This document shows, piece after piece, positions 1 to 64,000 of a DNA stretch of 64,000 bases. The notes under the pieces are model-generated. The model searched no databases. It worked only from the letters and a program-made list of their open reading frames with translations, and had not been told where the DNA came from. The number at the start of each line of letters is the position of its first letter. Within the stretch, counting starts at the first letter, position 1. Position numbers and translations under genes: made by a program. Source of the stretch: Intestinibaculum porci (GTDB lineage Bacteria > Bacillota_I > Bacilli_A > Erysipelotrichales > Coprobacillaceae); the NCBI RefSeq assembly GCF_003925875.1, contig NZ_AP019309.1, positions 2,294,001 through 2,358,000 on the forward strand, given 5' to 3'.

Positions 1-3000
1 CCGTTATTTTGTGATAAGGTCACAATCACACCGGTATTGCTTAAAGAACCATTTTCAATGGTCGCATCGTTGATGCGTCCTTTATTGACAGTTTCGCCAG
101 CATCCTGATGATAGAGATCCAAATCACCATTTTCACCATTGGTGAAACGACCGCTATTGCGGACAATCGCCATCTTGCCAGTATTTTCGGTTTTTTCATT
201 ATTGATGAGTTCGTTGATCGTACCATGGTTAACGAGTAAATCATTATTCTTCACTTTCCGTAAACGGCCTTCGTTACGTAAAGTGGCATCATTGACGATG
301 AAGCCATTGACTTCGACATCAATTCTTAATGTGCCCTTATTTGAAATCTCATTATCAATATGCGAACCGACGCCCTGACTATTGGCTAAAACCACATCAT
401 TGATCGTCGTAATCGAAGCACCATGCATGCTGTAATGATTCAAATCAAGGGTTAACTGGGCATTTTTATTCGTTAATAAGAGATCTTTATCTAACGTGAC
501 ATCTTTATTCAGGGTCATTGTCACATCTTCTGTGGCCGCCATGGCCTGTTCTAACAATTCATCAAACGTCGCATAATAGGTGGATGCAATAGAGCCCTGC
601 GCGTTGGTTTCTTTCACTTCACCCGTGAAATGACCGCCGATCGCTTCTAAATGATCGACCACTTGTTTGGCGATGATCTGACCGCTTTCCTGGGTGATTG
701 TCTGAATGACGCCGTCACTATCGACATGGCCCTGCATCATATGCAGATGATTGATCATGCCGCTGTTTTTAATCGTCCCTTTAGATTCCAAGTTTTCAAT
801 AACCCCATTTTTATTATTCATTAAATCAATCTGGTTATTGAGCTGATGAATCAGACTATTGTTTTCAATGCGCTGGTAGTTCATCACCTGATCGATTTCC
901 CCATCATTCGTCATCGTGCCATTATTTGTGACTAAAGCCGTTAAATGACCACGGTTATTAAAGTATGAGGTATTCGTTAAGGACCCTTGCGCTAACACTT
1001 CGAGACAAAGTGTGCCTTTATTGACTAAGGCATTTAATAAGGCGCCGTGATGCTGACTATCTACAATCCGCACATCATTGGCGGCGGTTAATTCAGCCCC
1101 CTGCATCTTATAGCCCGCTAAGTCAATCATCAGCGATTCCTGATGATGCATCGTTAACGGCGAAGCTACCGCAATATCGCCGCAAAGCGTAATCGTATGG
1201 GCGATGTCCGCCTTTTCTGAGCGGAGCAGCGCGTCTTCGAAAGTTGGATAATACGTGGCATCAATGCGCGCTAAGGCATTGGTTTCTTCCACCGTGCCGT
1301 TAAATGTTCCGCCGGTAATCGTTAAGCTGCTTACTTTACCAGTTGAGATACTTTCCCCATCATTCATAACGAAGTTAGTGATCTCTCCTTCATTGCTTAA
1401 CTTACCGCTCTTCATGACAAGCGAAGAGGTAATCCCGATGTTATCAACGAGTCCTTCATCGAAGGTGATATGTTCAATGACGCCTTCGTTAGTAAGTTTC
1501 TTTTCATTGATGACTAACGCCATATGACTCTTATTGAGCAGCGTTGCCCGGTTTTCCACCTGACCATTGACAGCGCCAATGTTGACAAACTCTTCATAGT
1601 TTTTGATCTCTTTATTAAGAATAATGCCATTGGTGAACTGACTGCGGTTTTCAATCGTATTTTCAACGCTGGCATCTTCATCAGAAACGAAAGAGACAGG
1701 ATCGACAATCTGTAATGGTGCCCCAGTCATATTGTGACCATGAAAATCAATCGTCAGCTGATGATGACTTGTCACTCCTAAATCTGTTGGATAAGCAATC
1801 TCAGTATCACGATCTAAGACTAAGGTGACATCCTTTTCACCATCCGTCGCCGCTTTTAAGGCATCAGTGAATAAGCCATAATACGTTTCTTCAATATGGG
1901 CCGCATTGCTCATATCCTTAACCTTGCCGGTAAAGGTGCCGGCTTCCATTGTCACATTCTTGACTTCACCGGTATTGATCGCCGTGCCCGATACTTCAAA
2001 GAAGTTTTGCACGTAGCCTTCATTTTCAACATCACTTTCTTCCCCATTTAAGGTCGCAATATGGCCTTTATTTGTAAGAATGGCATGATGTAAATCTGCA
2101 GATTCAATGGCTGCGCCTTTTTCGTTAGTCAGTTTCCCATCGACGATGACCCTCGCTAAGTGCTCTTTATTAATGAGCTGACCATGCACTGAGACTTCAT
2201 TGTCTAATGATGTTTCATTTGTTAAAAGGCCAGTGACATCAATCAGATTGGCAATCGTTCCTTCACCCATGAACGTAACTTCGCTAGCGACAGTTAATGA
2301 TGCACCGCTTAACTGGTGTCCCGCTAAGTCTAAGATGACCGCTTTTTCAGTGTTATAGAAAAGAATATCTTTCTCTAATTCCACATCATTGTTTAAAATC
2401 ACTTTGACACCTTCACGGGTATGGTTCGCACTATCAATGGCTGCTGAAGCGAGCAAGTAATAGTTCGTTAAAATCTTCGCCTGAGCGTTAGTCTGAACAG
2501 GTGGATTGCCTTTAAAGACTACCATTGTCCCTGCCATTTCTAAATGACTGACTTCACCAAAGTTCGTGACGGAACCATCCTGCTGGGCGATCGTCGCAAT
2601 ATGACTGCCGCCGCCATTGATCAGACCGCCGCCATTTAAGGTCAGTTTTTCAATGGAACCATTATTATCTAAAGTGCCTTCATCCTGATGGATCGATGCA
2701 ATAATGCCTTCATTGGTGAGGGAGCGGGTATTGACTACTTCATTTGCTGAGCCATTGACAGTTAACTTTTCACTGTTGGTGATTATTCCTTTCACATGGC
2801 CATCAAGCATGAATGTCCCCGTATTCGTCACATTTTGTTCAAATGTCGCATTGGCCTTTAAAGTGCCTTTATTGACAACGTTATTGCCAATTGTCCCGTT
2901 GACAATCATGGTGTCATGATCACAAGTAATCGCCCCGCCATCTAAACGATGTTCATCTAAGTCTAACGTTAATAAATGAGACGCATTATCTAAGATCAGA

Positions 3001-6000
3001 TCATCTCCAACCACGACATCATTATTAAGCGTCACAGTGACATCTTCCTGCGCCTTTGATGCGGCCTGCATCGCATCTTCTAAATAAGGGTAGTAAACAT
3101 CATCAATGCGGGCTAAGGCATTGGTATCTTCAACGCTGCCTTTAAAAGTGCCGCGGCTTAATAATAACGTATGAACCGTCGCCGTATTAAAAGACTGCCC
3201 GCCTTTTTGGGTAATGCGTGATAAAGTGCCGGCATTATGTAAGGTCCCTTCATCTAAGATCACATCGGTCATTAAACCTTCATTACGGGTTTCCCCAGCC
3301 GTCTGGGTAAAGGCCTGAATCGTCCCTTTATTATCTAAGGTCGCGCGGTTAATAAGGGATTCCACGCTGTCTTCATTGACCATCTTGCCACGGTTATTGA
3401 CCGTCCCATTCATTTTCTTTTTATTAATGAGGGTGCCTTCATTCATCACTTCGCCAGTTGTTAAAACTTCACTTACCAACGTACCAGTATTGTATAAACC
3501 ATTGGTGATTTTGCCATAACCAGTGAAATGCACTTCATTTTTGAGGGTTAATAATTCCCCTACAACATTAGACTGATTGGTATTTAAAGTGATGACATGA
3601 TCAGGATTACCGATCGTTAACTGATCTAAGACCTGCGCATGATCACGTAAAGAGACTTCGGTATCTTCATCCGCTTTATTGGCATCTTCGATCGCTTCAT
3701 TTAATCTTGCATAACGGACATCTTTAATCGCCGCAATGGCATTGCTGACCTCTACTGGGCCAACATAACGACCGGCTTCCATATCCAAGTGTTCAACCTG
3801 GGCTTTATTTTCGACTTCCCCGCCAAACTGTTTTAAAGCGACGACGCGGCTATGGTTGGTTAAAAGCCCTTTATTCATAAAGAAATGGGCAATGAACTTC
3901 TGGTTATCACAAGTTCCATTATTTTGCACGATTTCATCAATATGGGAGGCATTGATAACTTCCGCCGTATTGGTGATTTTCTTTAAAATCGCTTTATTAA
4001 GGAAGTGACCATTGTTTGCAACCTGCGCCACTGTTCCCTGGTTGTCACAATCGCCATTATTAATCAGACTCGCTACCATGCCATAGTTGAGCACTTTTTC
4101 TTCATTGGTCAAAGCGCCATTCATATTCGTCTTTAACACCAAATCACCTTTGTTGATGATACGGTTTTTAATCGTCCCATCCATCGATACAAATTCAACT
4201 TTGTAAGAGGTCGTCAAAGGACCGCCAGATAAGGAATATTTCCCTAAATCGATGATAATCTGATGATCGTTAGCGCCAATCGATAATGGATTGTTAATAA
4301 TCACGCCATCAATAACCGAAACAGTCACATCTTTGTCGGCGTTATTGGCGACATCAATAGCTGCCTCAAAGGTTGGATAATAATCCTCATCAATATGGGC
4401 TGGCGCATTGGTGCTATGTAAACGGCCATGGTAAGCGCCGGCTGTTAAATTAAGGGTATCCACTTCACCCGTGTTGGTAACGGCGCCGCCGCTTTCGCTT
4501 AAGTAATGCACATCACCGCTGGTGGTGAGCGTGCCGGCACTCATCTGATCATTACGGATCAGCCCTTCATTCGTGAGTGTTCCGCCATTTTGTACAAGCG
4601 CATCAATAATCGCATCTTCATGGTTGGTCACTGTGCCAATAGTTGTGAGGGTCTTGAGGGACCCGCTATTTGTCAGGGTGCCTTCATTATTAACGGCATT
4701 GAGCGTGCCGTTATTAAGTAAAGTCTTCTTATTTAAAATAGCCGCTGAGCAGGTATCTAAAATCGTTAAAGACCCATCATTGATCATGTCGCCATCCATG
4801 AGCGCTTCTAGCGTTGCTTTGCCATGGTTGACAAAAACATTATTGACGCGGCCTTCTCGCAGGGTGAATCGGCCATTATTGGTAATGCGTTCCCCGCTTA
4901 GCGTATGACCGCCTAAATCAAAGGTTAAAAGGAATTTCGTTTCAGGAATGATCCATTCTTCTTTGAGCGTTAAATCATCAATTAAAGTGACGGTTGCAGG
5001 TTTCTGAGTCTTTAAGGCCGCCATAATGGCTTCTTTCACCTGCGCATAATAGGTATCCCCTAATTTCATTGGCGCATTCGTGGATTCTAGTTTGCCGGTA
5101 AAGACTCCATCTACTATTTCTAAGTGACCGACTTCACCGCTGCTCTTAATTTTCCCGCCTTTTTGCGAGATCACTTCAATGACGCCGCTGCTGTCAAGTT
5201 TTCCTTTACCCATCGCTAAATTGCGAATTGTGGCCTGATTGTCACAAGTGCCTTCTTTCATCACTAAGGTATCGATTTCCCCGCTATTGGTAAAAGATTC
5301 TTTATTGTCTAAACGCCCCATCGTGCCTTCATTGATCGCTTCACTTAAGTTGCGAACATAACCGGTCATCGTGGCCTGGTTAACGAGGGTGGACTGGTTT
5401 TCAATGTCATTATCAACCGTTCCATGAACAAAGGTCACAGGCGTCAAAATGAGCAGTTTTTCCCCGCTTAAAGTATGATCATTTAGGGCAAAGGTAATTT
5501 TGGCCTGCTTATTGCTTAAAGTCAGCGGCTGTTTGATTTCTAAGTCTTTCACAAAGCCAACCGTCACGTCCTGCTCTGCTTTGTTCATATCATCAATAGC
5601 CCCTTCTAAGCTCGTATAATAGGCATTATCAATTTTGATATTTGCGTTCGTGACTTCCGGATTATGCCCTTCGACTTCAACGCGTTCATTTTCAATCGTC
5701 AAATTGTCAATCGCACCCTGGTTATTAATTTCTCCAGCGTTATGGATCACCTGAGAAATCGTCCCTTTGTTAAGGACTTCCCCGCTGCGCATCTGCAGTG
5801 AAGTGATGACAAAGCCATTTTCAATGGTGCCGGTATTGATGACTTCATTAATATTAGCATCATTGATTAAGGTCCCGGAGTTATCTAAGGTGGTCATTAA
5901 TGGAGCCTTGTTTTCTAAACGGCCGGTATTAATAATCGGACATTCAAAGGCGCCCTGTTCGCCAGAGTTATCAAGGCAAACCTGGGTTTTGATGGATAAA

Positions 6001-7682
6001 GGTCCGCCAGTGACCGAATGGTTATTGAGATTTAAGGTCATCAGTGCTTTAGGCGCTAAGACCCACTCCTTTTCAATACTGTAATCCATTAATAAAGATA
6101 ACGTGCAGTTGTTTTCATTGGTAATCGCCGCCTCCAAGGCTTCCTGAAAAGTCATGTAATGGGTTTTGCCAATCATCGCTTCCGAGTTGATAACTTTCGC
6201 TAAACCAGTGAACGTCGCCCCGGCTTCTAGCACGGCTTTATTGACTGTGCCATGGTTATTGACATTGCCGGCATGGACGATGACATAAGGCATTTCGCCA
6301 TCATTAATAATCTTGCCAAAACATTCCACGCTCTTTGTCGCGTCAGCGTCAAAGCGGAGCATCCCTTTCTCCCGGACAATGAGATTGGTAAATAAGGCGC
6401 CAGCTTTCTTTTCCGATGAGTTGATAATGGAAACATCGCTGCAGATTTCGATATCTTCACCCGATACTTCCTGACCATGAATATCTAAAACCATCGGCGC
6501 CTTAGGATTATCAATGACCAGAGGTTCTTTTAACTTGGTTTCTTTATACAGCGCGACAGTCACTTTTTCACTGGCTGTCTTGGCCATATCAATGGCTTCA
6601 AAAGCATCGCCAAAATATGTATCGCCAATCGCGGCTTTACATTCTACGGCTGCCACTTCGCCCTGATAATGTCCCGCTAAAACGGTAACGTTACGAATTT
6701 CGACCGTCGAATCCGCTTCGCCGCCGCGGACATACAGATAATCCATTTCCCCTTCATTATGCACTTTCCCTTCAGAAATGAGGGTATCGGTGACTTCCCC
6801 TTCTTCATTATTGATGAGGGTGCCAAAGTTCGAGTTGGTTCCGGCCATTAAGCCATCATTGATAACCGTGCCTTCATTGTTGATGTTGCCGGAAACGGTC
6901 GATTCAATATGTAATTCACCGTCATGTTCCACGGCAATATTTGATAAAATATTGCCTTTTTTACGTTTTGAGGAATCGATGACCATCACCTTAGAGGCAA
7001 TATTGATCGTCCCATTGAGGAAGGTTTTGCCATTCATATCAATGGTGATCGCAACATCAGGATTTTTGAGGGTCACCGTTTCTTTTAAAGTCGAACGTTC
7101 ATGAACGAAGATGGTGAGATCTTCATCGGCCACATTGGCATCTTTCGCGGCGCTCGCTAATGAACCGTAAACAACATCGCCAATAGAAATGACATAATCA
7201 ATATGATCTAAATCCCCATGGTAAGCGCCGCCGCGCAGCGTCCCTTTGGTAATGACCCCGGTGTTATGGACAACGCCATCTTCACCGATCAGTTTATCGA
7301 CCGTGCCGCTATTCATAAAATGCCCGGTGTTGGTCAACACGCCAGCAACTTTAGCGTAATTCTTTAAAGTGCCGCTGTTGGAAACATCGGAAATAATGGC
7401 TCCGCCCCCTACGCTATCGCGAATGGTCGCATGACCTGAAAAACTTAATGTATGTTTAAAAACCTGATGACCGTTTAAATCTAAAGTAAGATCGCTATCG
7501 CTGTTAGCGATCGTCTGGAGCGGCACATCACGTAAAAGTGTAATCGTTTCACCGTTTTGCACGGTTTCCATCGCTTCTTTAAGCGTTAAATAATAGGTGG
7601 CACCGATTTTCGCTTCCGCGTTCGTCGCATCGGCTTGCACTTCCCTATTTTCATTTTGGTTATTGATATTGTTTGCATCCAT
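1..7682 (-). CDS. Giant repetitive beta-helix-like protein, 3' end outside the window
   Basis: An open frame runs from ATG at 7682 down to the window edge with no stop found: 2,560 complete codons. I checked frame agreement at the start, near 3839 and at the edge. A TGA lies four codons upstream of the ATG, so the start cannot move far. At least 13 units of about 195 residues follow each other. Each opens with a segment like xAxIxxxYYxTxxxAI, then DVTVxLxxD, then LTLDLxxHxLSG, followed by six to eight 20-residue coils of the form GTLxNxGxIxxL. Regular Asn/Gly coils of this kind suggest a right-handed beta-solenoid (inference). The N-terminus (MDANNINNQNENREVQ) is hydrophilic with no signal peptide, which is odd for what looks like an adhesin. 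The C-terminus, and so any cell-wall anchor, is not visible. Function unknown. Confidence 0.85.
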   Translation of the reverse strand, partial: MDANNINNQNENREVQADATNAEAKIGATYYLTLKEAMETVQNGETITLLRDVPLQTIANSDSDLTLDLNGHQVFKHTLSFSGHATIRDSVGGGAIISDVSNSGTLKNYAKVAGVLTNTGHFMNSGTVDKLIGEDGVVHNTGVITKGTLRGGAYHGDLDHIDYVISIGDVVYGSLASAAKDANVADEDLTIFVHERSTLKETVTLKNPDVAITIDMNGKTFLNGTINIASKVMVIDSSKRKKGNILSNIAVEHDGELHIESTVSGNINNEGTVINDGLMAGTNSNFGTLINNEEGEVTDTLISEGKVHNEGEMDYLYVRGGEADSTVEIRNVTVLAGHYQGEVAAVECKAAIGDTYFGDAFEAIDMAKTASEKVTVALYKETKLKEPLVIDNPKAPMVLDIHGQEVSGEDIEICSDVSIINSSEKKAGALFTNLIVREKGMLRFDADATKSVECFGKIINDGEMPYVIVHAGNVNNHGTVNKAVLEAGATFTGLAKVINSEAMIGKTHYMTFQEALEAAITNENNCTLSLLMDYSIEKEWVLAPKALMTLNLNNHSVTGGPLSIKTQVCLDNSGEQGAFECPIINTGRLENKAPLMTTLDNSGTLINDANINEVINTGTIENGFVITSLQMRSGEVLNKGTISQVIHNAGEINNQGAIDNLTIENERVEVEGHNPEVTNANIKIDNAYYTSLEGAIDDMNKAEQDVTVGFVKDLEIKQPLTLSNKQAKITFALNDHTLSGEKLLILTPVTFVHGTVDNDIENQSTLVNQATMTGYVRNLSEAINEGTMGRLDNKESFTNSGEIDTLVMKEGTCDNQATIRNLAMGKGKLDSSGVIEVISQKGGKIKSSGEVGHLEIVDGVFTGKLESTNAPMKLGDTYYAQVKEAIMAALKTQKPATVTLIDDLTLKEEWIIPETKFLLTFDLGGHTLSGERITNNGRFTLREGRVNNVFVNHGKATLEALMDGDMINDGSLTILDTCSAAILNKKTLLNNGTLNAVNNEGTLTNSGSLKTLTTIGTVTNHEDAIIDALVQNGGTLTNEGLIRNDQMSAGTLTTSGDVHYLSESGGAVTNTGEVDTLNLTAGAYHGRLHSTNAPAHIDEDYYPTFEAAIDVANNADKDVTVSVIDGVIINNPLSIGANDHQIIIDLGKYSLSGGPLTTSYKVEFVSMDGTIKNRIINKGDLVLKTNMNGALTNEEKVLNYGMVASLINNGDCDNQGTVAQVANNGHFLNKAILKKITNTAEVINASHIDEIVQNNGTCDNQKFIAHFFMNKGLLTNHSRVVALKQFGGEVENKAQVEHLDMEAGRYVGPVEVSNAIAAIKDVRYARLNEAIEDANKADEDTEVSLRDHAQVLDQLTIGNPDHVITLNTNQSNVVGELLTLKNEVHFTGYGKITNGLYNTGTLVSEVLTTGEVMNEGTLINKKKMNGTVNNRGKMVNEDSVESLINRATLDNKGTIQAFTQTAGETRNEGLMTDVILDEGTLHNAGTLSRITQKGGQSFNTATVHTLLLSRGTFKGSVEDTNALARIDDVYYPYLEDAMQAASKAQEDVTVTLNNDVVVGDDLILDNASHLLTLDLDEHRLDGGAITCDHDTMIVNGTIGNNVVNKGTLKANATFEQNVTNTGTFMLDGHVKGIITNSEKLTVNGSANEVVNTRSLTNEGIIASIHQDEGTLDNNGSIEKLTLNGGGLINGGGSHIATIAQQDGSVTNFGEVSHLEMAGTMVVFKGNPPVQTNAQAKILTNYYLLASAAIDSANHTREGVKVILNNDVELEKDILFYNTEKAVILDLAGHQLSGASLTVASEVTFMGEGTIANLIDVTGLLTNETSLDNEVSVHGQLINKEHLARVIVDGKLTNEKGAAIESADLHHAILTNKGHIATLNGEESDVENEGYVQNFFEVSGTAINTGEVKNVTMEAGTFTGKVKDMSNAAHIEETYYGLFTDALKAATDGEKDVTLVLDRDTEIAYPTDLGVTSHHQLTIDFHGHNMTGAPLQIVDPVSFVSDEDASVENTIENRSQFTNGIILNKEIKNYEEFVNIGAVNGQVENRATLLNKSHMALVINEKKLTNEGVIEHITFDEGLVDNIGITSSLVMKSGKLSNEGEITNFVMNDGESISTGKVSSLTITGGTFNGTVEETNALARIDATYYPTFEDALLRSEKADIAHTITLCGDIAVASPLTMHHQESLMIDLAGYKMQGAELTAANDVRIVDSQHHGALLNALVNKGTLCLEVLAQGSLTNTSYFNNRGHLTALVTNNGTMTNDGEIDQVMNYQRIENNSLIHQLNNQIDLMNNKNGVIENLESKGTIKNSGMINHLHMMQGHVDSDGVIQTITQESGQIIAKQVVDHLEAIGGHFTGEVKETNAQGSIASTYYATFDELLEQAMAATEDVTMTLNKDVTLDKDLLLTNKNAQLTLDLNHYSMHGASITTINDVVLANSQGVGSHIDNEISNKGTLRIDVEVNGFIVNDATLRNEGRLRKVKNNDLLVNHGTINELINNEKTENTGKMAIVRNSGRFTNGENGDLDLYHQDAGETVNKGRINDATIENGSLSNTGVIVTLSQNN

Positions 7683-7723
7683 TTTATACAATCACTCTTT
7701 CTCTCGTTTTTATTGCTAGAACC

Positions 7724-7752
7724 ATTATATAGGTTTTTGACATTTTTTTAAA
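7724..7752 (-). promoter_or_regulatory. Promoter of the giant repeat gene
   Basis: On the minus strand a perfect TATAAT (7724-7729) sits 17 bases from TTTAAA (7747-7752), about 40 bases before the ATG at 7682. The -10 is strong and the -35 is weak. Confidence 0.5.
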
Positions 7753-7770
7753 TGGATAGAGGAAAATAAC

Positions 7771-7799
7771 TTGACTCTTGCTTTTAAGTTGTGTACAAT
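7771..7799 (+). promoter_or_regulatory. Promoter of the glutathione peroxidase gene
   Basis: TTGACT (7771-7776), a 17-base spacer, then TACAAT (7794-7799), 31 bases before the ATG. It is close to the sigma-A consensus. Confidence 0.7.
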
Positions 7800-7830
7800 T
7801 TAATTGCAATCAATCAAGGAGGTAATGTTT

Positions 7831-8374
7831 ATGACATTTTATGATTACAGTGTAAAAAATAATAAAAATGAAGATGTATCGATGAAAGACTTTGCTGGGA
7901 AAGTTGTTTTAGTTGTTAATACGGCAACTGGCCTGCGGCTTTACCCCACAGTACAAAGACTTAGAAGACATGTATGAAGCTTACCATGATCAGGGCTTAG
8001 AAATCTTAGATATCCCATGTAACCAGTTTGCCGGTCAGACGCCTGGCACGGATGAAGAAATCCATGAATTCTGTACTTTAAAATATCATACCCAGTTCCC
8101 ACAGATGAAAAAATCTGATGTGAATGGTGAAAATGCTCTTGATCTTTATAAATTCTTAAAATCAAAGCAAGGCTTTAACGGTTTTGGCAAAGGTCCTAAA
8201 GCTCTGATGATGAGCGCGATGTTAAAGAAGATTGATAAAGATTATAAGAACAACCCAGAAATTAAATGGAACTTTACGAAATTCCTCGTCGATCGTGAAG
8301 GTAACGTCGTGGCGCGTTTTGAACCAACGGCTTCAATGAACGATGTTCGCGCAGCCGTTGCAGGCTTATTATAA
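7831..8374 (+). pseudogene. gpx: Glutathione peroxidase, frameshifted at the catalytic cysteine
   Basis: ATG at 7831 follows a strong AAGGAGG. The first 34 codons give the start of a glutathione/thiol peroxidase (VVLVVNTATG). One surplus C at 7932-7933 then shifts the frame, and the start frame runs into TGA at 7976-7978. From 7934 the other frame reads CGFTPQYKDLEDMY, so removing one C gives a continuous protein of about 181 residues, normal for the family. The catalytic Cys (TGC at 7934), the Gln of PCNQFAG and the Trp of KWNFTKF are all intact. Such enzymes reduce peroxides with thioredoxin or glutathione as reductant. Promoter, ribosome site and terminator are all in place, so the break is recent or a sequencing error. 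The cysteine codon is TGC, not TGA, so this is not a selenoprotein. Confidence 0.85.
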
Positions 8375-8378
8375 AGAG

Positions 8379-8408
8379 AAATCACACAAGCAATTGTGTG
8401 ATTTTTAT
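8379..8408 (+). terminator. Intrinsic terminator of the peroxidase gene
   Basis: Perfect 11-bp stem AAATCACACAA/TTGTGTGATTT with a GCAA loop, followed by a T-rich tail, five bases after the stop codon. Confidence 0.85.
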
Positions 8409-8415
8409 TTGTGAA

Positions 8416-8444
8416 TTGCAAGAATGACGGCAAGGTGCTAGGAT
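8416..8444 (+). promoter_or_regulatory. Possible promoter of the secreted Big2 protein gene
   Basis: TTGCAA (8416-8421), a 17-base spacer, and TAGGAT (8439-8444), just after the upstream terminator. The match is moderate. Confidence 0.4.
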
Positions 8445-8466
8445 AAAGGGCAATGGAGGCTAGATT

Positions 8467-9471
8467 ATGAACCAATTCAAGAAATTAATGATCGCCAGCA
8501 TGATGACATGTACGATGAGTTTATCAGTCAGTGCGGTCAATGCGAAAACCACTACGAAAACAAATACCAAAGTAACAGCGAAAGCGACAACGAAAAAAGC
8601 GACGAAAAAAGCAAAAAAACAAACAATCAAGTTAAATAGCACAACCAAAGCTTTGACGGTGGGCACAAGTTTCACGTTAAAGTTAACTGGCACCAAGACA
8701 AAAGCAGCGTGGTCGGCATCCAATGGCCGCGTCAAATTATCAAAAAAGACGAAAAACAGCGTGAAAGTTACCGCTGTAAAAAATGGTAATGTGTATGTCA
8801 GTGCCAAGATTGGTAAAACATATTATTCATGTTATGTAAAGATTGGTAAAAAAGGGACAACCACAAAAGCTACGTTAGCTGTGTCATCAAATAAGGTCAC
8901 CCTCGCCCAGGGCGCTTATACAACCTTAACGTATACGACGAAAACTGATGTGTCAAAGATGTCGATTACAAATGCGGATAAAGATATTGTCAGTGCAAAT
9001 CTTTCAGATGACGGCAAGACAGTCATCTTAAATGGTTTAAAAGCCGGCACCGCCACTTTAACATTAAAAGATAACGTCAATAAGACAAGTGCTGAGATTA
9101 CCGTCACAGTTACTGACAATAGTGCCAGCTTCACGATTGATAATGATCTGCCAGGGACCTTCTCAACCTATACCTCAGATCACCTATCAGCAGTCACCAC
9201 TTTATCAAATGTCAATGTAACTTCAACTGCAGATGATGACAGTACGTCGGCGACCATCACGGGTAAAGTGAAAGTTGAAAACTTAGGCACGGATGATAAT
9301 GATAATCATGTCTTTATCAATTACAGCATCAACGATAGTAAAGGCCATAGCGTCAAGAGCGGTACGATCATGTTATTCAATGTTCAAAGCGGTCAGACTT
9401 ATAACTTCACCCAGAAGGTGTCTGTCGATAATGACAATAGTTACGTCATCCACTTCAGCGATTATCGTTAA
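8467..9471 (+). CDS. Secreted Big2-domain protein of unknown function
   Basis: 334 residues. ATG at 8467 follows GGAGG. Residues 1-27 form a signal peptide (MNQFKKLMIASMMTCTMSLS, ending near VNAK). A Lys/Thr-rich linker follows, with TKTNTKVTAKATTKKATKKA. Two Big2-like immunoglobulin folds cover about residues 58-125 and 130-220, with typical pieces such as WSASNGRVKLSK and GLKAGTATLTL. The C-terminal 110 residues are Asp/Ser/Thr-rich and resemble a beta-sandwich (GKVKVENLGTDDNDNHVFIN). There is no wall-sorting motif or C-terminal membrane segment, so it is probably released or held by charge. It stands alone between its own promoter and the convergent operon. Big2 folds usually mediate adhesion or spacing; no specific role can be assigned. 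Confidence 0.85.
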   Translation: MNQFKKLMIASMMTCTMSLSVSAVNAKTTTKTNTKVTAKATTKKATKKAKKQTIKLNSTTKALTVGTSFTLKLTGTKTKAAWSASNGRVKLSKKTKNSVKVTAVKNGNVYVSAKIGKTYYSCYVKIGKKGTTTKATLAVSSNKVTLAQGAYTTLTYTTKTDVSKMSITNADKDIVSANLSDDGKTVILNGLKAGTATLTLKDNVNKTSAEITVTVTDNSASFTIDNDLPGTFSTYTSDHLSAVTTLSNVNVTSTADDDSTSATITGKVKVENLGTDDNDNHVFINYSINDSKGHSVKSGTIMLFNVQSGQTYNFTQKVSVDNDNSYVIHFSDYR

Positions 9472-9496
9472 AAAAAACGATTAGCCCTAAGCTAAC
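9470..9496 (-). terminator. Terminator of the YfhO glycosylation operon
   Basis: Read on the minus strand, GGTTAGC pairs with GCTAATC around a TTAGG loop and is followed by eight T (9477-9470). The stem overlaps the stop codon at 9492-9494. Confidence 0.7.
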
Positions 9497-10169
9497 CGTT
9501 AATCGTCAGGGCTTTGCCCTGGTGAATGATACTCATCATCGGAGCTTCATCAACGAAGCTCTTTTTTGTTTTGGTCATTGATTTGAAAGCTAAGATCTGT
9601 GCATTTTTCTTACCAACATAGGAGTAAGAAAGTAATGGTGAAACTTTCATACGGGTCATCTTAACCTTTAACGATGAGGCGATACTGATATGATTGAAGT
9701 TATTAAAAGTCATCAATGCTTCATGCGGATCGGTAAAGACCTGTTTATGATCACTTAAGATCAATGTCCCCTTCTTGCCAGAAAAAGAGAGCACACTGCG
9801 TTTGCCAGCCATTTCGATATTACGCAGATGGACTTTGCCAACAATTTTGATTTTTAAGAAATCATCCGCATTATAAATATTGAGCTTTAAAGCTGGTTTA
9901 TTGACCTTCGTAATCGTCAAAGTATTGGTTTTTGCACTATACTTAAAGCCTTTGACTTTCTTCTTTTGGCCGTTTTCTAATAATTTGGTCACTTGCGGAT
10001 CATATTCTCTTAGGCGTAATTTCTTACGTTTCTTGGCTTTAAATGCATAGTAAGCTTTGTTTAAAGCCGCATAGTTATCAAGCCGAATGACCATCCGGCT
10101 TTGCCCATGGACCGGTATAATCGGCATTAAGACCATGATGAGTAAGACAGTGAACATTTTTTTCATCAT
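9492..10169 (-). CDS. Small exported protein of unknown function, last gene of the YfhO operon
   Basis: 225 residues with a signal peptide (MMKKMFTVLLIMVLMPIIPV, cleavage probably near HGQS). The mature part is very basic (KAKKRKKLRLREYDP, LENGQKKKVKGFKYSAKT) and beta-rich, with short alternating segments such as LTITKV, KIVGKV and GTLILSD that could build a small solenoid. No catalytic motif is visible. The ATG overlaps the TGA of the upstream SGNH gene (ATGA), so the two are translationally coupled and belong to the same operon. A positively charged exported protein next to a teichoic acid glycosylation set might bind the anionic polymer (inference). I recognise no family. Confidence 0.8.
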   Translation of the reverse strand: MMKKMFTVLLIMVLMPIIPVHGQSRMVIRLDNYAALNKAYYAFKAKKRKKLRLREYDPQVTKLLENGQKKKVKGFKYSAKTNTLTITKVNKPALKLNIYNADDFLKIKIVGKVHLRNIEMAGKRSVLSFSGKKGTLILSDHKQVFTDPHEALMTFNNFNHISIASSLKVKMTRMKVSPLLSYSYVGKKNAQILAFKSMTKTKKSFVDEAPMMSIIHQGKALTING

Positions 10170-11101
10170 AAGTAATACTCCTTTTCTAACGTTTGCACAA
10201 TTTTATGGACGATCTTTTGATTGCCCAAAGCATTGGGATGAATTTTATCAAAGTAATAATCACTATGCCCTTTTGTGACATGGTATAAATCAATCACATG
10301 AGTATGGGTGATTTGCCCGATTTTTGTAATCAGATCCGGCAGTTCATCAACATAATCGGCAACGACATGGGTGGCTTTCCCGCGATGCGTCATGCAGGTG
10401 GCTGGAGGGATCATCAGATAGACATCAGGATGGCTGGTGAGCTTCTGCAGTCTTTCCACAAAGACAATATAATCACGAATCAGGCGCATCTTGTTCCAGT
10501 TATAATCTTTGGCATCATTAGTGCCAAGCATCAAGAGAATCACATCGGGCTGGTCATGTTCCACTTTTTTCAGAAAGCCCGTTTTTTCATAAGGAAGATC
10601 CCCTTCCTTCTGCATCGTATGGGATGGTGCTCCATAATTATGAACATACACATCATAAGAAAAGGCATCATCTAATAAAGAGGGATAACTGTAGCGGGAA
10701 CGCTGTTTGACAACGCCCGTGCCATAAGTGATGCTGTCACCAACACAGTCAATCATATGAATATAACTGCGATCCACTAAGACATGACATTTATAGCTTG
10801 CCACTTTAGTGGCGGCATAAATAGTCGTTTCACCAATGTGATGGGCAAAGACTCGGCCATACTTATTGACACTGGCAATGTTCGCATTCGCCGAGACCCA
10901 TTTCACTTTTTCTTTTGTGTTATTGAGTTTCAGCAGCTTCGTCCCATGGACATTTAAAGTCAATTCATTTGGTGATAAGTTCACCAGGCCAAAGATTTCA
11001 TTGACCATCGACGTCAAACCATGTTCGGAATACTGATAGATGCCCGCCGCGATCAATAAACAGCTGACGACAAGAATGGCAATCAGATGTCTGAAGTTCA
11101 T
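10166..11101 (-). CDS. Membrane-anchored Big2-SGNH/GDSL esterase
   Basis: 311 residues. Residues 5-24 form an N-terminal membrane anchor (LIAILVVSCLLIAAGIY). About residues 42-110 form a Big2-like fold (TLNVHGTKLLKLNN, WVSANANIASVNKYGRV). The remainder is an SGNH hydrolase: block I GDSITYGTG carries the nucleophilic Ser, LGTNDAKD carries the oxyanion Asn, and DKIHPNALG carries the catalytic Asp and His. The enzyme should act outside the membrane on ester bonds, typically removing or adding O-acetyl groups on glycans. Its start overlaps the YfhO gene upstream (ATGA-type) and its stop overlaps the small exported protein downstream. In this operon the likely substrate is the glycosylated surface polymer (inference). 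Confidence 0.88.
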   Translation of the reverse strand: MNFRHLIAILVVSCLLIAAGIYQYSEHGLTSMVNEIFGLVNLSPNELTLNVHGTKLLKLNNTKEKVKWVSANANIASVNKYGRVFAHHIGETTIYAATKVASYKCHVLVDRSYIHMIDCVGDSITYGTGVVKQRSRYSYPSLLDDAFSYDVYVHNYGAPSHTMQKEGDLPYEKTGFLKKVEHDQPDVILLMLGTNDAKDYNWNKMRLIRDYIVFVERLQKLTSHPDVYLMIPPATCMTHRGKATHVVADYVDELPDLITKIGQITHTHVIDLYHVTKGHSDYYFDKIHPNALGNQKIVHKIVQTLEKEYYL

Positions 11102-13617
11102 GCCCTCGCTTCCCTTCTCTGTAAGCGGCGCATGATATAGGTATAAATTAAAAGAATCATCACGCCGATCGCGCTCATTAATAAACCTTTCTTCAAGCCG
11201 CGTACCCGAGCGGTAATGACAATGTTATTCTTGCCTTCCTGTAAAGGCACGCTGATCATCGCCTCTTCACATTTTTCTTTCTTGGTTTTCTTGCCATTAA
11301 TATAAAGGGTCAAATTGGCATCAGCCGGCACCCCGATATACAATTTTTCACCTATTTTACCTTCGACTTGTGCAGTAATTTTGGTGTTAATAATTGACAA
11401 TTTAGCTGGTGCCCGTTTTTGAAGCGCCTTTTGCACTTTCTTTAACACATGAAGATCTAAGGCATAGTATTCTGCTTTTGTCTCGTCTTCTTTTTCATAA
11501 GTCATGGTGACAGAGGCTGTTTTGTCATGTTTATTATAAGGAATAGGGAACATATGCGGAGCTAACCAGACCATATAATCGGTTTCATAGTTGCCATTCA
11601 CATTGAGAGTCGCATTCATATAGTGCGGCGCTAAGATCTTTCCATAGATGGCGTAATGATCCTCTTTTGGTAAATGCACCGTATAAGTGTAGGATTTTCC
11701 CTGTTTTTTTGTCTCAGTTTTTAGCTCCTTATAAAGTGTGATTTTCTTACCATAAATCATTGAGAATAAGCTATTAGTATAACGGAATGGATTTCCATCA
11801 TAACGCAAGACTTCTGCTTTCTTATAAGTAAAAGCCTGTGGGAAAACATAAGGATTCTCATAAACAGTGCGACCATTATAGCCAGGAATAGATGTTTTCT
11901 TTAAACCTTTGGATGGGGTTTTGGACATGATATATTTAGCCCCTAATAAACTATCCGCCGCTAAGATACTGCTATTCACAATTGACATACGATCTACCTC
12001 ATTCTTATATCCTAAGGCATTTAAAAATGAAAGTGTATGGGAATTCTGGGTTGAGACATAGCTGTTTAAACTGCGATAGTTCATTAAGTAAGCATCATCA
12101 TAGAACGAATTGAGATTGTTACGAACGACTTCCATCCCATTTGTCTGGGAAATCCGATAAAAGGAATGATCCTGTTTTTGGATCGCCGCAATCTGTTTTA
12201 AGCCCTGCGTGACATAGTTTTGATAAATACGCGCATCAGGCGTATTTTGCACCTGATAAATGCCATTGATATTCATGAGTAATTCGGCCATAACGGCTAG
12301 GCAGGTGACGATTTTTAAAACGGGGACATACATTTGGAAATTCATCACATCTAAGATAATGGCTTCCACTAGAATAATACCGGCCGTCATAAGCGCATAG
12401 ACATCCCAAGGCATATGGAAATAACGCAATAAAATCAGAAAGGCAATGACAAAGACGAAAGCGCCGATCATGAGTGGGGTTTCATCCGTATTACGTTCAC
12501 TAAAATACAGACCGCTTAACATCGTTAATGAGGCTGTGCCAATATAAGAGAAACGACACCAGAATGATTCCGGATTGACAAAAAGACTAAAGACCATATA
12601 AAGCGGCTGATAATACAGGCATAGTAAGATCAAAGCCATAAATAAAATGGAAATAATCTTTTTGGATAATTTGATATTACGGCTATAAATAATGCCCAAA
12701 GTGCCTAGTAAAGCCAAAGCGCCGCTATAAAGCGAAACATCTTTTGCTGTGGAGATCGTCCCAATCCGATAATAAGGGATCACACTTAACATATTAGAAC
12801 GCATAACGCTCGCAAAATAGCTAAAATCAAAGGTTGAACGGGAGCTGGTCGTCATCGCTAAGTACGTGGGGTAAAAGAGGACGCAGCTTAAAATAACGCC
12901 CACCGCCATCGCGAAGATATAATTGAGCCAGCCTTTGAAAAAGGCTTTGATGCCTTCGTGATCTGCTAAAAGCGCAAGTAATTCAAAGGCAGCGACACCA
13001 ATACTAAAGAGGCAATTGATGGCCCCAACATACCAGTTAAAGATGATGCTTAAACCAGTGGAAATGGCTAATAAATACGGTTTACGCTGATGGACGCTTT
13101 GATATACGCCAAGCATCATAAGCGGCATCATATACATGCCGTCTAACCACATAATACTGCGAGACTGAGCAATGCCATATTGCGATAAGGAAAAACCGAT
13201 GCCTAAAAGTGTCGCGTAAAGAGAATTCAGCTTTTCAAAACGTTTCGTTAAATAGATATACATCGTTAATGAGGCTAAACCTAACTTTAGAATAACGAGT
13301 AATGTATAGAAAGAAATCAGCTGAGACTTTTGAAAAAAGACCACCAAAAGATTGAAAGGAGATGCTAAATAATAGCTGAAGACACCGATATTCTCCCCTC
13401 CTAAGCCTTTCGATAAGCTATAAGAAAGAGCGCTTTTCCCCGCTAAAACGTCTTTGAGATAACCAAAGAGCTGAATATACTGGCGGTAGGCATCGCCTTG
13501 GACAATGGTTTTATGACCAAAAGGCACATAACCGCGCAGCGCAAAGAAACCGATTAATAAGAGCATAGGAAGGATCAGGGCGCTAAACCCATATAATCCT
13601 TTTTTCTTTTTATGCAT
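11098..13617 (-). CDS. YfhO-family GT-C glycosyltransferase, second copy
   Basis: 839 residues. YfhO proteins are multi-membrane GT-C transferases that take a sugar from a polyprenyl-phosphate carrier outside the cell and add it to a surface polymer, LTA in Bacillus. After the first membrane helix comes GHKTIVQGDAYRQYIQLFGY, whose Asp in the first outer loop is the expected catalytic position. About twelve hydrophobic helices fill residues 10-440, then a soluble outer domain with PADANLTLYINGKK, and a last helix near 810-830 before a basic tail. It shares an extended pattern with the next gene upstream (SYYLASP, SMMWLDGMYMMPL-type, SFWCRFSYIGTASL), so the pair arose by tandem duplication. The ATG overlaps the end of its paralogue by 8 bases. 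Confidence 0.9.
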   Translation of the reverse strand: MHKKKKGLYGFSALILPMLLLIGFFALRGYVPFGHKTIVQGDAYRQYIQLFGYLKDVLAGKSALSYSLSKGLGGENIGVFSYYLASPFNLLVVFFQKSQLISFYTLLVILKLGLASLTMYIYLTKRFEKLNSLYATLLGIGFSLSQYGIAQSRSIMWLDGMYMMPLMMLGVYQSVHQRKPYLLAISTGLSIIFNWYVGAINCLFSIGVAAFELLALLADHEGIKAFFKGWLNYIFAMAVGVILSCVLFYPTYLAMTTSSRSTFDFSYFASVMRSNMLSVIPYYRIGTISTAKDVSLYSGALALLGTLGIIYSRNIKLSKKIISILFMALILLCLYYQPLYMVFSLFVNPESFWCRFSYIGTASLTMLSGLYFSERNTDETPLMIGAFVFVIAFLILLRYFHMPWDVYALMTAGIILVEAIILDVMNFQMYVPVLKIVTCLAVMAELLMNINGIYQVQNTPDARIYQNYVTQGLKQIAAIQKQDHSFYRISQTNGMEVVRNNLNSFYDDAYLMNYRSLNSYVSTQNSHTLSFLNALGYKNEVDRMSIVNSSILAADSLLGAKYIMSKTPSKGLKKTSIPGYNGRTVYENPYVFPQAFTYKKAEVLRYDGNPFRYTNSLFSMIYGKKITLYKELKTETKKQGKSYTYTVHLPKEDHYAIYGKILAPHYMNATLNVNGNYETDYMVWLAPHMFPIPYNKHDKTASVTMTYEKEDETKAEYYALDLHVLKKVQKALQKRAPAKLSIINTKITAQVEGKIGEKLYIGVPADANLTLYINGKKTKKEKCEEAMISVPLQEGKNNIVITARVRGLKKGLLMSAIGVMILLIYTYIMRRLQRREARA

Positions 13618-16063
13618 AATGCTTCTCCTTTCGTAAAACAGAATAGAAAATAATGAGTAAAAAACCAGCTAATGATGAGCAAAGGCCAAGCATAAAGCCA
13701 CGAATATGCGCTTTTAATGTAATGGTATGAGAGCCCTGCGTAAGTGAAATAGACATAAATGTCTGATCCACTTTTTGAATAGGCACTTTCTTACCATCGA
13801 CATAAGCCTCCCAGTTCGCATCAGCGGGGATACTTAAAAATAATGAGGTTTGTTTTTTCGCATTCACTTTTACCTGCACATTTCCATCTTTAAAATGCAT
13901 GATTTGCGCTTTATTTTTTTGAATGCGCTGTGAGGCTTGCTTGAACGCATTTATATCTAAAGCATAGAAATCCTCTGAAAACTTTGCTTGTTTTTGATAA
14001 GTATAAGTCACTTTATTCCCCGGTACATAAAATACTGATGGACCTAAAAAGCTTGAATACCCTTGTTTGATCTTTCCCAATTGTAATGCGCCAAGCATAT
14101 GTTTTGTAGTATAGATATTTCCATAAAGGATAGAATCCTTAGTCTTAATGATGGTATAGGTGACTTTATGATCTCCAACTTGTTTGGTATAATGGCATTT
14201 TTTATAAAGTGTCATCTTCTTTCCTGCAAGCATACTGTAAAGCGCATTCGTATACGTAAATAAATTACGATGTGACCACCTTTTCGGCTGATTTTTATAT
14301 GTAAAAGCTAACGGCAAAACATAGGGATTCTCATAGACTCTGCGGCCATTATAGAGAGGAATTGTCGTTTTATTGAATCCTTCAAGAGGAGCTTTAGATA
14401 AAACATATTTCACACCTAGTAAACTATCCGCGGTTAAGACACTATTTGTCACAATGGTCATGCGTGAAGCGACCTGGCGGTAACCAAGATGATCTAACAT
14501 CTCTAATGTCCGACTTGACTGAGCCGAAACATAACTCGTGAGCGTAGGTTCATGAAAGAGATAACCATCATTGAGATAAGCGCTTGTATGCAGGGGACTT
14601 GTCAACATCCCTTCTGTCTGATTGATCCGATAGTAGGAATCATCATAATGTATAAGGGCCTGTTTTTGTTTGAGGCCTGCTTGCACATATTGCGCAAAGT
14701 GATCTGATTCATTATTTTTCATTGATGCAAAGAGTTCATGCATATTGATCGTCAGTTCACTGACGCATAATACACTCATGACACACATAAACACTTTGCG
14801 ATCTTTACTCATATCATAAAGCAAACCAATCAGCAGCATCATGGCTAAAGTCGTAACTTTCAAAGCAGTGATATTTTTATATGATAATAAGAGAAAACAG
14901 CCCATAAAAGCGATCAAGCCATAAGTTATTGGAGCATCATCAATCTTTCGGCGACTGAAGTAGAAGCCGGCGATCATCGCTAAAGAAGCCGTGCCAATAT
15001 AAGAGAAACGACACCAGAAAGAACCTGGTTTCACAAATAAGCTAAAAACCATATAAAATGGCTGAAAGTAGAAACATAAAGCGATCATCAGTAAAAAAAG
15101 AACAATAACCAATTTCTCGCTTTTCGTGATATGTCTGGCATATAACATTGCCAGTGTCCCCGCCAATGGCAAAGTGCCCATATATAAGGAGACAACCTGT
15201 TCTGTGGACTGAGCGCCTAAATAATAAGAGGAGACTAATGTGACCATCGAAGCTCTTAATGTTGGCGCTAAAAGCGAAAAATCAAAAGACGAACGGCTAT
15301 TGGTCTGCATCGCTAATACCGTAGGGATAAAGAGAATACCGCTGATCATCACGCCTGCGATCATCGCAAAAATATAACGTCCTAGTGATGAAAAAAAGGC
15401 TTTTAACTGATGATCATCACAATACTGTAAAAGTAATTCCAAAACGCAGACAAGAATGCTCATCAGAGCGCAGATCGCTCCCGCATACCAGTTAAAGATA
15501 ATCGCTAAGCCTACACTGATGGATAATAAAGCAATCTTTTTATCACGAAGACAGTGGTCTATCCCCAGCATAATCAGCGGCATCATGTACATGCCGTCTA
15601 ACCACATCATGCTGATGGATTGAGCCAAACCATATTGTGATAAACCATAGGATAAGCCTAACAGGCATGATAATAAGCCTTTAAGGGCAAAACGTTTGTC
15701 TAAATAATAAGTCATCAGAGACGAGGCTAAGGATAACTTGATGATCACTAACATATTATAAAAAGCAGGTAAACTGCTTTTAGAGAAGAACGTCACAAGT
15801 AAAGACCAAGGCGAAGCAAGGTAATAGCTATAAACACCTATCCCCTCTCCGCCAATGCCTTTCGCAAAGCTTGATGCTAAGGAGGCTTGGCCTTCAAGGA
15901 TATCCTTAAAATGGGCAAAGAGCTCTAAGTACTGAATATAAGCATCATGCGAAGCGAGGGTTTTGATGCCAAAAGGTGCATAACCCATAAAGAGCATATA
16001 ACTTGTAATCAACAGCGCTGTAATGAGTAAAGAGTAAAGCGGGATAAGATGTTTTTTCATCAT
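13610..16063 (-). CDS. YfhO-family GT-C glycosyltransferase, first copy
   Basis: 817 residues with the same layout as the downstream paralogue: a first helix, an outer loop with SHDAYIQYLELFAHFKDI, about twelve membrane helices up to residue 430, an outer beta-rich domain containing PADANWEAYVDGKKVP, and a C-terminal helix. Shared blocks (KGIGGEGIGVYSYYLASPW, GSFWCRFSYIGTASLAM) align directly with the second copy, but the first outer loop carries HDAY instead of GDAY and the soluble domains differ, so the two may use different acceptors or add different sugars (inference). It starts inside the stop region of the GT2 gene (ATGA overlap), which favours co-translation with its sugar-carrier supplier. 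Confidence 0.9.
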   Translation of the reverse strand: MMKKHLIPLYSLLITALLITSYMLFMGYAPFGIKTLASHDAYIQYLELFAHFKDILEGQASLASSFAKGIGGEGIGVYSYYLASPWSLLVTFFSKSSLPAFYNMLVIIKLSLASSLMTYYLDKRFALKGLLSCLLGLSYGLSQYGLAQSISMMWLDGMYMMPLIMLGIDHCLRDKKIALLSISVGLAIIFNWYAGAICALMSILVCVLELLLQYCDDHQLKAFFSSLGRYIFAMIAGVMISGILFIPTVLAMQTNSRSSFDFSLLAPTLRASMVTLVSSYYLGAQSTEQVVSLYMGTLPLAGTLAMLYARHITKSEKLVIVLFLLMIALCFYFQPFYMVFSLFVKPGSFWCRFSYIGTASLAMIAGFYFSRRKIDDAPITYGLIAFMGCFLLLSYKNITALKVTTLAMMLLIGLLYDMSKDRKVFMCVMSVLCVSELTINMHELFASMKNNESDHFAQYVQAGLKQKQALIHYDDSYYRINQTEGMLTSPLHTSAYLNDGYLFHEPTLTSYVSAQSSRTLEMLDHLGYRQVASRMTIVTNSVLTADSLLGVKYVLSKAPLEGFNKTTIPLYNGRRVYENPYVLPLAFTYKNQPKRWSHRNLFTYTNALYSMLAGKKMTLYKKCHYTKQVGDHKVTYTIIKTKDSILYGNIYTTKHMLGALQLGKIKQGYSSFLGPSVFYVPGNKVTYTYQKQAKFSEDFYALDINAFKQASQRIQKNKAQIMHFKDGNVQVKVNAKKQTSLFLSIPADANWEAYVDGKKVPIQKVDQTFMSISLTQGSHTITLKAHIRGFMLGLCSSLAGFLLIIFYSVLRKEKHYA

Positions 16064-16989
16064 TTCTTTTCCTTTACAATGTAAATCTGACGCTTCTTCG
16101 TTTCCAGATAGATCTTAGAGACATAAAGACCAATAATACCTAAACATAAGAGAATAATGCCGCCTAAAAAGAGCAGAATACAAACCATCGAAGCCCAGCC
16201 CTGAACAGGATCACCCCAAACAAGTTTCTTGATGATGATAAAAATAAAAGCAATGATGGATAAAATAAATAAAGCTACGCCAATAAATGAAGAGATATAA
16301 AGCGGCACTGTTGAATAAGCCAGAATACCTTCAATAGAGTATTTAAATAAGCCCCAGAATGACCATTTGGTTTGCCCTGCTGAACGTTCAATATTTTCAT
16401 AAGACAGCCATTTGGTGTTAAAGCCAACCCATGAGAAGATTCCTTTAGAGAAACGGTTATATTCGCCATCTTCAATAATTGCATTGACCATTTGACGACT
16501 CATAAAACGATAATCTCGTGCCCCATCGACGATTTCGGTATCTGACATTCGGTTAATGATACGATAGAACATCCGGGCAAAGAAAGAACGTACGACGGGT
16601 TCCCCTTTACGGGTAGAACGTTTGGTGGCAACGCAGTCATAGCCTTCTTCTTTGACGATGCGATACATTTCCGGCAGTAAATATGGCGGATCCTGTAAAT
16701 CCACATCCATTGTCGCCACGTAATCACCCGTTGCAAGCTCTAAGCCCGCATAAAGGCCCGCTTCTTTCCCAAAGTTACGGGAAAATGAGACATAGTGAAC
16801 GCGTGAATCCTGCGCCGCTAGCTTTCGTAAAATGGCAATGGTACGATCTGATGACCCATCATCTACAAAGCAGAATTCCAGCTGTGCAGGCATCTGTTTT
16901 TCGTATTTTAAGACTTCATGATAAAAGATTTCTATGGTTGCTTCTTCGTTGTAACAGGGTACAACGAGGGAGATTGTTTCCTGAGACAT
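16060..16989 (-). CDS. Polyprenyl-phosphate glycosyltransferase, CsbB/GtrB type
   Basis: 309 residues. A GT2 catalytic domain fills residues 1-225: SLVVPCYNEEATIEIFYHEV at the start, FVDDGSSDRT for nucleotide binding, the metal motif MDVDLQDPP, and the GtrB-type KRSTRKGEPVVRSFFARMFY. Two membrane helices follow at about 235-262 and 270-295, with a basic tail. Enzymes of this type load a sugar from a nucleotide donor onto undecaprenyl phosphate inside the cell. In Bacillus, CsbB supplies GlcNAc-P-undecaprenol for YfhO. The gene sits 14 bases after the GtrA-like gene, has GGAAGGAG before its ATG, and overlaps the first YfhO gene. The sugar cannot be read from sequence. Confidence 0.92.
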   Translation of the reverse strand: MSQETISLVVPCYNEEATIEIFYHEVLKYEKQMPAQLEFCFVDDGSSDRTIAILRKLAAQDSRVHYVSFSRNFGKEAGLYAGLELATGDYVATMDVDLQDPPYLLPEMYRIVKEEGYDCVATKRSTRKGEPVVRSFFARMFYRIINRMSDTEIVDGARDYRFMSRQMVNAIIEDGEYNRFSKGIFSWVGFNTKWLSYENIERSAGQTKWSFWGLFKYSIEGILAYSTVPLYISSFIGVALFILSIIAFIFIIIKKLVWGDPVQGWASMVCILLFLGGIILLCLGIIGLYVSKIYLETKKRQIYIVKEKK

Positions 16990-17003
16990 GATAGACTCCT
17001 TCC

Positions 17004-17402
17004 CTATTTAAACACAAAAAATTTACTGATAAAGTAATTGCCAACAATGACAATAACCTGAGTTTCAAGTTTTCCAATCATCGCCGCCTGGCCGATGATG
17101 TTCACAAATAAATACACGCCGCCGACTTCGATGACCATCGTTAATAAACGCGCACTTACAAATTTAGCACATTCTATGAGCACTTCACCAAAGCTGTCAC
17201 AATGAGAGCCAAAGACAATCAGTTTATTGGTCACATAGGCAAATAAAATAGATACGGCAATCGAGATAATATTCGCAATCGTGACATTGAGGTGAATATG
17301 GACAAGCAGCCCAAATACAACCAGATTGACAAGCGTCGTACAGCCGCCAATGACTAAGTATTTAAAGGCTTCATTATGGATTAATTTTTTAATTGCATTC
17401 AT
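17004..17402 (-). CDS. GtrA/GtcA-family lipid-linked sugar flippase
   Basis: 132 residues with four membrane helices, the usual size for GtrA proteins (FKYLVIGGCTTLVNLVVFGL at the start, IVIVGNYFISKFFVFK at the end). The family is thought to flip polyprenyl-phosphate sugars across the membrane; GtcA and YngA do this for teichoic acid glycosylation. It is first in the operon, directly before the transferase that makes the lipid-sugar and the two YfhO enzymes that would use it, so all three steps are encoded in order. AAAGGAAAG precedes the ATG. An IS4-family element lies only 66 bases upstream of the start and may have changed its promoter. Confidence 0.9.
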   Translation of the reverse strand: MNAIKKLIHNEAFKYLVIGGCTTLVNLVVFGLLVHIHLNVTIANIISIAVSILFAYVTNKLIVFGSHCDSFGEVLIECAKFVSARLLTMVIEVGGVYLFVNIIGQAAMIGKLETQVIVIVGNYFISKFFVFK

Positions 17403-17460
17403 GATTTTTTCTTTCCTTTAACAGGAAAATTCTAACATAAAGACGATATGAAAACAACGT

Positions 17461-17468
17461 ATAATACA
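17461..17468. repeat. Left target-site duplication of the IS4-family element
   Basis: ATAATACA directly abuts the left inverted repeat and is repeated exactly at 19292-19299. Confidence 0.85.
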
Positions 17469-17484
17469 TTTGAGTTCCGGTATT
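17469..17484. repeat. Left terminal inverted repeat of the IS4-family element
   Basis: TTTGAGTTCCGGTATT, a perfect inverted match to 19276-19291. Confidence 0.9.
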
Positions 17485-17649
17485 TTAATGCTGATTTTCA
17501 ACCTCAAAATAATTTTGTGCTATATAATTTATGTATATGTGGTCCTAAACCATTAATTTAGGATATTGCCAAGCTAACTTGTTAATTTTGCGTACTTAAA
17601 AACTTTACTGCTTTTTTAGCACCTTTTAAGCTACGTATTTGCTGTTTTC

Positions 17650-18939
17650 CTAAAGAAACTCCCAAATTTCAAGCTGCCTGCTAGGTTTTCGTTTCTCTAT
17701 ATGCTTAAAGTGTTGAATTCCCTTTTGGGCATATGCTAGAGCTTCCTTTATCCCCCTAGTGATCTGATAGATCCATACGCACACATCAGCTCTAAGCGAT
17801 TTACTTCTTTCAATCATTTTTATCGCCAAGAGGCTTTCATCAACCTTGTTCGCCATTAGCGCTACATGCCCGACTCTGATCATAAGCATGAGGTTCAGCA
17901 CATTCATTTTCTTAAGCGTTCTTACACGCATATTTTCCCAATCATATTCAGACTTAGTGTGTCGGAAATTTTCCTCAATTCGCCAGCGATAAAAATATTC
18001 TCTAGCTATTGTTATTACATCCTTCTTATCATTAACATGTCTGTTTGTGATGAGTAAAAGTGGTTCTTCTTCTGATAGTCCGTAGCAAAAAATTATTGTA
18101 TATGCCTTTTTGCTGCCTTCAATGCATGGGAGTCCCACTCTTGTATGGGACAACTTAACTTCCTTGTTTTCACTTTCAAAGAACAGCGTCATATTAACCT
18201 TTCCTTTTCGATCTTCCGCCATTTTTGAAACCAAAACCTCATGACCCTTAACGATTACATTTCTATTACCCTTAAGTCTAATGACAAAGTCATCATCCGG
18301 GTGTTCTGCAAAATATTTAAAGAAGGTATTTGAATCATATCCTCTATCAAAAATGCCTGAAATAGGATGCTTAAGTATGGTTTTCATTGCGTCAAGTGAT
18401 TTAATCGTTTCATCAGGCATAGACTTATGTCCATTAGAATCAGTAGAATAGATGTAGCTATATAATGGTATCGGCTGTTTATTGTTTGAAGAGAGCGCCA
18501 CCGCCTCACAAACATGATATCCATTAACTAGTGTTGTCTTGGGCTGACTTGCATCTCTTACACGGCAAAGGTCCTCGAACTTTTTGCCATATGGCTTAGC
18601 GATTTCACTGTCATCAAACAGAACAACAACCTTGTCATCCTTATCGATAAAGACATTTTCTCTAACGATGGCGTAGTAGTTGTTTTTGATCGTTTCAATT
18701 TCGTCTTCTTCTATGTTTTCCATATTATCGCAAAGTCTTTCGGATGTGTTTTTTAACTTAATGCTTTCATCAAGAGCTCTAGCTATTTCGGTAGTAAGCA
18801 CAGAAGTTTTCTTGGCTATTCCATACTGCATATCGAGCACGAAGTTGCTCGTAGCCTTTTTTAAATTTTTTGATATTTTGGAACTGAATATGGTGATTTC
18901 TCTTTTTATCTCGTATACGTCTGTAGTATAATAACTCAT
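17650..18939 (-). CDS. IS4-family DDE transposase
   Basis: 429 residues, a normal length. The IS4 signature Y(2)R(3)E(6)K is present exactly in YFYRWRIEENFRHTK near residue 315. The first catalytic Asp lies in the VLFDDSE region near residue 107, and the second in the conserved IFDRGYDSN near residue 195. After the signature, the Leu-rich NVLNLMLMIRVGHVALMANK is typical of the family. AAGGAG precedes the ATG. The frame is uninterrupted and all motifs are present, so the enzyme is probably active. It is cut-and-paste machinery and has no role in the neighbouring cell-wall operons. Confidence 0.93.
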   Translation of the reverse strand: MSYYTTDVYEIKREITIFSSKISKNLKKATSNFVLDMQYGIAKKTSVLTTEIARALDESIKLKNTSERLCDNMENIEEDEIETIKNNYYAIVRENVFIDKDDKVVVLFDDSEIAKPYGKKFEDLCRVRDASQPKTTLVNGYHVCEAVALSSNNKQPIPLYSYIYSTDSNGHKSMPDETIKSLDAMKTILKHPISGIFDRGYDSNTFFKYFAEHPDDDFVIRLKGNRNVIVKGHEVLVSKMAEDRKGKVNMTLFFESENKEVKLSHTRVGLPCIEGSKKAYTIIFCYGLSEEEPLLLITNRHVNDKKDVITIAREYFYRWRIEENFRHTKSEYDWENMRVRTLKKMNVLNLMLMIRVGHVALMANKVDESLLAIKMIERSKSLRADVCVWIYQITRGIKEALAYAQKGIQHFKHIEKRKPSRQLEIWEFL

Positions 18940-19275
18940 AGGGGAAGTCTCCTTTTTATTATGTTTACTTACTCAACTTTATTATAAATGAAAAGTGAGA
19001 TTTCCCGCAATAATTCAAAAGAAATTGGAAAAATTGCCCACTGTCTTGTGGTGTCTATCATTCCAATTTTTTTAGCCTTTGTGGACAGAACGACTAAAAC
19101 TAGGGCGTGAAGTCCAGCCTTTTGTGAATATCTTATAGAAACAGTCAAAAATCACCGCCGAGAAGATTCATGGCGGTGAATAACTTTTAAAAATGCAGTT
19201 TTTTCAATTAAAAATTGTGAATAAGTTTTTTCGAATATTTCTGTTCGAATCTGATTATATTTTATATTTCTTTTG

Positions 19276-19291
19276 AATACCGGAACTCAAA
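19276..19291. repeat. Right terminal inverted repeat of the IS4-family element
   Basis: AATACCGGAACTCAAA, the reverse complement of the left end. Confidence 0.9.
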
Positions 19292-19299
19292 ATAATACA
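19292..19299. repeat. Right target-site duplication of the IS4-family element
   Basis: ATAATACA, identical to 17461-17468 and directly adjacent to the right inverted repeat. Confidence 0.85.
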
Positions 19300-19377
19300 A
19301 AGCGCCAAAATTGTACAGCAAAGATGAAAGAGAAGGCATGTTCGCAATAGCGTTTATAATAGTAAACGTTAAATCAA

Positions 19378-19405
19378 AGAAAAAAGCCGTTACTTTTTCG
19401 TAACG
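19378..19405 (-). terminator. Terminator after the left-handed beta-helix protein gene
   Basis: On the minus strand CGTTAC (19405-19400) pairs with GTAACG (19393-19388) around GAAAAA, and GC plus a T-run follows. The stem overlaps the last codons and the stop. Confidence 0.8.
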
Positions 19406-20049
19406 ACTGTACCATTATTTTTGAAAATGGAATTTTCTGGGATGACGCCTCTCACACATGAGGTTGGATAAACATTAGAATGACGACCAATCACGGTTCC
19501 AGGATTGAGCACTGAGTTACAGCCAACTTCGACATAGTCACCTAACATCGCGCCCATCTTCTTTAAGCCTGTTTCGATCTTTTCATCACCATTTTTCACA
19601 ACGACTAATTTCTTGTCTGACTTCACATTAGAAGTGATGGCACCAGCACCAGTGTGTGAATAGTAACCTAAGATGGAATCACCAACATAATTATAATGAG
19701 GTGTCTGCACATGATCGAATAAGATGACATTCTTTAATTCGGTTGAGTTCCCAACTACGCAGTCGGCGCCAACAAGAGCTGCTCCACGGATAAAAGCACA
19801 CTGACGTACTTCGGTGCGCGGACCGATGATGCAAGGATCACCTAAATAAGCAGAATCAAAAACAGTCGCTGTTTTATGGACCCAAACATGTGGTTTGACT
19901 TCATTGTATTCTTCTTTTGGTAAGCTTTCACCAAGTTTGACAATCATTTCTTTAATGCCGGCTAAAGCTTCCCAAGGATAAGTAAACTGTGATAAATAAT
20001 CTTTAGCTAAGGTATGATCTAAATCATATAAATCTTTAATTGTGTACAT
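19390..20049 (-). CDS. GlmU-like left-handed beta-helix acyltransferase/nucleotidyltransferase-related protein
   Basis: 219 residues. An N-terminal helical part (residues 1-50, YDLDHTLAKDYLSQFTYPWEAL) is followed by hexapeptide repeats forming a left-handed beta-helix (VWVHKTATVFDSAYLGDPCI, VVGNSTELKNVILFDH, HTGAGAITSNVKSD, VEVGCNSVLNPGTVIGRHSN). This matches the acetyltransferase half of GlmU-type proteins, often labelled UDP-N-acetylglucosamine pyrophosphorylase-related, but the pyrophosphorylase half is absent. Expected substrates are sugar or sugar-nucleotide amines; the precise reaction is unknown. It follows pgsA by 9 bases and should share its transcript, ending at a terminator fused to the stop codon. 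Confidence 0.85.
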   Translation of the reverse strand: MYTIKDLYDLDHTLAKDYLSQFTYPWEALAGIKEMIVKLGESLPKEEYNEVKPHVWVHKTATVFDSAYLGDPCIIGPRTEVRQCAFIRGAALVGADCVVGNSTELKNVILFDHVQTPHYNYVGDSILGYYSHTGAGAITSNVKSDKKLVVVKNGDEKIETGLKKMGAMLGDYVEVGCNSVLNPGTVIGRHSNVYPTSCVRGVIPENSIFKNNGTVVTKK

Positions 20050-20058
20050 ATGTTTCTC

Positions 20059-20649
20059 CTACATGCTTTCTAAAATAAATTCTTTACTGCCATTAAGATA
20101 ATTGATGCCTGAGAAGACTGAGAAGATCGTTGCTAAATAGATCAGGATGGTATCTAATGGTAATCCAATATAGGCAAAGATTGGGTTATTGAGTAAAAGC
20201 AGACAGATGGCAACCATCTGGGTCATGGTTTTGGCTTTGCCCCAAATACTTGCGGCGATGACAATATTATGGTTAGCGGCTAAAAATCTAACCGCATCCA
20301 CTAATGTATCTCTTAAAACCATGATAATTAATAAGACGACAGGAATTTTGCCATCAACAGTTAATAAAATTAAGGCTGAATTGACTAACATCTTATCAGC
20401 GACAGGATCGACAAATTTGCCGAATGTGGTAACTAAATTATTTTTTCTTGCTAACTTGCCATCAAGAAAATCAGTGATGGATGCTAACGCGAAAATGACG
20501 AATGATAGAATATCTACCAGTGACATGCTCGTCCCTAAAACATGATAGACCGGCACATGCATTGACAATGCCTCAGGTACTAGGTAAACCACAATAAATA
20601 CCGGTACCAAGAGCAAGCGAATCACGGTCAGCTTATTTGGTAAATTCAT
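20059..20649 (-). CDS. pgsA: CDP-diacylglycerol-glycerol-3-phosphate 3-phosphatidyltransferase
   Basis: 196 residues with about five membrane helices, normal for PgsA. The CDP-alcohol phosphotransferase motif DG(2)AR(8)G(3)D(3)D is complete in DGKLARKNNLVTTFGKFVDP followed by VAD. N-terminal MNLPNKLTVIRLLLVPVF is typical. The enzyme joins glycerol-3-phosphate to CDP-diacylglycerol, the committed step to phosphatidylglycerol. That lipid is the substrate of LTA synthases such as the one two genes away, so the local gene set fits anionic lipid and LTA metabolism. It has its own promoter (20681-20709), and the helix-protein gene follows on the same transcript. Confidence 0.95.
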   Translation of the reverse strand: MNLPNKLTVIRLLLVPVFIVVYLVPEALSMHVPVYHVLGTSMSLVDILSFVIFALASITDFLDGKLARKNNLVTTFGKFVDPVADKMLVNSALILLTVDGKIPVVLLIIMVLRDTLVDAVRFLAANHNIVIAASIWGKAKTMTQMVAICLLLLNNPIFAYIGLPLDTILIYLATIFSVFSGINYLNGSKEFILESM

Positions 20650-20680
20650 ATATTTCCTTCTTTCCTTACTTATTGTCTCT

Positions 20681-20709
20681 ACTATATCAAAAAACGATGT
20701 ACTTCACAA
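20681..20709 (-). promoter_or_regulatory. Promoter of pgsA
   Basis: Minus strand TTGTGA (20704-20709), 17 bases, then TATAGT (20681-20686), about 30 bases before the start codon. The 245-base gap up to 20894 holds nothing else I can name apart from the leader of the divergent kinase gene. Confidence 0.6.
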
Positions 20710-20894
20710 ATAAAAAAATGACCTCCTTATCCCTCTCCCTATTGTACACGTTTTTTATGAAAATGGGGAGAAATTATAAAAATTCTCGTATGAATCTTTC
20801 GTTTCTGTTAAGAAAGCTAGTCATTTTTGTAAAATTGCATATTTACCACTATGAAAATTTCTAGTAAACTATAGGTATTGATTGGAGGAAACCT

Positions 20895-21794
20895 ATGAAG
20901 TGCTTATTTGTTATTAACCCTGTGTCAGGGACACAGGCGTTTCATAAAAGTTTGAATACCTTTATTGGCGACCTGATTTTACAGACCAAGGTCGATCATG
21001 TGGATACGTTTTTTACGAAGGGCAATAACGATGCTTTTGAAAGATGCCGTGCCGTTAAGAAAGGTGAGTATGATTTCATCGTTTCAGTCGGTGGTGATGG
21101 CACCGTAAATGAATGTTTAGGCGGTATTATCAAGTCAGGCAGTGAAACACCTGTCGCGCTGATTCCAGCAGGGACCGTGAACGACTTTGCCAATTACTTA
21201 AACTTACCATTAAAATCTCAGCCTTTTGTCGATATGATCAATGATTTCCATACCGAAAAGATCGATGTCGGTGAAGTACAGGGAAAAATCTTTGCCAATG
21301 TCGTAGCGGGCGGGATGTTTAGTGATATCGCCTTCCAGGTTAAGAGTAAAGATAAAAATACGTGGGGCCCATTAGCTTATTATATTGCCGGCTTCTCCCA
21401 GCTGCCACAGCAGTTAGCGATGAACTTACATTTAAAGATCACGGCTGATGAAGCGCAGTTTGAAGAAGATGCCAGCTTATTCTTAGTTGCTAACTCACAG
21501 TCTGTCGGCGGTTTTAAAGGGATTACCCCAATTGCTAGTGTTGAAGACGGCAAGTTAGATTTATTAATTATCAAGAAGTCTAATGTGGCGGAATTATTAA
21601 ATGCCTTAAAAGATTTAGCGATTGGAAAGCTCTTAGACAATTCACGTATTGATTATGTGCAGGCTTCGAATATTCATATCGAATGTGATAAAGATATTCT
21701 CTATGATGTTGATGGTGAAGAGGGCTCAACCTTCCCATTAGAAATCAAATGTCTGCATCAGGCGATTAACCTAATTATGCCAAAATCAAATTAA
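20895..21794 (+). CDS. Diacylglycerol/lipid kinase, YegS/DgkB family
   Basis: 299 residues, normal for the family. The N-terminal MKCLFVINPVSGTQ and nucleotide motif SVGGDGTVNECLGG mark the DAGK catalytic domain. EVQGKIFANVVAGGMFSDIA and the C-terminal YDVDGEEGSTFPLEI follow the usual two-domain fold. The enzyme phosphorylates diacylglycerol to phosphatidic acid. In Gram-positives DgkB is needed because LTA synthesis leaves diacylglycerol behind each time phosphatidylglycerol is used. Here the gene is divergent from pgsA and convergent with the LtaS-like gene, which supports that recycling role. TTGGAGGAAACCT before the ATG is a strong ribosome site. Confidence 0.92.
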   Translation: MKCLFVINPVSGTQAFHKSLNTFIGDLILQTKVDHVDTFFTKGNNDAFERCRAVKKGEYDFIVSVGGDGTVNECLGGIIKSGSETPVALIPAGTVNDFANYLNLPLKSQPFVDMINDFHTEKIDVGEVQGKIFANVVAGGMFSDIAFQVKSKDKNTWGPLAYYIAGFSQLPQQLAMNLHLKITADEAQFEEDASLFLVANSQSVGGFKGITPIASVEDGKLDLLIIKKSNVAELLNALKDLAIGKLLDNSRIDYVQASNIHIECDKDILYDVDGEEGSTFPLEIKCLHQAINLIMPKSN

Positions 21795-21799
21795 GATGC

Positions 21800-21827
21800 A
21801 AATGACGTGCCGCTAGGCACGTCATTT
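21800..21827. terminator. Bidirectional terminator between the lipid kinase and LtaS-like genes
   Basis: Perfect 12-bp stem AAATGACGTGCC/GGCACGTCATTT with a GCTA loop. It ends one base into the stop codon of the minus-strand gene and can serve both convergent genes. Confidence 0.85.
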
Positions 21828-23650
21828 TACTTTAATGTTACTTGTTTTCTTGCTAATGGATAATTGATATTTTCCTTATCATCATAGGAAACTTCAATAT
21901 ACAGTTTCTTTGTATTTAATGAAGCGACATCAATCGTTGCTTCATAAATCGCATTCTTGGCATCTAAGCACTTCATTGTCGTACTGATATAAGGCGTAAT
22001 GCTCTTATTTTTAGAAGCACGTAAATTGACACGGGCAATCTTTTTATCATGTCTAAAATCAGTAATCCGTGCAGTGACTTTCGTACCATCGACTTTCTTC
22101 ACTTCTAATAACGTCTTATGACCAAACTTCTTCGCTTCGTTATAGTAGAACTCTTTCGCAGCGGTGGTGTCCGTTACCTTTTCTAAAGAATCTAAGTAGC
22201 TAGATGTTCGTCTTAATTCCTGCGTTTCTTTCTCATAACCGTACTTTTCACTTAACGTTTCCGTATTAGAGAATAAGTTTGTCCCTAACCCTAAACGGTT
22301 GCCCTTAATCGTCGCTCCTAAAGCAGCTAAAGTTGTTGGAAAGTTATCCATCGTCGCATAAGTGCGGCGTTTATGAGTTGCCGGTTTAACGGCCGCATTA
22401 ATATAGGTTGTATATGTTTTCCGCTGATAACTTGATGGCACCATTGAAGTATAGCTTTTAGACATCGTTGGGTGATCCCCATTGATGACAATTGTGGTAT
22501 TCTGATACCATGGCTGAGCCTGAATCCATTTCACGAATGCCGTAACCTGTCTTGATGAACATGCCATCACATTGAGGTACTGGCTATCAAACTCATTTTT
22601 ACACAAACGACATTTATAGCCATTTGGGAAATGCGTATCTACCGTTAACATAGTAAAGTTGAAAGGCTGTGAAGACTGCGCTAATTTTGTAAGTTTCTGT
22701 TTTGATAAGGCAAACAGCTTTTCATCTTCATAACCCCAGAAAACTTTATAATTGCTAGGAATTTCTTTTTCCCTGATCGCCGCATTATAATCTTCGATAT
22801 CAAAGTTACCATGATCCTTATAATAAGTACTGCGGCCGCTGAAAGCGCCATTGGAACCAATCATAAAAGTCTGATGATAATTTTGTTTAGCGAGAATATC
22901 GCCTAAAGTTGTTAAACTTGGGAAGAATGTCTTCTGGGTCTGCATCGCATTTTGCCCTAAATCAGTCTTAAGTGGCAGCCCCGAACTCTGGGCAAATAAG
23001 GCCCCCATCGTCCACGTGGATCCAGGTAAGGAATACCCGCCATTTAAAGTCGATGTATTCCCCGAGAAGTTTTCATTCTCCTTTGATAACTTGGTTAATT
23101 CAGGAATCACATCCTGTTTAAACGCGCCGCCATTTTTCTTATCTGAGGAAGTCATTTCCATCGATTCCAGATAAATGTAGATGAGGTTACGTTTTTTGGA
23201 TGGGAAGGTAATCTGTGCGGTTTTCGGATTGACGTAGTTATCTTTAATAAAAGTTGATTCGGTGTTTTGATCAATCAGATAATTGATAATATCTAATTTA
23301 GATAAGAAGCCATAACCAAATACGCATACGACTAAACATGAGACAATAAACATAATATTGAGCATGGCTTTGGCATGCTGTCGCTTCGCGCAGAAGCGAT
23401 AGAGCAGAATTGATAAAACAATAATGACAATCGTTGGAATGACCGCTGCCTTAATAAAATTAGGGATCATCCCCTGCCCTGTGCCGGTTAATGGCTGGGT
23501 TAACGTGAAGATCAATTCATCCATTGATAAGTTTCCCCAAGTAGCGGAGCCCCAGCGGGCTGCTAAGCCTAATAACAGAAAGAGGAAACTAAAGACAAAA
23601 GCCAAGATAATACGGACTTTGCCTGGTTGACTATTCTTATTTCTTTTCAT
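21827..23650 (-). CDS. LtaS/OpgB-type phosphoglycerol transferase (alkaline phosphatase superfamily)
   Basis: 607 residues. Three N-terminal membrane helices (about residues 10-30, 65-85 and 95-115) are followed by an outer sulfatase-fold domain. YIYLESMEMT carries the first metal-binding Glu. LPGSTWTMGALFAQ carries the expected nucleophilic Thr, in a context closer to OpgB/MdoB (GTGWT) than to classic LtaS. VVINGDHPT carries the later metal ligands. Such enzymes move glycerol phosphate from phosphatidylglycerol to a polymer or glycan. A C-terminal beta domain (residues 480-607) follows. It has its own promoter and converges on the lipid kinase. Whether it builds an LTA chain or adds single glycerol phosphates is open. 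Confidence 0.88.
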   Translation of the reverse strand: MKRNKNSQPGKVRIILAFVFSFLFLLLGLAARWGSATWGNLSMDELIFTLTQPLTGTGQGMIPNFIKAAVIPTIVIIVLSILLYRFCAKRQHAKAMLNIMFIVSCLVVCVFGYGFLSKLDIINYLIDQNTESTFIKDNYVNPKTAQITFPSKKRNLIYIYLESMEMTSSDKKNGGAFKQDVIPELTKLSKENENFSGNTSTLNGGYSLPGSTWTMGALFAQSSGLPLKTDLGQNAMQTQKTFFPSLTTLGDILAKQNYHQTFMIGSNGAFSGRSTYYKDHGNFDIEDYNAAIREKEIPSNYKVFWGYEDEKLFALSKQKLTKLAQSSQPFNFTMLTVDTHFPNGYKCRLCKNEFDSQYLNVMACSSRQVTAFVKWIQAQPWYQNTTIVINGDHPTMSKSYTSMVPSSYQRKTYTTYINAAVKPATHKRRTYATMDNFPTTLAALGATIKGNRLGLGTNLFSNTETLSEKYGYEKETQELRRTSSYLDSLEKVTDTTAAKEFYYNEAKKFGHKTLLEVKKVDGTKVTARITDFRHDKKIARVNLRASKNKSITPYISTTMKCLDAKNAIYEATIDVASLNTKKLYIEVSYDDKENINYPLARKQVTLK

Positions 23651-23691
23651 AAATAAACTTTTCCTTTCGTTTACATAATCTAAACAGTGGT

Positions 23692-23721
23692 ATTATACAC
23701 CACCAATAAAGAAAAGTTCAA
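23692..23721 (-). promoter_or_regulatory. Promoter of the LtaS-like gene
   Basis: Minus strand TTGAAC (23716-23721), 18 bases, then TATAAT (23692-23697), about 40 bases before the ATG. Confidence 0.65.
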
Positions 23722-23855
23722 ATTTCGTTATTTTCACATAATAACCTAAAATTCCTTAAATGTAGCATAACTATGAGAGCTGCCAATTTGTAACTAAAGC
23801 AAATGATTAAAAACAATAACCATTAACAATATTTGCTTAAATTCATCCAATTCAT

Positions 23856-23885
23856 AAAAAGGTTCATCTCAAGCGAGATGAACCT
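23856..23885 (-). terminator. Terminator of the polysaccharide operon
   Basis: Perfect 11-bp stem AGGTTCATCTC/GAGATGAACCT with a four-base loop, followed on the minus strand by TTTTT. It lies five bases after the GpsA-TagD stop codon and closes the long operon. Confidence 0.9.
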
Positions 23886-23889
23886 AGGA

Positions 23890-25350
23890 TTAATCCTTCT
23901 TATGAAGCGATTCTTTGATTTGAGTTGTACTAATTTCCGGTGTCCGTGGCAAATAAACGACATTGACTCCTTCTTCTTTTAAGAAGTCAAACTTGCCTTC
24001 CCAGTCGTCACCGATGGCGAAAGTATCGACATGATATTCATGCATATCACTTCTCTTCTGCTCCCAGCTTTCTTCTGGAATGACTAAATCAACATAACGG
24101 ATCGCTTCAAGTAACTGTTTACGCTGTTCATAGCTAAAATAAGTGTGTTTTCCTTTCATTAACGAATTGAATTCATCCGTTGATAAAGCTACGATTAAAT
24201 AATCACCTAAAGCTTTAGCACGTTTAAGTAAGTTGATATGTCCATAGTGTAATAAATCAAAAGTCCCGTAAGTAATGACACGACGCATCCCGGTATGATG
24301 GGAGTTATCTAATAAGGCTTGTTCAAAATGAACATCCGCTAAAGAGTGTGTTACTTCAGAACGTTTATCACGACTCATGAGCTTCATGACAACATCTTTA
24401 GGTGAAATACCCTTTTCAATGATTTCATAAACCGCATTGACAATTGGCATTTCCACATGATAATTCTTGGCAAGTTGCATAACTGCTGGAATAGCGTTAA
24501 TACCTTCGACAACCATGCCAACTTCCTTCTTTGCTTCTTCTACGCTTTTTCCTTGACCAATAAGGTGACCACATTTGTTGTTTCGAGAATGTACAGAAGT
24601 AGCCGTGACAATTAAATCACCCATTCCTGCTAAGCCTGAGAAAGTTTCATGATTACAACCCATAGCTGTACCTAAACGCGTTAGTTCAGCCATGCCCCTT
24701 GTCATTAACGCAGCTTTTGTGTTGTCGCCATAACCTAGTCCAGCTGCAATACCTGTTCCTAAAGCAATGATATTCTTTACGGCACCGCATAATTCTACAC
24801 CAAGCACATCAGGATTCGTATAAACACGCATGCAAGTGTTCATAAAGACATCTTGAACATATTCAGCTGTTTCTAAATCAGGGCAAGCAGAAACAATAGT
24901 CGTAGGTAAATCAATAGCGACTTCTTCGGCATGGGTTGGACCCGATAGAGCTACTACTTTCGCTTCTTTATTGACCTTTCTCAATTCATCCCTGATCACC
25001 TGTGACATTGTCATCATAGTATCTGTTTCAATACCTTTAGCAACATCGACAATAATTTGACCATTTTTGATATAAGGAGCAGCATTTTTTGTCGTTGAAC
25101 GTACAAAGACTGAAGGCACTGCAAATAACAAAATATCTCGGCCCTGACAGATCTCCTCAATACTTTTCGTATATTTCAAAGATTCAGGAATAACCATATC
25201 TGGCAGATTTGGATGCTTATGTGTTGCCACGAGATGATCAATTTCCTGTGGTAGGGCTGACCAAACTGTCACATCATGATTTGAATTTGCTAGCATTCTC
25301 GCTAAAGCCATCCCCCAGGTACCAGAACCTAATACACCAATTTTACTCAT
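23890..25350 (-). CDS. Fused glycerol-3-phosphate dehydrogenase and glycerol-3-phosphate cytidylyltransferase (GpsA-TagD)
   Basis: 486 residues in one frame. Residues 1-340 are GpsA: dinucleotide motif GVLGSGTWGMALARM, catalytic-lysine block GAVKNIIALGTGIAAGLGYG and GLAGMGDLIVT. It reduces dihydroxyacetone phosphate to sn-glycerol-3-phosphate. From residue 354 the chain is a full Tag[20 protein letters not shown] with the HxGH nucleotide motif, and RTPEISTTQIK near the end. It joins CTP and glycerol-3-phosphate to CDP-glycerol. The fusion therefore makes an activated glycerol phosphate directly from a glycolytic intermediate. It is last in the operon, and its ATG overlaps the LicD stop (ATGA). 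A stand-alone TagD lies six genes upstream. I see no sign of a sequencing join: the linker (HSLADVHFEQALLDNSHHTG) is open and in frame. Confidence 0.93.
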   Translation of the reverse strand: MSKIGVLGSGTWGMALARMLANSNHDVTVWSALPQEIDHLVATHKHPNLPDMVIPESLKYTKSIEEICQGRDILLFAVPSVFVRSTTKNAAPYIKNGQIIVDVAKGIETDTMMTMSQVIRDELRKVNKEAKVVALSGPTHAEEVAIDLPTTIVSACPDLETAEYVQDVFMNTCMRVYTNPDVLGVELCGAVKNIIALGTGIAAGLGYGDNTKAALMTRGMAELTRLGTAMGCNHETFSGLAGMGDLIVTATSVHSRNNKCGHLIGQGKSVEEAKKEVGMVVEGINAIPAVMQLAKNYHVEMPIVNAVYEIIEKGISPKDVVMKLMSRDKRSEVTHSLADVHFEQALLDNSHHTGMRRVITYGTFDLLHYGHINLLKRAKALGDYLIVALSTDEFNSLMKGKHTYFSYEQRKQLLEAIRYVDLVIPEESWEQKRSDMHEYHVDTFAIGDDWEGKFDFLKEEGVNVVYLPRTPEISTTQIKESLHKKD

Positions 25351-26285
25351 TTCTTATTTCCTCTTTTCCAATAATCTTTATAAGAATGGTCCGTATCTAT
25401 GATCAGATCACCATGAATAGCACCAACCTGTTTCATGACCATATAATCTCCATACTGTATTTTTAAGACTTCATCATAATCCGCTGTAATTGGGATCTTC
25501 ATAAATTCAAAAGGCACATATTCAATATTTTGCCAACCTGCTCGTGTCTTATAATGTTTTGGATTATCAAACTGAAAGCTTAATAATGACAAATATTTTG
25601 TCTCTTCATTATTATAACGAGCACAGATATTTTCAAAGCGATGGTAATCCTTTTGATAATCGAGATGATCTCTATGAATCACATTCTTTGCTAACTTAAC
25701 AGTTCTCTTTAAAACATTCTTAAATACATTAGGACCATCATGATAGCGTACTGTCCATTTGGCCTTTTCCATATATGATTTCTTCATCGCCATTGCTTCA
25801 TTACGCTGTTTTTGAAACTTCTCTTTATCATCAATGACCGCATCAACTGGGAAAATATCAATGAAAATTCCTTGATTAAATGAATAGTGCCATTGCTCTT
25901 CTACCTGTCTAATTGCCGTTGTCTGACTGTTACGCAGCTGAGCGTGACGCCGCAAACTGCCAGGATCAGTATATTCAGTCTGAAAGAAATAAGGTTCTTT
26001 GAATTCGGCAGACGCAATCTTGCATAATCTTTCATAATCATCTCTGAGCATCATTAAATCGATATCATCATCCCAAGGAATAAAACCATGATGACGAACA
26101 GCACCTAACATTGTTCCGCCAGTGGCTGAGTACTTCAAATCATACTTTTTACATACACGATTAAACTCAGCCAATAAATCTAATTCAATAGCCCACAATG
26201 CTTTAGCCTGAGGAGTGACCTCATAGCCATTACGCATTTCACCTTCTAAAAAATGAGGAGGTAATTCAATTTTTAAATCTACCAT
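25347..26285 (-). CDS. LicD-family phosphotransferase, third copy
   Basis: 312 residues. The LicD core is clear: LDLLAEFNRVCKKYDLKYSA, GGTMLGAVRHHGFIPWDDDI and the acidic DDDIDLMM metal site. The C-terminal half is basic with WQNIEYVPFEFMKIPITADY before KIQYGDYM. LicD proteins transfer phosphocholine, or in related cases polyol phosphates, from CDP-linked donors to glycans. No choline kinase or choline cytidylyltransferase is present here, while CDP-glycerol synthesis is encoded right next door and overlaps this stop codon. Glycerol phosphate is therefore the likeliest group moved (inference). Confidence 0.88.
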   Translation of the reverse strand: MVDLKIELPPHFLEGEMRNGYEVTPQAKALWAIELDLLAEFNRVCKKYDLKYSATGGTMLGAVRHHGFIPWDDDIDLMMLRDDYERLCKIASAEFKEPYFFQTEYTDPGSLRRHAQLRNSQTTAIRQVEEQWHYSFNQGIFIDIFPVDAVIDDKEKFQKQRNEAMAMKKSYMEKAKWTVRYHDGPNVFKNVLKRTVKLAKNVIHRDHLDYQKDYHRFENICARYNNEETKYLSLLSFQFDNPKHYKTRAGWQNIEYVPFEFMKIPITADYDEVLKIQYGDYMVMKQVGAIHGDLIIDTDHSYKDYWKRGNKK

Positions 26286-26289
26286 ATAT

Positions 26290-27096
26290 TTACCGATCCT
26301 TTCTTGAAATATCTTGATGGAAATATTTCATTGAAATCTTTGTAAACGTTCCATTAGATTGCAAACTGTTAATAGCGCTGGTCATTTTATTGCTTAAGTC
26401 TTCGTTTTCCTGACTTAACATAAATGTCATTGGGAACAATGAAGCAGAGATAACAACTGGCTTCACCTTTTTTCCAGGGTATTTGTTGTGATAATACTGA
26501 TATGTCTGAAGATCATTCATTGTTCCAACAGCCTGATTATTAAGCACTTTATCAACACATTCATCAAAATCTTTACATGGCACAATAATACCTCCATCGC
26601 TGAGAACTGACTGCTCAAAGAAGTCACCTGTCGTCATTGCCATCTTTAAATTTCTCATATCATCGAAATGTTTAATTGATGTGTTACTGCTGCGTGCTAC
26701 CACCACGAGACGTGAAAACTTGTATTCAGGTGTAAACCAATAAGGCGGTTTTTCATCTTTCTTGGTATTAAGTAAATATTCAACAACCTGCTGATTACCA
26801 GTTGCATCGATCTCTCCTTGATCAAGGGCCTTAGTCAATAAGGCGCTATTCATCACTTTAAATTTCGCCTTATAGCCCATCTTTTTAGCAATCGCCCTGG
26901 CTGCTTCGATATCGTATCCCGTCAGTTTACCATTCTTATAATAAGAATAAGGTGCATTACTTTTTGCCATCCCAAAAACAATTGTACTACCACGATCTGA
27001 AGCCGATTTACCAGCATTACTGTTAGCTGACTTACAACCGCTGATTCCTACTATTATCATGCAGGAAATAAAAGCTTTCATTATCTTTTTTTTCAT
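26290..27096 (-). CDS. Orphan extracellular solute-binding lipoprotein (amino-acid type, SBP_bac_3)
   Basis: 268 residues. The signal peptide ends in a lipobox, VGISGC, so Cys 21 or so should be lipidated and membrane-anchored. The mature part follows the amino-acid binding-protein pattern: IVFGMAKSNAPYSYYKNGKL, TGYDIEAARAIAKKMGYKAK, LTKALDQGEIDATGNQQVVE and a late MTFMLSQENEDL. No permease or ATPase gene is anywhere near. The gene sits inside the polysaccharide operon, 4 bases before the third LicD gene, with AAGGTACATA upstream of its start. It may be a ligand sensor or feed a distant transporter; the ligand is unknown. Confidence 0.88.
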   Translation of the reverse strand: MKKKIMKAFISCMIIVGISGCKSANSNAGKSASDRGSTIVFGMAKSNAPYSYYKNGKLTGYDIEAARAIAKKMGYKAKFKVMNSALLTKALDQGEIDATGNQQVVEYLLNTKKDEKPPYWFTPEYKFSRLVVVARSSNTSIKHFDDMRNLKMAMTTGDFFEQSVLSDGGIIVPCKDFDECVDKVLNNQAVGTMNDLQTYQYYHNKYPGKKVKPVVISASLFPMTFMLSQENEDLSNKMTSAINSLQSNGTFTKISMKYFHQDISRKDR

Positions 27097-27111
27097 TGTT
27101 TATGTACCTTC

Positions 27112-27612
27112 CTAAATAAGAATTCGATAAGGCAGTTTCGTCATAACCTTTACTGAATCTGCACGATAATAAATATAATAGTCATATACTCCTGCAGGAA
27201 GTTTTGATCGATTAATATAAGCAGTAAAGCCACTCTCTAAATATTCCTGAGGATTGACAATACGTTTACGTAAATATGTATCAACATCATTTCGATTCTG
27301 ACGAATTGTATTCATCTTATAGAACATATGCGTATTTTTGCTGACAAGAAAAACCTGCATTTCTTTACACTCTGAAGCTTTGGCATTATCTAAAGCAAAC
27401 CAGCCTCGACAAGTTATCTTTTGATCCGTGACAGTATAATCTTCAAAAGCAAAATGGTTAAGCTGATTTAAATCAAATTCATCATATGTCTTTGAATCAA
27501 AAACGTAATTATCATGAGGTAACGATTTATACATCCTGGCAATGACAACCAGACAAACAGTCAGAATAACGACCATAAGAGTCCGCAGGATATAATTTAA
27601 TTTATTATTCAC
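27112..27612 (-). CDS. Membrane-anchored protein of unknown function
   Basis: 166 residues from a GTG at 27612, chosen because AGGAGG lies seven bases before it; an in-frame ATG at 27633 has no ribosome site. One membrane helix (residues 9-28, LRTLMVVILTVCLVVIARMY) anchors a beta-rich outer domain containing FEDYTVTDQKITCRGWFAL and AGVYDYYIYYRADSVKVMTK, which may be an immunoglobulin-like sandwich. The start overlaps the end of the Wzy-like polymerase gene, so the two are translationally coupled. It could be a polymerase partner or chain-length factor (inference). I recognise no family. Confidence 0.8.
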   Translation of the reverse strand: MNNKLNYILRTLMVVILTVCLVVIARMYKSLPHDNYVFDSKTYDEFDLNQLNHFAFEDYTVTDQKITCRGWFALDNAKASECKEMQVFLVSKNTHMFYKMNTIRQNRNDVDTYLRKRIVNPQEYLESGFTAYINRSKLPAGVYDYYIYYRADSVKVMTKLPYRILI

Positions 27613-28825
27613 TTTGAACCCTCCTATTTGCATTATATATTTCTCTTAAGCCATAGAACATTAAAATGTACATAACTGATTCAGCACTCATCATGCCAGC
27701 TGAAAACATAGACAAAAAGACAATTATGAAACTTATGAACAGTTCATAATGCATTTTCTTCTGATAGAAATGAAAAATACTAAAGTACATCATGATAATT
27801 GTAATGATAAATGGGACAAAACCAATGAGAATCAGCAACTGTAAAAAGCCTGCATCAACATAGTTTGAACCAAACAAATTGGTGATATTCACCTGGGAAC
27901 CGCCATTACCATACATTGAGAACTTCACCCCAAAAGGATATAATCCATAGTTAATCAGATCCGCATAAACCTGAGAGAGGCGGCTTGATAAAACCTTATC
28001 AATTTTAACAAAAATACCACCGTAACGATAACATAATGTCAGTAGCAATGTCATAATACTTGCTAATGGCATAAAATGTACGAACAATGTTTCTATTGCT
28101 AAGAAAACTTTTTTGAAACGGTCAATCAGACGATAGTGTTTCATAATTGCTAAAAGAGCGAATCCTAATTCAAGGAAGAAATATGTACGTGTATCAGTTA
28201 AGAGGTTAATCAACAGCGATGAGAATACCAGCATGAATATCTCTTCAAACCTCAAGTCAAAACGCTTCAGGCAACAGTAGTATAGTGTCGCAAAACCAAA
28301 AATACCAGATATTCTTGTCGTATAGTCAAACCCTAAGGCATAACGCATTGTTTCACCACGCAAAGTCATGAGGTTCGTCAAAATGCCCAGGGCACAAAGC
28401 AATGGAATAAAAATACATACGCCAAAGAACAAATAACAGCGAACCTTGAGATTCTTTCTCAGTGAAATATGCGATAATGTAAATCCGATCAGCAAATCTG
28501 TTAAATACAAATATGATCCATAGACAAAGACATTTATTCCCATAGAAACAGCGAGAATCAAAAATCCTACCATAATCATTATCTGCTTTAAAGAATGCTT
28601 ATCCTTAAGATATCCCATTCCTAGCCTAATAGTTTGTAGGGCAAAATAGATAGCCCCTAACATTCTTAAGAGCTGAAACCCTTTATCAGTAATCGGCCAT
28701 TGAGTTCCAAAGGTCGTATAAGCACCAATGCGACCGATATAATAGAGAATAAAGATTAAAAAAGTGATCCTCTCATTGGCAAGAATTACAAGAAGATTTT
28801 GTTTCAAATGATTTAATTTATTCAT
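27605..28825 (-). CDS. Wzy-like polysaccharide polymerase
   Basis: 406 residues, almost entirely hydrophobic with about ten to twelve membrane helices, for example FLIFILYYIGRIGAYTTFGT at the start. A large outer loop near residues 285-320 contains YPFGVKFSMYGNGGSQVNIT and NYVDAGFLQLLILIGFVP. The DAGF/GxxxY-type loop and the flanking helices are typical of O-antigen or capsule polymerases, which lack strict signatures, so the call leans on topology and position. It sits directly after the flippase gene (6-base gap), as expected for a Wzx/Wzy-dependent pathway. Confidence 0.78.
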   Translation of the reverse strand: MNKLNHLKQNLLVILANERITFLIFILYYIGRIGAYTTFGTQWPITDKGFQLLRMLGAIYFALQTIRLGMGYLKDKHSLKQIMIMVGFLILAVSMGINVFVYGSYLYLTDLLIGFTLSHISLRKNLKVRCYLFFGVCIFIPLLCALGILTNLMTLRGETMRYALGFDYTTRISGIFGFATLYYCCLKRFDLRFEEIFMLVFSSLLINLLTDTRTYFFLELGFALLAIMKHYRLIDRFKKVFLAIETLFVHFMPLASIMTLLLTLCYRYGGIFVKIDKVLSSRLSQVYADLINYGLYPFGVKFSMYGNGGSQVNITNLFGSNYVDAGFLQLLILIGFVPFIITIIMMYFSIFHFYQKKMHYELFISFIIVFLSMFSAGMMSAESVMYILMFYGLREIYNANRRVQSE

Positions 28826-28831
28826 TCCTGA

Positions 28832-30304
28832 CTATCCTTTCGCTTTTTTCTTATTCTTTGCTACTTTTAATAATATCTTACCAGTATCCATGAAGCTATC
28901 TTTAAGCATGAATAAAATACCAACATAGACCATAACACCGACAATAATCATTAAAAGCAGGGAAATCACTTGCTGATGAATTAGCAATCTCACTAGCATG
29001 ATAGCACCAAACATACAGCTGCCAGCAATCAGTTTCTTCCAGCCTCTGGTGAAAATATCTTTCCATGTAAGATAGCCGGCATCATTTTTGACATAAAAGA
29101 AAGTAATTACAACTTCGGCAATCACGGTAGCGATTGCAGCCCCATAGCTTTGCAAAAATGGGATCATAAAACTATTTAAAATAAAGTTTGTAATGGCACC
29201 AATAATAATATACTTAGCACTCTCTTTTCGACGTCCGCTTGGCGTATAATATTGGGCTCCTAAGCAGTTACTAATCCCGATGATGACTACTACAGGGGCC
29301 ATAATAATCAACAGTTCAGCTGTTTTATCCCAATGCTTGCCAAAGAAAACAGGTACAAATACATGTGCTACTCCAGCTAGACCAAAAAGAAAACCAATGC
29401 CCATGAATAAGACATAGTCAATTGAATTACGAATGCCTTCTTTAATTTCATCAAATCGTTCTTGCGCATAAAGAAAAGAAATACGCGAAGTCATAACACT
29501 GTTTAATGCTACAAAAGTTAATGTTTTCGTCATATCAAGAACTTTATTTGCATTTTCATAGAAACCATTTTCCTTCGCATTTCTGGTTATAACCCAAATC
29601 ATTGTCTTATCCATAACATTATAGACACTTGTTGCAATGGTAGGAATGAAGTAAACAAGCGTTTCATGGAAATGTTTCTTTAATGTAACTGTCTTAAAAT
29701 CAATTTTATGAACAAACTTATGCAAGCCTGTCCACATGCCTACATTTCCTGCGAAATTCTGGAAAGCCATAATAAACATATAAACCAGCAAATCACTTGG
29801 TTTCTTGACAAAGATAAATAAAGCGATCACACTAGCAATTTTAAAAAATGAGTTCCATCCGACAGTATACTGAAATTTTTCAATGCCTGCATAAAACCAG
29901 GAAATATCAAACATAACTGCCAGCAGGTTAAAAGTAAGAACCAGATAGTAACCGCGATATTGCGTATTAAACATTGTAAAGATAGCCCATACGACAATTG
30001 AAATCGTAGTTGTAATCACCGATAAAATTTCAATTTCCCAGAATAGCTGTGAACGCTGGTTTTCATCATGACGAACACGCGCAATCTCCCGCGTTCCATA
30101 AGTGACTGTCCCAAGTCCGCCAAATAACGTAAAATACATTGCTATTGAATTTGTAGCACTATAAATACCAAGATTGGCAACCCCTAAAACACGAGAAACA
30201 TAGGGAGCTGTAATGAAAGGCGTGATAATCTTAAGAATCTGATAAAACATACTCAAAGCGAGATTTTTCTTTAAACTTGTCCTCTTTAAACTAGATTTCT
30301 TCAT
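28832..30304 (-). CDS. Wzx-like oligosaccharide flippase (MOP family)
   Basis: 490 residues with about fourteen membrane helices. The N-terminus KKNLALSMFYQILKIITPFI and TAPYVSRVLGVANLGIYSAT is the standard start of polysaccharide flippases of the MATE-like MOP superfamily. A middle segment WVITRNAKENGFYENANKVL and the later CLGAQYYTPSGRRKESAKYI also fit. It should carry undecaprenyl-diphosphate-linked repeat units across the membrane for the Wzy-like protein encoded next. The next gene upstream, a GT2, ends 11 bases before its start. Confidence 0.92.
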   Translation of the reverse strand: MKKSSLKRTSLKKNLALSMFYQILKIITPFITAPYVSRVLGVANLGIYSATNSIAMYFTLFGGLGTVTYGTREIARVRHDENQRSQLFWEIEILSVITTTISIVVWAIFTMFNTQYRGYYLVLTFNLLAVMFDISWFYAGIEKFQYTVGWNSFFKIASVIALFIFVKKPSDLLVYMFIMAFQNFAGNVGMWTGLHKFVHKIDFKTVTLKKHFHETLVYFIPTIATSVYNVMDKTMIWVITRNAKENGFYENANKVLDMTKTLTFVALNSVMTSRISFLYAQERFDEIKEGIRNSIDYVLFMGIGFLFGLAGVAHVFVPVFFGKHWDKTAELLIIMAPVVVIIGISNCLGAQYYTPSGRRKESAKYIIIGAITNFILNSFMIPFLQSYGAAIATVIAEVVITFFYVKNDAGYLTWKDIFTRGWKKLIAGSCMFGAIMLVRLLIHQQVISLLLMIIVGVMVYVGILFMLKDSFMDTGKILLKVAKNKKKAKG

Positions 30305-30315
30305 TACTAGATCCT

Positions 30316-31218
30316 CTAGCGTTTATTTACATATTCGATTGGGGGATTGAAATGCTTCCCTTGACGAACACCTTTCATCATAACGCGAATTCTTTTCCAC
30401 TTTCCATTTTTGCTATGTTTTAATATTTGCAGGAATTTTCTAAGGACATAGATTTTGTATTTACTTTGAATTCCAACCATCCGATAATTATATGCCCTAT
30501 TTCTAAATGCATACACATACCGTGATAATCGATCCGTATCATCAGTTACAATATCCGCGTCTGCATTCGTTACAATACGATGCTCGACCTTTGCATCACT
30601 GACAAGATAGCCAGGAGCAATTTTATTACAACGCCAGCAATAATTCGTATCATCACTCCAGATGAAGAATTCTTTAATTGGTAATCCAACCTTTTCAACA
30701 ATTTCTCTATTGGTAAAAAAACCAACAAATGTGGCTCTTTGAATACGAATAAGTCCATCATATGAAAGATTGGCATCCTGCATCCAGTCATCAGCGATCT
30801 GTGGCGCATTCATTTTACAAGGCGAGCCATCGCGCCAGTAAACATAATTTGATAAATAACTGTATTTTCCTTTCATGAATTCACTAGCTTTTACCAATTT
30901 TTCTAATGCATCAGGTTCAGCAATAGAATCATCATCCATCATCCAAAAATACTTATACCCTTTTTCATAGGCAGTTTTGAGTCCATAATTAAAGCCGCCA
31001 GCTCCACCAAGATTTTTACCCGTATTGAAATAAATAATATCTCCGCGCTCGACATAGGGTTTTAACTGTTCTTCAGTATCGTCTGTAGACGCATTATTAA
31101 TAATTAAAATATCCGCATTGCGATATGTCTGGTTTAATAATGCGTCTATTGCCTGTAATAGCAGTTTTAGACGATTATATGTAACCAGTACTATTCCAAC
31201 TTTGTTCTCCGTTTCCAT
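30316..31218 (-). CDS. GT2 glycosyltransferase, galactofuranosyl/rhamnosyl type
   Basis: 300 residues. The GT-A fold is clear: VGIVLVTYNRLKLLLQAIDA, ILIINNASTDDTEE, and GGAGGFNYGLKTAYEKGY followed by the metal motif FWMMDDDSIAEPDA. EFFIWSDDTNYCWR holds the catalytic base region seen in the galactofuranosyl and rhamnosyl branch (GlfT2/RfbN type). With a UDP-galactopyranose mutase in the same operon, UDP-galactofuranose is a sensible donor (inference). No membrane segments are present. It acts on the inner face of the membrane on lipid-linked intermediates. Confidence 0.88.
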   Translation of the reverse strand: METENKVGIVLVTYNRLKLLLQAIDALLNQTYRNADILIINNASTDDTEEQLKPYVERGDIIYFNTGKNLGGAGGFNYGLKTAYEKGYKYFWMMDDDSIAEPDALEKLVKASEFMKGKYSYLSNYVYWRDGSPCKMNAPQIADDWMQDANLSYDGLIRIQRATFVGFFTNREIVEKVGLPIKEFFIWSDDTNYCWRCNKIAPGYLVSDAKVEHRIVTNADADIVTDDTDRLSRYVYAFRNRAYNYRMVGIQSKYKIYVLRKFLQILKHSKNGKWKRIRVMMKGVRQGKHFNPPIEYVNKR

Positions 31219-31268
31219 AGATCTCTCCTAACAAGCACTCTATAACAGCGTAAATGTTATTATGTGCT

Positions 31269-31664
31269 TTATTTTTCATTCAAATCAGATTTAATCTGTG
31301 TTGATGATATTTCTGGTGTGCGTGGCAAGTAAACGACCTCAATGCCTTCATCTTCTAAGAAATCGAATTTTCCCTTCCAGTCATCACCAATAACGAATGT
31401 ATCAATATGATAATCATGAACATCCTTTATTTTTTGATCCCAGCTCTCTTCAGGAATCACTAAATCTACATAACGAACCGCTTCTACTAAGGTTTTTCTT
31501 TTCTCATATGAAAAATAACATTTCTTTGACTTACATTTATCATTAAATTCATCTGTTGATACGGCTACAATTAGGTAATCGCCCAATTCTTTTGCGCGCC
31601 GTAGTAAATTGATATGTCCATAATGCAACATATCAAATGTTCCATAAGTAATAACTCTTTTCAT
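31269..31664 (-). CDS. tagD: Glycerol-3-phosphate cytidylyltransferase
   Basis: 131 residues, exactly the size of Tag[21 protein letters not shown] carries the HxGH motif, and [11 protein letters not shown] is the second conserved site. It converts CTP and glycerol-3-phosphate to CDP-glycerol and diphosphate. It is very similar along its whole length to the C-terminal half of the GpsA-TagD fusion in the same operon, for example [11 protein letters not shown] and [12 protein letters not shown], so one copy arose from the other. No glycerol-phosphate polymerase (TagF) is present in the window, so the product probably feeds LicD-type decoration (inference). Confidence 0.95.
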
Positions 31665-31766
31665 TGTTTTTCCTTCTCCATCATAACTATCTAATTTATG
31701 AAATTTATAAACACTACTTTATATTTATATTATTGAATACTGATTGTATAGGCTTGTACTTTAACA

Positions 31767-32585
31767 CTATTCATAAGGTCCAAAATCAAGTTTTAAGATC
31801 GTATGCTTGTTTTGGGCTGACTTAGGAGGAATCTGCATATAATCATGATAGAAGCTTGTTAAATAGCCATCATAATCTTTAAAGCCAGGTAACTGTAAAT
31901 CTTCAAAAGGATAGTAAACAATCTCTTTGGTATAGGCATAAGGAATAATTTCCTTAAAATAACCATAACTGCCTTGCGCTGTGACGATTTGATCAGTAGG
32001 CTGATCATTCACATGGCCATAGATTTCTTTCTTTTTATTGACCATATGCTTACGGCTAAAGAAATGAGAGGCAAAACGTAAAGTTTTACGAATGACTTCT
32101 TTATGATTCAAAATGGAATCATTCCCGCATTTAAAATCTAACATCGCATTCCATAAGAAACGCTGTTTCTGGGCTTTTTTCTGCGCCTGCGGATCTTCAG
32201 GAACGAAGTCCATCGGGAAAAGATCAATGAAGATCCCATCCATACAGTCACAGTTACGCATGGTATATTCCTTAATATGAGTATTGACTAAGCGTAACTT
32301 GGCATAGGCTTTGGGATAATGATCATCACTATCTAACGTCTGCAGGAAAAAGACCTGTGGATCTAATTCTTGCGGTGCGACTTCTAAGAACTTTTCATAA
32401 TCTTTGCGCATCATGCCAAAATCCATGTCTTCATCCCATGGGATAAAACCTTTATGACGGATCGCGCCTAAGAGCGTCCCCGCTAACATGAAATACTTAA
32501 GATCATATTTCTGACAAATGCGATCTAACTCTTTCGCTAAGAGAAGTTCGACTTTATGTAATTTTTGCATTGGAAATTCACTCAT
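31767..32585 (-). CDS. LicD-family phosphotransferase, second copy
   Basis: 272 residues. LDRICQKYDLKYFMLAGTLL and GAIRHKGFIPWDEDMDFGMM form the LicD core with the acidic metal site. DGIFIDLFPMDFVPEDPQAQ follows as usual. It starts inside the stop of the preceding LicD gene (ATGA overlap), so the two form a coupled pair. It ends about 100 bases before the TagD gene, a wider gap than elsewhere in the operon, in which I see no terminator. CDP-glycerol is the likeliest donor given its neighbours (inference). Confidence 0.88.
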   Translation of the reverse strand: MSEFPMQKLHKVELLLAKELDRICQKYDLKYFMLAGTLLGAIRHKGFIPWDEDMDFGMMRKDYEKFLEVAPQELDPQVFFLQTLDSDDHYPKAYAKLRLVNTHIKEYTMRNCDCMDGIFIDLFPMDFVPEDPQAQKKAQKQRFLWNAMLDFKCGNDSILNHKEVIRKTLRFASHFFSRKHMVNKKKEIYGHVNDQPTDQIVTAQGSYGYFKEIIPYAYTKEIVYYPFEDLQLPGFKDYDGYLTSFYHDYMQIPPKSAQNKHTILKLDFGPYE

Positions 32586-33499
32586 TTGTCTTCTCCTTCT
32601 CCTAAGTCTAAAGCCATTAATGGGTGCTGTTCACGTTTTTCAACCGGCGGCACTTCCATATAGGTTTTGCCATAAAGGGCTAATAAATAAGGCACCGGAT
32701 CTTCTGGAATATTGGCTTTGATCGTTTCAAAAGGCACTTCTTTCACTTTTAATAAGTGATCACGTTCCTGCATTTCGCCAAAGTAATGCTTGCGGCCGCT
32801 AGGAATCGTCACATATTTGGAATGATCATTGTGGCAGAGCGAATAAATAGAAATGGTGCGTCTGGTTAAATGATCTAAGGACATAAAACGCAAGAAAGAA
32901 CCGATTTTTGCTTTCTTTTCAAATGTCTTTAAAGCTTCCCCTTCTTTGACATACTTTTTGATTTCTGGCAAGTCTTCATACGTCTTTCGACAAGTCAACA
33001 TATAGCCATAAGCCAGACAAAGCATCCCATGCAGTTTTCTTAAAACCGCATTGTTTGGCGTATTTTCGACGACAAATAAATCCATTGTAATGCCTGAATC
33101 TTCTTTATCTAATTCATTGAAGGAACGATAAACTGTCCCCTTCTTTTTCATTTGGGCTAATGACATCCCATGTCCTTTGGCATCTTCTGGAGCATATAAG
33201 TTATACTTATCCCCAAGCGCCTGAGGAAAGACTTTTTTTAGTTTATTAAAGTCTTTCCGTGAAATATTAATATCAACATCATCATCCCAGGGAATAAAGC
33301 CTTGATGACGTACTGCCCCTAAAATCGAGCCGCCAGATAAGGAATAATTGATATTATTATCTTTACAGGCTTCAATAAAATCGCTTAACATGCCAAGGAT
33401 GACGTGCTGCAGCTTTTTCAGTGTTTCGCCTTTGACATAAATCACTTTATCCTCATCAAAACCCATCTTAAGAACTTTAAATCCGTCTTTTTCTGCCAT
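32582..33499 (-). CDS. LicD-family phosphotransferase, first copy
   Basis: 305 residues. ACKDNNINYSLSGGSILGAV and RHQGFIPWDDDVDINISRKD show the LicD core with DDDVD as metal site. GITMDLFVVENTPNNAVLRK follows. A Lys-rich middle part (KKYVKEGEALKTFEKKAKIG) distinguishes it from the other two copies. It lies 15 bases after glf and overlaps the second LicD gene. The three LicD proteins differ clearly outside the core, so they probably modify different positions or sugars (inference). Confidence 0.88.
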   Translation of the reverse strand: MAEKDGFKVLKMGFDEDKVIYVKGETLKKLQHVILGMLSDFIEACKDNNINYSLSGGSILGAVRHQGFIPWDDDVDINISRKDFNKLKKVFPQALGDKYNLYAPEDAKGHGMSLAQMKKKGTVYRSFNELDKEDSGITMDLFVVENTPNNAVLRKLHGMLCLAYGYMLTCRKTYEDLPEIKKYVKEGEALKTFEKKAKIGSFLRFMSLDHLTRRTISIYSLCHNDHSKYVTIPSGRKHYFGEMQERDHLLKVKEVPFETIKANIPEDPVPYLLALYGKTYMEVPPVEKREQHPLMALDLGEGEDK

Positions 33500-33513
33500 G
33501 TCGCAACCTCACA

Positions 33514-34620
33514 TTACTGTAATTCTTTTTTGACGCAGTCTAACGCTACGGCAATCGTATCATCCATATCGAAATATTTATACATGCCTAAACGACCGCC
33601 AAAGATCACTTTGCCATCTTGATCACTTAAGGCTTTATACTTAGCATATAAGCTATTGTTCTTGTCATCGTTCATCGCATAGTATGGTTCATCACCTTTA
33701 TGCCATGTGGCTGGATATTCACGGGTGATAACGGTTTTTGGCTGGGTGCCAAATTCGAAGTGTTTATGTTCAATAATACGCGTATAAGGGATTTCGTATT
33801 CTTCGTAGTTAACAACTGCATTCCCCTGATAGTTTTCTTCATCTAAGACTTCTGTTTCAAAGCGTAATGAACGATATTCTAATTCACCAAACTGATAGTT
33901 GTAGAATTCATCAATCATCCCCGTATAAACAATCTTATCAGCGATGTTTTCTAATTCTTCACGATGCGCTAAGAAATCCGTATTGAGACGCACTTCAATG
34001 TCCTCTAACATCTTATCAATGATCTGCGTGTAACCACCCATTGGAATACCCTGATAAGCATCATTGAAGTAGTTATTATCATAGGTAAATCTAAACGGTA
34101 AACGTTTGATAATAAAGGCTGGTAATTCGCTGCATGGACGGCCCCACTGTTTCTGCGTATAGCCTTTCACGAAGATTTCATAGATTTCTTTTCCGCCTAA
34201 GGAAATCGCCTGTTCTTCTAAGTTCTTTGGCTGTTTAATACCTGCTTCTTCAATGGCGGCCGCAATTTTTGCTTTCGCTTCTTTTGGTGTTCTAACATCA
34301 GGCCAAAGTTTAGAGAAGGTATTCATATTGAATGGTAAGTTATACACCTGTCCTTTATAGTAAGCGATTGGACTGTTGGTATAACGGTTGAATTCTGCAA
34401 ACTGCTGGATATAGTTCCAGACTTCTTTGTTGGAAGTATGGAAGATATGGGCACCATACATATGGACATTAATGCCTTCCACTTCTTTGGTATAGATATT
34501 CCCAGCCACATGATCTCGCTTATCAATGACTAAGACTTTCTTTCCTCTTTTGTTTGCCTCATAGGCGAAGATACTGCCAAATAAGCCAGCACCTACTACT
34601 AAATAATCATATTTTGCCAT
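33514..34620 (-). CDS. glf: UDP-galactopyranose mutase
   Basis: 368 residues, the usual length. DYLVVGAGLFGSIFAYEANK is the FAD-binding Rossmann start, DKRDHVAGNIYTKEVEGINV and MYGAHIFHTSNKEVWNYI are Glf hallmarks, and GYTQKQWGRPCSELP plus LPFRFTYDNNYFNDAYQGIP carry substrate contacts. The flavoenzyme interconverts UDP-galactopyranose and UDP-galactofuranose. Its presence says that the polymer made by this operon very likely contains galactofuranose. The DUF4422 transferase gene ends 12 bases before it. Confidence 0.97.
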   Translation of the reverse strand: MAKYDYLVVGAGLFGSIFAYEANKRGKKVLVIDKRDHVAGNIYTKEVEGINVHMYGAHIFHTSNKEVWNYIQQFAEFNRYTNSPIAYYKGQVYNLPFNMNTFSKLWPDVRTPKEAKAKIAAAIEEAGIKQPKNLEEQAISLGGKEIYEIFVKGYTQKQWGRPCSELPAFIIKRLPFRFTYDNNYFNDAYQGIPMGGYTQIIDKMLEDIEVRLNTDFLAHREELENIADKIVYTGMIDEFYNYQFGELEYRSLRFETEVLDEENYQGNAVVNYEEYEIPYTRIIEHKHFEFGTQPKTVITREYPATWHKGDEPYYAMNDDKNNSLYAKYKALSDQDGKVIFGGRLGMYKYFDMDDTIAVALDCVKKELQ

Positions 34621-34632
34621 AAACTTTTTCTC

Positions 34633-35409
34633 TTAAAAACTTTCTCCATATTTTTTATGAAAGAGCTTGGCTTTCAAAAAGCCGCTCACTTTCGCTACTT
34701 TATTGATCTTCTCCATATAGATAAATGGCACTTCTTCATAGCTGTATCCCTTGGTCATCAGCCAAACGTCTAACAGACGTTCGGAAATACGGCCTGGGAA
34801 GCGGGCATGAAAAGCATTGTAGTCAACATCTTTAAATTCATCATAAAGATCAAAGATAATATCAAACATCCAGGTACAGTATTCATCAAACTTATCTTTC
34901 TTCATAATAAACATATTAAAGGCATGTTGACTGCGTTCCTGCATATGTTTATCAAAAGCCGCTAAGTAATCAGGATGCTTTTTCGCAATAATTTCCCGCA
35001 CCGCGTCTAGTGGTTCTCCCATCATCGTATGGGTATAATGATCATAAATCGTTTCAATGTAATACATACGACGTTTCGGAACAATGATATCCGTATGATC
35101 GAATAAAGCATCCGTTTCTTTTAACGTTAACACTTCATCAAAAGGATCTTTCGCCTTTTGTTGGCCTTTGAAATGACGGCGATAATGTGCTAAGCCGACA
35201 TAATCGGCATCTAAGTTTTTCCAAGCCCAGTATAATCCGGTTAATTCACAGAAATAAGGATTCAGAGTAGAAATGTTTTCGCCAACGTTATCACGCTGGT
35301 AGCCTAAATCCTCTTTTCCTTCACTGCCGACCTGTACTGGCAGATACATCGGATCATCGGGCATCCGATATTTTTTATGTGTTGCAATAATGACTTTGAT
35401 ATTTTTCAC
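34633..35409 (-). CDS. DUF4422 capsular polysaccharide glycosyltransferase
   Basis: 258 residues. IKVIIATHKKYRMPDDPMYL, LPVQVGSEGKEDLGYQRDNV, LTGLYWAWKNLDADYVGLAH and YRRHF are the conserved DUF4422 blocks. Proteins of this family occur almost only in capsule and exopolysaccharide clusters and act as cytoplasmic glycosyltransferases, often beside glf. It directly follows the initiating sugar-phosphate transferase (stop and start share a base), so it probably adds the second sugar to the lipid carrier (inference). No membrane segment. Confidence 0.9.
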   Translation of the reverse strand: MKNIKVIIATHKKYRMPDDPMYLPVQVGSEGKEDLGYQRDNVGENISTLNPYFCELTGLYWAWKNLDADYVGLAHYRRHFKGQQKAKDPFDEVLTLKETDALFDHTDIIVPKRRMYYIETIYDHYTHTMMGEPLDAVREIIAKKHPDYLAAFDKHMQERSQHAFNMFIMKKDKFDEYCTWMFDIIFDLYDEFKDVDYNAFHARFPGRISERLLDVWLMTKGYSYEEVPFIYMEKINKVAKVSGFLKAKLFHKKYGESF

Positions 35410-36803
35410 TAGCGTGCACCTTCTCCTGTTAAGACTCCCGTAATCGTTTTAATGACTATTTCCATATCGATTAAGATTGATTGATGATCTATATAATAAA
35501 GCTCTAGATCACAGCGTTCCGGATAATCGACATCACTGCGGCCATGGGATGCCCAGTAGCCGGTTAAGCCCGGGCGAACGGATAAGAATTTATCAACGCG
35601 ATCACCATACCATTCTAGTTCTTCTTTAATAACGGGACGCGGGCCGATCAGACTCATGTCTCCTTTCAGGATGTTAAAGAACTGTGGGAATTCATCTAAC
35701 GATGTTTTACGTAAAAATTTCCCTGCTGGAGTAATACGTGGATCATCTTTCAGCTTTGCAGAGCGGATCCATTCTTCTTTCACCGCGGGATCACTTTCTA
35801 ATAACTGTGCTAATACTTCATCAGCGTTCGTAACCATTGAACGGAACTTATAAATACCTAATGGCTGACCATTACGGCCGACCCGCATCTGTTTATAGAA
35901 AATAGGACCATGATCACCATGAACGAGATTGATAATTTTCACAATCAGGGCTAATGGGATGGTAATGATCGTACCAATAAGGGCAAAGAAAATGTCAATA
36001 GTACGCTTAATAAAGCGTGAGAAAATAGATACTTTATTACGTGAGGCACTGATTAACAGCAAGCCATCAGAATCATGAATAGAACTTGAGAAGTTCATCA
36101 TGTGGTTATCCTGAGGCATATACTGAATCGAATCACAAAGCGGAATGCAGTCTTTGATGACTAAATCAAAGGTTGCCTGATTCATAGTTGAGTCGGCAAT
36201 CGTGATCTGATCAACACGCTGCTCTTTAACGATCTTCGCTAAGTCCTGATAATCATAGATTGGGGCATCCGAGAAACGGTTCCAGTCTTCTCGTACTACG
36301 TTATCAAATTTTTGATCAAAGCGCGGATCGGTGTTGAGATTAACAAAGCCTAACACTTCGGTAATCGCAAAACGGTTATTATTATAGAGACGCGCATAAC
36401 GCAAAGAATCCTCGCTCGTCCCAATGACAATTGTTTTCTTTGTCAATAAGTGACGCATAATAATACGCAATGTACGATTAAGAATAATTGATACGAAGAA
36501 CATGATCATTGCCAAAATCATAATGTAACGACGTTTGTCGGTATGGGCAGAATATGGCATGATCACGGCAAAGGTAATCATATAAATGACTGTCGCCTGG
36601 AACACATGTTTGATTTCATCAAAGATCAGTTCATCTTTAATACTATAATGACCACAGAGGATCATATAAATCACATACAAGCCAATCGACTGCCTTAGTA
36701 ATTTCATATTGATATCCATCGCCACAAAAATGGCATAGAAAATAATACATTCGATGACCACTAGTAATACAGATAAAATTTTTCTATATACAGTATTTTT
36801 CAT
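35409..36803 (-). CDS. Initiating undecaprenyl-phosphate sugar-1-phosphate transferase (WbaP/CpsE type)
   Basis: 464 residues from ATG at 36803, preceded by AAAGGACTT; a longer frame to 36848 has no ribosome site and overlaps the -10 box. Four to five membrane helices fill residues 5-130, a Rossmann-like central domain follows (TIVIGTSEDSLRYARLYNNN), and the bacterial sugar transferase core starts near 259: FIKRTIDIFFALIGTIITIP, YKQMRVGRNGQPLGIYKFRS, LRKTSLDEFPQFFNILKGDM and SLIGPRPV. It puts the first sugar phosphate on undecaprenyl phosphate and so starts each repeat unit. It is the first gene of the operon. Confidence 0.95.
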   Translation of the reverse strand: MKNTVYRKILSVLLVVIECIIFYAIFVAMDINMKLLRQSIGLYVIYMILCGHYSIKDELIFDEIKHVFQATVIYMITFAVIMPYSAHTDKRRYIMILAMIMFFVSIILNRTLRIIMRHLLTKKTIVIGTSEDSLRYARLYNNNRFAITEVLGFVNLNTDPRFDQKFDNVVREDWNRFSDAPIYDYQDLAKIVKEQRVDQITIADSTMNQATFDLVIKDCIPLCDSIQYMPQDNHMMNFSSSIHDSDGLLLISASRNKVSIFSRFIKRTIDIFFALIGTIITIPLALIVKIINLVHGDHGPIFYKQMRVGRNGQPLGIYKFRSMVTNADEVLAQLLESDPAVKEEWIRSAKLKDDPRITPAGKFLRKTSLDEFPQFFNILKGDMSLIGPRPVIKEELEWYGDRVDKFLSVRPGLTGYWASHGRSDVDYPERCDLELYYIDHQSILIDMEIVIKTITGVLTGEGAR

Positions 36804-36846
36804 AATAAGTCCTTTTATAAATTGTCTGATTGATTTTTGCGTCACC

Positions 36847-36852
36847 ATTATA
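36847..36852 (-). promoter_or_regulatory. Probable -10 box of the polysaccharide operon
   Basis: A perfect TATAAT on the minus strand 44 bases before the first operon ATG. No convincing -35 box is visible, so an activator may be needed (inference). Confidence 0.5.
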
Positions 36853-36953
36853 CTACATTTCCCTTTTATATTGTAGGGGGAATTGGTGCGCTCTTCTCTT
36901 CCCTTTATATCATATTCACCTTAAATGATGCAATAATTCTCCTATTTTTTCAC

Positions 36954-36980
36954 AAAAAAACACCTTCCCGCAGGAAAGTG
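36954..36980 (-). terminator. Terminator of the LCP gene
   Basis: CACTTTCC/GGAAGGTG stem (8 bp, one G-T pair) with a TGCG loop, then seven T on the minus strand, eight bases after the stop codon. Confidence 0.9.
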
Positions 36981-36987
36981 GAGATTT

Positions 36988-38766
36988 CTATCGATAAGCT
37001 CTGCGATAGCGAGAACTATTATAGCGCGTAGTCTTACGATAGTTAGAGGTACGATTGGTATTTGTATAAGTACGTCTTGTTGTCTGATTATTCACAGTAG
37101 TATTTGATGAATTCGTACTTGTGTTTGAAGTACTTGTTGAACTATTTGATGTCGTTGTACTCGCGGCAGTGCTTGATGCACTTGAAGTATTCGATGAAGC
37201 TGTAGAATTATCTGTATCCTCAGCCGTAGCAAGCGTCTGATCTTTTTGTACAGTAATCTTTTTATTAGCCAGCATATCCACAATATATTGACGGTTTTCA
37301 TTGATACTAGACTGATTAAGAATCATATAGTATAAAGCTGTATTTGGCATCATATAACCACCAGTCACTTTTTCTGATTCTCCATTGAGAACAGAAGACA
37401 TCATCTGCCATTTTGGTGACTTATTTAACTGATATTTCACTAATGACTTTAACTGTGTTGCAGTGATATTAGTTTGGAATGAACCAGCGATCGCATCAAC
37501 GATTTCATCATATTTCGTTAAATACGTTGAAGAAGAAGAAATCTTCTTGATCAATGCTTTAACAACAGCCTGCTGGTTGGCCCCTCTATGGCGATCCCCT
37601 TCTTCATAGGTTTTACGTTCACGGGCAAAGGCTAAAGCCGTCTTACCATTCATTGTCTGCCAGCCTTTTTTCACATGCACAGAATGGTCAGTCCATGGAA
37701 CAAAATCTTTATCTGAATAGATCTTGACGCCGCCAACAGCATCTACCAATTTAATAACCATCTTGAAACCAACGCGGGCATAGAAATCAATATTTAAATC
37801 CATCAGATGATTAATTGTTTTTACCGAGTTTGTTGTTCCAAAGAGGCAAGCATGGGTTAACTTATCCTTGAACTGATAGTTAGTATTCGCTAATGGGACA
37901 AATGAGTCACGAGGAATACTTGTCAATAAAATCTGATGCGTCTTTGGATTGACGGTGATGAGCATATTCACATCGGCACGGGATGTTTCAGTGATGGAAT
38001 GACGTGAATCCACTCCTGCAATATATAAAACAAATGGTTCTTTCGTAATATCTTTATCGCTGGCCGCTAATTTATCACTTGTGGTGATCGTTACCGACCA
38101 TAAGACTTTGGTATCTTTCGCAAAAGTTGGATGACGTTTTTTCATAACGGTACCATATGCATCCGATAAGAAGACCGCTTCTACCTTACTTTTATAAAGC
38201 GCATCAGCTGCATCATCCGTATGTTTATAATTATTTGTCTTATAAGAGAGGGCTTCATTTAATTTTGAGGAAGCCTGTGTATACGCATCGGTTGAAACAC
38301 TTGGTACAAAACCAATAAACTGATCTTTCAGATCAGAAAGCTTGGTATAATTATCGTTTTTCATAACATATAAGTTGAAGGTAGTGACTGTCGTCGTATT
38401 ACCGGCAACTTTCTTAACGGCTTTTGTCGTTTTGGTGCAATAAACTGCCCCAACTAATAAAACGATACTGATGATAAGAGAAATAATTTTACCAATAGTA
38501 TTATAAATCAGGACAGAAGTGCTGATTTGCGGTGTACGTTTTCTCTTTTCTTCGTTTTGTCCATTATTCTTTTTTCTCATGAAAGTCTTAGGATTCATTA
38601 ATAAGCCCATTAATATTAAAGCAATGACTAAGACAATGACTAATTCAATGAGTGCTTTCTGTGGCAGAACGTCCATTTTGTGTGCAAAAAGAACTAATGC
38701 GCATGAAGCTACAAATTGAATAAGCAATATAAATTTCCAGGCAAGTAATTTACCATTTTTCTTCAT
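36988..38766 (-). CDS. LytR-CpsA-Psr (LCP) family wall polymer ligase
   Basis: 592 residues from ATG at 38766 with AGGAAGG upstream. Three hydrophobic segments lie near residues 10-32, 37-57 and 85-105. An extra outer domain (about 120-245, FIGFVPSVSTDAYTQASSKL) precedes the LCP core, which starts near 250 with GVDSRHSITETSRADVNMLI and the key TSIPRDSFVPL arginine region; FARERKTYEEGDRHRGANQQ carries the later catalytic arginines. LCP proteins transfer lipid-linked polymers to peptidoglycan. The C-terminal 90 residues are Ser/Thr/Asn-rich, then very basic (TSNYRKTTRYNSSRYRRAYR), which is unusual and may bind wall or polymer. Next to the capsule operon, it is the natural attachment enzyme for its product. 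Confidence 0.93.
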   Translation of the reverse strand: MKKNGKLLAWKFILLIQFVASCALVLFAHKMDVLPQKALIELVIVLVIALILMGLLMNPKTFMRKKNNGQNEEKRKRTPQISTSVLIYNTIGKIISLIISIVLLVGAVYCTKTTKAVKKVAGNTTTVTTFNLYVMKNDNYTKLSDLKDQFIGFVPSVSTDAYTQASSKLNEALSYKTNNYKHTDDAADALYKSKVEAVFLSDAYGTVMKKRHPTFAKDTKVLWSVTITTSDKLAASDKDITKEPFVLYIAGVDSRHSITETSRADVNMLITVNPKTHQILLTSIPRDSFVPLANTNYQFKDKLTHACLFGTTNSVKTINHLMDLNIDFYARVGFKMVIKLVDAVGGVKIYSDKDFVPWTDHSVHVKKGWQTMNGKTALAFARERKTYEEGDRHRGANQQAVVKALIKKISSSSTYLTKYDEIVDAIAGSFQTNITATQLKSLVKYQLNKSPKWQMMSSVLNGESEKVTGGYMMPNTALYYMILNQSSINENRQYIVDMLANKKITVQKDQTLATAEDTDNSTASSNTSSASSTAASTTTSNSSTSTSNTSTNSSNTTVNNQTTRRTYTNTNRTSNYRKTTRYNSSRYRRAYR

Positions 38767-38792
38767 AATCAATACCTTCCTTATTTTTAGTC

Positions 38793-38827
38793 AAGCCTCA
38801 TTATACACCATGAGGCTTCTCTTTCAA
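38793..38827 (-). promoter_or_regulatory. Promoter of the LCP gene with an overlapping 9-bp palindrome
   Basis: Minus strand TTGAAA (38822-38827), 16 bases, then TATAAT (38800-38805). A perfect inverted repeat AAGCCTCAT/ATGAGGCTT (38793-38801 and 38810-38818) covers the -10 box, the position of a repressor operator. The rest of the 291-base gap (38767-39057) holds only the terminator of the neighbouring gene. Confidence 0.65.
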
Positions 38828-39010
38828 GATATTTCCGTATTATACAACAAAATTTGCATTTCTTCATATTTCTTGCTATATGATATACATCTCAGCTATA
38901 TCAATCTCGTTATCTATACAATACTCAACAGATCAATAAATTATCTTGAAAGCATTGCATTGCATGGAATAAATCTAAAGGAAAGAGGAAAGAAATTCTT
39001 AAATATTTCT

Positions 39011-39043
39011 AAAAAAAGAGGCGATTGTCTTCACAATCGTCTC
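39011..39043 (-). terminator. Terminator of the secreted glycerophosphodiesterase gene
   Basis: GAGACGATTGT/ACAATCGCCTC stem with one mismatch, a GAAG loop, then seven T on the minus strand. Confidence 0.9.
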
Positions 39044-39057
39044 TAATAGAAGCTGTT

Positions 39058-41802
39058 TTAAGCTGATTCTCCGTCAACTGGTGCTGTAGAATCATCTTTC
39101 TTGATATCGGTTGGCGTCGTTGGCGCAATATTGGTATTGTTATTTGATGGCTGATTCTGATTGGTGATCTGATCACCTGTATCCTTGCCATTAGTTTCAT
39201 GTTCAATTTCATCCGCAACGCCTTCATCGTTTACCGTTACCATACCGCTGCCCTGGTTCACTAAATTTGTAGCCTGAGAGCTAGAAGTAATCGTCCAAAT
39301 GGCAAAACTTAAGTGTAAAGCTTTAGCTTTATTGAGCTGATCGGTAGTGACAGCAGTTGATTTGATGTTAATACCAGCGTTGGTGAAATGACATAAATAC
39401 GTATAATCATCATCCGTTAATGCATTACTGAAGAGGAATAAAACAGGCATATCTTTCGCTCTTGGAATGGTATTTTTGATGTTTTCCAGATAACCAAATT
39501 TAAATGAAATTAAAGTTGTATCATTTTGCATCCCAGCATTATAGATTTCATCAATGATCTGGGTATAGTACTTTGGATCATTGAGACCTTTTAATTCCAG
39601 AATAGCATGTTTATTGTACTTTTTGCAGGTACTTAAGTAAGTCGCTAAAGTTGGAATTCTTTCACTATAAACGTAGTTATAGTCTTTCTTATTGACACCT
39701 TTAATATTGTAAGATTCAATCTGACTATATGTCAAATCATTGATGCCCTTACCATAATTTGGATCCGCTGAAGAAATATTCGTTGTTCGATTCAAACTGT
39801 TATCATGAATCATAACTAACTGCCCATCAGCAGTATTATAAACATCTGATTCAATCCCCCAGAAGCGTTTGCTTTCGCCAGCTTTTTCAAAAGCTAAAGC
39901 TGTATTTTCTGGATACTTAGAAGAATACCCACGATGCGCTGCATAGAGTGCGCCATAATCAACAGCCTTTGTATTCATATTCGTAGTGGCTGATTCAAAA
40001 CGCAATAAGTTAGAAACAGGAATAACATCAGCGGTGCTGAATGTCTTCTTATTAACCTTTCGGATCATAAATAAATATTTATAACCTGGTTCTAAGATTT
40101 GTCCAGATGATTTCCAGCCTGATTTAATCACAAAGCTTGAAAGATCATCTTCATTAAATTTGATATAGGCAATCTGGTAGTTAATGAAATCATCAATTGA
40201 GAAATAAGACTTTTCTTTAACTGAAGTATATTTCGTCGTTGATAAATAAGTTGAAGATTTATAAAGGTTCCCTTTAGAATCAATACCCGCAATGCTTAAC
40301 TGACGCCATGGTTCACTTGCTGTAGGATAACCTGGTTTTGCAGCATAAGTAGCATAAAGCGTCACTTCAGCATCAGTACTTGATAAGTTAGAAACTTCCT
40401 GACCAGCGTTATACTGAGTACCGGTCTCATCCGCTTTGGTATTCCAGCCGCTGATGGTATAACCCGGACGATCAAAGCCTTTGGTTGGCAGTTTAAAACG
40501 ATCAGTTGGGAAATAAGATTTTGATGCGATTTTCCCAAAGGCTTTCGCATTTGGATCATAAGTGACTTTATAACGATCTGTCACATGAATCTTTTGTTTT
40601 ACAGTATATTTATTAACCTTAGCGGTAATGGTCGTAACACCATATGCTAATGGAGTTAATGTACCCGTTGAAGAGATTTTAGCCGCATTTTTATTAGAAG
40701 ATGTCCATTTGGTTTTACTCTTTACGCCGGCTAAAGCCAAACGATAAGTTGTACCGACTCTGACAGTTAAAGGATTAGGAATCTTAGCTTTACGCACACG
40801 AACTGTTGTTTTATACGTTTTTCCACTCATCTTAGCAGAAATCGTTACCTTACCGCTGCGTGCTTTCGCAGTCACTTTTCCTTTTTTAGAAACCGTTGCG
40901 ATTTTCTTATTTGAAGACTTCCAGGTAATTTTACCTTTTTTCTTTCCCTTGTTTTTAAAGGTCAGAGTCGTCGAATCCTTAGGCACTAAAATAATGTATG
41001 AAGTTGATAAGCATGTGCCATCTTTAACCGTTACTTTACAAGTTACAGCCTGATCATCTACTTTTGCAGTAATAACCGCACTGCCTTTCTTCTTTGCATA
41101 AACATTCCCTTTACTGTCAACTGTAGCTACCTTCTTATTAGAAGATGTCCAGCTGATGGCTTTGCAGTAAACATTGTTGGCAATGGTCAGCATTTCGCTT
41201 GCCCCTTTGCCAAGAGTCAGTTTTTTCTTATTTAAGGAGACTTTATGTTTAGTGGTTAAGGTCGTTGAATATGTTAAGCCCTGATAAACCGCACTGATGC
41301 TGCAGGTGCCTTCACTTACTCCCGTCACATTACCTTCCGTATCCACTGTCGCAATGTTAGGATCACTGCTTGACCAGCTATCCGCATTCTTATTGGTTCC
41401 ATTTAATACAAGCTGTGTGCTTGATCCTAAATAACCAATCGATTTTGCTGGAAGACCAATTTTAGAAACACGGCAGACAACACTATAGACAATCTTTTTC
41501 TTCTTGTCCGTCGCCGTAATGGTGGCTTTACCATTTTTCTTGGCAGTCACCTTTCCTTTACTATTGACCGTCGCAACTTTTTTATAGCCAGACGCCCAAG
41601 TGAGTTTATTCTTATTGCCTTTCACCTTTAGTTTAAAAGATTTTTTAGGCGTTAAACGCAGCTCAGAAACGTTAAATTTATTCGTTTTTGTAACGAATTT
41701 TACATTTTTGTTTGTGGCAGCCGATGCATTTTGCATGCCTAGACTCATAGCGCAGGCAAATGCAAGCATGAAAACTGTCAGCTTTTTCATTAAATTCATC
41801 AT
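39058..41802 (-). CDS. Secreted five-Big2 glycerophosphodiester phosphodiesterase
   Basis: 914 residues from ATG at 41802; a GTG six bases further upstream is less likely. A signal peptide (MKKLTVFMLAFACAMSLGMQ) is followed by five Big2 folds over about residues 35-400 with pieces such as TSSNKKVATVDSKGNV, an InlB B-repeat (GYTISGWNTKADETGTQYN) near 415-475, a linker domain, and a full GDPD domain from about 620: AAHRGYSSKYPENTALAFEK, WGIESDVYNTADGQLVMIHD and RTTN. GDPD enzymes split glycerophosphodiesters to glycerol-3-phosphate and an alcohol. The enzyme is exported, so lipid head groups or glycerol-phosphate units on wall polymers are plausible substrates (inference). A hydrophilic Asn/Thr tail ends it, with no sorting motif. 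A TATAAT lies at 41825-41830. Confidence 0.92.
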   Translation of the reverse strand: MMNLMKKLTVFMLAFACAMSLGMQNASAATNKNVKFVTKTNKFNVSELRLTPKKSFKLKVKGNKNKLTWASGYKKVATVNSKGKVTAKKNGKATITATDKKKKIVYSVVCRVSKIGLPAKSIGYLGSSTQLVLNGTNKNADSWSSSDPNIATVDTEGNVTGVSEGTCSISAVYQGLTYSTTLTTKHKVSLNKKKLTLGKGASEMLTIANNVYCKAISWTSSNKKVATVDSKGNVYAKKKGSAVITAKVDDQAVTCKVTVKDGTCLSTSYIILVPKDSTTLTFKNKGKKKGKITWKSSNKKIATVSKKGKVTAKARSGKVTISAKMSGKTYKTTVRVRKAKIPNPLTVRVGTTYRLALAGVKSKTKWTSSNKNAAKISSTGTLTPLAYGVTTITAKVNKYTVKQKIHVTDRYKVTYDPNAKAFGKIASKSYFPTDRFKLPTKGFDRPGYTISGWNTKADETGTQYNAGQEVSNLSSTDAEVTLYATYAAKPGYPTASEPWRQLSIAGIDSKGNLYKSSTYLSTTKYTSVKEKSYFSIDDFINYQIAYIKFNEDDLSSFVIKSGWKSSGQILEPGYKYLFMIRKVNKKTFSTADVIPVSNLLRFESATTNMNTKAVDYGALYAAHRGYSSKYPENTALAFEKAGESKRFWGIESDVYNTADGQLVMIHDNSLNRTTNISSADPNYGKGINDLTYSQIESYNIKGVNKKDYNYVYSERIPTLATYLSTCKKYNKHAILELKGLNDPKYYTQIIDEIYNAGMQNDTTLISFKFGYLENIKNTIPRAKDMPVLFLFSNALTDDDYTYLCHFTNAGINIKSTAVTTDQLNKAKALHLSFAIWTITSSSQATNLVNQGSGMVTVNDEGVADEIEHETNGKDTGDQITNQNQPSNNNTNIAPTTPTDIKKDDSTAPVDGESA

Positions 41803-41885
41803 AAACACCCCACTTCATTTTTCTATTATAGATACGCAACCTCAACTATTGCTTAACCATTTTACATAAACTTAATAAAAAATGC

Positions 41886-41913
41886 AAAAAAAGATGAGAA
41901 TTTCTCATCTTAA
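41886..41913 (-). terminator. Terminator overlapping the end of the LysE-family gene
   Basis: AAGATGAG/CTCATCTT stem with a five-base loop, then a run of T on the minus strand. The stem contains the TGA stop codon. Confidence 0.8.
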
Positions 41914-42522
41914 AAGGAATGGACGCAAGATCACAAAAACCCCAAACAGCATCAAAAAGACGCTTAAACAGGTATTGATAATCGCATAAGTCCGATCAGT
42001 AATCTTTTTGCGGAAGGCACCAACGATTAGACAAAGCGCTAACCACCATAACACAATCGCCCCAAAGATGCCCGCTAATAACAAGCCGGCTTTAAGCAGA
42101 CTATCCACTTTTGGCGCTCCGACAAAAGACTGGGCGAAAACATAAAGCAGGATCATCGATGGATTCATCATCACCAAGGCAAAACTCGAACCAAAGTAGA
42201 TCCAGTTTTGATTGGGTTTCGTATCTTTGACTTTCATCGATTTATTTTTATAGGTTGTATAGCCTAAGGCAATGACAATCACGCCGCCTAAAATAGATAA
42301 CGGAATATTAAAGCGGATTAATAAATCACTGACTAAGGATGAACCTAAAACGCAGATAATCGCATAGATGACATCCCCGAGTCCAGCCCCAACACCGGTA
42401 GCCATACCGGCTTTACGGCCATGGGCGACGGTTCTTTCAATGCCAAGTGCACCAATAGCCCCAAAAGGTGCACCAAAGATCATACCAATTCCTAACCCTT
42501 TGACTAAATAATTATAGAACAT
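41905..42522 (-). CDS. LysE-family amino acid exporter
   Basis: 205 residues with six membrane helices, the family norm. The N-terminal FGAPFGAIGALGIERTVAHG with RKAGMATGVGAGLGDVIYAI matches the LysE/RhtB start (PGPxxxxxxxxxxxGxxxGxxxxxGxxxGD) with the glycine and Asp pattern intact but PGP replaced by GAPFGA. NPSMILLYVFAQSF is the conserved second block. These carriers export amino acids or related small solutes; the substrate cannot be read. It appears to be a single-gene unit between two terminators. The ribosome site (TTGAGAAAAAC) is weak. Confidence 0.85.
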   Translation of the reverse strand: MFYNYLVKGLGIGMIFGAPFGAIGALGIERTVAHGRKAGMATGVGAGLGDVIYAIICVLGSSLVSDLLIRFNIPLSILGGVIVIALGYTTYKNKSMKVKDTKPNQNWIYFGSSFALVMMNPSMILLYVFAQSFVGAPKVDSLLKAGLLLAGIFGAIVLWWLALCLIVGAFRKKITDRTYAIINTCLSVFLMLFGVFVILRPFLLR

Positions 42523-42605
42523 GTTTTTCTCAACTCATTTCCCATTTTTCATCATACTTTATATCATATTTTTTCGTGAAAATGAACAAAAACTCATATG
42601 TTTAT

Positions 42606-42636
42606 AAAAAAGATAAGAGGTTTCCCTTCCTATCTT
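42606..42636 (-). terminator. Terminator of the propeller-like protein gene
   Basis: AAGATAGGAAGG pairs with CCTCTTATCTT around GAAA, allowing one bulge, then a T-run on the minus strand. Confidence 0.75.
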
Positions 42637-42655
42637 TACAAAATCATCATTTTGT

Positions 42656-43576
42656 CTAAAATTTTGCCAGTAATTTTTCTAACTTTAAACGTACTTTATG
42701 GCGAATCGTGACATAATGCATGTGCATATCATAACTGTAAATCTCATAAACCGGTCGCTGATAGCCTTTTTTTAACCCAATGCGTCGTCCGTCTACCACT
42801 CTTGTCCCGCGCACATAAAGAACATACATCTTCTGATCTTTAAAGGTAATACCTTCGACTTCTCCCTGATCGCGCACATTATTTAATGTTAGGACCTGGG
42901 AAAGCTTAGCCCCATCTTTCAGTTTGGTTTTATAAACATGATCAGACGCATTTCTGTTGGCATCACCATCATCAGCCGTAATATAAAGTTCATCCTGATA
43001 AAAAGATAATCCCTGAATATGAGACGGCATATTTTGAAGATGATATTTTCCTAAATACTGTCCCTGACGGGAATAGCGATAAATATACTGAGAGCTTTCA
43101 TCATCTAGCCAGCTCGCTAAATACAGGCAATGATCTTTTTCTCGATAAGCGACTCCTGCAATTTCCTTTTGTCCGCTACGCGCATCTAAAGGAAAGGAGT
43201 GACGATATTTCAGCGTATTCCTATCATATACGCCAATACATAACTGATTGGTCCCTTGATGATCCTTCGTCGCATCATCATAGTGTTCCATCGATAAATA
43301 TAAATATTGACCATCCGTCGCAATATCACCAATATGATTGATGCCTTGAGGGGCATCTTTCACTTTGACATAGAGCTGCTGTTTCATCTTTGGCGAGTAC
43401 TTCACTAACTTAAAAGAGCCATTATTATAGAAATGATCATCAGTGGCACAAATCCCCTGCTCTCCTGCGACATTATAAATGTCGGCATTGGTGAAAGTCG
43501 TATGAGAGTACACCTTATAACCGCTTAAAACATATAAAGCGCAAACCATAACTACAATTATCACAAGTTTCTTCAT
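42656..43576 (-). CDS. Exported beta-propeller-like protein of unknown function
   Basis: 306 residues from ATG at 43576, one base after the stop of the upstream gene. A longer frame inside the upstream gene lacks a ribosome site. An N-terminal helix (MKKLVIIVVMVCALYVLSGY) exports or anchors it. The outer part has four to six blade-like repeats, for example IGDIATDGQYLYLSMEHYDD, IAGVAYREKDHCLYLASWLD, IQGLSFYQDELYITADDGDA and VEGITFKDQKMYVLYVRGTR. Each ends in a xLYL/xLYI strand, typical of propellers. No catalytic site is evident. Stop-start coupling with the multi-membrane protein upstream suggests that the two work together. Confidence 0.75.
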   Translation of the reverse strand: MKKLVIIVVMVCALYVLSGYKVYSHTTFTNADIYNVAGEQGICATDDHFYNNGSFKLVKYSPKMKQQLYVKVKDAPQGINHIGDIATDGQYLYLSMEHYDDATKDHQGTNQLCIGVYDRNTLKYRHSFPLDARSGQKEIAGVAYREKDHCLYLASWLDDESSQYIYRYSRQGQYLGKYHLQNMPSHIQGLSFYQDELYITADDGDANRNASDHVYKTKLKDGAKLSQVLTLNNVRDQGEVEGITFKDQKMYVLYVRGTRVVDGRRIGLKKGYQRPVYEIYSYDMHMHYVTIRHKVRLKLEKLLAKF

Positions 43577-43577
43577 A

Positions 43578-44831
43578 CTAATACCCATGCTTTCTATAAA
43601 TAATGAATGAATAGACATCAGACATTCTTATTAACATCGCTCCGCTAATGACAAATAAGAGCGGATTCATAGTCAGATAAGCTAGCTGATGCTGGAGAAA
43701 GCCAAACAAAAATAAAATTGCAAAAGCCAGGACGCCGCTATAATTCTCTTCTTCAAAGAAATAATGTACCCCATATAAACAGCCAGCAATGAAAAGAATA
43801 GTATAACCATAACCAAAATCAATCATACTCTTTAAATAAGCATTATCGACAAAATTATATTTACTTAAACTTGGTTTTTTCCCTGAGCCAAAGCCGCGCC
43901 ACTTCACGTACGTCCCCCGGACATGCAAACCATAGCGAGAGATGGCTTGATGCTGGAGCTGAAAACGATGATTAAAAACAGCATTGAGTTTTTCCCAGGT
44001 TGCCTGACCAGGCTGATAGAAAACCGCAAAATAAAGCGTCACAAGCGGCGCACAAATCATTTCCAGGTAAGATAACTTAAGCACTTTTCCAATTATTCGA
44101 TGTCCCATTTCCGTGCTTAATAGAAAAGCTCCTAAGCTCGCCGCAAAAATCATGATGGTATCGGTTTTCGCGGTCGTCACTTTCATCATGAAGAAGTTAC
44201 CAATATTAATGATGATAAACTCCCAGAGCGTAAAGGAATCATGGCGATAGATGATATAAAGCAAAACGATCATCAAAAGATGAGCCCCAAAATCAAGCGG
44301 CCAGATATAACCGCAGGAATGTCCCATCATACTGCTTGATCGCACATAAGTGACATCCGGCAGGATATGCAACAAAAAGAGCACAACAGTCAGTCCCATC
44401 ATCGCAATATGCGTGCCTAATAGCCAAGGCAGATATTCATAAAAATCATGAATACTCACAGCAATGAACAGATAAAACATTTGGGAGAGAATCATGACAT
44501 TATTCATGGCCCCAGCATTTTGCATTTTCATAATATTCCAATAATAGAATACTGCCACCGCAATCAGCAGCAAATGATCAAAAAGAAAGAGTGGAATTTC
44601 TTTGATTAGGGCATAATGCGTCTCGCACCATTCCTTGCCAAACTGATAAATTAAGGCGCTCGCCGCTAATATTTGAAAAAAGATCAGTAATCCTCCTGTA
44701 ACGTTTTCTTTATAGGATACATACCAGGATAAGTTCTTGATCATCGTATTCGTTGAGACCGCATAGACTGAAAAGAGGATGAGGCCAATAATCAGGAACA
44801 CTTTATGGATTCTTTTAAATGTGTCTAACAT
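43578..44831 (-). CDS. Multi-membrane protein, possibly an O-antigen-type polymerase or ligase
   Basis: 417 residues from ATG at 44831, chosen because GAGGAG lies eight bases upstream; a longer open frame reaches 44999 but has no ribosome site there. About ten membrane helices are spread over the length, and the last part NAVFNHRFQLQHQAISRYGL, HVRGTYVKWRGFGSG and VDNAYLKSMIDFGYGYTILF resembles the long outer loop and DNxYL motif of Wzy/WaaL-type proteins. That suggests a polymerase or ligase for a second glycan, but no sugar genes accompany it. The partner gene encodes an exported propeller-like protein. Confidence 0.7.
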   Translation of the reverse strand: MLDTFKRIHKVFLIIGLILFSVYAVSTNTMIKNLSWYVSYKENVTGGLLIFFQILAASALIYQFGKEWCETHYALIKEIPLFLFDHLLLIAVAVFYYWNIMKMQNAGAMNNVMILSQMFYLFIAVSIHDFYEYLPWLLGTHIAMMGLTVVLFLLHILPDVTYVRSSSMMGHSCGYIWPLDFGAHLLMIVLLYIIYRHDSFTLWEFIIINIGNFFMMKVTTAKTDTIMIFAASLGAFLLSTEMGHRIIGKVLKLSYLEMICAPLVTLYFAVFYQPGQATWEKLNAVFNHRFQLQHQAISRYGLHVRGTYVKWRGFGSGKKPSLSKYNFVDNAYLKSMIDFGYGYTILFIAGCLYGVHYFFEEENYSGVLAFAILFLFGFLQHQLAYLTMNPLLFVISGAMLIRMSDVYSFIIYRKHGY

Positions 44832-45089
44832 AAAATTTCTCCTCGTATAATATGTTTGTAATTTGATTAATGAATCATCGCTAATAATTGATGATTCTTT
44901 AGATTTGAATATACACTTCAAATCCAGGATAATAGATTCTGTTTTGAACCTAAGGTTGTATTCTTTCTCCTTGCGGCCCCTATGGGATGTCCGCTTCACA
45001 TAGACTTATTCCTCAGCCAAAACAGTTCTTTATACCCTAATGAGTTTGTTGAAGCTTTGTTTGCATTGTCTTCTTATTTTCGAGGTTGC
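44832..45089. other. Intergenic leader with two hairpins beside the IS110 element
   Basis: No gene. Nearest to the minus-strand start are the ribosome site and a possible -10 TATTAT. A perfect 8-bp inverted repeat GAATCATC/GATGATTC (44872-44879, 44890-44897) follows. A more GC-rich stretch at 44965-45020 can form either CTATG/CATAG (44980-45003) or GCGG/CCGC (44973-44994). The left edge of the insertion sequence probably falls near 45080. Confidence 0.5.
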
Positions 45090-45110
45090 GTTTGTCTTGG
45101 CTTAGAGGTG
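45090..45110. repeat. Left inverted repeat of the IS110-family element
   Basis: 21 bases, 20 matching the complement of 46700-46720. It begins GTTTGTCTTGG. Confidence 0.85.
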
Positions 45111-45156
45111 CAGTTCAAAACAAATTACTATCAATTTATGAAATGAGGTACTTATC

Positions 45157-46590
45157 GTGAAAAACAATATCTTTTCAAAACAATATGATTTATTTATCGG
45201 TTTAGACGTTTCTAAAGGCAAAGCAGATGCTGCCATTTATAAACGTAACAGAGATAGAAATGTTAAATCCAAATTTGTTCGAAAGGCGATAAAGTTTAAA
45301 TTCACCAAGCCAGGTGTCGATGAGTTCCTCGATACCGTTAGACATTACAAAGATGAAGACTGCCTGAGCGTTCTTTTCACAATGGAAGTAACAGGCGTGT
45401 ACTCTGACAATGTCTATATGTATATACGCGATCATCTCCAGGAAAGTGAAGCAGTTAAGTTTCTGGATACTAAATTCGTTGACAGGTGGCGCGATGCACA
45501 CGGATATGCCAAATCCGATCCACTTGACGCTAAGACTATTGCACAGATGTGCGCAACTGATGATGATGCACGTTATGTTGAAAAAGCTCCTAATTACAAC
45601 GAAGAAAACAACAAAAAAGGACATGCGAATCTAAAACTTCTGACGCATCGCTATCAGCAGCTGAATAAACAGCTAAATGCTGAATACAATCGACTGAGTG
45701 CACAGTGTGAAAAGTTCTTCCCGGAGCTTACCGCTGTTTTCTCAATACGTTCTGCGACTGCGCTTGCAATCTTAGAGGCATATCCTACTGCACATCATAT
45801 CATTAAATCTTCTAAAAATGAAGTCTTTAATGTGGCTTACGAGGCCTCTAAGCATCGCTGTAAGGAAGCTAAAATAGACGATTTGTTCGATCTTTGTGAA
45901 AATACCATTGTTACTCTTAATGTTCCTGCGGAAGCTGAACTGGTCACCGCTGAAATGGTCAGCAGTATCAGAAATCTGCTTCAGACAAGGAGAAACTACA
46001 AGAAAATGATGGTTAATCGCGCTTCAAAGCAGCCTGCATTTAAGCGTCTTCAGACATTAATCGGCGTTGGTGAAGAATCCGCAGCTATGATTCTTGGTGA
46101 GGTATATGACATAGCTCTTTCCAAGAAAGCGGAAAACTTTGCATCATACTGTGGATTAACGCCAAGAAATAAGAAATCAGGTTCATCAGTTGATACCCAT
46201 GGGAAGATTTCCAAAATGGGATCGCCTATCCTCAGACACGCTATATACCTGGCATCAGAGTATGCCAGACGGCATAATCCATACCTTGCCAACCTGTTTG
46301 CAAGGGTTAAAAACGGCAATAAGAAGCGCCATAAGCTTGCAATAGTAGCTGTTGCCAATAAGATGGCACGTTATATTTACGCTATTCTTAAGCATGATAG
46401 TGATTTCGTACTGCTTTATGAGGATCTCATGAAGCTTCCGGAAGATACCCGAGCCACGTTCTTCCAAAGTATTACTACTGACATTCCAGAAAAGACAAGA
46501 AGATGTATTTACAAATATTCTGATGAAAATGGTGTAGTACATGATTTTACCTTTACTGGAAATGACTCAGAAGAACAATACTGTATGTAG
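45157..46590 (+). CDS. IS110-family DEDD transposase
   Basis: 477 residues, at the long end for the family. The N-terminal RuvC-like domain starts FIGLDVSKGKADAAIYKRN with the first Asp; TMEVTGVYSD carries the Glu, and HGYAKSDPLDAKTIAQM the paired Asp residues. The C-terminal Transposase_20 domain contains LQTLIGVGEESAAMILGEVY and GLTPRNKKSGSSVDTHGKIS, whose Ser is the family's second active-site residue, then ILRHAIYLASEYARRHNP. A coiled-coil stretch links the two domains. The frame is intact, so the enzyme may be active. IS110 enzymes are guided to their targets by an RNA from the element's own non-coding end. Confidence 0.95.
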   Translation: MKNNIFSKQYDLFIGLDVSKGKADAAIYKRNRDRNVKSKFVRKAIKFKFTKPGVDEFLDTVRHYKDEDCLSVLFTMEVTGVYSDNVYMYIRDHLQESEAVKFLDTKFVDRWRDAHGYAKSDPLDAKTIAQMCATDDDARYVEKAPNYNEENNKKGHANLKLLTHRYQQLNKQLNAEYNRLSAQCEKFFPELTAVFSIRSATALAILEAYPTAHHIIKSSKNEVFNVAYEASKHRCKEAKIDDLFDLCENTIVTLNVPAEAELVTAEMVSSIRNLLQTRRNYKKMMVNRASKQPAFKRLQTLIGVGEESAAMILGEVYDIALSKKAENFASYCGLTPRNKKSGSSVDTHGKISKMGSPILRHAIYLASEYARRHNPYLANLFARVKNGNKKRHKLAIVAVANKMARYIYAILKHDSDFVLLYEDLMKLPEDTRATFFQSITTDIPEKTRRCIYKYSDENGVVHDFTFTGNDSEEQYCM

Positions 46591-46699
46591 ATTTTTGATA
46601 TAATGCACATATATTTCAATAACTTGTGACAACTTTCACATTTATACACACTAAGACGTTTTCTTTTTGCAATTTTTAATACTACATATTTGTAGTACT
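46591..46699 (+). ncRNA. Candidate guide (bridge/seek) RNA region of the IS110-family element
   Basis: Non-coding stretch between the transposase stop and the right inverted repeat. A TATAAT occurs at about 46609-46614, and a perfect 6-bp hairpin ACTACA-TATT-TGTAGT sits at 46681-46696 next to the repeat. In IS1111-type elements the guide RNA is made from this end (family knowledge); the exact RNA boundaries here are inference. Confidence 0.35.
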
Positions 46700-46720
46700 C
46701 ACCTCTAATCCAAGACAAAC
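46700..46720. repeat. Right inverted repeat of the IS110-family element
   Basis: CACCTCTAATCCAAGACAAAC, complementary to 45090-45110 with one mismatch. Confidence 0.85.
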
Positions 46721-46802
46721 TCACTTGGCTTTAGAATCAGAGTAAACAAAGATTCAATTAATTTATATAATTAACACAATCAACTCCCCTCATATTTTCT
46801 AT

Positions 46803-46832
46803 TGACATTTAATAGTATGTCTATCTATAAAT
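46803..46832 (+). promoter_or_regulatory. Orphan plus-strand promoter downstream of the bile salt hydrolase gene
   Basis: Perfect TTGACA (46803-46808), 18 bases, then TATAAA (46827-46832), with no open frame after it. Transcription would run into the hairpin at 46901-46925 after about 90 bases, or antisense into the hydrolase gene. The rest of the gap 46721-46900 is AT-rich with nothing else recognisable. Confidence 0.35.
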
Positions 46833-46897
46833 CACTATTTTATCGAATTTAATGTTTATTGCAACCCTGATTATAGCAAGCAATCCTCAATCACACT

Positions 46898-46925
46898 TAA
46901 AAAGCGCAGGTTTCCCTGCGTTTTC
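46898..46925 (-). terminator. Terminator of the bile salt hydrolase gene
   Basis: CGCAGG/CCTGCG stem with a GAAA loop, flanked by A and T tracts on both sides, so it could stop transcripts from either direction. Confidence 0.75.
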
Positions 46926-46926
46926 A

Positions 46927-47901
46927 TTATTTTCGTGAGTCAATCGCAAATGGTTCTTCAGTTACAAGCGGATAACTTGTCAATTCCTTGCCATCTAAAT
47001 CATGATCATGCAAATCAATACCATGGATACGGCTATTATTATAGGTCGTGTAATAATAGATCCCCTTTTCTACGTTGCAGCAAGATGAGTAAATGGTATA
47101 TTCATAAGCACCTGGTTTCACTTCACATAAGCCTTTCTGCTGCTCTACGGAACCTAAGATTTTAAAGAACTGGTTGACGGATTCATTTTCACTGTCTCCG
47201 CAAAGAGAATTCAGTTTTGTGTAAACACATTTAATGAATCTTGATTTACTTGATAAATCACCTGGTAAACCAAGGCCGCCCATTCCACGTGAATATAATT
47301 CTAATGGTGTACCAAACGTGTTTTCTGGCTGTTTTGGTGATAATGATGCATAATCGTTGAGAGCAAACATCATATAGTTAAATGGTGGGTTGTTGGTCAT
47401 AACACCAACCGGATTATCATAAACATGTAAGCCATCTTTCATAGATTCAACTACAATTGATTCGTTCTTGTCACTAATCATCCAATGCAATGTGGCATTT
47501 GGCATTTCTTTCGAGAATGGTTCGTTATAAATAGAAATGTTTTCTAACTTCTCTCGCGCCTGAGCAACGGTTTCACAGGTACTTAAAATGTAAGGAATAA
47601 ATTCAAAAGATGTGACATTATCCTTGCCTTCCTGTAAATCAAAGAAATGACAGTTCCCAGGGAAGTTTAGTCCAGCCATGGATAAACCTTTTTCATTGGT
47701 GGCATCATAATAGAGAGGGAAACCGCCTAAAACTGTCGCCATCCCAATCAGAGCATAATGGGTAGTGAGATCTTCACGTGCACGCATTGGGAAAACAAAG
47801 TTTCTCGGTGTGACCGTCACACTTTCGTTATAGGAGAAATCCAAATCAAGATTTCTTCCAAAATAATGATCTTTCGTAGCAAACGAAATTACTGTACACA
47901 T
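46927..47901 (-). CDS. bsh: Bile salt hydrolase (choloylglycine hydrolase)
   Basis: 324 residues, the normal size. Cys 2 after the initiator Met is the nucleophile (MCTVISF), exposed when Met is removed. GRNLDLDFSYN carries the catalytic Arg and Asp, GLSMAGLNFPGN the first conserved Asn, GVMTNNPPFNY the second, and LGLPGDLSSKSRFIK the late Arg. The pattern GLNFPG and GLPGD fits bile salt hydrolase better than penicillin V acylase. The enzyme is cytoplasmic and frees taurine or glycine from conjugated bile acids, which indicates life in an animal gut. CAAGGAGG precedes the ATG. It has its own strong promoter and terminator. Confidence 0.95.
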   Translation of the reverse strand: MCTVISFATKDHYFGRNLDLDFSYNESVTVTPRNFVFPMRAREDLTTHYALIGMATVLGGFPLYYDATNEKGLSMAGLNFPGNCHFFDLQEGKDNVTSFEFIPYILSTCETVAQAREKLENISIYNEPFSKEMPNATLHWMISDKNESIVVESMKDGLHVYDNPVGVMTNNPPFNYMMFALNDYASLSPKQPENTFGTPLELYSRGMGGLGLPGDLSSKSRFIKCVYTKLNSLCGDSENESVNQFFKILGSVEQQKGLCEVKPGAYEYTIYSSCCNVEKGIYYYTTYNNSRIHGIDLHDHDLDGKELTSYPLVTEEPFAIDSRK

Positions 47902-47933
47902 AATTTGTACCTCCTTGTATGATTTCTATGTTC

Positions 47934-47962
47934 ATTATAGGTTCAGTGCTATGTTCACTCAA
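47934..47962 (-). promoter_or_regulatory. Promoter of the bile salt hydrolase gene
   Basis: Minus strand TTGAGT (47957-47962), exactly 17 bases, then TATAAT (47934-47939), about 33 bases before the ATG. It looks like a strong constitutive promoter. Confidence 0.8.
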
Positions 47963-48137
47963 GTAAAGTCGCATGATTTTACGATTTTTTTCACTTACCA
48001 TATCAATAATGTATAGGTCATATGAAAAGAGAATATTAGAAAACGGTCTTTTTTCAAGATTCACTTGCAAAGAAGAAGAAAGGATGCTAAAAGATTTTAT
48101 ATTTTGCTTATTTTGAAATTGTAAACCACAAATCTAA

Positions 48138-49106
48138 GTGTTATCCTGTAATTACGAGGAAGTGATTCTTATTCATTCAGAAAAAAATTTTCAAACTCTT
48201 GAAAATCAAATTCGTATTCTCAAAGCCAAAGGATTAGTAATTCAAAATCCATCAGTTGCCAAGAAATGGTTAAGCCAATGCAATTATTACAATTTCATCA
48301 ATGGCTATAAGGAGCTCTTCTTAGACTATAAGCGGATCAATGAGGATCCTCATCACCACGAAGTATTTAAACCCAATACCACCATTGAAGAATTAAAACC
48401 CCTCTATGATTTTGACCGAGAATTACGAATACTCACCCTTAAATACCTTTTCATCATTGAACGAAAATTTAAATCCAACCTTGCTTATTACTTCGAACAA
48501 TTTCATAAATCCCCCAATGCCTATTTATATGCCGAAAATTATGATCAAACCAGAACAAAGAATGTAAATAGAACTATTATCATTCTTAAAAAAGAATATA
48601 ATAGAGCCAGTAGAACTGAAACATCCCATAAACATTACATCAAATCAATAGAACATGTCCCTTTATGGGTCTTCATCAATTTTATTTCTTTTGGTACATG
48701 CAGCAAAATGTATAAGAACATGAATTCTAGAGAACAAACTCTCATATCCAAAAGTATAGCACCATCATTAGAAATTCAAGATTTATCAGCGTTTATGGAA
48801 TACCTCACAAATATTCGTAATATTTGTGCTCATGATGAACGTTTATACGCTTATATTTGTTCTAGCATGCCACCAGGAATGCCATTAATGCAATACTTTC
48901 ATCTTTCAGAGAAAGCAAGGAAATCATATTTTGGACTAATAATCACTTTAAAATACTTCCTTTCACGAAAAGAGTTCAACTCCTATTATCACAAATTAAA
49001 AATTTTATTTCAAAATTTAGATAGCCATACTCATACAATGAGTATCAAAAAAGTTTATCGAAAAATGGGCTTTCCTCACAACTGGAAAAATATTAACCAT
49101 ATCTAA
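48138..49106 (+). CDS. Abi_2/AbiF-family abortive infection protein (HEPN type)
   Basis: 322 residues if GTG at 48138 is used. Conserved blocks begin at NFQTLENQIRILKAKGLVI, and GAGGAAGTG lies at 48156-48164, so the true start may be the GTG at 48162 or a rare ATT near 48171. Abi_2 features are clear: WLSQCNYYNFINGYKELFL, FDRELRILTLKYLFIIERKF, HVPLWVFINFISFGTCSKMY and, near residue 230, NIRNICAHDERLYA. RNICAH is the RX4H motif of HEPN ribonucleases. Family members (AbiD/AbiF) stop phage growth by halting or killing the infected cell. A likely small RNA gene follows 100 bases downstream on the same strand. Codon use is more AT-rich than its neighbours, which suggests acquisition. Confidence 0.88.
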   Translation: MLSCNYEEVILIHSEKNFQTLENQIRILKAKGLVIQNPSVAKKWLSQCNYYNFINGYKELFLDYKRINEDPHHHEVFKPNTTIEELKPLYDFDRELRILTLKYLFIIERKFKSNLAYYFEQFHKSPNAYLYAENYDQTRTKNVNRTIIILKKEYNRASRTETSHKHYIKSIEHVPLWVFINFISFGTCSKMYKNMNSREQTLISKSIAPSLEIQDLSAFMEYLTNIRNICAHDERLYAYICSSMPPGMPLMQYFHLSEKARKSYFGLIITLKYFLSRKEFNSYYHKLKILFQNLDSHTHTMSIKKVYRKMGFPHNWKNINHI

Positions 49107-49172
49107 TTTTACCAGACATATAAAGAAAGAGTTCAGTTCAGCGGTTCAGAAAGGCTCAGTTTTTAAAAATCC

Positions 49173-49203
49173 TTGATTTCTATTTAAAACATGTTATTAT
49201 AAT
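49173..49203 (+). promoter_or_regulatory. Promoter of the candidate AbiF-linked RNA
   Basis: TTGATT (49173-49178), a long 19-base spacer, then a perfect TATAAT (49198-49203). Transcription should start near 49209. Confidence 0.5.
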
Positions 49204-49208
49204 TTCGA

Positions 49209-49340
49209 TAGCAATCGGATCATCGCTAGGCTTAGGAATTCGTCTAGGGGTCCCGATTCAGATGCTAGGGAGTTCTCTCGGAGATCTCCCTTGAATTTTA
49301 TCTTATTACTATGGCCAGATCTCATGATCTGGTCTTTTTC
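49209..49340 (+). ncRNA. Candidate structured RNA next to the AbiF gene (possible abiF-type RNA)
   Basis: About 130 bases between a promoter and an intrinsic terminator, with no open frame. Helices I can pair by eye: an outer AATCGG/CCGATT (49213-49218 with 49253-49258), a nested CTAGGC/GTCTAG (49226-49231 with 49242-49247, one G-T) with a ten-base loop, then AGGGAG/CTCCCT (49267-49272 with 49286-49291) capped by CTC/GAG, then the terminator stem. No gene follows on this strand, so it is not a leader or riboswitch. A conserved RNA motif named abiF, found beside Abi_2/AbiF genes, has been described by comparative genomics. Position and strand fit that, but I could not test the consensus. Confidence 0.6.
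49313..49339 (+). terminator. Terminator of the candidate AbiF-linked RNA
   Basis: GGCCAGATC/GATCTGGTC stem of 9 bp (one G-T) with a TCAT loop, then TTTTT. Confidence 0.85.
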
Positions 49341-49354
49341 GTACAATCAGAGAA

Positions 49355-49382
49355 AGACGTTAGAGCAAATGCTCTAACGTCT
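49355..49382 (-). terminator. Terminator of the giant surface protein gene
   Basis: Perfect 12-bp stem AGACGTTAGAGC/GCTCTAACGTCT with a four-base loop, 28 bases after the stop codon at 49410. The T-tract after it is short and interrupted. Confidence 0.7.
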
Positions 49383-49409
49383 CTGAAGGGAGTTTAAAAC
49401 TATGTACGT

Positions 49410-52400
49410 TTAGTTTCTATTCTCTTTTTTCTTACGCGTCGCAATTAATACGCCAAGCAGGGTAATTAATGCGATACTCATCAGCATCATCTGCATCGTG
49501 ATTTCAGTTTCATCACCGGTCTTGACAGCTTCAGTCGTTGTCGTTGGCGCCGTACCTGTATCATAAGTCGTCGTCTTGACAACAGTAGGTGTCGTGTTAT
49601 CCGTATTGTAGGTTGGCACAGTTTCCTTTTCGACACTCGTATCAGTGTCTGGCGTATTCTGTGTCGCCTGTTTGCCGGAACCAGATTCTTCAGTTGCTGG
49701 TGTGGCAATGGTTGGTGTTTCTGGAGTATTTTGTGTTGGCATCGTACCATCGCCAGATTCATCAATAATTGTGGTCTTTGAAGTTGGCGTTATAACAGTG
49801 CCTGGAGTGACTTCCGGATCCTTTTGTGGATCTGGATCTTCGCTGCTTGTTACAGTCGCTGTATTCACAACATTTCCTCTTGTCACATCAAGAGCTTTGA
49901 CAACATAAGTTGTTACGAATGTTTCCTGAGCATTTGGTGATAATTTTTCAATTGTCCACTTACCGCCCGTTAATGGGTCTTCGACAACCACATTCGTTAA
50001 CGTTAAGTTACCAGTATTCGTTGCAGTAATCAGATAAGAAATCGTATCTCCTTCTTCATAACCGCTTGCAGAAGCTGGGCTGCTTGTTGTTGTCTTGGTG
50101 ATCACTACAGCTGGATGAGAAGCTTCCGTATTATCTTCCGTCTTACCATCCGTAATCTTCACTTCATCGTCCTTGTTATCAGGAGTTGGATCTTCTAATG
50201 TTGCTGTATCAACAGTCGCATTATTGATCACTTTACCCTTTACAATATCAGCTTCCTGCACTTTGTATGAGGTTGTGAAGCTTTGTGTATCACCTGGTTT
50301 TGAGGCTTTGACATCAAAGTTTTCATTGGTCATATCATCGTGAAGTTTGAAAGCAGATAATGGCAGGTTACCATCATTCTTGACAGTGATTTCATAAGTA
50401 ATCGTTTCACCAAGCTGATATGCTTTTCCATCCTTAGGTGTGCTTGTCGTCTTCTTCGTTACTGTCACACTTGGATTTGTCTTTGTGATGTCTACTTCTT
50501 CCTTGCCCGGAGTCACTTCTGGATCAGGATCAGTAGGATCATCAGGAGTTGGATCATCAACTTTATTCACGGTTGCCACATTTGTGACTTTACCCTTATT
50601 GACATCCTGCTGTGTCACTTTGTAGTTTACAGTGAAGTTTGAAGATTCTTCCTGAGGTTTCAAACTATCAATAGTGAATGTATCACCCGTTAAATCATCT
50701 TTCAGGATAATGTTCGTTAATGTTAAATTACCATCGTTCTTCGCTTTGATCGTGTAAGTAATCGTATCACCTAAGGTATACTGCTTACTTGTGTCAGCCT
50801 GTTTTGTAATTGTCAGATGCGGATGTTTATCTTCTGTTTCAACCGTCTTTTCACCTGGATTATCTTTTGGATCAGGATCATTTGGATCTTCAGGAGTTGG
50901 ATCATCGACATCTTTCATAGTAACGATATTCTTAATCTTGCCAGCGATGATGTCTTTTTCGGTAACCGTGTAAGTCACAACATGTTCATCAGAAGTCGCC
51001 TGAGGCGCTAATTTCTTAATAGTCCATGTATCACCGGTTAAAGCATCTTCGAGCTTGATATTCGTTAATGTTAAATTACCATCATTGATGGCAGAAATTG
51101 TGTAAGTGACTGTTTCACCAAGTTTATACTTCTTCGTGTCATCGGCCTTCTTGATAATAGTCAGATGAGGATTCTTTTCTTCCGTATCAACAGTTTCTTT
51201 ACCCGGTTCATCTTTTGGATCAGGATCAGTCGGATCATCAGGGGTTGGGTCATCGACATCTTTCATCGTTGCCACATTAGCCACATGACCGTTCTTAATA
51301 TCCTTTTCCGTTACGACATAAGTCGTGGTGAAGTCTTGAGATGTTTGATGAGGAGCAAGTGAGCGGATTGTCCACTGCTGATTGGTCAGATCGTCACGAA
51401 TCACAATGTTCGTTAATGTTAAGTTACCATCATTGGTTGCATGAATCGTGTAATGAATTGTTTCGCCTAACTTGTAAGCCTTCTTTTCATCAGCTTTCTT
51501 TGTAATCGTGATATGCGGATTCTTCTCTTCTGTGTCGACGGTTTCCTTGCCAGGTGTGACTTCAGGAGCTGGATCATCAGGATTATCTGGTGTTGGATCA
51601 TCAATGCGATCGACTGTAGCGACGTTCACAATCTTACCAACCTTGATATCAGATTCCGTAACTTTGTAAGTTGCGATGAGATCCTGTGAGGTTTCTCCTG
51701 GTAACAGCTTCGCAATGGTCCATGAAGACTTCGTCAGATCATCTTTAACCACGATATTCGTTAAGGTTAAGTTACCAGTATTCTTCGCATGAATCTTATA
51801 AGTAATGGTATCCCCTAACTTATATTCTTTCTGCTCAGCGGTCTTAGTAATCTTCAGTTTTGGCTTCGCATCATCGATTTCCGGTTCAGGAACTTCATCA
51901 GTGCCTTTATAAGTCTTGCCTAATGAGACATCCACTTTATTCTTGAACTGCTGAGATTTGATTTCTTCTTCCGTCACGATGTACGTTGCTTTCAGAGTGA
52001 TTTCTTCACCAGCGGATAAGGTTTCAGGAATGTCTGATGTGATCTTAACACCTGGGAGTTCTGTCACTTTCAGGGTCTTGACTTCATCATAAATATTCTT
52101 GATCTTGATTTCGAAATGAATCGTGTCACCTAACTTGTATTCTTCCGCATCATGGGATTTCGTGACAACTTTGTCATCATCCACATCATCCGTCACTGTT
52201 AACTGACCGTATTCTTTCTTGACATCGTAGTTACCAAGTTTAGCGGTATGATTGCTTAATGTGAAGGTATTGTCAGAAGAGCCAACCAATAACTGTCTTC
52301 CAGTGAAACCAGCTTTGAAGCTTTCGCCTTCCACATAAGAACCAGCGGTTACTTTCAGCTGATGATCGCCATTGGTTAAAGCAGTACCATCATAAGCTTT

Positions 52401-55400
52401 CTTTAAGGTTGCTGATGTCAGGGTTACTGGACGTTTCTTAACGGTTAACGTGCCATCAGTAATCATCATATGCTCATCATCAGTATTGAAGAAATCAGTT
52501 ACATCCTGATCACCTTTCATAATACGATAAGCAGTCACCTTATTCTCAGTTTCACCAGCATTGGTGATCTCACCCTTAATCGTCGCTTCAATATGCATAC
52601 CAGGTAAGACGCCCGCTACGGTATAACCATCATTCGTTAATGATTGACCATCATAAACTTTTTCATCACTCGCTGCAGTAATATGCATAATGACCTGTGC
52701 AGTTGTAATAGTTAAGCTGCCCGGTCTCTTGGTAATGATATAGTTCTTATCTTTATAAGCATCGGTCTTCTGGAAGCTGATGGCATTGCTTATTGTCCCA
52801 ACTTCAGTAATAGAACCAGTAGCTTTAAGATCAGAAACTTCACCATCGACAAAGCCATCACCCGTTACAGTGACATGTTTTGCCGTTAATGGCGTACCAT
52901 CATAAGCCCGCGTTACACTTTCACTTGTCAGTGTAACTTTACGTGGGGTAACTTCTAAATAACCATCATTCTTTGTAATATTCTTGAACTGATCGGTGAC
53001 ATCGTTGCCGTCTTCATCTCTAATGATGACGTCAGCTACTTTGTTAGCGATCTTACCAGCATTCGTGATTGTACCCGTCATCTTGACTTCAGCCTTGTAG
53101 TTTTCGAAACCTTCTGGCAGGATGACGTCAGCCTTATCACTAGATAATGCCTTACCATCATAAGTCTTACTTACACTTGAGCCATTGACAACGACTGCAT
53201 TTTCATTTGCGAGAATCGTTAAAGTGCCAAGATCATAAGTCAGATTGTAGTTCTTTTCTTTATAAGCATCCGTTGTTGCTAATTCAATCGTATTAGGAAC
53301 ACTACCGATCTTCTTGATTGTACCAACAGCTTTAGCGGTTGCTTCACCAGCAACGAAGCCCTGTCCAGAAATCTTCACTTCTGGTCTTGTTAATTCTTTA
53401 CCATCATAAACCTTATGGTCACTTTCACTCTTTAATGTCACATGACGTGGCGTAATCGTTAACTGACCAGAAACAGTCTTAATATTTGCAAAGTATCTTG
53501 TTACATCGGTCATACCATCCATAATCACCACGGTATTGACTTTATTTTCACCCTTGTCACCAACATTTGTGGCAGAGCCATCAGTTGTGACATAAGCGCG
53601 TAAGTTATCTGATAAACCTTCAACCGTGAATGTATCACTCGTGAGCGCTTTGCCATCATAAACTTTCGCATCAGAACCAGCCGTTACCGTAATGACAGCT
53701 GTATGTGGATTAACTGTTAAGAGGCCTTCTTCTAAGGTGATTGCATAGTCTTTTTCAGCATGCTTAGTCATCTTATAAACAATCGTGTTAGCTGATGTAC
53801 CGACTTCAATTTGCGCACCAGTAGCCGTAATGTCATAGACTTCATCATTGAAGATCTTGCCTTTTACCGTGACTTTATCATTTGCCAGAGCGATACCATC
53901 ATAATCCTTTTCATCACTTGCAGAAGTCATAGTGAGTGGACGCGCAGTAATCTTTAATGTCCCATCCATATGCGTAATAGCATCGAACTGATTTGTGACA
54001 TCCTGATCATCTTTATAGATACGGATCTCAGTAATCTTATTGTCAACGGTGCCTTCATCAACGTGAGTCACTGTACCTTTAACGGTTGCTTTATAAGTAA
54101 AGCCTTCCGGTAAGTTTTCAATCGTTGTGTTCGCATTGGTTAATGGTGTCCCATCATAAACTTTTTCATCACTAGCAGCGCGAACATGAATCTTCGCATG
54201 GCTTGCTGTAATTTCTAAAGTCCCTTCCTGTTTTGTAATCGTGTAGTTCTCTTTATTAAATGCATCATGTGTCTGATAAGTAATGGTATTAATGACTTTG
54301 CCCTTTTCAGTAATCGAACCCGTTGCTTTCACATCCGTTACTTCACCCTTCACAAAACCATCACCAGTCATATCGACAGTCGGTCTTGTTAATGGTAAGC
54401 CATTATATTCACGGCTTGCACTTGCACTTGTTAAGACAACCTGACGTTTATTCACAGTCAGTAATCCTTCTTTAGTCGTAATAGAATCAAACTGATCAGT
54501 GACATCTTTATCCTCTTTCATGATGACAACTGACTTGATTGTATTCTTTGTCTTACCAGCATCAGTGATTGTACCTGTGATTTCAGCTTTTGCAGTGAAA
54601 CCATTTGGTAAACCATCAGCAGTATAAGTTTTGTTCGTTAAAGCTGTACCATCATAAAGTTTAGAGGCATTATTTGAAGTAATCGTAACTTCTTTAGCGA
54701 TCTTCTTCACGGTCAACGTCCCAATTTCTTCTTTGATGACATAATTATCCTTATTGAAATCTTTCGTCTTGGTATAAGTGATTGGGTTATCGATAGAACC
54801 CGCTTTGGTAATCGAACCCGTCGCTTTCAGATCTTCAACTTCACCTTTCACAAAACCATCACCAGTGACTTTCACATCAGGCGCTGTTAATGGTGTGCCA
54901 TCAAATTGTTTAGACTTCGTTTCACTCGTTAAAGTGAGATGACGTTTATTAATAGTTAAAGTACCATGTGTGATATTGATATTCGCAAACTGATCAGTCA
55001 CTTCCTGATCGCCTTTTAAGATCTTATAATCTTCAACTTTGTTGGAGATGCTGCCAGCATTCTTAATTTCACCCTTAATTGTCACTTTAGCGGTAAAGCC
55101 ATCTGGTAAACCAGTTACATCATAAGACGCATTTTTCAGTGTTGTACCATCATAAAGCTTTTCCTTAGAAGCAGCTTTAATTGTAATAGTTTCTGTATTA
55201 GGGGTAATTTCTAATGTGCCTTCATGTAATTCAATATCATAGTTGCTTGCTAAATAACCATCATGTTCTTCAATCTTAATGGTATTAGCCGTTGTTCCAA
55301 CTTCAGTAATTGTACCGGTTGCCTTCGCGTTAGCTTCACCTTTGACGAAGCCATCACCAGAGACTGTAATCTTATCATTGGTTAACGGTGAACCATTGTA

Positions 55401-58400
55401 TGCCCGTTTCGCACTGCCGCTTTCAATAACGACGTGACGTTTCGTGATTGTTAAACTGCCATCTTCATGATCGATATATTTGAAGAATTTCGTGACATCC
55501 TGATCACCCTTGAAGATCTTGATCTCACTAAGCTTATTCACTGCTGGAGAATCTTTCACATTCATAATAGATCCACTTACTGTCGCTTTCACTTGGAACG
55601 CTTCAGGTAAACCAGTCACTTTATAAGTATCCTTCGTTAAGGCCTGACCATCATAAACTTTCGAAGCACTATCTGCAGTCACTTTTACCTTCGCAGTGGT
55701 ATTTTGCGTAATCGTTAAAGTACCTGGATTTTCTTCAATCGTATAGTCTAATGGATCATAACCATCATTTTTCTCGATATGAATTGTATTTTCAGCGCTG
55801 CCAACATCAGTAATAGAACCAATAGCTTTGACTTCCTTGACTTCGCCTTCCACGAAACCATCGCCAGTGATTGTCACATTTGCATTGGTTAAGGCTGTGC
55901 CATCGTATTCTTTTTCATCAGAGGCAGATTTTAAGGTCACGCTGCGCTTAGTAATTTCTAAGACACCATCATTCACTTCCGGTGTATCAAAGTAGTCAGT
56001 GACTTCCTGATCACCCTTGTAGAAATGATAGTCCTTTACTAAGTTTGCCTTAGTCCCATAATGTGTAATTTCACCTTCAACAGTCACCTTAGCTGTAATA
56101 CCATCAGGTAAACCCGTTGTCGTTGCTTCAGGGTTTTCTAATGCCTGACCATCATACATCTTAGATGCTGAGGCCGCCTGAATTACAATTTTAGCACTCG
56201 TATTCTTAGTCACTGTTAAAGTGCCAGGATGAACTGTTAAGTTATAGTTAGAAGCTTTGAAATCTTTGCTTGTGTCATACTTGATCGTATTTTTTGACTG
56301 ACCAACATCTGTTTGTGATCCCGTTGCTTGAATCGCAGAAATTTCATTATTGATAATATTACCAGTCACATGCGTTGTCATATTGGTTAATGGCTGACCA
56401 TCATATTCTTTTGTAGCTGATGCACTCGTGATTGTGACATCACGTTTAGTAACAGTTAAAGTACCTTTGACGGTCGTGATCTTATCAAACTGATCAGTAA
56501 CTTCTTCGCCATCTTTCATGATCTTATAGTCAGTAATCACATTTTCCACTTTACCAGCATCAGTAATAGAGCCAGAAATTGTCGCATATACTTTAAAATC
56601 ACTAGAAAGATTATCAGTAGTAAACGTCTTGTTTGTAAGAGGTGTACCATCATAAACTTTTGTATCACTGCCAGCTGTTAAAACAACTTCATCAGCATGT
56701 TTTGTAACAGTAAGAGTACCTTCCACTTTGGTAAAAGTATAATCTCTTTCTACAAAGTTTTCCGTTGGCGTGATTGCAATTGTATTAGTCGTAGAACCAA
56801 CTTTTGTAATTGCACCAGTCGCATGAATTTCTTTGATATCCTTATCAAGAATTTTATCACCAGTCACTTCAATGTGATCATAAGCATGTTCCTTACCATC
56901 ATAAGTAAATGTATTCGAGCCAGAAGTGATTGCAACAATTCTTGGCGTAATGGTTAATGTACCAGTCTTATAAGTGATATTGCTAAAGTATTTCGTAACA
57001 TCTTTGCCATCTTTCTCAATGACAAACGTATCCACTTCGTTATCGACTGAACCAACATGAGTGATTGTTCCTTTTGTATGCAGCTTATACGTAAAGCCAT
57101 CAGGAACGCCAGTCACTGTGCCAGCATCATTTGTTAAGGCTGTACCATCATACTTACGAGAGGTACTACCTGGAGTCACAACGATTTCAGCCGCATTCTT
57201 GTTAACTGTTAAAGTGCCTTCATGCTTCGTAATAGTGTAATTACCTGCTTTGAAGTTTTCTTTTTTTGTGTACTGAATTGTATTCTTAACAGATCCCGGA
57301 TCAGTAATTGTGCCGGTTGCTTTAATATCTTCAACTTCACCTTCCACAAAACCATCACCAGAAACAGTCACATGAGGAGCAGTTAATGGCTTACCATCAA
57401 ATGCTTTAGAATCAGTTTCACTTGTTAAAGTAACCTGACGTTTGTAAACAGTTAAGGTACCAGTGACTTTCTTAACATTCTTAAATGATCCAGTCACGTC
57501 ATTACCATCATTGTTTCTAATAATATAAGAATCGATGACATGATCAGTTGTACCTACATCAGTGATTGAACCTGTTGTCTTCACTTCAATCGTAAATAGC
57601 TTATCACTTAGACCTGTTACTTCATAACCTGCTGTTAGCGGTGTCCCATCATAAGTCTTTGAATCACTCTTAGCAGTAATCGTAATTTCTGTCTTTTCGT
57701 TATCTTTGATTGTTAAAGTACCTAAGTTATTAGTAATAGCGTAGTTACCATCTTTATAACCTTCGCCTTTGACAATTTCATAGGTATTTTCGGTAGAACC
57801 AACTTCAGTTATTGTACCAGTAGTACGAACAGTGGCTTCACCGTCGACAAAGCCCATATCACCAACAGTGATCTCCTTATTTGTTAATGGCATGCCATCA
57901 AACTCTTTAGAGGCTGATCCTGTCGTAATCGTGACTGGACGTGGCTGAACTGTTAAGAGACCTGGTTCAGTAGTAATATGTGTAAACCAATCAGTAACAT
58001 CTTTACCATCCTTAAAGATCTTAACATTGTCTATTGTATGATTTGTATAACCAGCATCAGTGATGGAGCCATGAGAATCAGCTGTCACTGTAAAGATTGT
58101 CGTATCAAGACCATTTAATACTGTAAATAAATCACTTGTTAAAGGTGTACCATCATAAGTCTTGCTTGCATCATCCGCTTTCATTGTGACTTTCTTTTCA
58201 CTCTTAGTAACGGTTAACTGACCAAGTTCTTCTTTAACTTCGTAATCATCTTTCACATTATCTTCGATCTTATAAGAAATTGTGTTATCAGATGCGCCAA
58301 CATCAGTTTGTGAACCCGTCGCTTTGATATCATGGATATCATTATTTAAGATACGAGAAGCATCATATGTAACGGTATCATTTGTTAATGGAGTTCCATC

Positions 58401-61400
58401 ATACTGCTTTTGATCACTCGCACTTATCAGTGTAAGCTTACGTGGTGTAATGGATAATTCACCATCAGTATACTGAATATCTGCAAACTGATTGGTAACA
58501 TCCTTACCTTCTTTGTAAATATGAACGGAATCTTTATTAACAACGTTCTTTACTTTACCTTCATTCACATGAGTTACAGACCCTACTGCACTTGCTGTAA
58601 AGTTATACCCATCAGGTAAACCTGACATTGTAACAGCTTCATTAGATAAAGCTGTACCATCATATTCTTTATGATCGCTCGCAGCGGTAAAAGTTACCTT
58701 CTGAGCAATTTTAGTAATCGTAAGAGTACCTTCATTTTTTGTGATCTCATAGTTAGTATCTTTATACTTGCCAGTAACACCATTAATTTGAATGGTATTA
58801 GGTATAGATCCAGCTTTAGTAATTGAACCAGTTGCTTCGACACTTTCTACTTCACCTTTGACAAAATCACCAGCAGTGATTGTGACAGCAGGTCTTGTAA
58901 GAGGCTTACCATCAAATTCTTTAGAAGCTGTTTCGCTCTTTAATGTAACTGGACGTTTTGTAACAGTTAATTTCGCATCTTTAGAAACTTCAATATTCTT
59001 AAAGCTCTTTGTAACATCTTGATCACCTTTAGTGATTGTATAAGAAGTGATCGTATTTTTGCTTTCTCCAGCATCTAGCTGTGAGCCAGATGTTTCTACA
59101 TTCACCTTAAAGCCTTCAGGTAAACCAGTTACATCAACATCCTTTGAAGTTAATGCTTTACCATCATAAACCTTAGAAGCATCTTTTAAAGCAATCTTGA
59201 TGTTTGTTTCATTCGGGGTAATCGTTAACGTACCAGGATTTGTAATCACTTTAACTTTAAAACCATTGATTTCTTTAACCTGATCATTATAACTATCTCC
59301 AAATGTAAACGTAGTTGCATATTCACCAACATCAATGCCTTCCGCTTTCGCTGTCACATCATCGATCGTAACTGTCTTGCCTTCAATAGTAAATGTGTCA
59401 TTTACAATACCTGTTACGCTCTGCTTTTCACCAGTATAAGTAACAGATTTTGATTGACCAGTAATAGTCACTTCATAACGCCACTGAGCATAAAGCTTAT
59501 TAGGCAGATCTTTTTCATCAATACCAACCTTAATGCCAGGTTTGTAAGTTGTACCACCATCATCAGCTTTGGTATTCCAGTGATCAAAGATCGCTTTCAC
59601 GCCATTACCAACCTGTGGCTTAGCTACATTAGATCCATCCGCAATGATTAACTGTGCATTGTTTTCCAGATCCTCATTAGAAGCATAAACCGCATCGCTT
59701 GAAGATGAGTTATTCGCATAGTACAGTAAGTTCACTTTTGTTGGTAATGGAATATAGTGTGCCACTAACTGAATATTGCCAGTGATCTTGATTTTATCAC
59801 CAGGATAATAGTATTCATCAGTAGCCTTTAATTCCCCATCAACAAATTTATAAAGCTGCCAGTTTAAGAACTTGCTGCCAGAAGGAGCGTCTAGAGTAGA
59901 TCCTGATTTTACATCCGCATAAGCATTTTCTGCATACTTCTTATCATCAGTCACTGTTCCACTGCCAGTTCCAGCACTGTAGTTAACAATAAACTTGCTT
60001 GTATTAATATAGTAAGGATAAAGTTCTAAATCACCATGTAATTCATTGTTAAAATTATAAAGTGTATAGCTGTCATCACTCTTAGTAGCCCAACCAATCC
60101 AATGATAGTTTTCAGGTACTGTTACAGTATGACCATTATCCCCTTCTACTAATGTCTTACCATCAGCATCAACAACCTTTGGTAAATCGCTTAATGAAAT
60201 AGTACTTGCATAATCCAAATCTTCAATTGTAGTTGTCTCATCATTTTTCAGACTGAGATGTACTTTCACATCAACTGGATCCGCTGCCCATTTTGCATAA
60301 AGCTTAATACCATGAGCAGGCATTGTTGAGTCAAACTTGAATTCTTCAGTACAAGCTTCATCTTTATACCAGCCTCTAAATGTATAACCTTCATCTAATG
60401 ATGATGGTCTTGTAGGGGTATAATTAGCATACTGTGATAATGGAGCTTCGTATTTAACTTTTACTGACTTATCTTCATGATCATAGTTATAGTACTCTAA
60501 GTTATAATCATTACGTTTAAATCGAATATCAAGATTAGTTGTATAAGAGATACCGTCATCATAAGTTCCATCCGAATTCTTTTTATCTAATTTTTTCCAA
60601 TCACCATTATCAGCTTTATACTGATATGCTGTAAAACCAGTGTACTTATCCGTTATATAGAAAGTACCTCCATCCATTTCAACTGACTTATCAGGGCTTA
60701 AACTAAATGAACCATCTAATTGCTGTTTAAAGAAATTGACAGATGCACCTTTTCTCTGAACAGGATAAAAATGAATTGTATCCTTCGTTAAATCTGGAGA
60801 AATATAAGCGTCCAAGAAAGATAATGTATTTTCATATTGATTCAACCATTCATAGTATTTACCATAACCCCATAAAGTAGAGTATTTGTAACCATATCGA
60901 TGATAAGAGGTAGGCCAATCATCAAATTTTTGACCGTATAAACCGGTATACTTTTTCCCACCATTTACAAATTCATTTGACCCTGAAGGAAAATGGAAAA
61001 TAAACGTAACTTCTTTACGATCGTAGTAAACATTCAATGTTGTCTTACCATCAGCAGTTACAGTTTTGCTTGAATCTGCTTTCTTAAATATAAAACCAGT
61101 ATAATTCTTCTTTTTATCTGCTTCAGTTACGGAAACTGATTCACCAGTTTTAGCAATTCGTGGAACAGAACTTTCTACTTTATATGTTTTCTCTGCATCA
61201 GCTGAATTGACTTTATCATCAATAGATTGCTGCCAGAAAACAACCGAATAGTTTGTATCATCAGCTTCCCAGACTGCATGAAGGGTAATATCTTCTGATA
61301 ATGGATTTCCAGTAACATATTTAGTTCCATCTTCTGTTATAGACCAATGCTTAAAGGTATAACCTTTGCGCTTTGGTGTAGGTAATGAATCATTAGTCAC

Positions 61401-62816
61401 ATTTTCTTTTGCGGCATAGAACTTAGGTTCAATATAAGAACCGTTCTTACCAGTTTTAAAAGTGATATAGTGACCAGATTCAATCTTTGGATATAATCTG
61501 ATATCACTTGTTCCAAGTGTAATTGTATCTTCTACTTTTTGAGTCAGTGCTTGATCACTATACCAGCCAGTTACTGACTGATCAGAGGCTAAGTCTAATT
61601 TGATATCAGTAGTAGATACTTTATCTCCTTCTTTGCCTTCCTTAGTTGTGAAGACACGGGCACCTTCAGCTGCACTATCCATAAAGAATACATAATGAAC
61701 TTCTTCAAAGACTGCATAAATATTGTGTTCTTTACCATCAATTTCAGCTTCACTATATTCTTTGAAAGCGTCAAAATTAGGTTTTGCAGCATCTTTTGCA
61801 GTTGCCCATCCTAAGAACTTATAACCAGTTTTCTCCGGTGATTTTGGCTTCTTTAAGGTATCGCCAGCTTTAATTTTCTGCGTATACTCAGAAATAATTG
61901 TATCACCATCATAGAATTTGTAAGTTGAGATGACGGGATCATTCTCACCGGCAATGATATAAATACTAAAGCTTTTCGCATTGAATGTAGCTTTATGATC
62001 ATTGACTGATGCAGCCATTTTCTCAATTGTGCCACTATCTTTCTGATGCACAACTTTGAAATCCTGTCCATCTAAACTCTTGTTTAACGTCATACTAACA
62101 TGAACGGCATTCGCATCCGCTGGCTGTAATTCCTTACCATCTTTAAAGAAAGAAATATCAGCCCCAATAGCATCAGTAATGACTTTGTCATCTTTCACTG
62201 TCTTCTTTGCAATATTTTTAGCGACAGTTGAGCTAACGGGAGTCACTTTCATTTCCGTGCCATTTGGGAATACGTTTGCATCCACACTAGCTGTTACTTT
62301 TAACTGACTCGTTGAACCAGTAAAAGTCTGTGCCGGCATCGCATTTTCTGCAGCTTTCTTTTCTGCCTCAGCTTTTTCCGCTGCTTCTTTCTCAGCTTTT
62401 GCCTTTTCTTCAGCGGCTTTCTTTTCAGCTGCTGCTTTTTCCTGTGCAGCTTTCTTCTCTGCTTCAGCTTTTTCCGCCGCTTCTTTTTCGGCTTTAGCTT
62501 TTTCTTCAGCGGCCTTTTGTGCTGCCGACGGGTCCTCACCACTTGACTTATTGGCATCTGTTTTTTCTTCAACTTTTGTTGATTCAGTTGCCTCATTCGA
62601 AGCAGGAGGAGATTCTTCATTGGTTTGACTTGTATTTGCATTATTATTTTCTGTTTCTGCTGTTACTGAGTTTTGATCAGAAACAGCAGTTGTTGTAGGC
62701 TCTGAAGATACTGTCTCGCCTTGTGCAAATACACTCATTTGCATCATGGAAAAGACCATTGTCATCGCTACAACGTAGGAAACAGTTTTACGAGCAAATC
62801 GTTTCATCCTGTCCAT
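49410..62816 (-). CDS. Giant 4,468-residue surface protein with InlB B, MBG and DUF11-type repeats
   Basis: ATG at 62816 follows AAGGAGG. Layout: signal peptide 1-32 (SYVVAMTMVFSMMQMSVFAQ); acidic Asn/Glu/Thr region to about 95; Ala-Lys-Glu coiled coil to about 160; a unique domain to 290; InlB B-type repeats with GYKFLGW-like pieces to about 1118; 29 MBG-type modules (YDGTPLTN signature) to about 3540; seven DUF11/DUF7507-like repeats (YKLGDTITYTI, NDGNLTLTNI, VDDPTPDDP) to about 4330; a Thr/Pro-rich wall spacer; then VKTGDE, a membrane helix (MMLMSIALITLLGVLIATRK) and a basic end. No classical LPxTG is present; VKTGD may be a variant sorting signal (inference). It is probably an adhesin reaching far beyond the wall. 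It is monocistronic with its own promoter and terminator. Confidence 0.93.
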   Translation of the reverse strand: MDRMKRFARKTVSYVVAMTMVFSMMQMSVFAQGETVSSEPTTTAVSDQNSVTAETENNNANTSQTNEESPPASNEATESTKVEEKTDANKSSGEDPSAAQKAAEEKAKAEKEAAEKAEAEKKAAQEKAAAEKKAAEEKAKAEKEAAEKAEAEKKAAENAMPAQTFTGSTSQLKVTASVDANVFPNGTEMKVTPVSSTVAKNIAKKTVKDDKVITDAIGADISFFKDGKELQPADANAVHVSMTLNKSLDGQDFKVVHQKDSGTIEKMAASVNDHKATFNAKSFSIYIIAGENDPVISTYKFYDGDTIISEYTQKIKAGDTLKKPKSPEKTGYKFLGWATAKDAAKPNFDAFKEYSEAEIDGKEHNIYAVFEEVHYVFFMDSAAEGARVFTTKEGKEGDKVSTTDIKLDLASDQSVTGWYSDQALTQKVEDTITLGTSDIRLYPKIESGHYITFKTGKNGSYIEPKFYAAKENVTNDSLPTPKRKGYTFKHWSITEDGTKYVTGNPLSEDITLHAVWEADDTNYSVVFWQQSIDDKVNSADAEKTYKVESSVPRIAKTGESVSVTEADKKKNYTGFIFKKADSSKTVTADGKTTLNVYYDRKEVTFIFHFPSGSNEFVNGGKKYTGLYGQKFDDWPTSYHRYGYKYSTLWGYGKYYEWLNQYENTLSFLDAYISPDLTKDTIHFYPVQRKGASVNFFKQQLDGSFSLSPDKSVEMDGGTFYITDKYTGFTAYQYKADNGDWKKLDKKNSDGTYDDGISYTTNLDIRFKRNDYNLEYYNYDHEDKSVKVKYEAPLSQYANYTPTRPSSLDEGYTFRGWYKDEACTEEFKFDSTMPAHGIKLYAKWAADPVDVKVHLSLKNDETTTIEDLDYASTISLSDLPKVVDADGKTLVEGDNGHTVTVPENYHWIGWATKSDDSYTLYNFNNELHGDLELYPYYINTSKFIVNYSAGTGSGTVTDDKKYAENAYADVKSGSTLDAPSGSKFLNWQLYKFVDGELKATDEYYYPGDKIKITGNIQLVAHYIPLPTKVNLLYYANNSSSSDAVYASNEDLENNAQLIIADGSNVAKPQVGNGVKAIFDHWNTKADDGGTTYKPGIKVGIDEKDLPNKLYAQWRYEVTITGQSKSVTYTGEKQSVTGIVNDTFTIEGKTVTIDDVTAKAEGIDVGEYATTFTFGDSYNDQVKEINGFKVKVITNPGTLTITPNETNIKIALKDASKVYDGKALTSKDVDVTGLPEGFKVNVETSGSQLDAGESKNTITSYTITKGDQDVTKSFKNIEVSKDAKLTVTKRPVTLKSETASKEFDGKPLTRPAVTITAGDFVKGEVESVEATGSITKAGSIPNTIQINGVTGKYKDTNYEITKNEGTLTITKIAQKVTFTAASDHKEYDGTALSNEAVTMSGLPDGYNFTASAVGSVTHVNEGKVKNVVNKDSVHIYKEGKDVTNQFADIQYTDGELSITPRKLTLISASDQKQYDGTPLTNDTVTYDASRILNNDIHDIKATGSQTDVGASDNTISYKIEDNVKDDYEVKEELGQLTVTKSEKKVTMKADDASKTYDGTPLTSDLFTVLNGLDTTIFTVTADSHGSITDAGYTNHTIDNVKIFKDGKDVTDWFTHITTEPGLLTVQPRPVTITTGSASKEFDGMPLTNKEITVGDMGFVDGEATVRTTGTITEVGSTENTYEIVKGEGYKDGNYAITNNLGTLTIKDNEKTEITITAKSDSKTYDGTPLTAGYEVTGLSDKLFTIEVKTTGSITDVGTTDHVIDSYIIRNNDGNDVTGSFKNVKKVTGTLTVYKRQVTLTSETDSKAFDGKPLTAPHVTVSGDGFVEGEVEDIKATGTITDPGSVKNTIQYTKKENFKAGNYTITKHEGTLTVNKNAAEIVVTPGSTSRKYDGTALTNDAGTVTGVPDGFTYKLHTKGTITHVGSVDNEVDTFVIEKDGKDVTKYFSNITYKTGTLTITPRIVAITSGSNTFTYDGKEHAYDHIEVTGDKILDKDIKEIHATGAITKVGSTTNTIAITPTENFVERDYTFTKVEGTLTVTKHADEVVLTAGSDTKVYDGTPLTNKTFTTDNLSSDFKVYATISGSITDAGKVENVITDYKIMKDGEEVTDQFDKITTVKGTLTVTKRDVTITSASATKEYDGQPLTNMTTHVTGNIINNEISAIQATGSQTDVGQSKNTIKYDTSKDFKASNYNLTVHPGTLTVTKNTSAKIVIQAASASKMYDGQALENPEATTTGLPDGITAKVTVEGEITHYGTKANLVKDYHFYKGDQEVTDYFDTPEVNDGVLEITKRSVTLKSASDEKEYDGTALTNANVTITGDGFVEGEVKEVKAIGSITDVGSAENTIHIEKNDGYDPLDYTIEENPGTLTITQNTTAKVKVTADSASKVYDGQALTKDTYKVTGLPEAFQVKATVSGSIMNVKDSPAVNKLSEIKIFKGDQDVTKFFKYIDHEDGSLTITKRHVVIESGSAKRAYNGSPLTNDKITVSGDGFVKGEANAKATGTITEVGTTANTIKIEEHDGYLASNYDIELHEGTLEITPNTETITIKAASKEKLYDGTTLKNASYDVTGLPDGFTAKVTIKGEIKNAGSISNKVEDYKILKGDQEVTDQFANINITHGTLTINKRHLTLTSETKSKQFDGTPLTAPDVKVTGDGFVKGEVEDLKATGSITKAGSIDNPITYTKTKDFNKDNYVIKEEIGTLTVKKIAKEVTITSNNASKLYDGTALTNKTYTADGLPNGFTAKAEITGTITDAGKTKNTIKSVVIMKEDKDVTDQFDSITTKEGLLTVNKRQVVLTSASASREYNGLPLTRPTVDMTGDGFVKGEVTDVKATGSITEKGKVINTITYQTHDAFNKENYTITKQEGTLEITASHAKIHVRAASDEKVYDGTPLTNANTTIENLPEGFTYKATVKGTVTHVDEGTVDNKITEIRIYKDDQDVTNQFDAITHMDGTLKITARPLTMTSASDEKDYDGIALANDKVTVKGKIFNDEVYDITATGAQIEVGTSANTIVYKMTKHAEKDYAITLEEGLLTVNPHTAVITVTAGSDAKVYDGKALTSDTFTVEGLSDNLRAYVTTDGSATNVGDKGENKVNTVVIMDGMTDVTRYFANIKTVSGQLTITPRHVTLKSESDHKVYDGKELTRPEVKISGQGFVAGEATAKAVGTIKKIGSVPNTIELATTDAYKEKNYNLTYDLGTLTILANENAVVVNGSSVSKTYDGKALSSDKADVILPEGFENYKAEVKMTGTITNAGKIANKVADVIIRDEDGNDVTDQFKNITKNDGYLEVTPRKVTLTSESVTRAYDGTPLTAKHVTVTGDGFVDGEVSDLKATGSITEVGTISNAISFQKTDAYKDKNYIITKRPGSLTITTAQVIMHITAASDEKVYDGQSLTNDGYTVAGVLPGMHIEATIKGEITNAGETENKVTAYRIMKGDQDVTDFFNTDDEHMMITDGTLTVKKRPVTLTSATLKKAYDGTALTNGDHQLKVTAGSYVEGESFKAGFTGRQLLVGSSDNTFTLSNHTAKLGNYDVKKEYGQLTVTDDVDDDKVVTKSHDAEEYKLGDTIHFEIKIKNIYDEVKTLKVTELPGVKITSDIPETLSAGEEITLKATYIVTEEEIKSQQFKNKVDVSLGKTYKGTDEVPEPEIDDAKPKLKITKTAEQKEYKLGDTITYKIHAKNTGNLTLTNIVVKDDLTKSSWTIAKLLPGETSQDLIATYKVTESDIKVGKIVNVATVDRIDDPTPDNPDDPAPEVTPGKETVDTEEKNPHITITKKADEKKAYKLGETIHYTIHATNDGNLTLTNIVIRDDLTNQQWTIRSLAPHQTSQDFTTTYVVTEKDIKNGHVANVATMKDVDDPTPDDPTDPDPKDEPGKETVDTEEKNPHLTIIKKADDTKKYKLGETVTYTISAINDGNLTLTNIKLEDALTGDTWTIKKLAPQATSDEHVVTYTVTEKDIIAGKIKNIVTMKDVDDPTPEDPNDPDPKDNPGEKTVETEDKHPHLTITKQADTSKQYTLGDTITYTIKAKNDGNLTLTNIILKDDLTGDTFTIDSLKPQEESSNFTVNYKVTQQDVNKGKVTNVATVNKVDDPTPDDPTDPDPEVTPGKEEVDITKTNPSVTVTKKTTSTPKDGKAYQLGETITYEITVKNDGNLPLSAFKLHDDMTNENFDVKASKPGDTQSFTTSYKVQEADIVKGKVINNATVDTATLEDPTPDNKDDEVKITDGKTEDNTEASHPAVVITKTTTSSPASASGYEEGDTISYLITATNTGNLTLTNVVVEDPLTGGKWTIEKLSPNAQETFVTTYVVKALDVTRGNVVNTATVTSSEDPDPQKDPEVTPGTVITPTSKTTIIDESGDGTMPTQNTPETPTIATPATEESGSGKQATQNTPDTDTSVEKETVPTYNTDNTTPTVVKTTTYDTGTAPTTTTEAVKTGDETEITMQMMLMSIALITLLGVLIATRKKKENRN
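49830..52190 (-). repeat. Seven DUF11/DUF7507-like repeats in the giant surface protein
   Basis: Units of about 110 residues start with TITKKAD-like and KLGDTITYTI segments and end with ATMKDVDDPTPDDPTDPDP-like linkers. Units 2-5 are nearly identical, the first and last two are diverged. Boundaries are approximate. Confidence 0.8.
52200..59460 (-). repeat. Array of 29 MBG-type modules in A/B alternation
   Basis: The YDG, FDG or YNG signature occurs 28 times after a first diverged copy. Odd and even modules differ: A modules read GLPxGF and KDGxDVTxxF, B modules read GDGFVxGE and NYxITKxxGTLTI. From the second to the last the order is strictly A-B, giving 14 pairs of about 165 residues. Boundaries are approximate. 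Confidence 0.85.
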
Positions 62817-63237
62817 AAATTTTCCTCCTTCTTATTGTCCCAGGTGAATGTATACGCTTTCACCCTATTACAACTTAAAGTATAGTAACACGCAGTCACA
62901 TAGCAGTCACAAAGTGAGGAAATATTTATTTTTTTAGAGCTTTTGGCATTTAAGATGAAACATCTTTTATCATCTATATCGTTATTGTTCTATTTTCTTA
63001 TTTTTATTGTTATAATAGCTATATTTAGTTAATATCCAAGTAAACCGATAGGCTTTATATATTTCATTTCACTTACGTTTCTATTTCTAAAGATACTAGT
63101 ATAGTTAATATCGTGTGACTCATCTTTTTGGGTGATACTCCAGTATGCGATATTTTTATACAAAGTCGTAGAAATTGTTAAAACGGTTACAAAAAGGTGT
63201 ATAATAGTCACATGGATTTAAAGAAAGAAGGAATATT
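62817..63237. other. Divergent regulatory gap between the giant surface gene and the last gene
   Basis: 421 bases without a gene. From the left it holds the ribosome site and leader of the giant gene, its -10 box and a tandem 11-bp repeat (62879-62914), a small AAGATG/CATCTT hairpin near 62953-62967, AT-rich sequence, and a TATAAT at 63200-63205 for the plus-strand gene with a poor -35 (TTGTTA, 19-base spacer). Confidence 0.6.
62879..62914 (-). promoter_or_regulatory. -10 box and tandem 11-bp activator-like repeat of the giant surface gene
   Basis: Minus strand TATACT at 62879-62884. Where a -35 box should be, CAGTCACATAG (62893-62903) and CAGTCACAAAG (62904-62914) stand head to tail with 10 of 11 bases equal. 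Direct repeats with an 11-bp period over the -35 are typical sites for OmpR/PhoB-type response regulators (family knowledge); the regulator here is unknown. Confidence 0.55.
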
Positions 63238-64000
63238 ATGAAATTTATGACTTTAGGAATGGGAGTACTTTCCGCTGCAATGATCTTTACAACCATTGCA
63301 CCAGTACATGCAGCTACAAAAACTATGTACTTAGTAGATCACTATAAAGGATAGAAGCAATTTTCCGGATAAAAAAATCTCTTATAATAAAAACGGATTA
63401 ATCGCAACTATAAAAGAAACAGGTGATGAAGGAACAGATGAAGCTTATAATGTCAGCTATGTCCAAAATTTAACTTATAAAAATAACCGTATTATAAAAT
63501 CATTTATTAAAGCCACTGAAAACGTAACAAAAGTGGCTACCCCTACTTATAAGGGATCAAAATTAAACAAGCTTACTTATATTTATAAGGGATATGGTAT
63601 AACCACAAAAGGAACTGTAACATATAAGTATAAAGGAAGAAATATTGTAAAAAGAACGGAAATCTCGAAAGATTCAGATTCAAAGAAAGCAGAAAAAGAA
63701 GTTGAAAAGAACACTTATAAAAACGGTTTACTTGTAAAAAGTGGCTACTTTACTTTTAAATATGATGCAAAAGGTAATATCATTTATAAATATCCAGTGT
63801 ATATCGGTGATGATTCTGCTAGTATTACTCTTAAAAACAAATACAGCAATGGATTATTAAAATCTTCCACTGCTGTAAAATATAACAACTACGATAGTGA
63901 AAATAAAACGCCCGTATTAACTGTTACCTATAAGAAGGTTAGAGTCAATGCTTCCCTTGCCAAAAAAGTGAAAGCTCAGCAAGCTTGGATCCTAAGAGGG
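63238..64000 (+). pseudogene. Exported protein with YD-like repeats, frameshifted after the signal peptide, 3' end outside the window
   Basis: ATG at 63238 follows GAAGGAAT and opens a signal peptide (MGVLSAAMIFTTIAPVHAAT). The frame stops at TAG 63352 after HYKG. Dropping one base near 63347-63350 joins it to a second frame that is open to the window edge, reading DRSNFPDKKISYNKNGLIAT and onward. The second part has short Tyr/Lys/Gly strands such as LTYKNNRI, TVTYKYKG and FTFKYDAKGNIIYKY, like loose YD-type repeats. No start codon with a ribosome site is evident for the second part alone. Function unknown. Either a real decay or a sequencing error. Confidence 0.7.

Follow-up and report, generated by a model that had tools for sequence, protein, structure and literature searches.

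The window analysed here, a stretch of 64,000 nucleotides from the gut bacterium Intestinibaculum porci, contains a gene for an Abi_2 protein of the AbiF type, a predicted HEPN ribonuclease, and a complete promoter-RNA-terminator unit (49173-49339) about 100 nt 3' of this gene. From sequence, structure model and analogy, we consider it probable that the two form a toxin-antitoxin pair, with the cognate RNA antitoxin encoded downstream of the toxin (a 3'-RNA arrangement). The case for the AbiF identity of the protein, which draws on its sequence and its modelled fold, is strong. The case for the downstream RNA as its partner is good but indirect. The module is ordinary in kind and unusual in layout, as the RNA is found on the downstream side, has a sequence type of its own, and occurs as a tandem pair in what is apparently a sister strain.

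The Abi_2 gene (48138-49106, + strand) matches the Pfam family PF07751 over its full length at 9e-41 and the PADLOC model AbiD at 1e-54. The first-pass annotation had read an intact RNICAH (RX4H) nuclease motif in the protein, and this is confirmed: the motif is encoded at 48816-48833 (+), and its R, N and H are invariant in a 13-protein alignment. Among solved structures, a profile of 13 relatives matched 8VZ6 (PbAbiF) only, at 1.9e-28. The AlphaFold2 model of the window protein (pLDDT 88.5) has the same entry, which is titled 'PbAbiF dimer bound to ncRNA', as its sole significant Foldseek match (E 6.5e-11, TM 0.77). Since profile and modelled fold both match 8VZ6 alone, the protein is, by sequence and model, of the AbiF kind. 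Its nearest sampled relative shares merely 38% identity with it. Searches of viral contigs, phages and plasmids returned no relatives of the RNA, and no close relatives of the protein beyond 20-40% identity.

Translation probably does not begin at the annotated GTG (48138). In the 13-protein alignment, the homologues start near 48171, and they carry methionine at a position that is isoleucine in the window protein. The sole good ribosome-binding site, GAGG at 48156-48159, has the right distance to an ATT at 48165, whereas a GTG at 48162 is rather near to it (48156-48167 for site and candidate starts together, + strand). The true start is therefore probably near 48162-48171.

The RNA unit also has the features that had been described for it, on the same strand as the gene and about 100 nt behind it. 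A sequence scan places the -35 element TTGATT at 49173-49178. It may be combined either with TATTAT at 49195-49200, a -10 element extended by TG (16 nt spacer), or with the overlapping TATAAT at 49198-49203 (19 nt spacer). The RNA repeat unit of about 96 nt (49207-49302, +) is predicted to fold into two hairpins. The first (49213-49258), supported by folding and pair counts, has an outer stem AAUCGG/CCGAUU, a 3-nt left bulge (AUC), an inner stem of 49222-49231 with 49242-49251, and a 1-nt right bulge (C). The second (49267-49291), AGGGAG.UCUC/GAGA.CUCCCU, has 10 pairs. An intrinsic terminator of 9 pairs and 5 T follows at 49313-49339. It is the only one detected within 47880-49450 and would be common to the gene transcript and the RNA. 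As the terminator scan found none from the Abi_2 stop to 49313, Abi_2 transcripts should read into the RNA.

The module had been placed between a mobile element and a surface gene, which holds on one side. Downstream, a gene for a repeat-rich surface protein of 4468 aa, in which a domain search found DUF7507/DUF11 domains near the C-terminus, occupies 49410-62816 on the minus strand. Upstream, a gene of the choloylglycine hydrolase family (46927-47901, minus strand; CBAH at 1.9e-100) separates the IS110 element from the Abi gene, its immediate and divergent neighbour. A reading of the RNA as an IS110 bridge RNA was rejected by position only, the RNA being 2.6 kb from the element.

Similar units stand behind other Abi_2 genes of the same genome. 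In a sample of 395 kb plus the window (317 genes), intergenic promoter-terminator units lie downstream of 9 genes. These include all three intact Abi_2 genes (that of the window and those at 838887 and 3056004), compared to 6 of the 314 other genes. The associated p values (1.6e-5, or 5.6e-4 without the window gene) are partly post hoc, because two of the loci had been seen before the count and the regions sampled include them. The other six units include one RF03085-like RNA near an Abi_2 fragment, one tRNA, and two that overlap apparent coding sequence. A 43-nt element is common to the units behind 838887 (two copies) and 3056004, and the first stems of these RNAs differ by two compensatory pair changes (AAAACGA/UCGUUUU versus AAAACAU/AUGUUUU). 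The two small RNA copies behind a third Abi_2 gene, at 839849-840068 of the genome (around 9855-10050 of locus L095), are in tandem and promoter-bearing, and their element recurs behind the gene at 3056004.

A search of 295 genomes of the order gave a single relative of the window RNA, on contig C92 of genome G134 (loci L122 and L129). G134 is assigned to another family. As C92 carries the same surface-protein gene, with 97-98% identity to its end, it apparently comes from a strain of the window's species and was misbinned; the alternative is a recent transfer. In L122, the RNA unit is present in two tandem copies, at 387-482 (85% identical to the window unit) and 505-600 (98%), and a counterpart of the window promoter stands ahead of the second copy. 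The pair is preceded by the C-terminal part of a different Abi_2 allele, broken by stops and a frame change. Identity between window and L122 falls from 97% to 63% at window position 49171 (L122 position 469), at the RNA promoter. The drop suggests a recombination that swapped the toxin gene and retained the RNA and the surface gene. The surface gene of the L122 strain also contains an additional repeat copy close to its 3' end. According to the first-pass annotation, conservation of the RNA in relatives without the Abi gene would have spoken against a joint module. This was found in part: the RNA persists in L122 where the Abi_2 gene is broken, which we count against the partner reading, and it does so beside a decayed remnant of another allele rather than in the absence of any.

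The tandem copies allow a comparison of structure. The window unit and the 85% unit are separated by 14 substitutions, and each of the two forms 25 of 26 pairs, with one pair lost and one gained; all pairs of the second hairpin are kept. One pair is changed on both sides (C-G to U-A, compensatory) and four on one side. Random substitutions of the same types keep the structure as well in about 1% of trials (p about 0.01). As these data come from a single divergence, and as general covariation shuffles with three sequences only were not significant (157/500), the support for conservation of the RNA structure is moderate.

In relatives, RNA units are typically found on the other side of the gene. 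In 71 Abi_2 relatives, we looked on both flanks for a sigma-70 promoter with a hairpin and T-run behind it, and used 106 ORFs from the same loci as controls. An upstream unit was present within 250 nt of 28 of the 71 Abi_2 genes and of 1 of the 106 control ORFs (p 3e-12). Downstream units were not enriched (7/71 versus 10/106), and downstream position alone is therefore weak evidence. The window gene has no RNA unit in the 250 nt upstream, and has its unit downstream instead. The leader RNAs form short hairpins, most of which have a 2-3 nt left bulge and a short inner stem; strict folding recovers this form in 15 of 26 leaders and in 8% of shuffles. An H-type pseudoknot in the leaders (GUA...UAC) was considered and dropped, as nested inner stems account for them equally well. 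Two leader copies are present in L015, L016 and L027, and in L011 and L046 the usual hairpin is found 85-90 nt 3' of the Abi_2 gene on the same strand. Five loci (L010, L013, L015, L067 and L068) have a copy on the opposite strand just 3' of the gene. It shares the core of the leader (UAUCCCGUGUGGAC type in several), so that the Abi_2 gene lies between two converging RNA-like hairpins.

Most class-level matches (L004, L005, L066-L088) come from one family, f12, with genomes of 0.6-1.6 Mb, in which an Abi_2 homologue occurs in genome after genome. RNLCAH is kept in L004 and L005, where the next gene is for an HtrA-like protease, and a leader RNA is present in few. In this family, Abi_2 seems to be inherited vertically and does not resemble a patchy defence gene.

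The first-pass annotation had connected the window RNA with the abiF RNA motif of Rfam. With the RF03085 covariance model, no match was obtained in the window at the gathering score, or over 47900-49450 at E up to 10, and membership in this family was rejected. Of the proposed protein-RNA module, the pairing retains the support of the 8VZ6 match, of the units at all intact Abi_2 genes of the genome and of the structure kept between tandem copies, but the RF03085 identity falls. RF03085 gave one match in the 43 genomes of the family, below the cut-off (27.3 bits), at 508782 of the same genome as the window and 2 kb from an Abi_2 fragment. This RNA (L037, 1450-1720) is accompanied by a second half-copy, its promoter (TTGACA-TATAAT) matches the consensus, and it seems to be an orphaned antitoxin RNA. 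A covariance model built from the leader hairpins of the relatives (R1) also misses the window RNA, its best + strand score (7.2 bits) lying elsewhere; the sensitivity of R1 is low, because one or more of the loci used to train it were missed as well. In its bulged hairpin architecture, the window RNA looks like the leaders, but 14% of its shuffles give this form too. Matches of 30-38 nt to the promoter region in other genomes were set aside, as they do not reach into the RNA.

A rather unlikely alternative, and the most serious one, is that the RNA belongs to the surface-protein locus or is a small RNA in its own right, and merely lies beside the Abi_2 gene. The missing matches to known abiF RNA models, and the lack of downstream enrichment across relatives, would fit. 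So would the position of the 98% copy in L122, on the side of the boundary that remains about 97-98% identical through the surface gene. However, the two L122 copies lie essentially one on each side of this boundary, the other copy thus being on the side of the Abi_2 remnant. Moreover, the RNA stops short of the surface gene, which is itself on the opposite strand, and the units at all three intact Abi_2 genes contrast with 2% of other genes. Less probable still is a decaying toxin-antitoxin remnant, in which the RNA would have served as antitoxin to a previous allele, or to a second gene since lost, and the gene now present would be poorly translated or not its partner. The replacement of M by I at the expected start, which leaves it without ATG, the lack of an upstream leader RNA, and the broken, different allele beside the same RNA in the sister contig agree with this explanation, as does the state of the remaining Abi_2 copies in the genome, which are split or fragments. 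Against it, the window frame is uninterrupted over 322 codons, every catalytic residue is present, and homology extends over the full length. Finally, a chance coincidence of a promoter-like match and a terminator hairpin in an AT-rich intergenic stretch, with no functional RNA, is very improbable: the promoter match by itself is at chance level (9 found versus 7.6 expected), but the RNA folds at -47.9 kcal/mol compared to -36.2 in shuffles (z -3.05, 2/200), it was tandemly duplicated with its structure kept, and such units are rare in the genome. It is the complete unit in intergenic space that is unusual, not the promoter.

If the Abi_2 protein and the downstream RNA are toxin and antitoxin, the RNA would be produced in excess from its own promoter. 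With no terminator in between, it would also be the 3' end of the toxin mRNA, and might be processed from it. By homology with PbAbiF-AbiFr and AbiFCd-RCd22 (PMC12737573, PMC12373285), the RNA would bind the HEPN dimer and block its general RNase activity. A falling RNA supply in phage infection, or release of the protein by other means, would then let the enzyme cut cellular RNA and stop growth. As the RNA follows the gene and is not an upstream leader, it cannot attenuate toxin transcription in the way of RCd22, and control would therefore rest on RNA-protein binding alone. More tentatively, the locus may represent a 3'-RNA class of AbiF systems, with a downstream, self-promoted antitoxin RNA that acts purely by binding without leader attenuation, can duplicate in tandem, and stays in place while adjoining toxin alleles are exchanged.

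Among known systems, the closest is the PbAbiF-AbiFr toxin-antitoxin complex (PDB 8VZ6; PMC12737573). The window protein shares with it the HEPN fold from end to end (TM 0.77), the RX4H site, and one RNA gene beside the protein gene. However, the proteins are 20% identical, and the RNAs are unrelated in sequence by any test made here. AbiFCd-RCd22 from the Clostridioides difficile prophage phi027 (PMC12373285) also has an Abi_2 protein with RN.CAH (RNQCAH in AbiFCd), and an RNA of similar size (about 100-130 nt), with a SigA-type promoter, stable hairpins and an intrinsic terminator. RCd22 carries RF03085 motifs, is placed upstream as a leader and has a dual action, premature termination of toxin transcription and protein binding (PMC12373285), whereas the window RNA is downstream and lacks RF03085. 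The RF03085 motif itself is likewise a small hairpin RNA linked to abiF genes, but its hairpin is bulged on the other side. Type III toxin-antitoxin systems (ToxIN, CptIN) also combine an RNase toxin with an RNA antitoxin, and their antitoxin repeats recall the tandem RNA in L122. In contrast to these systems, the window toxin has a HEPN fold, the RNA is downstream with its own promoter, and the ribonucleoprotein is only putative. Many of the Abi_2 loci examined have RNA units that escape the single Rfam motif; these belong to several sequence types and occur both upstream and downstream of the gene. AbiF-RNA pairs have been proposed as ancestors of the RNA-guided Cas13 enzymes (PMC12737573). 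An RNA that stands apart from the toxin leader shows how it could uncouple, duplicate and change on its own, as would be required in the evolution of a guide RNA.
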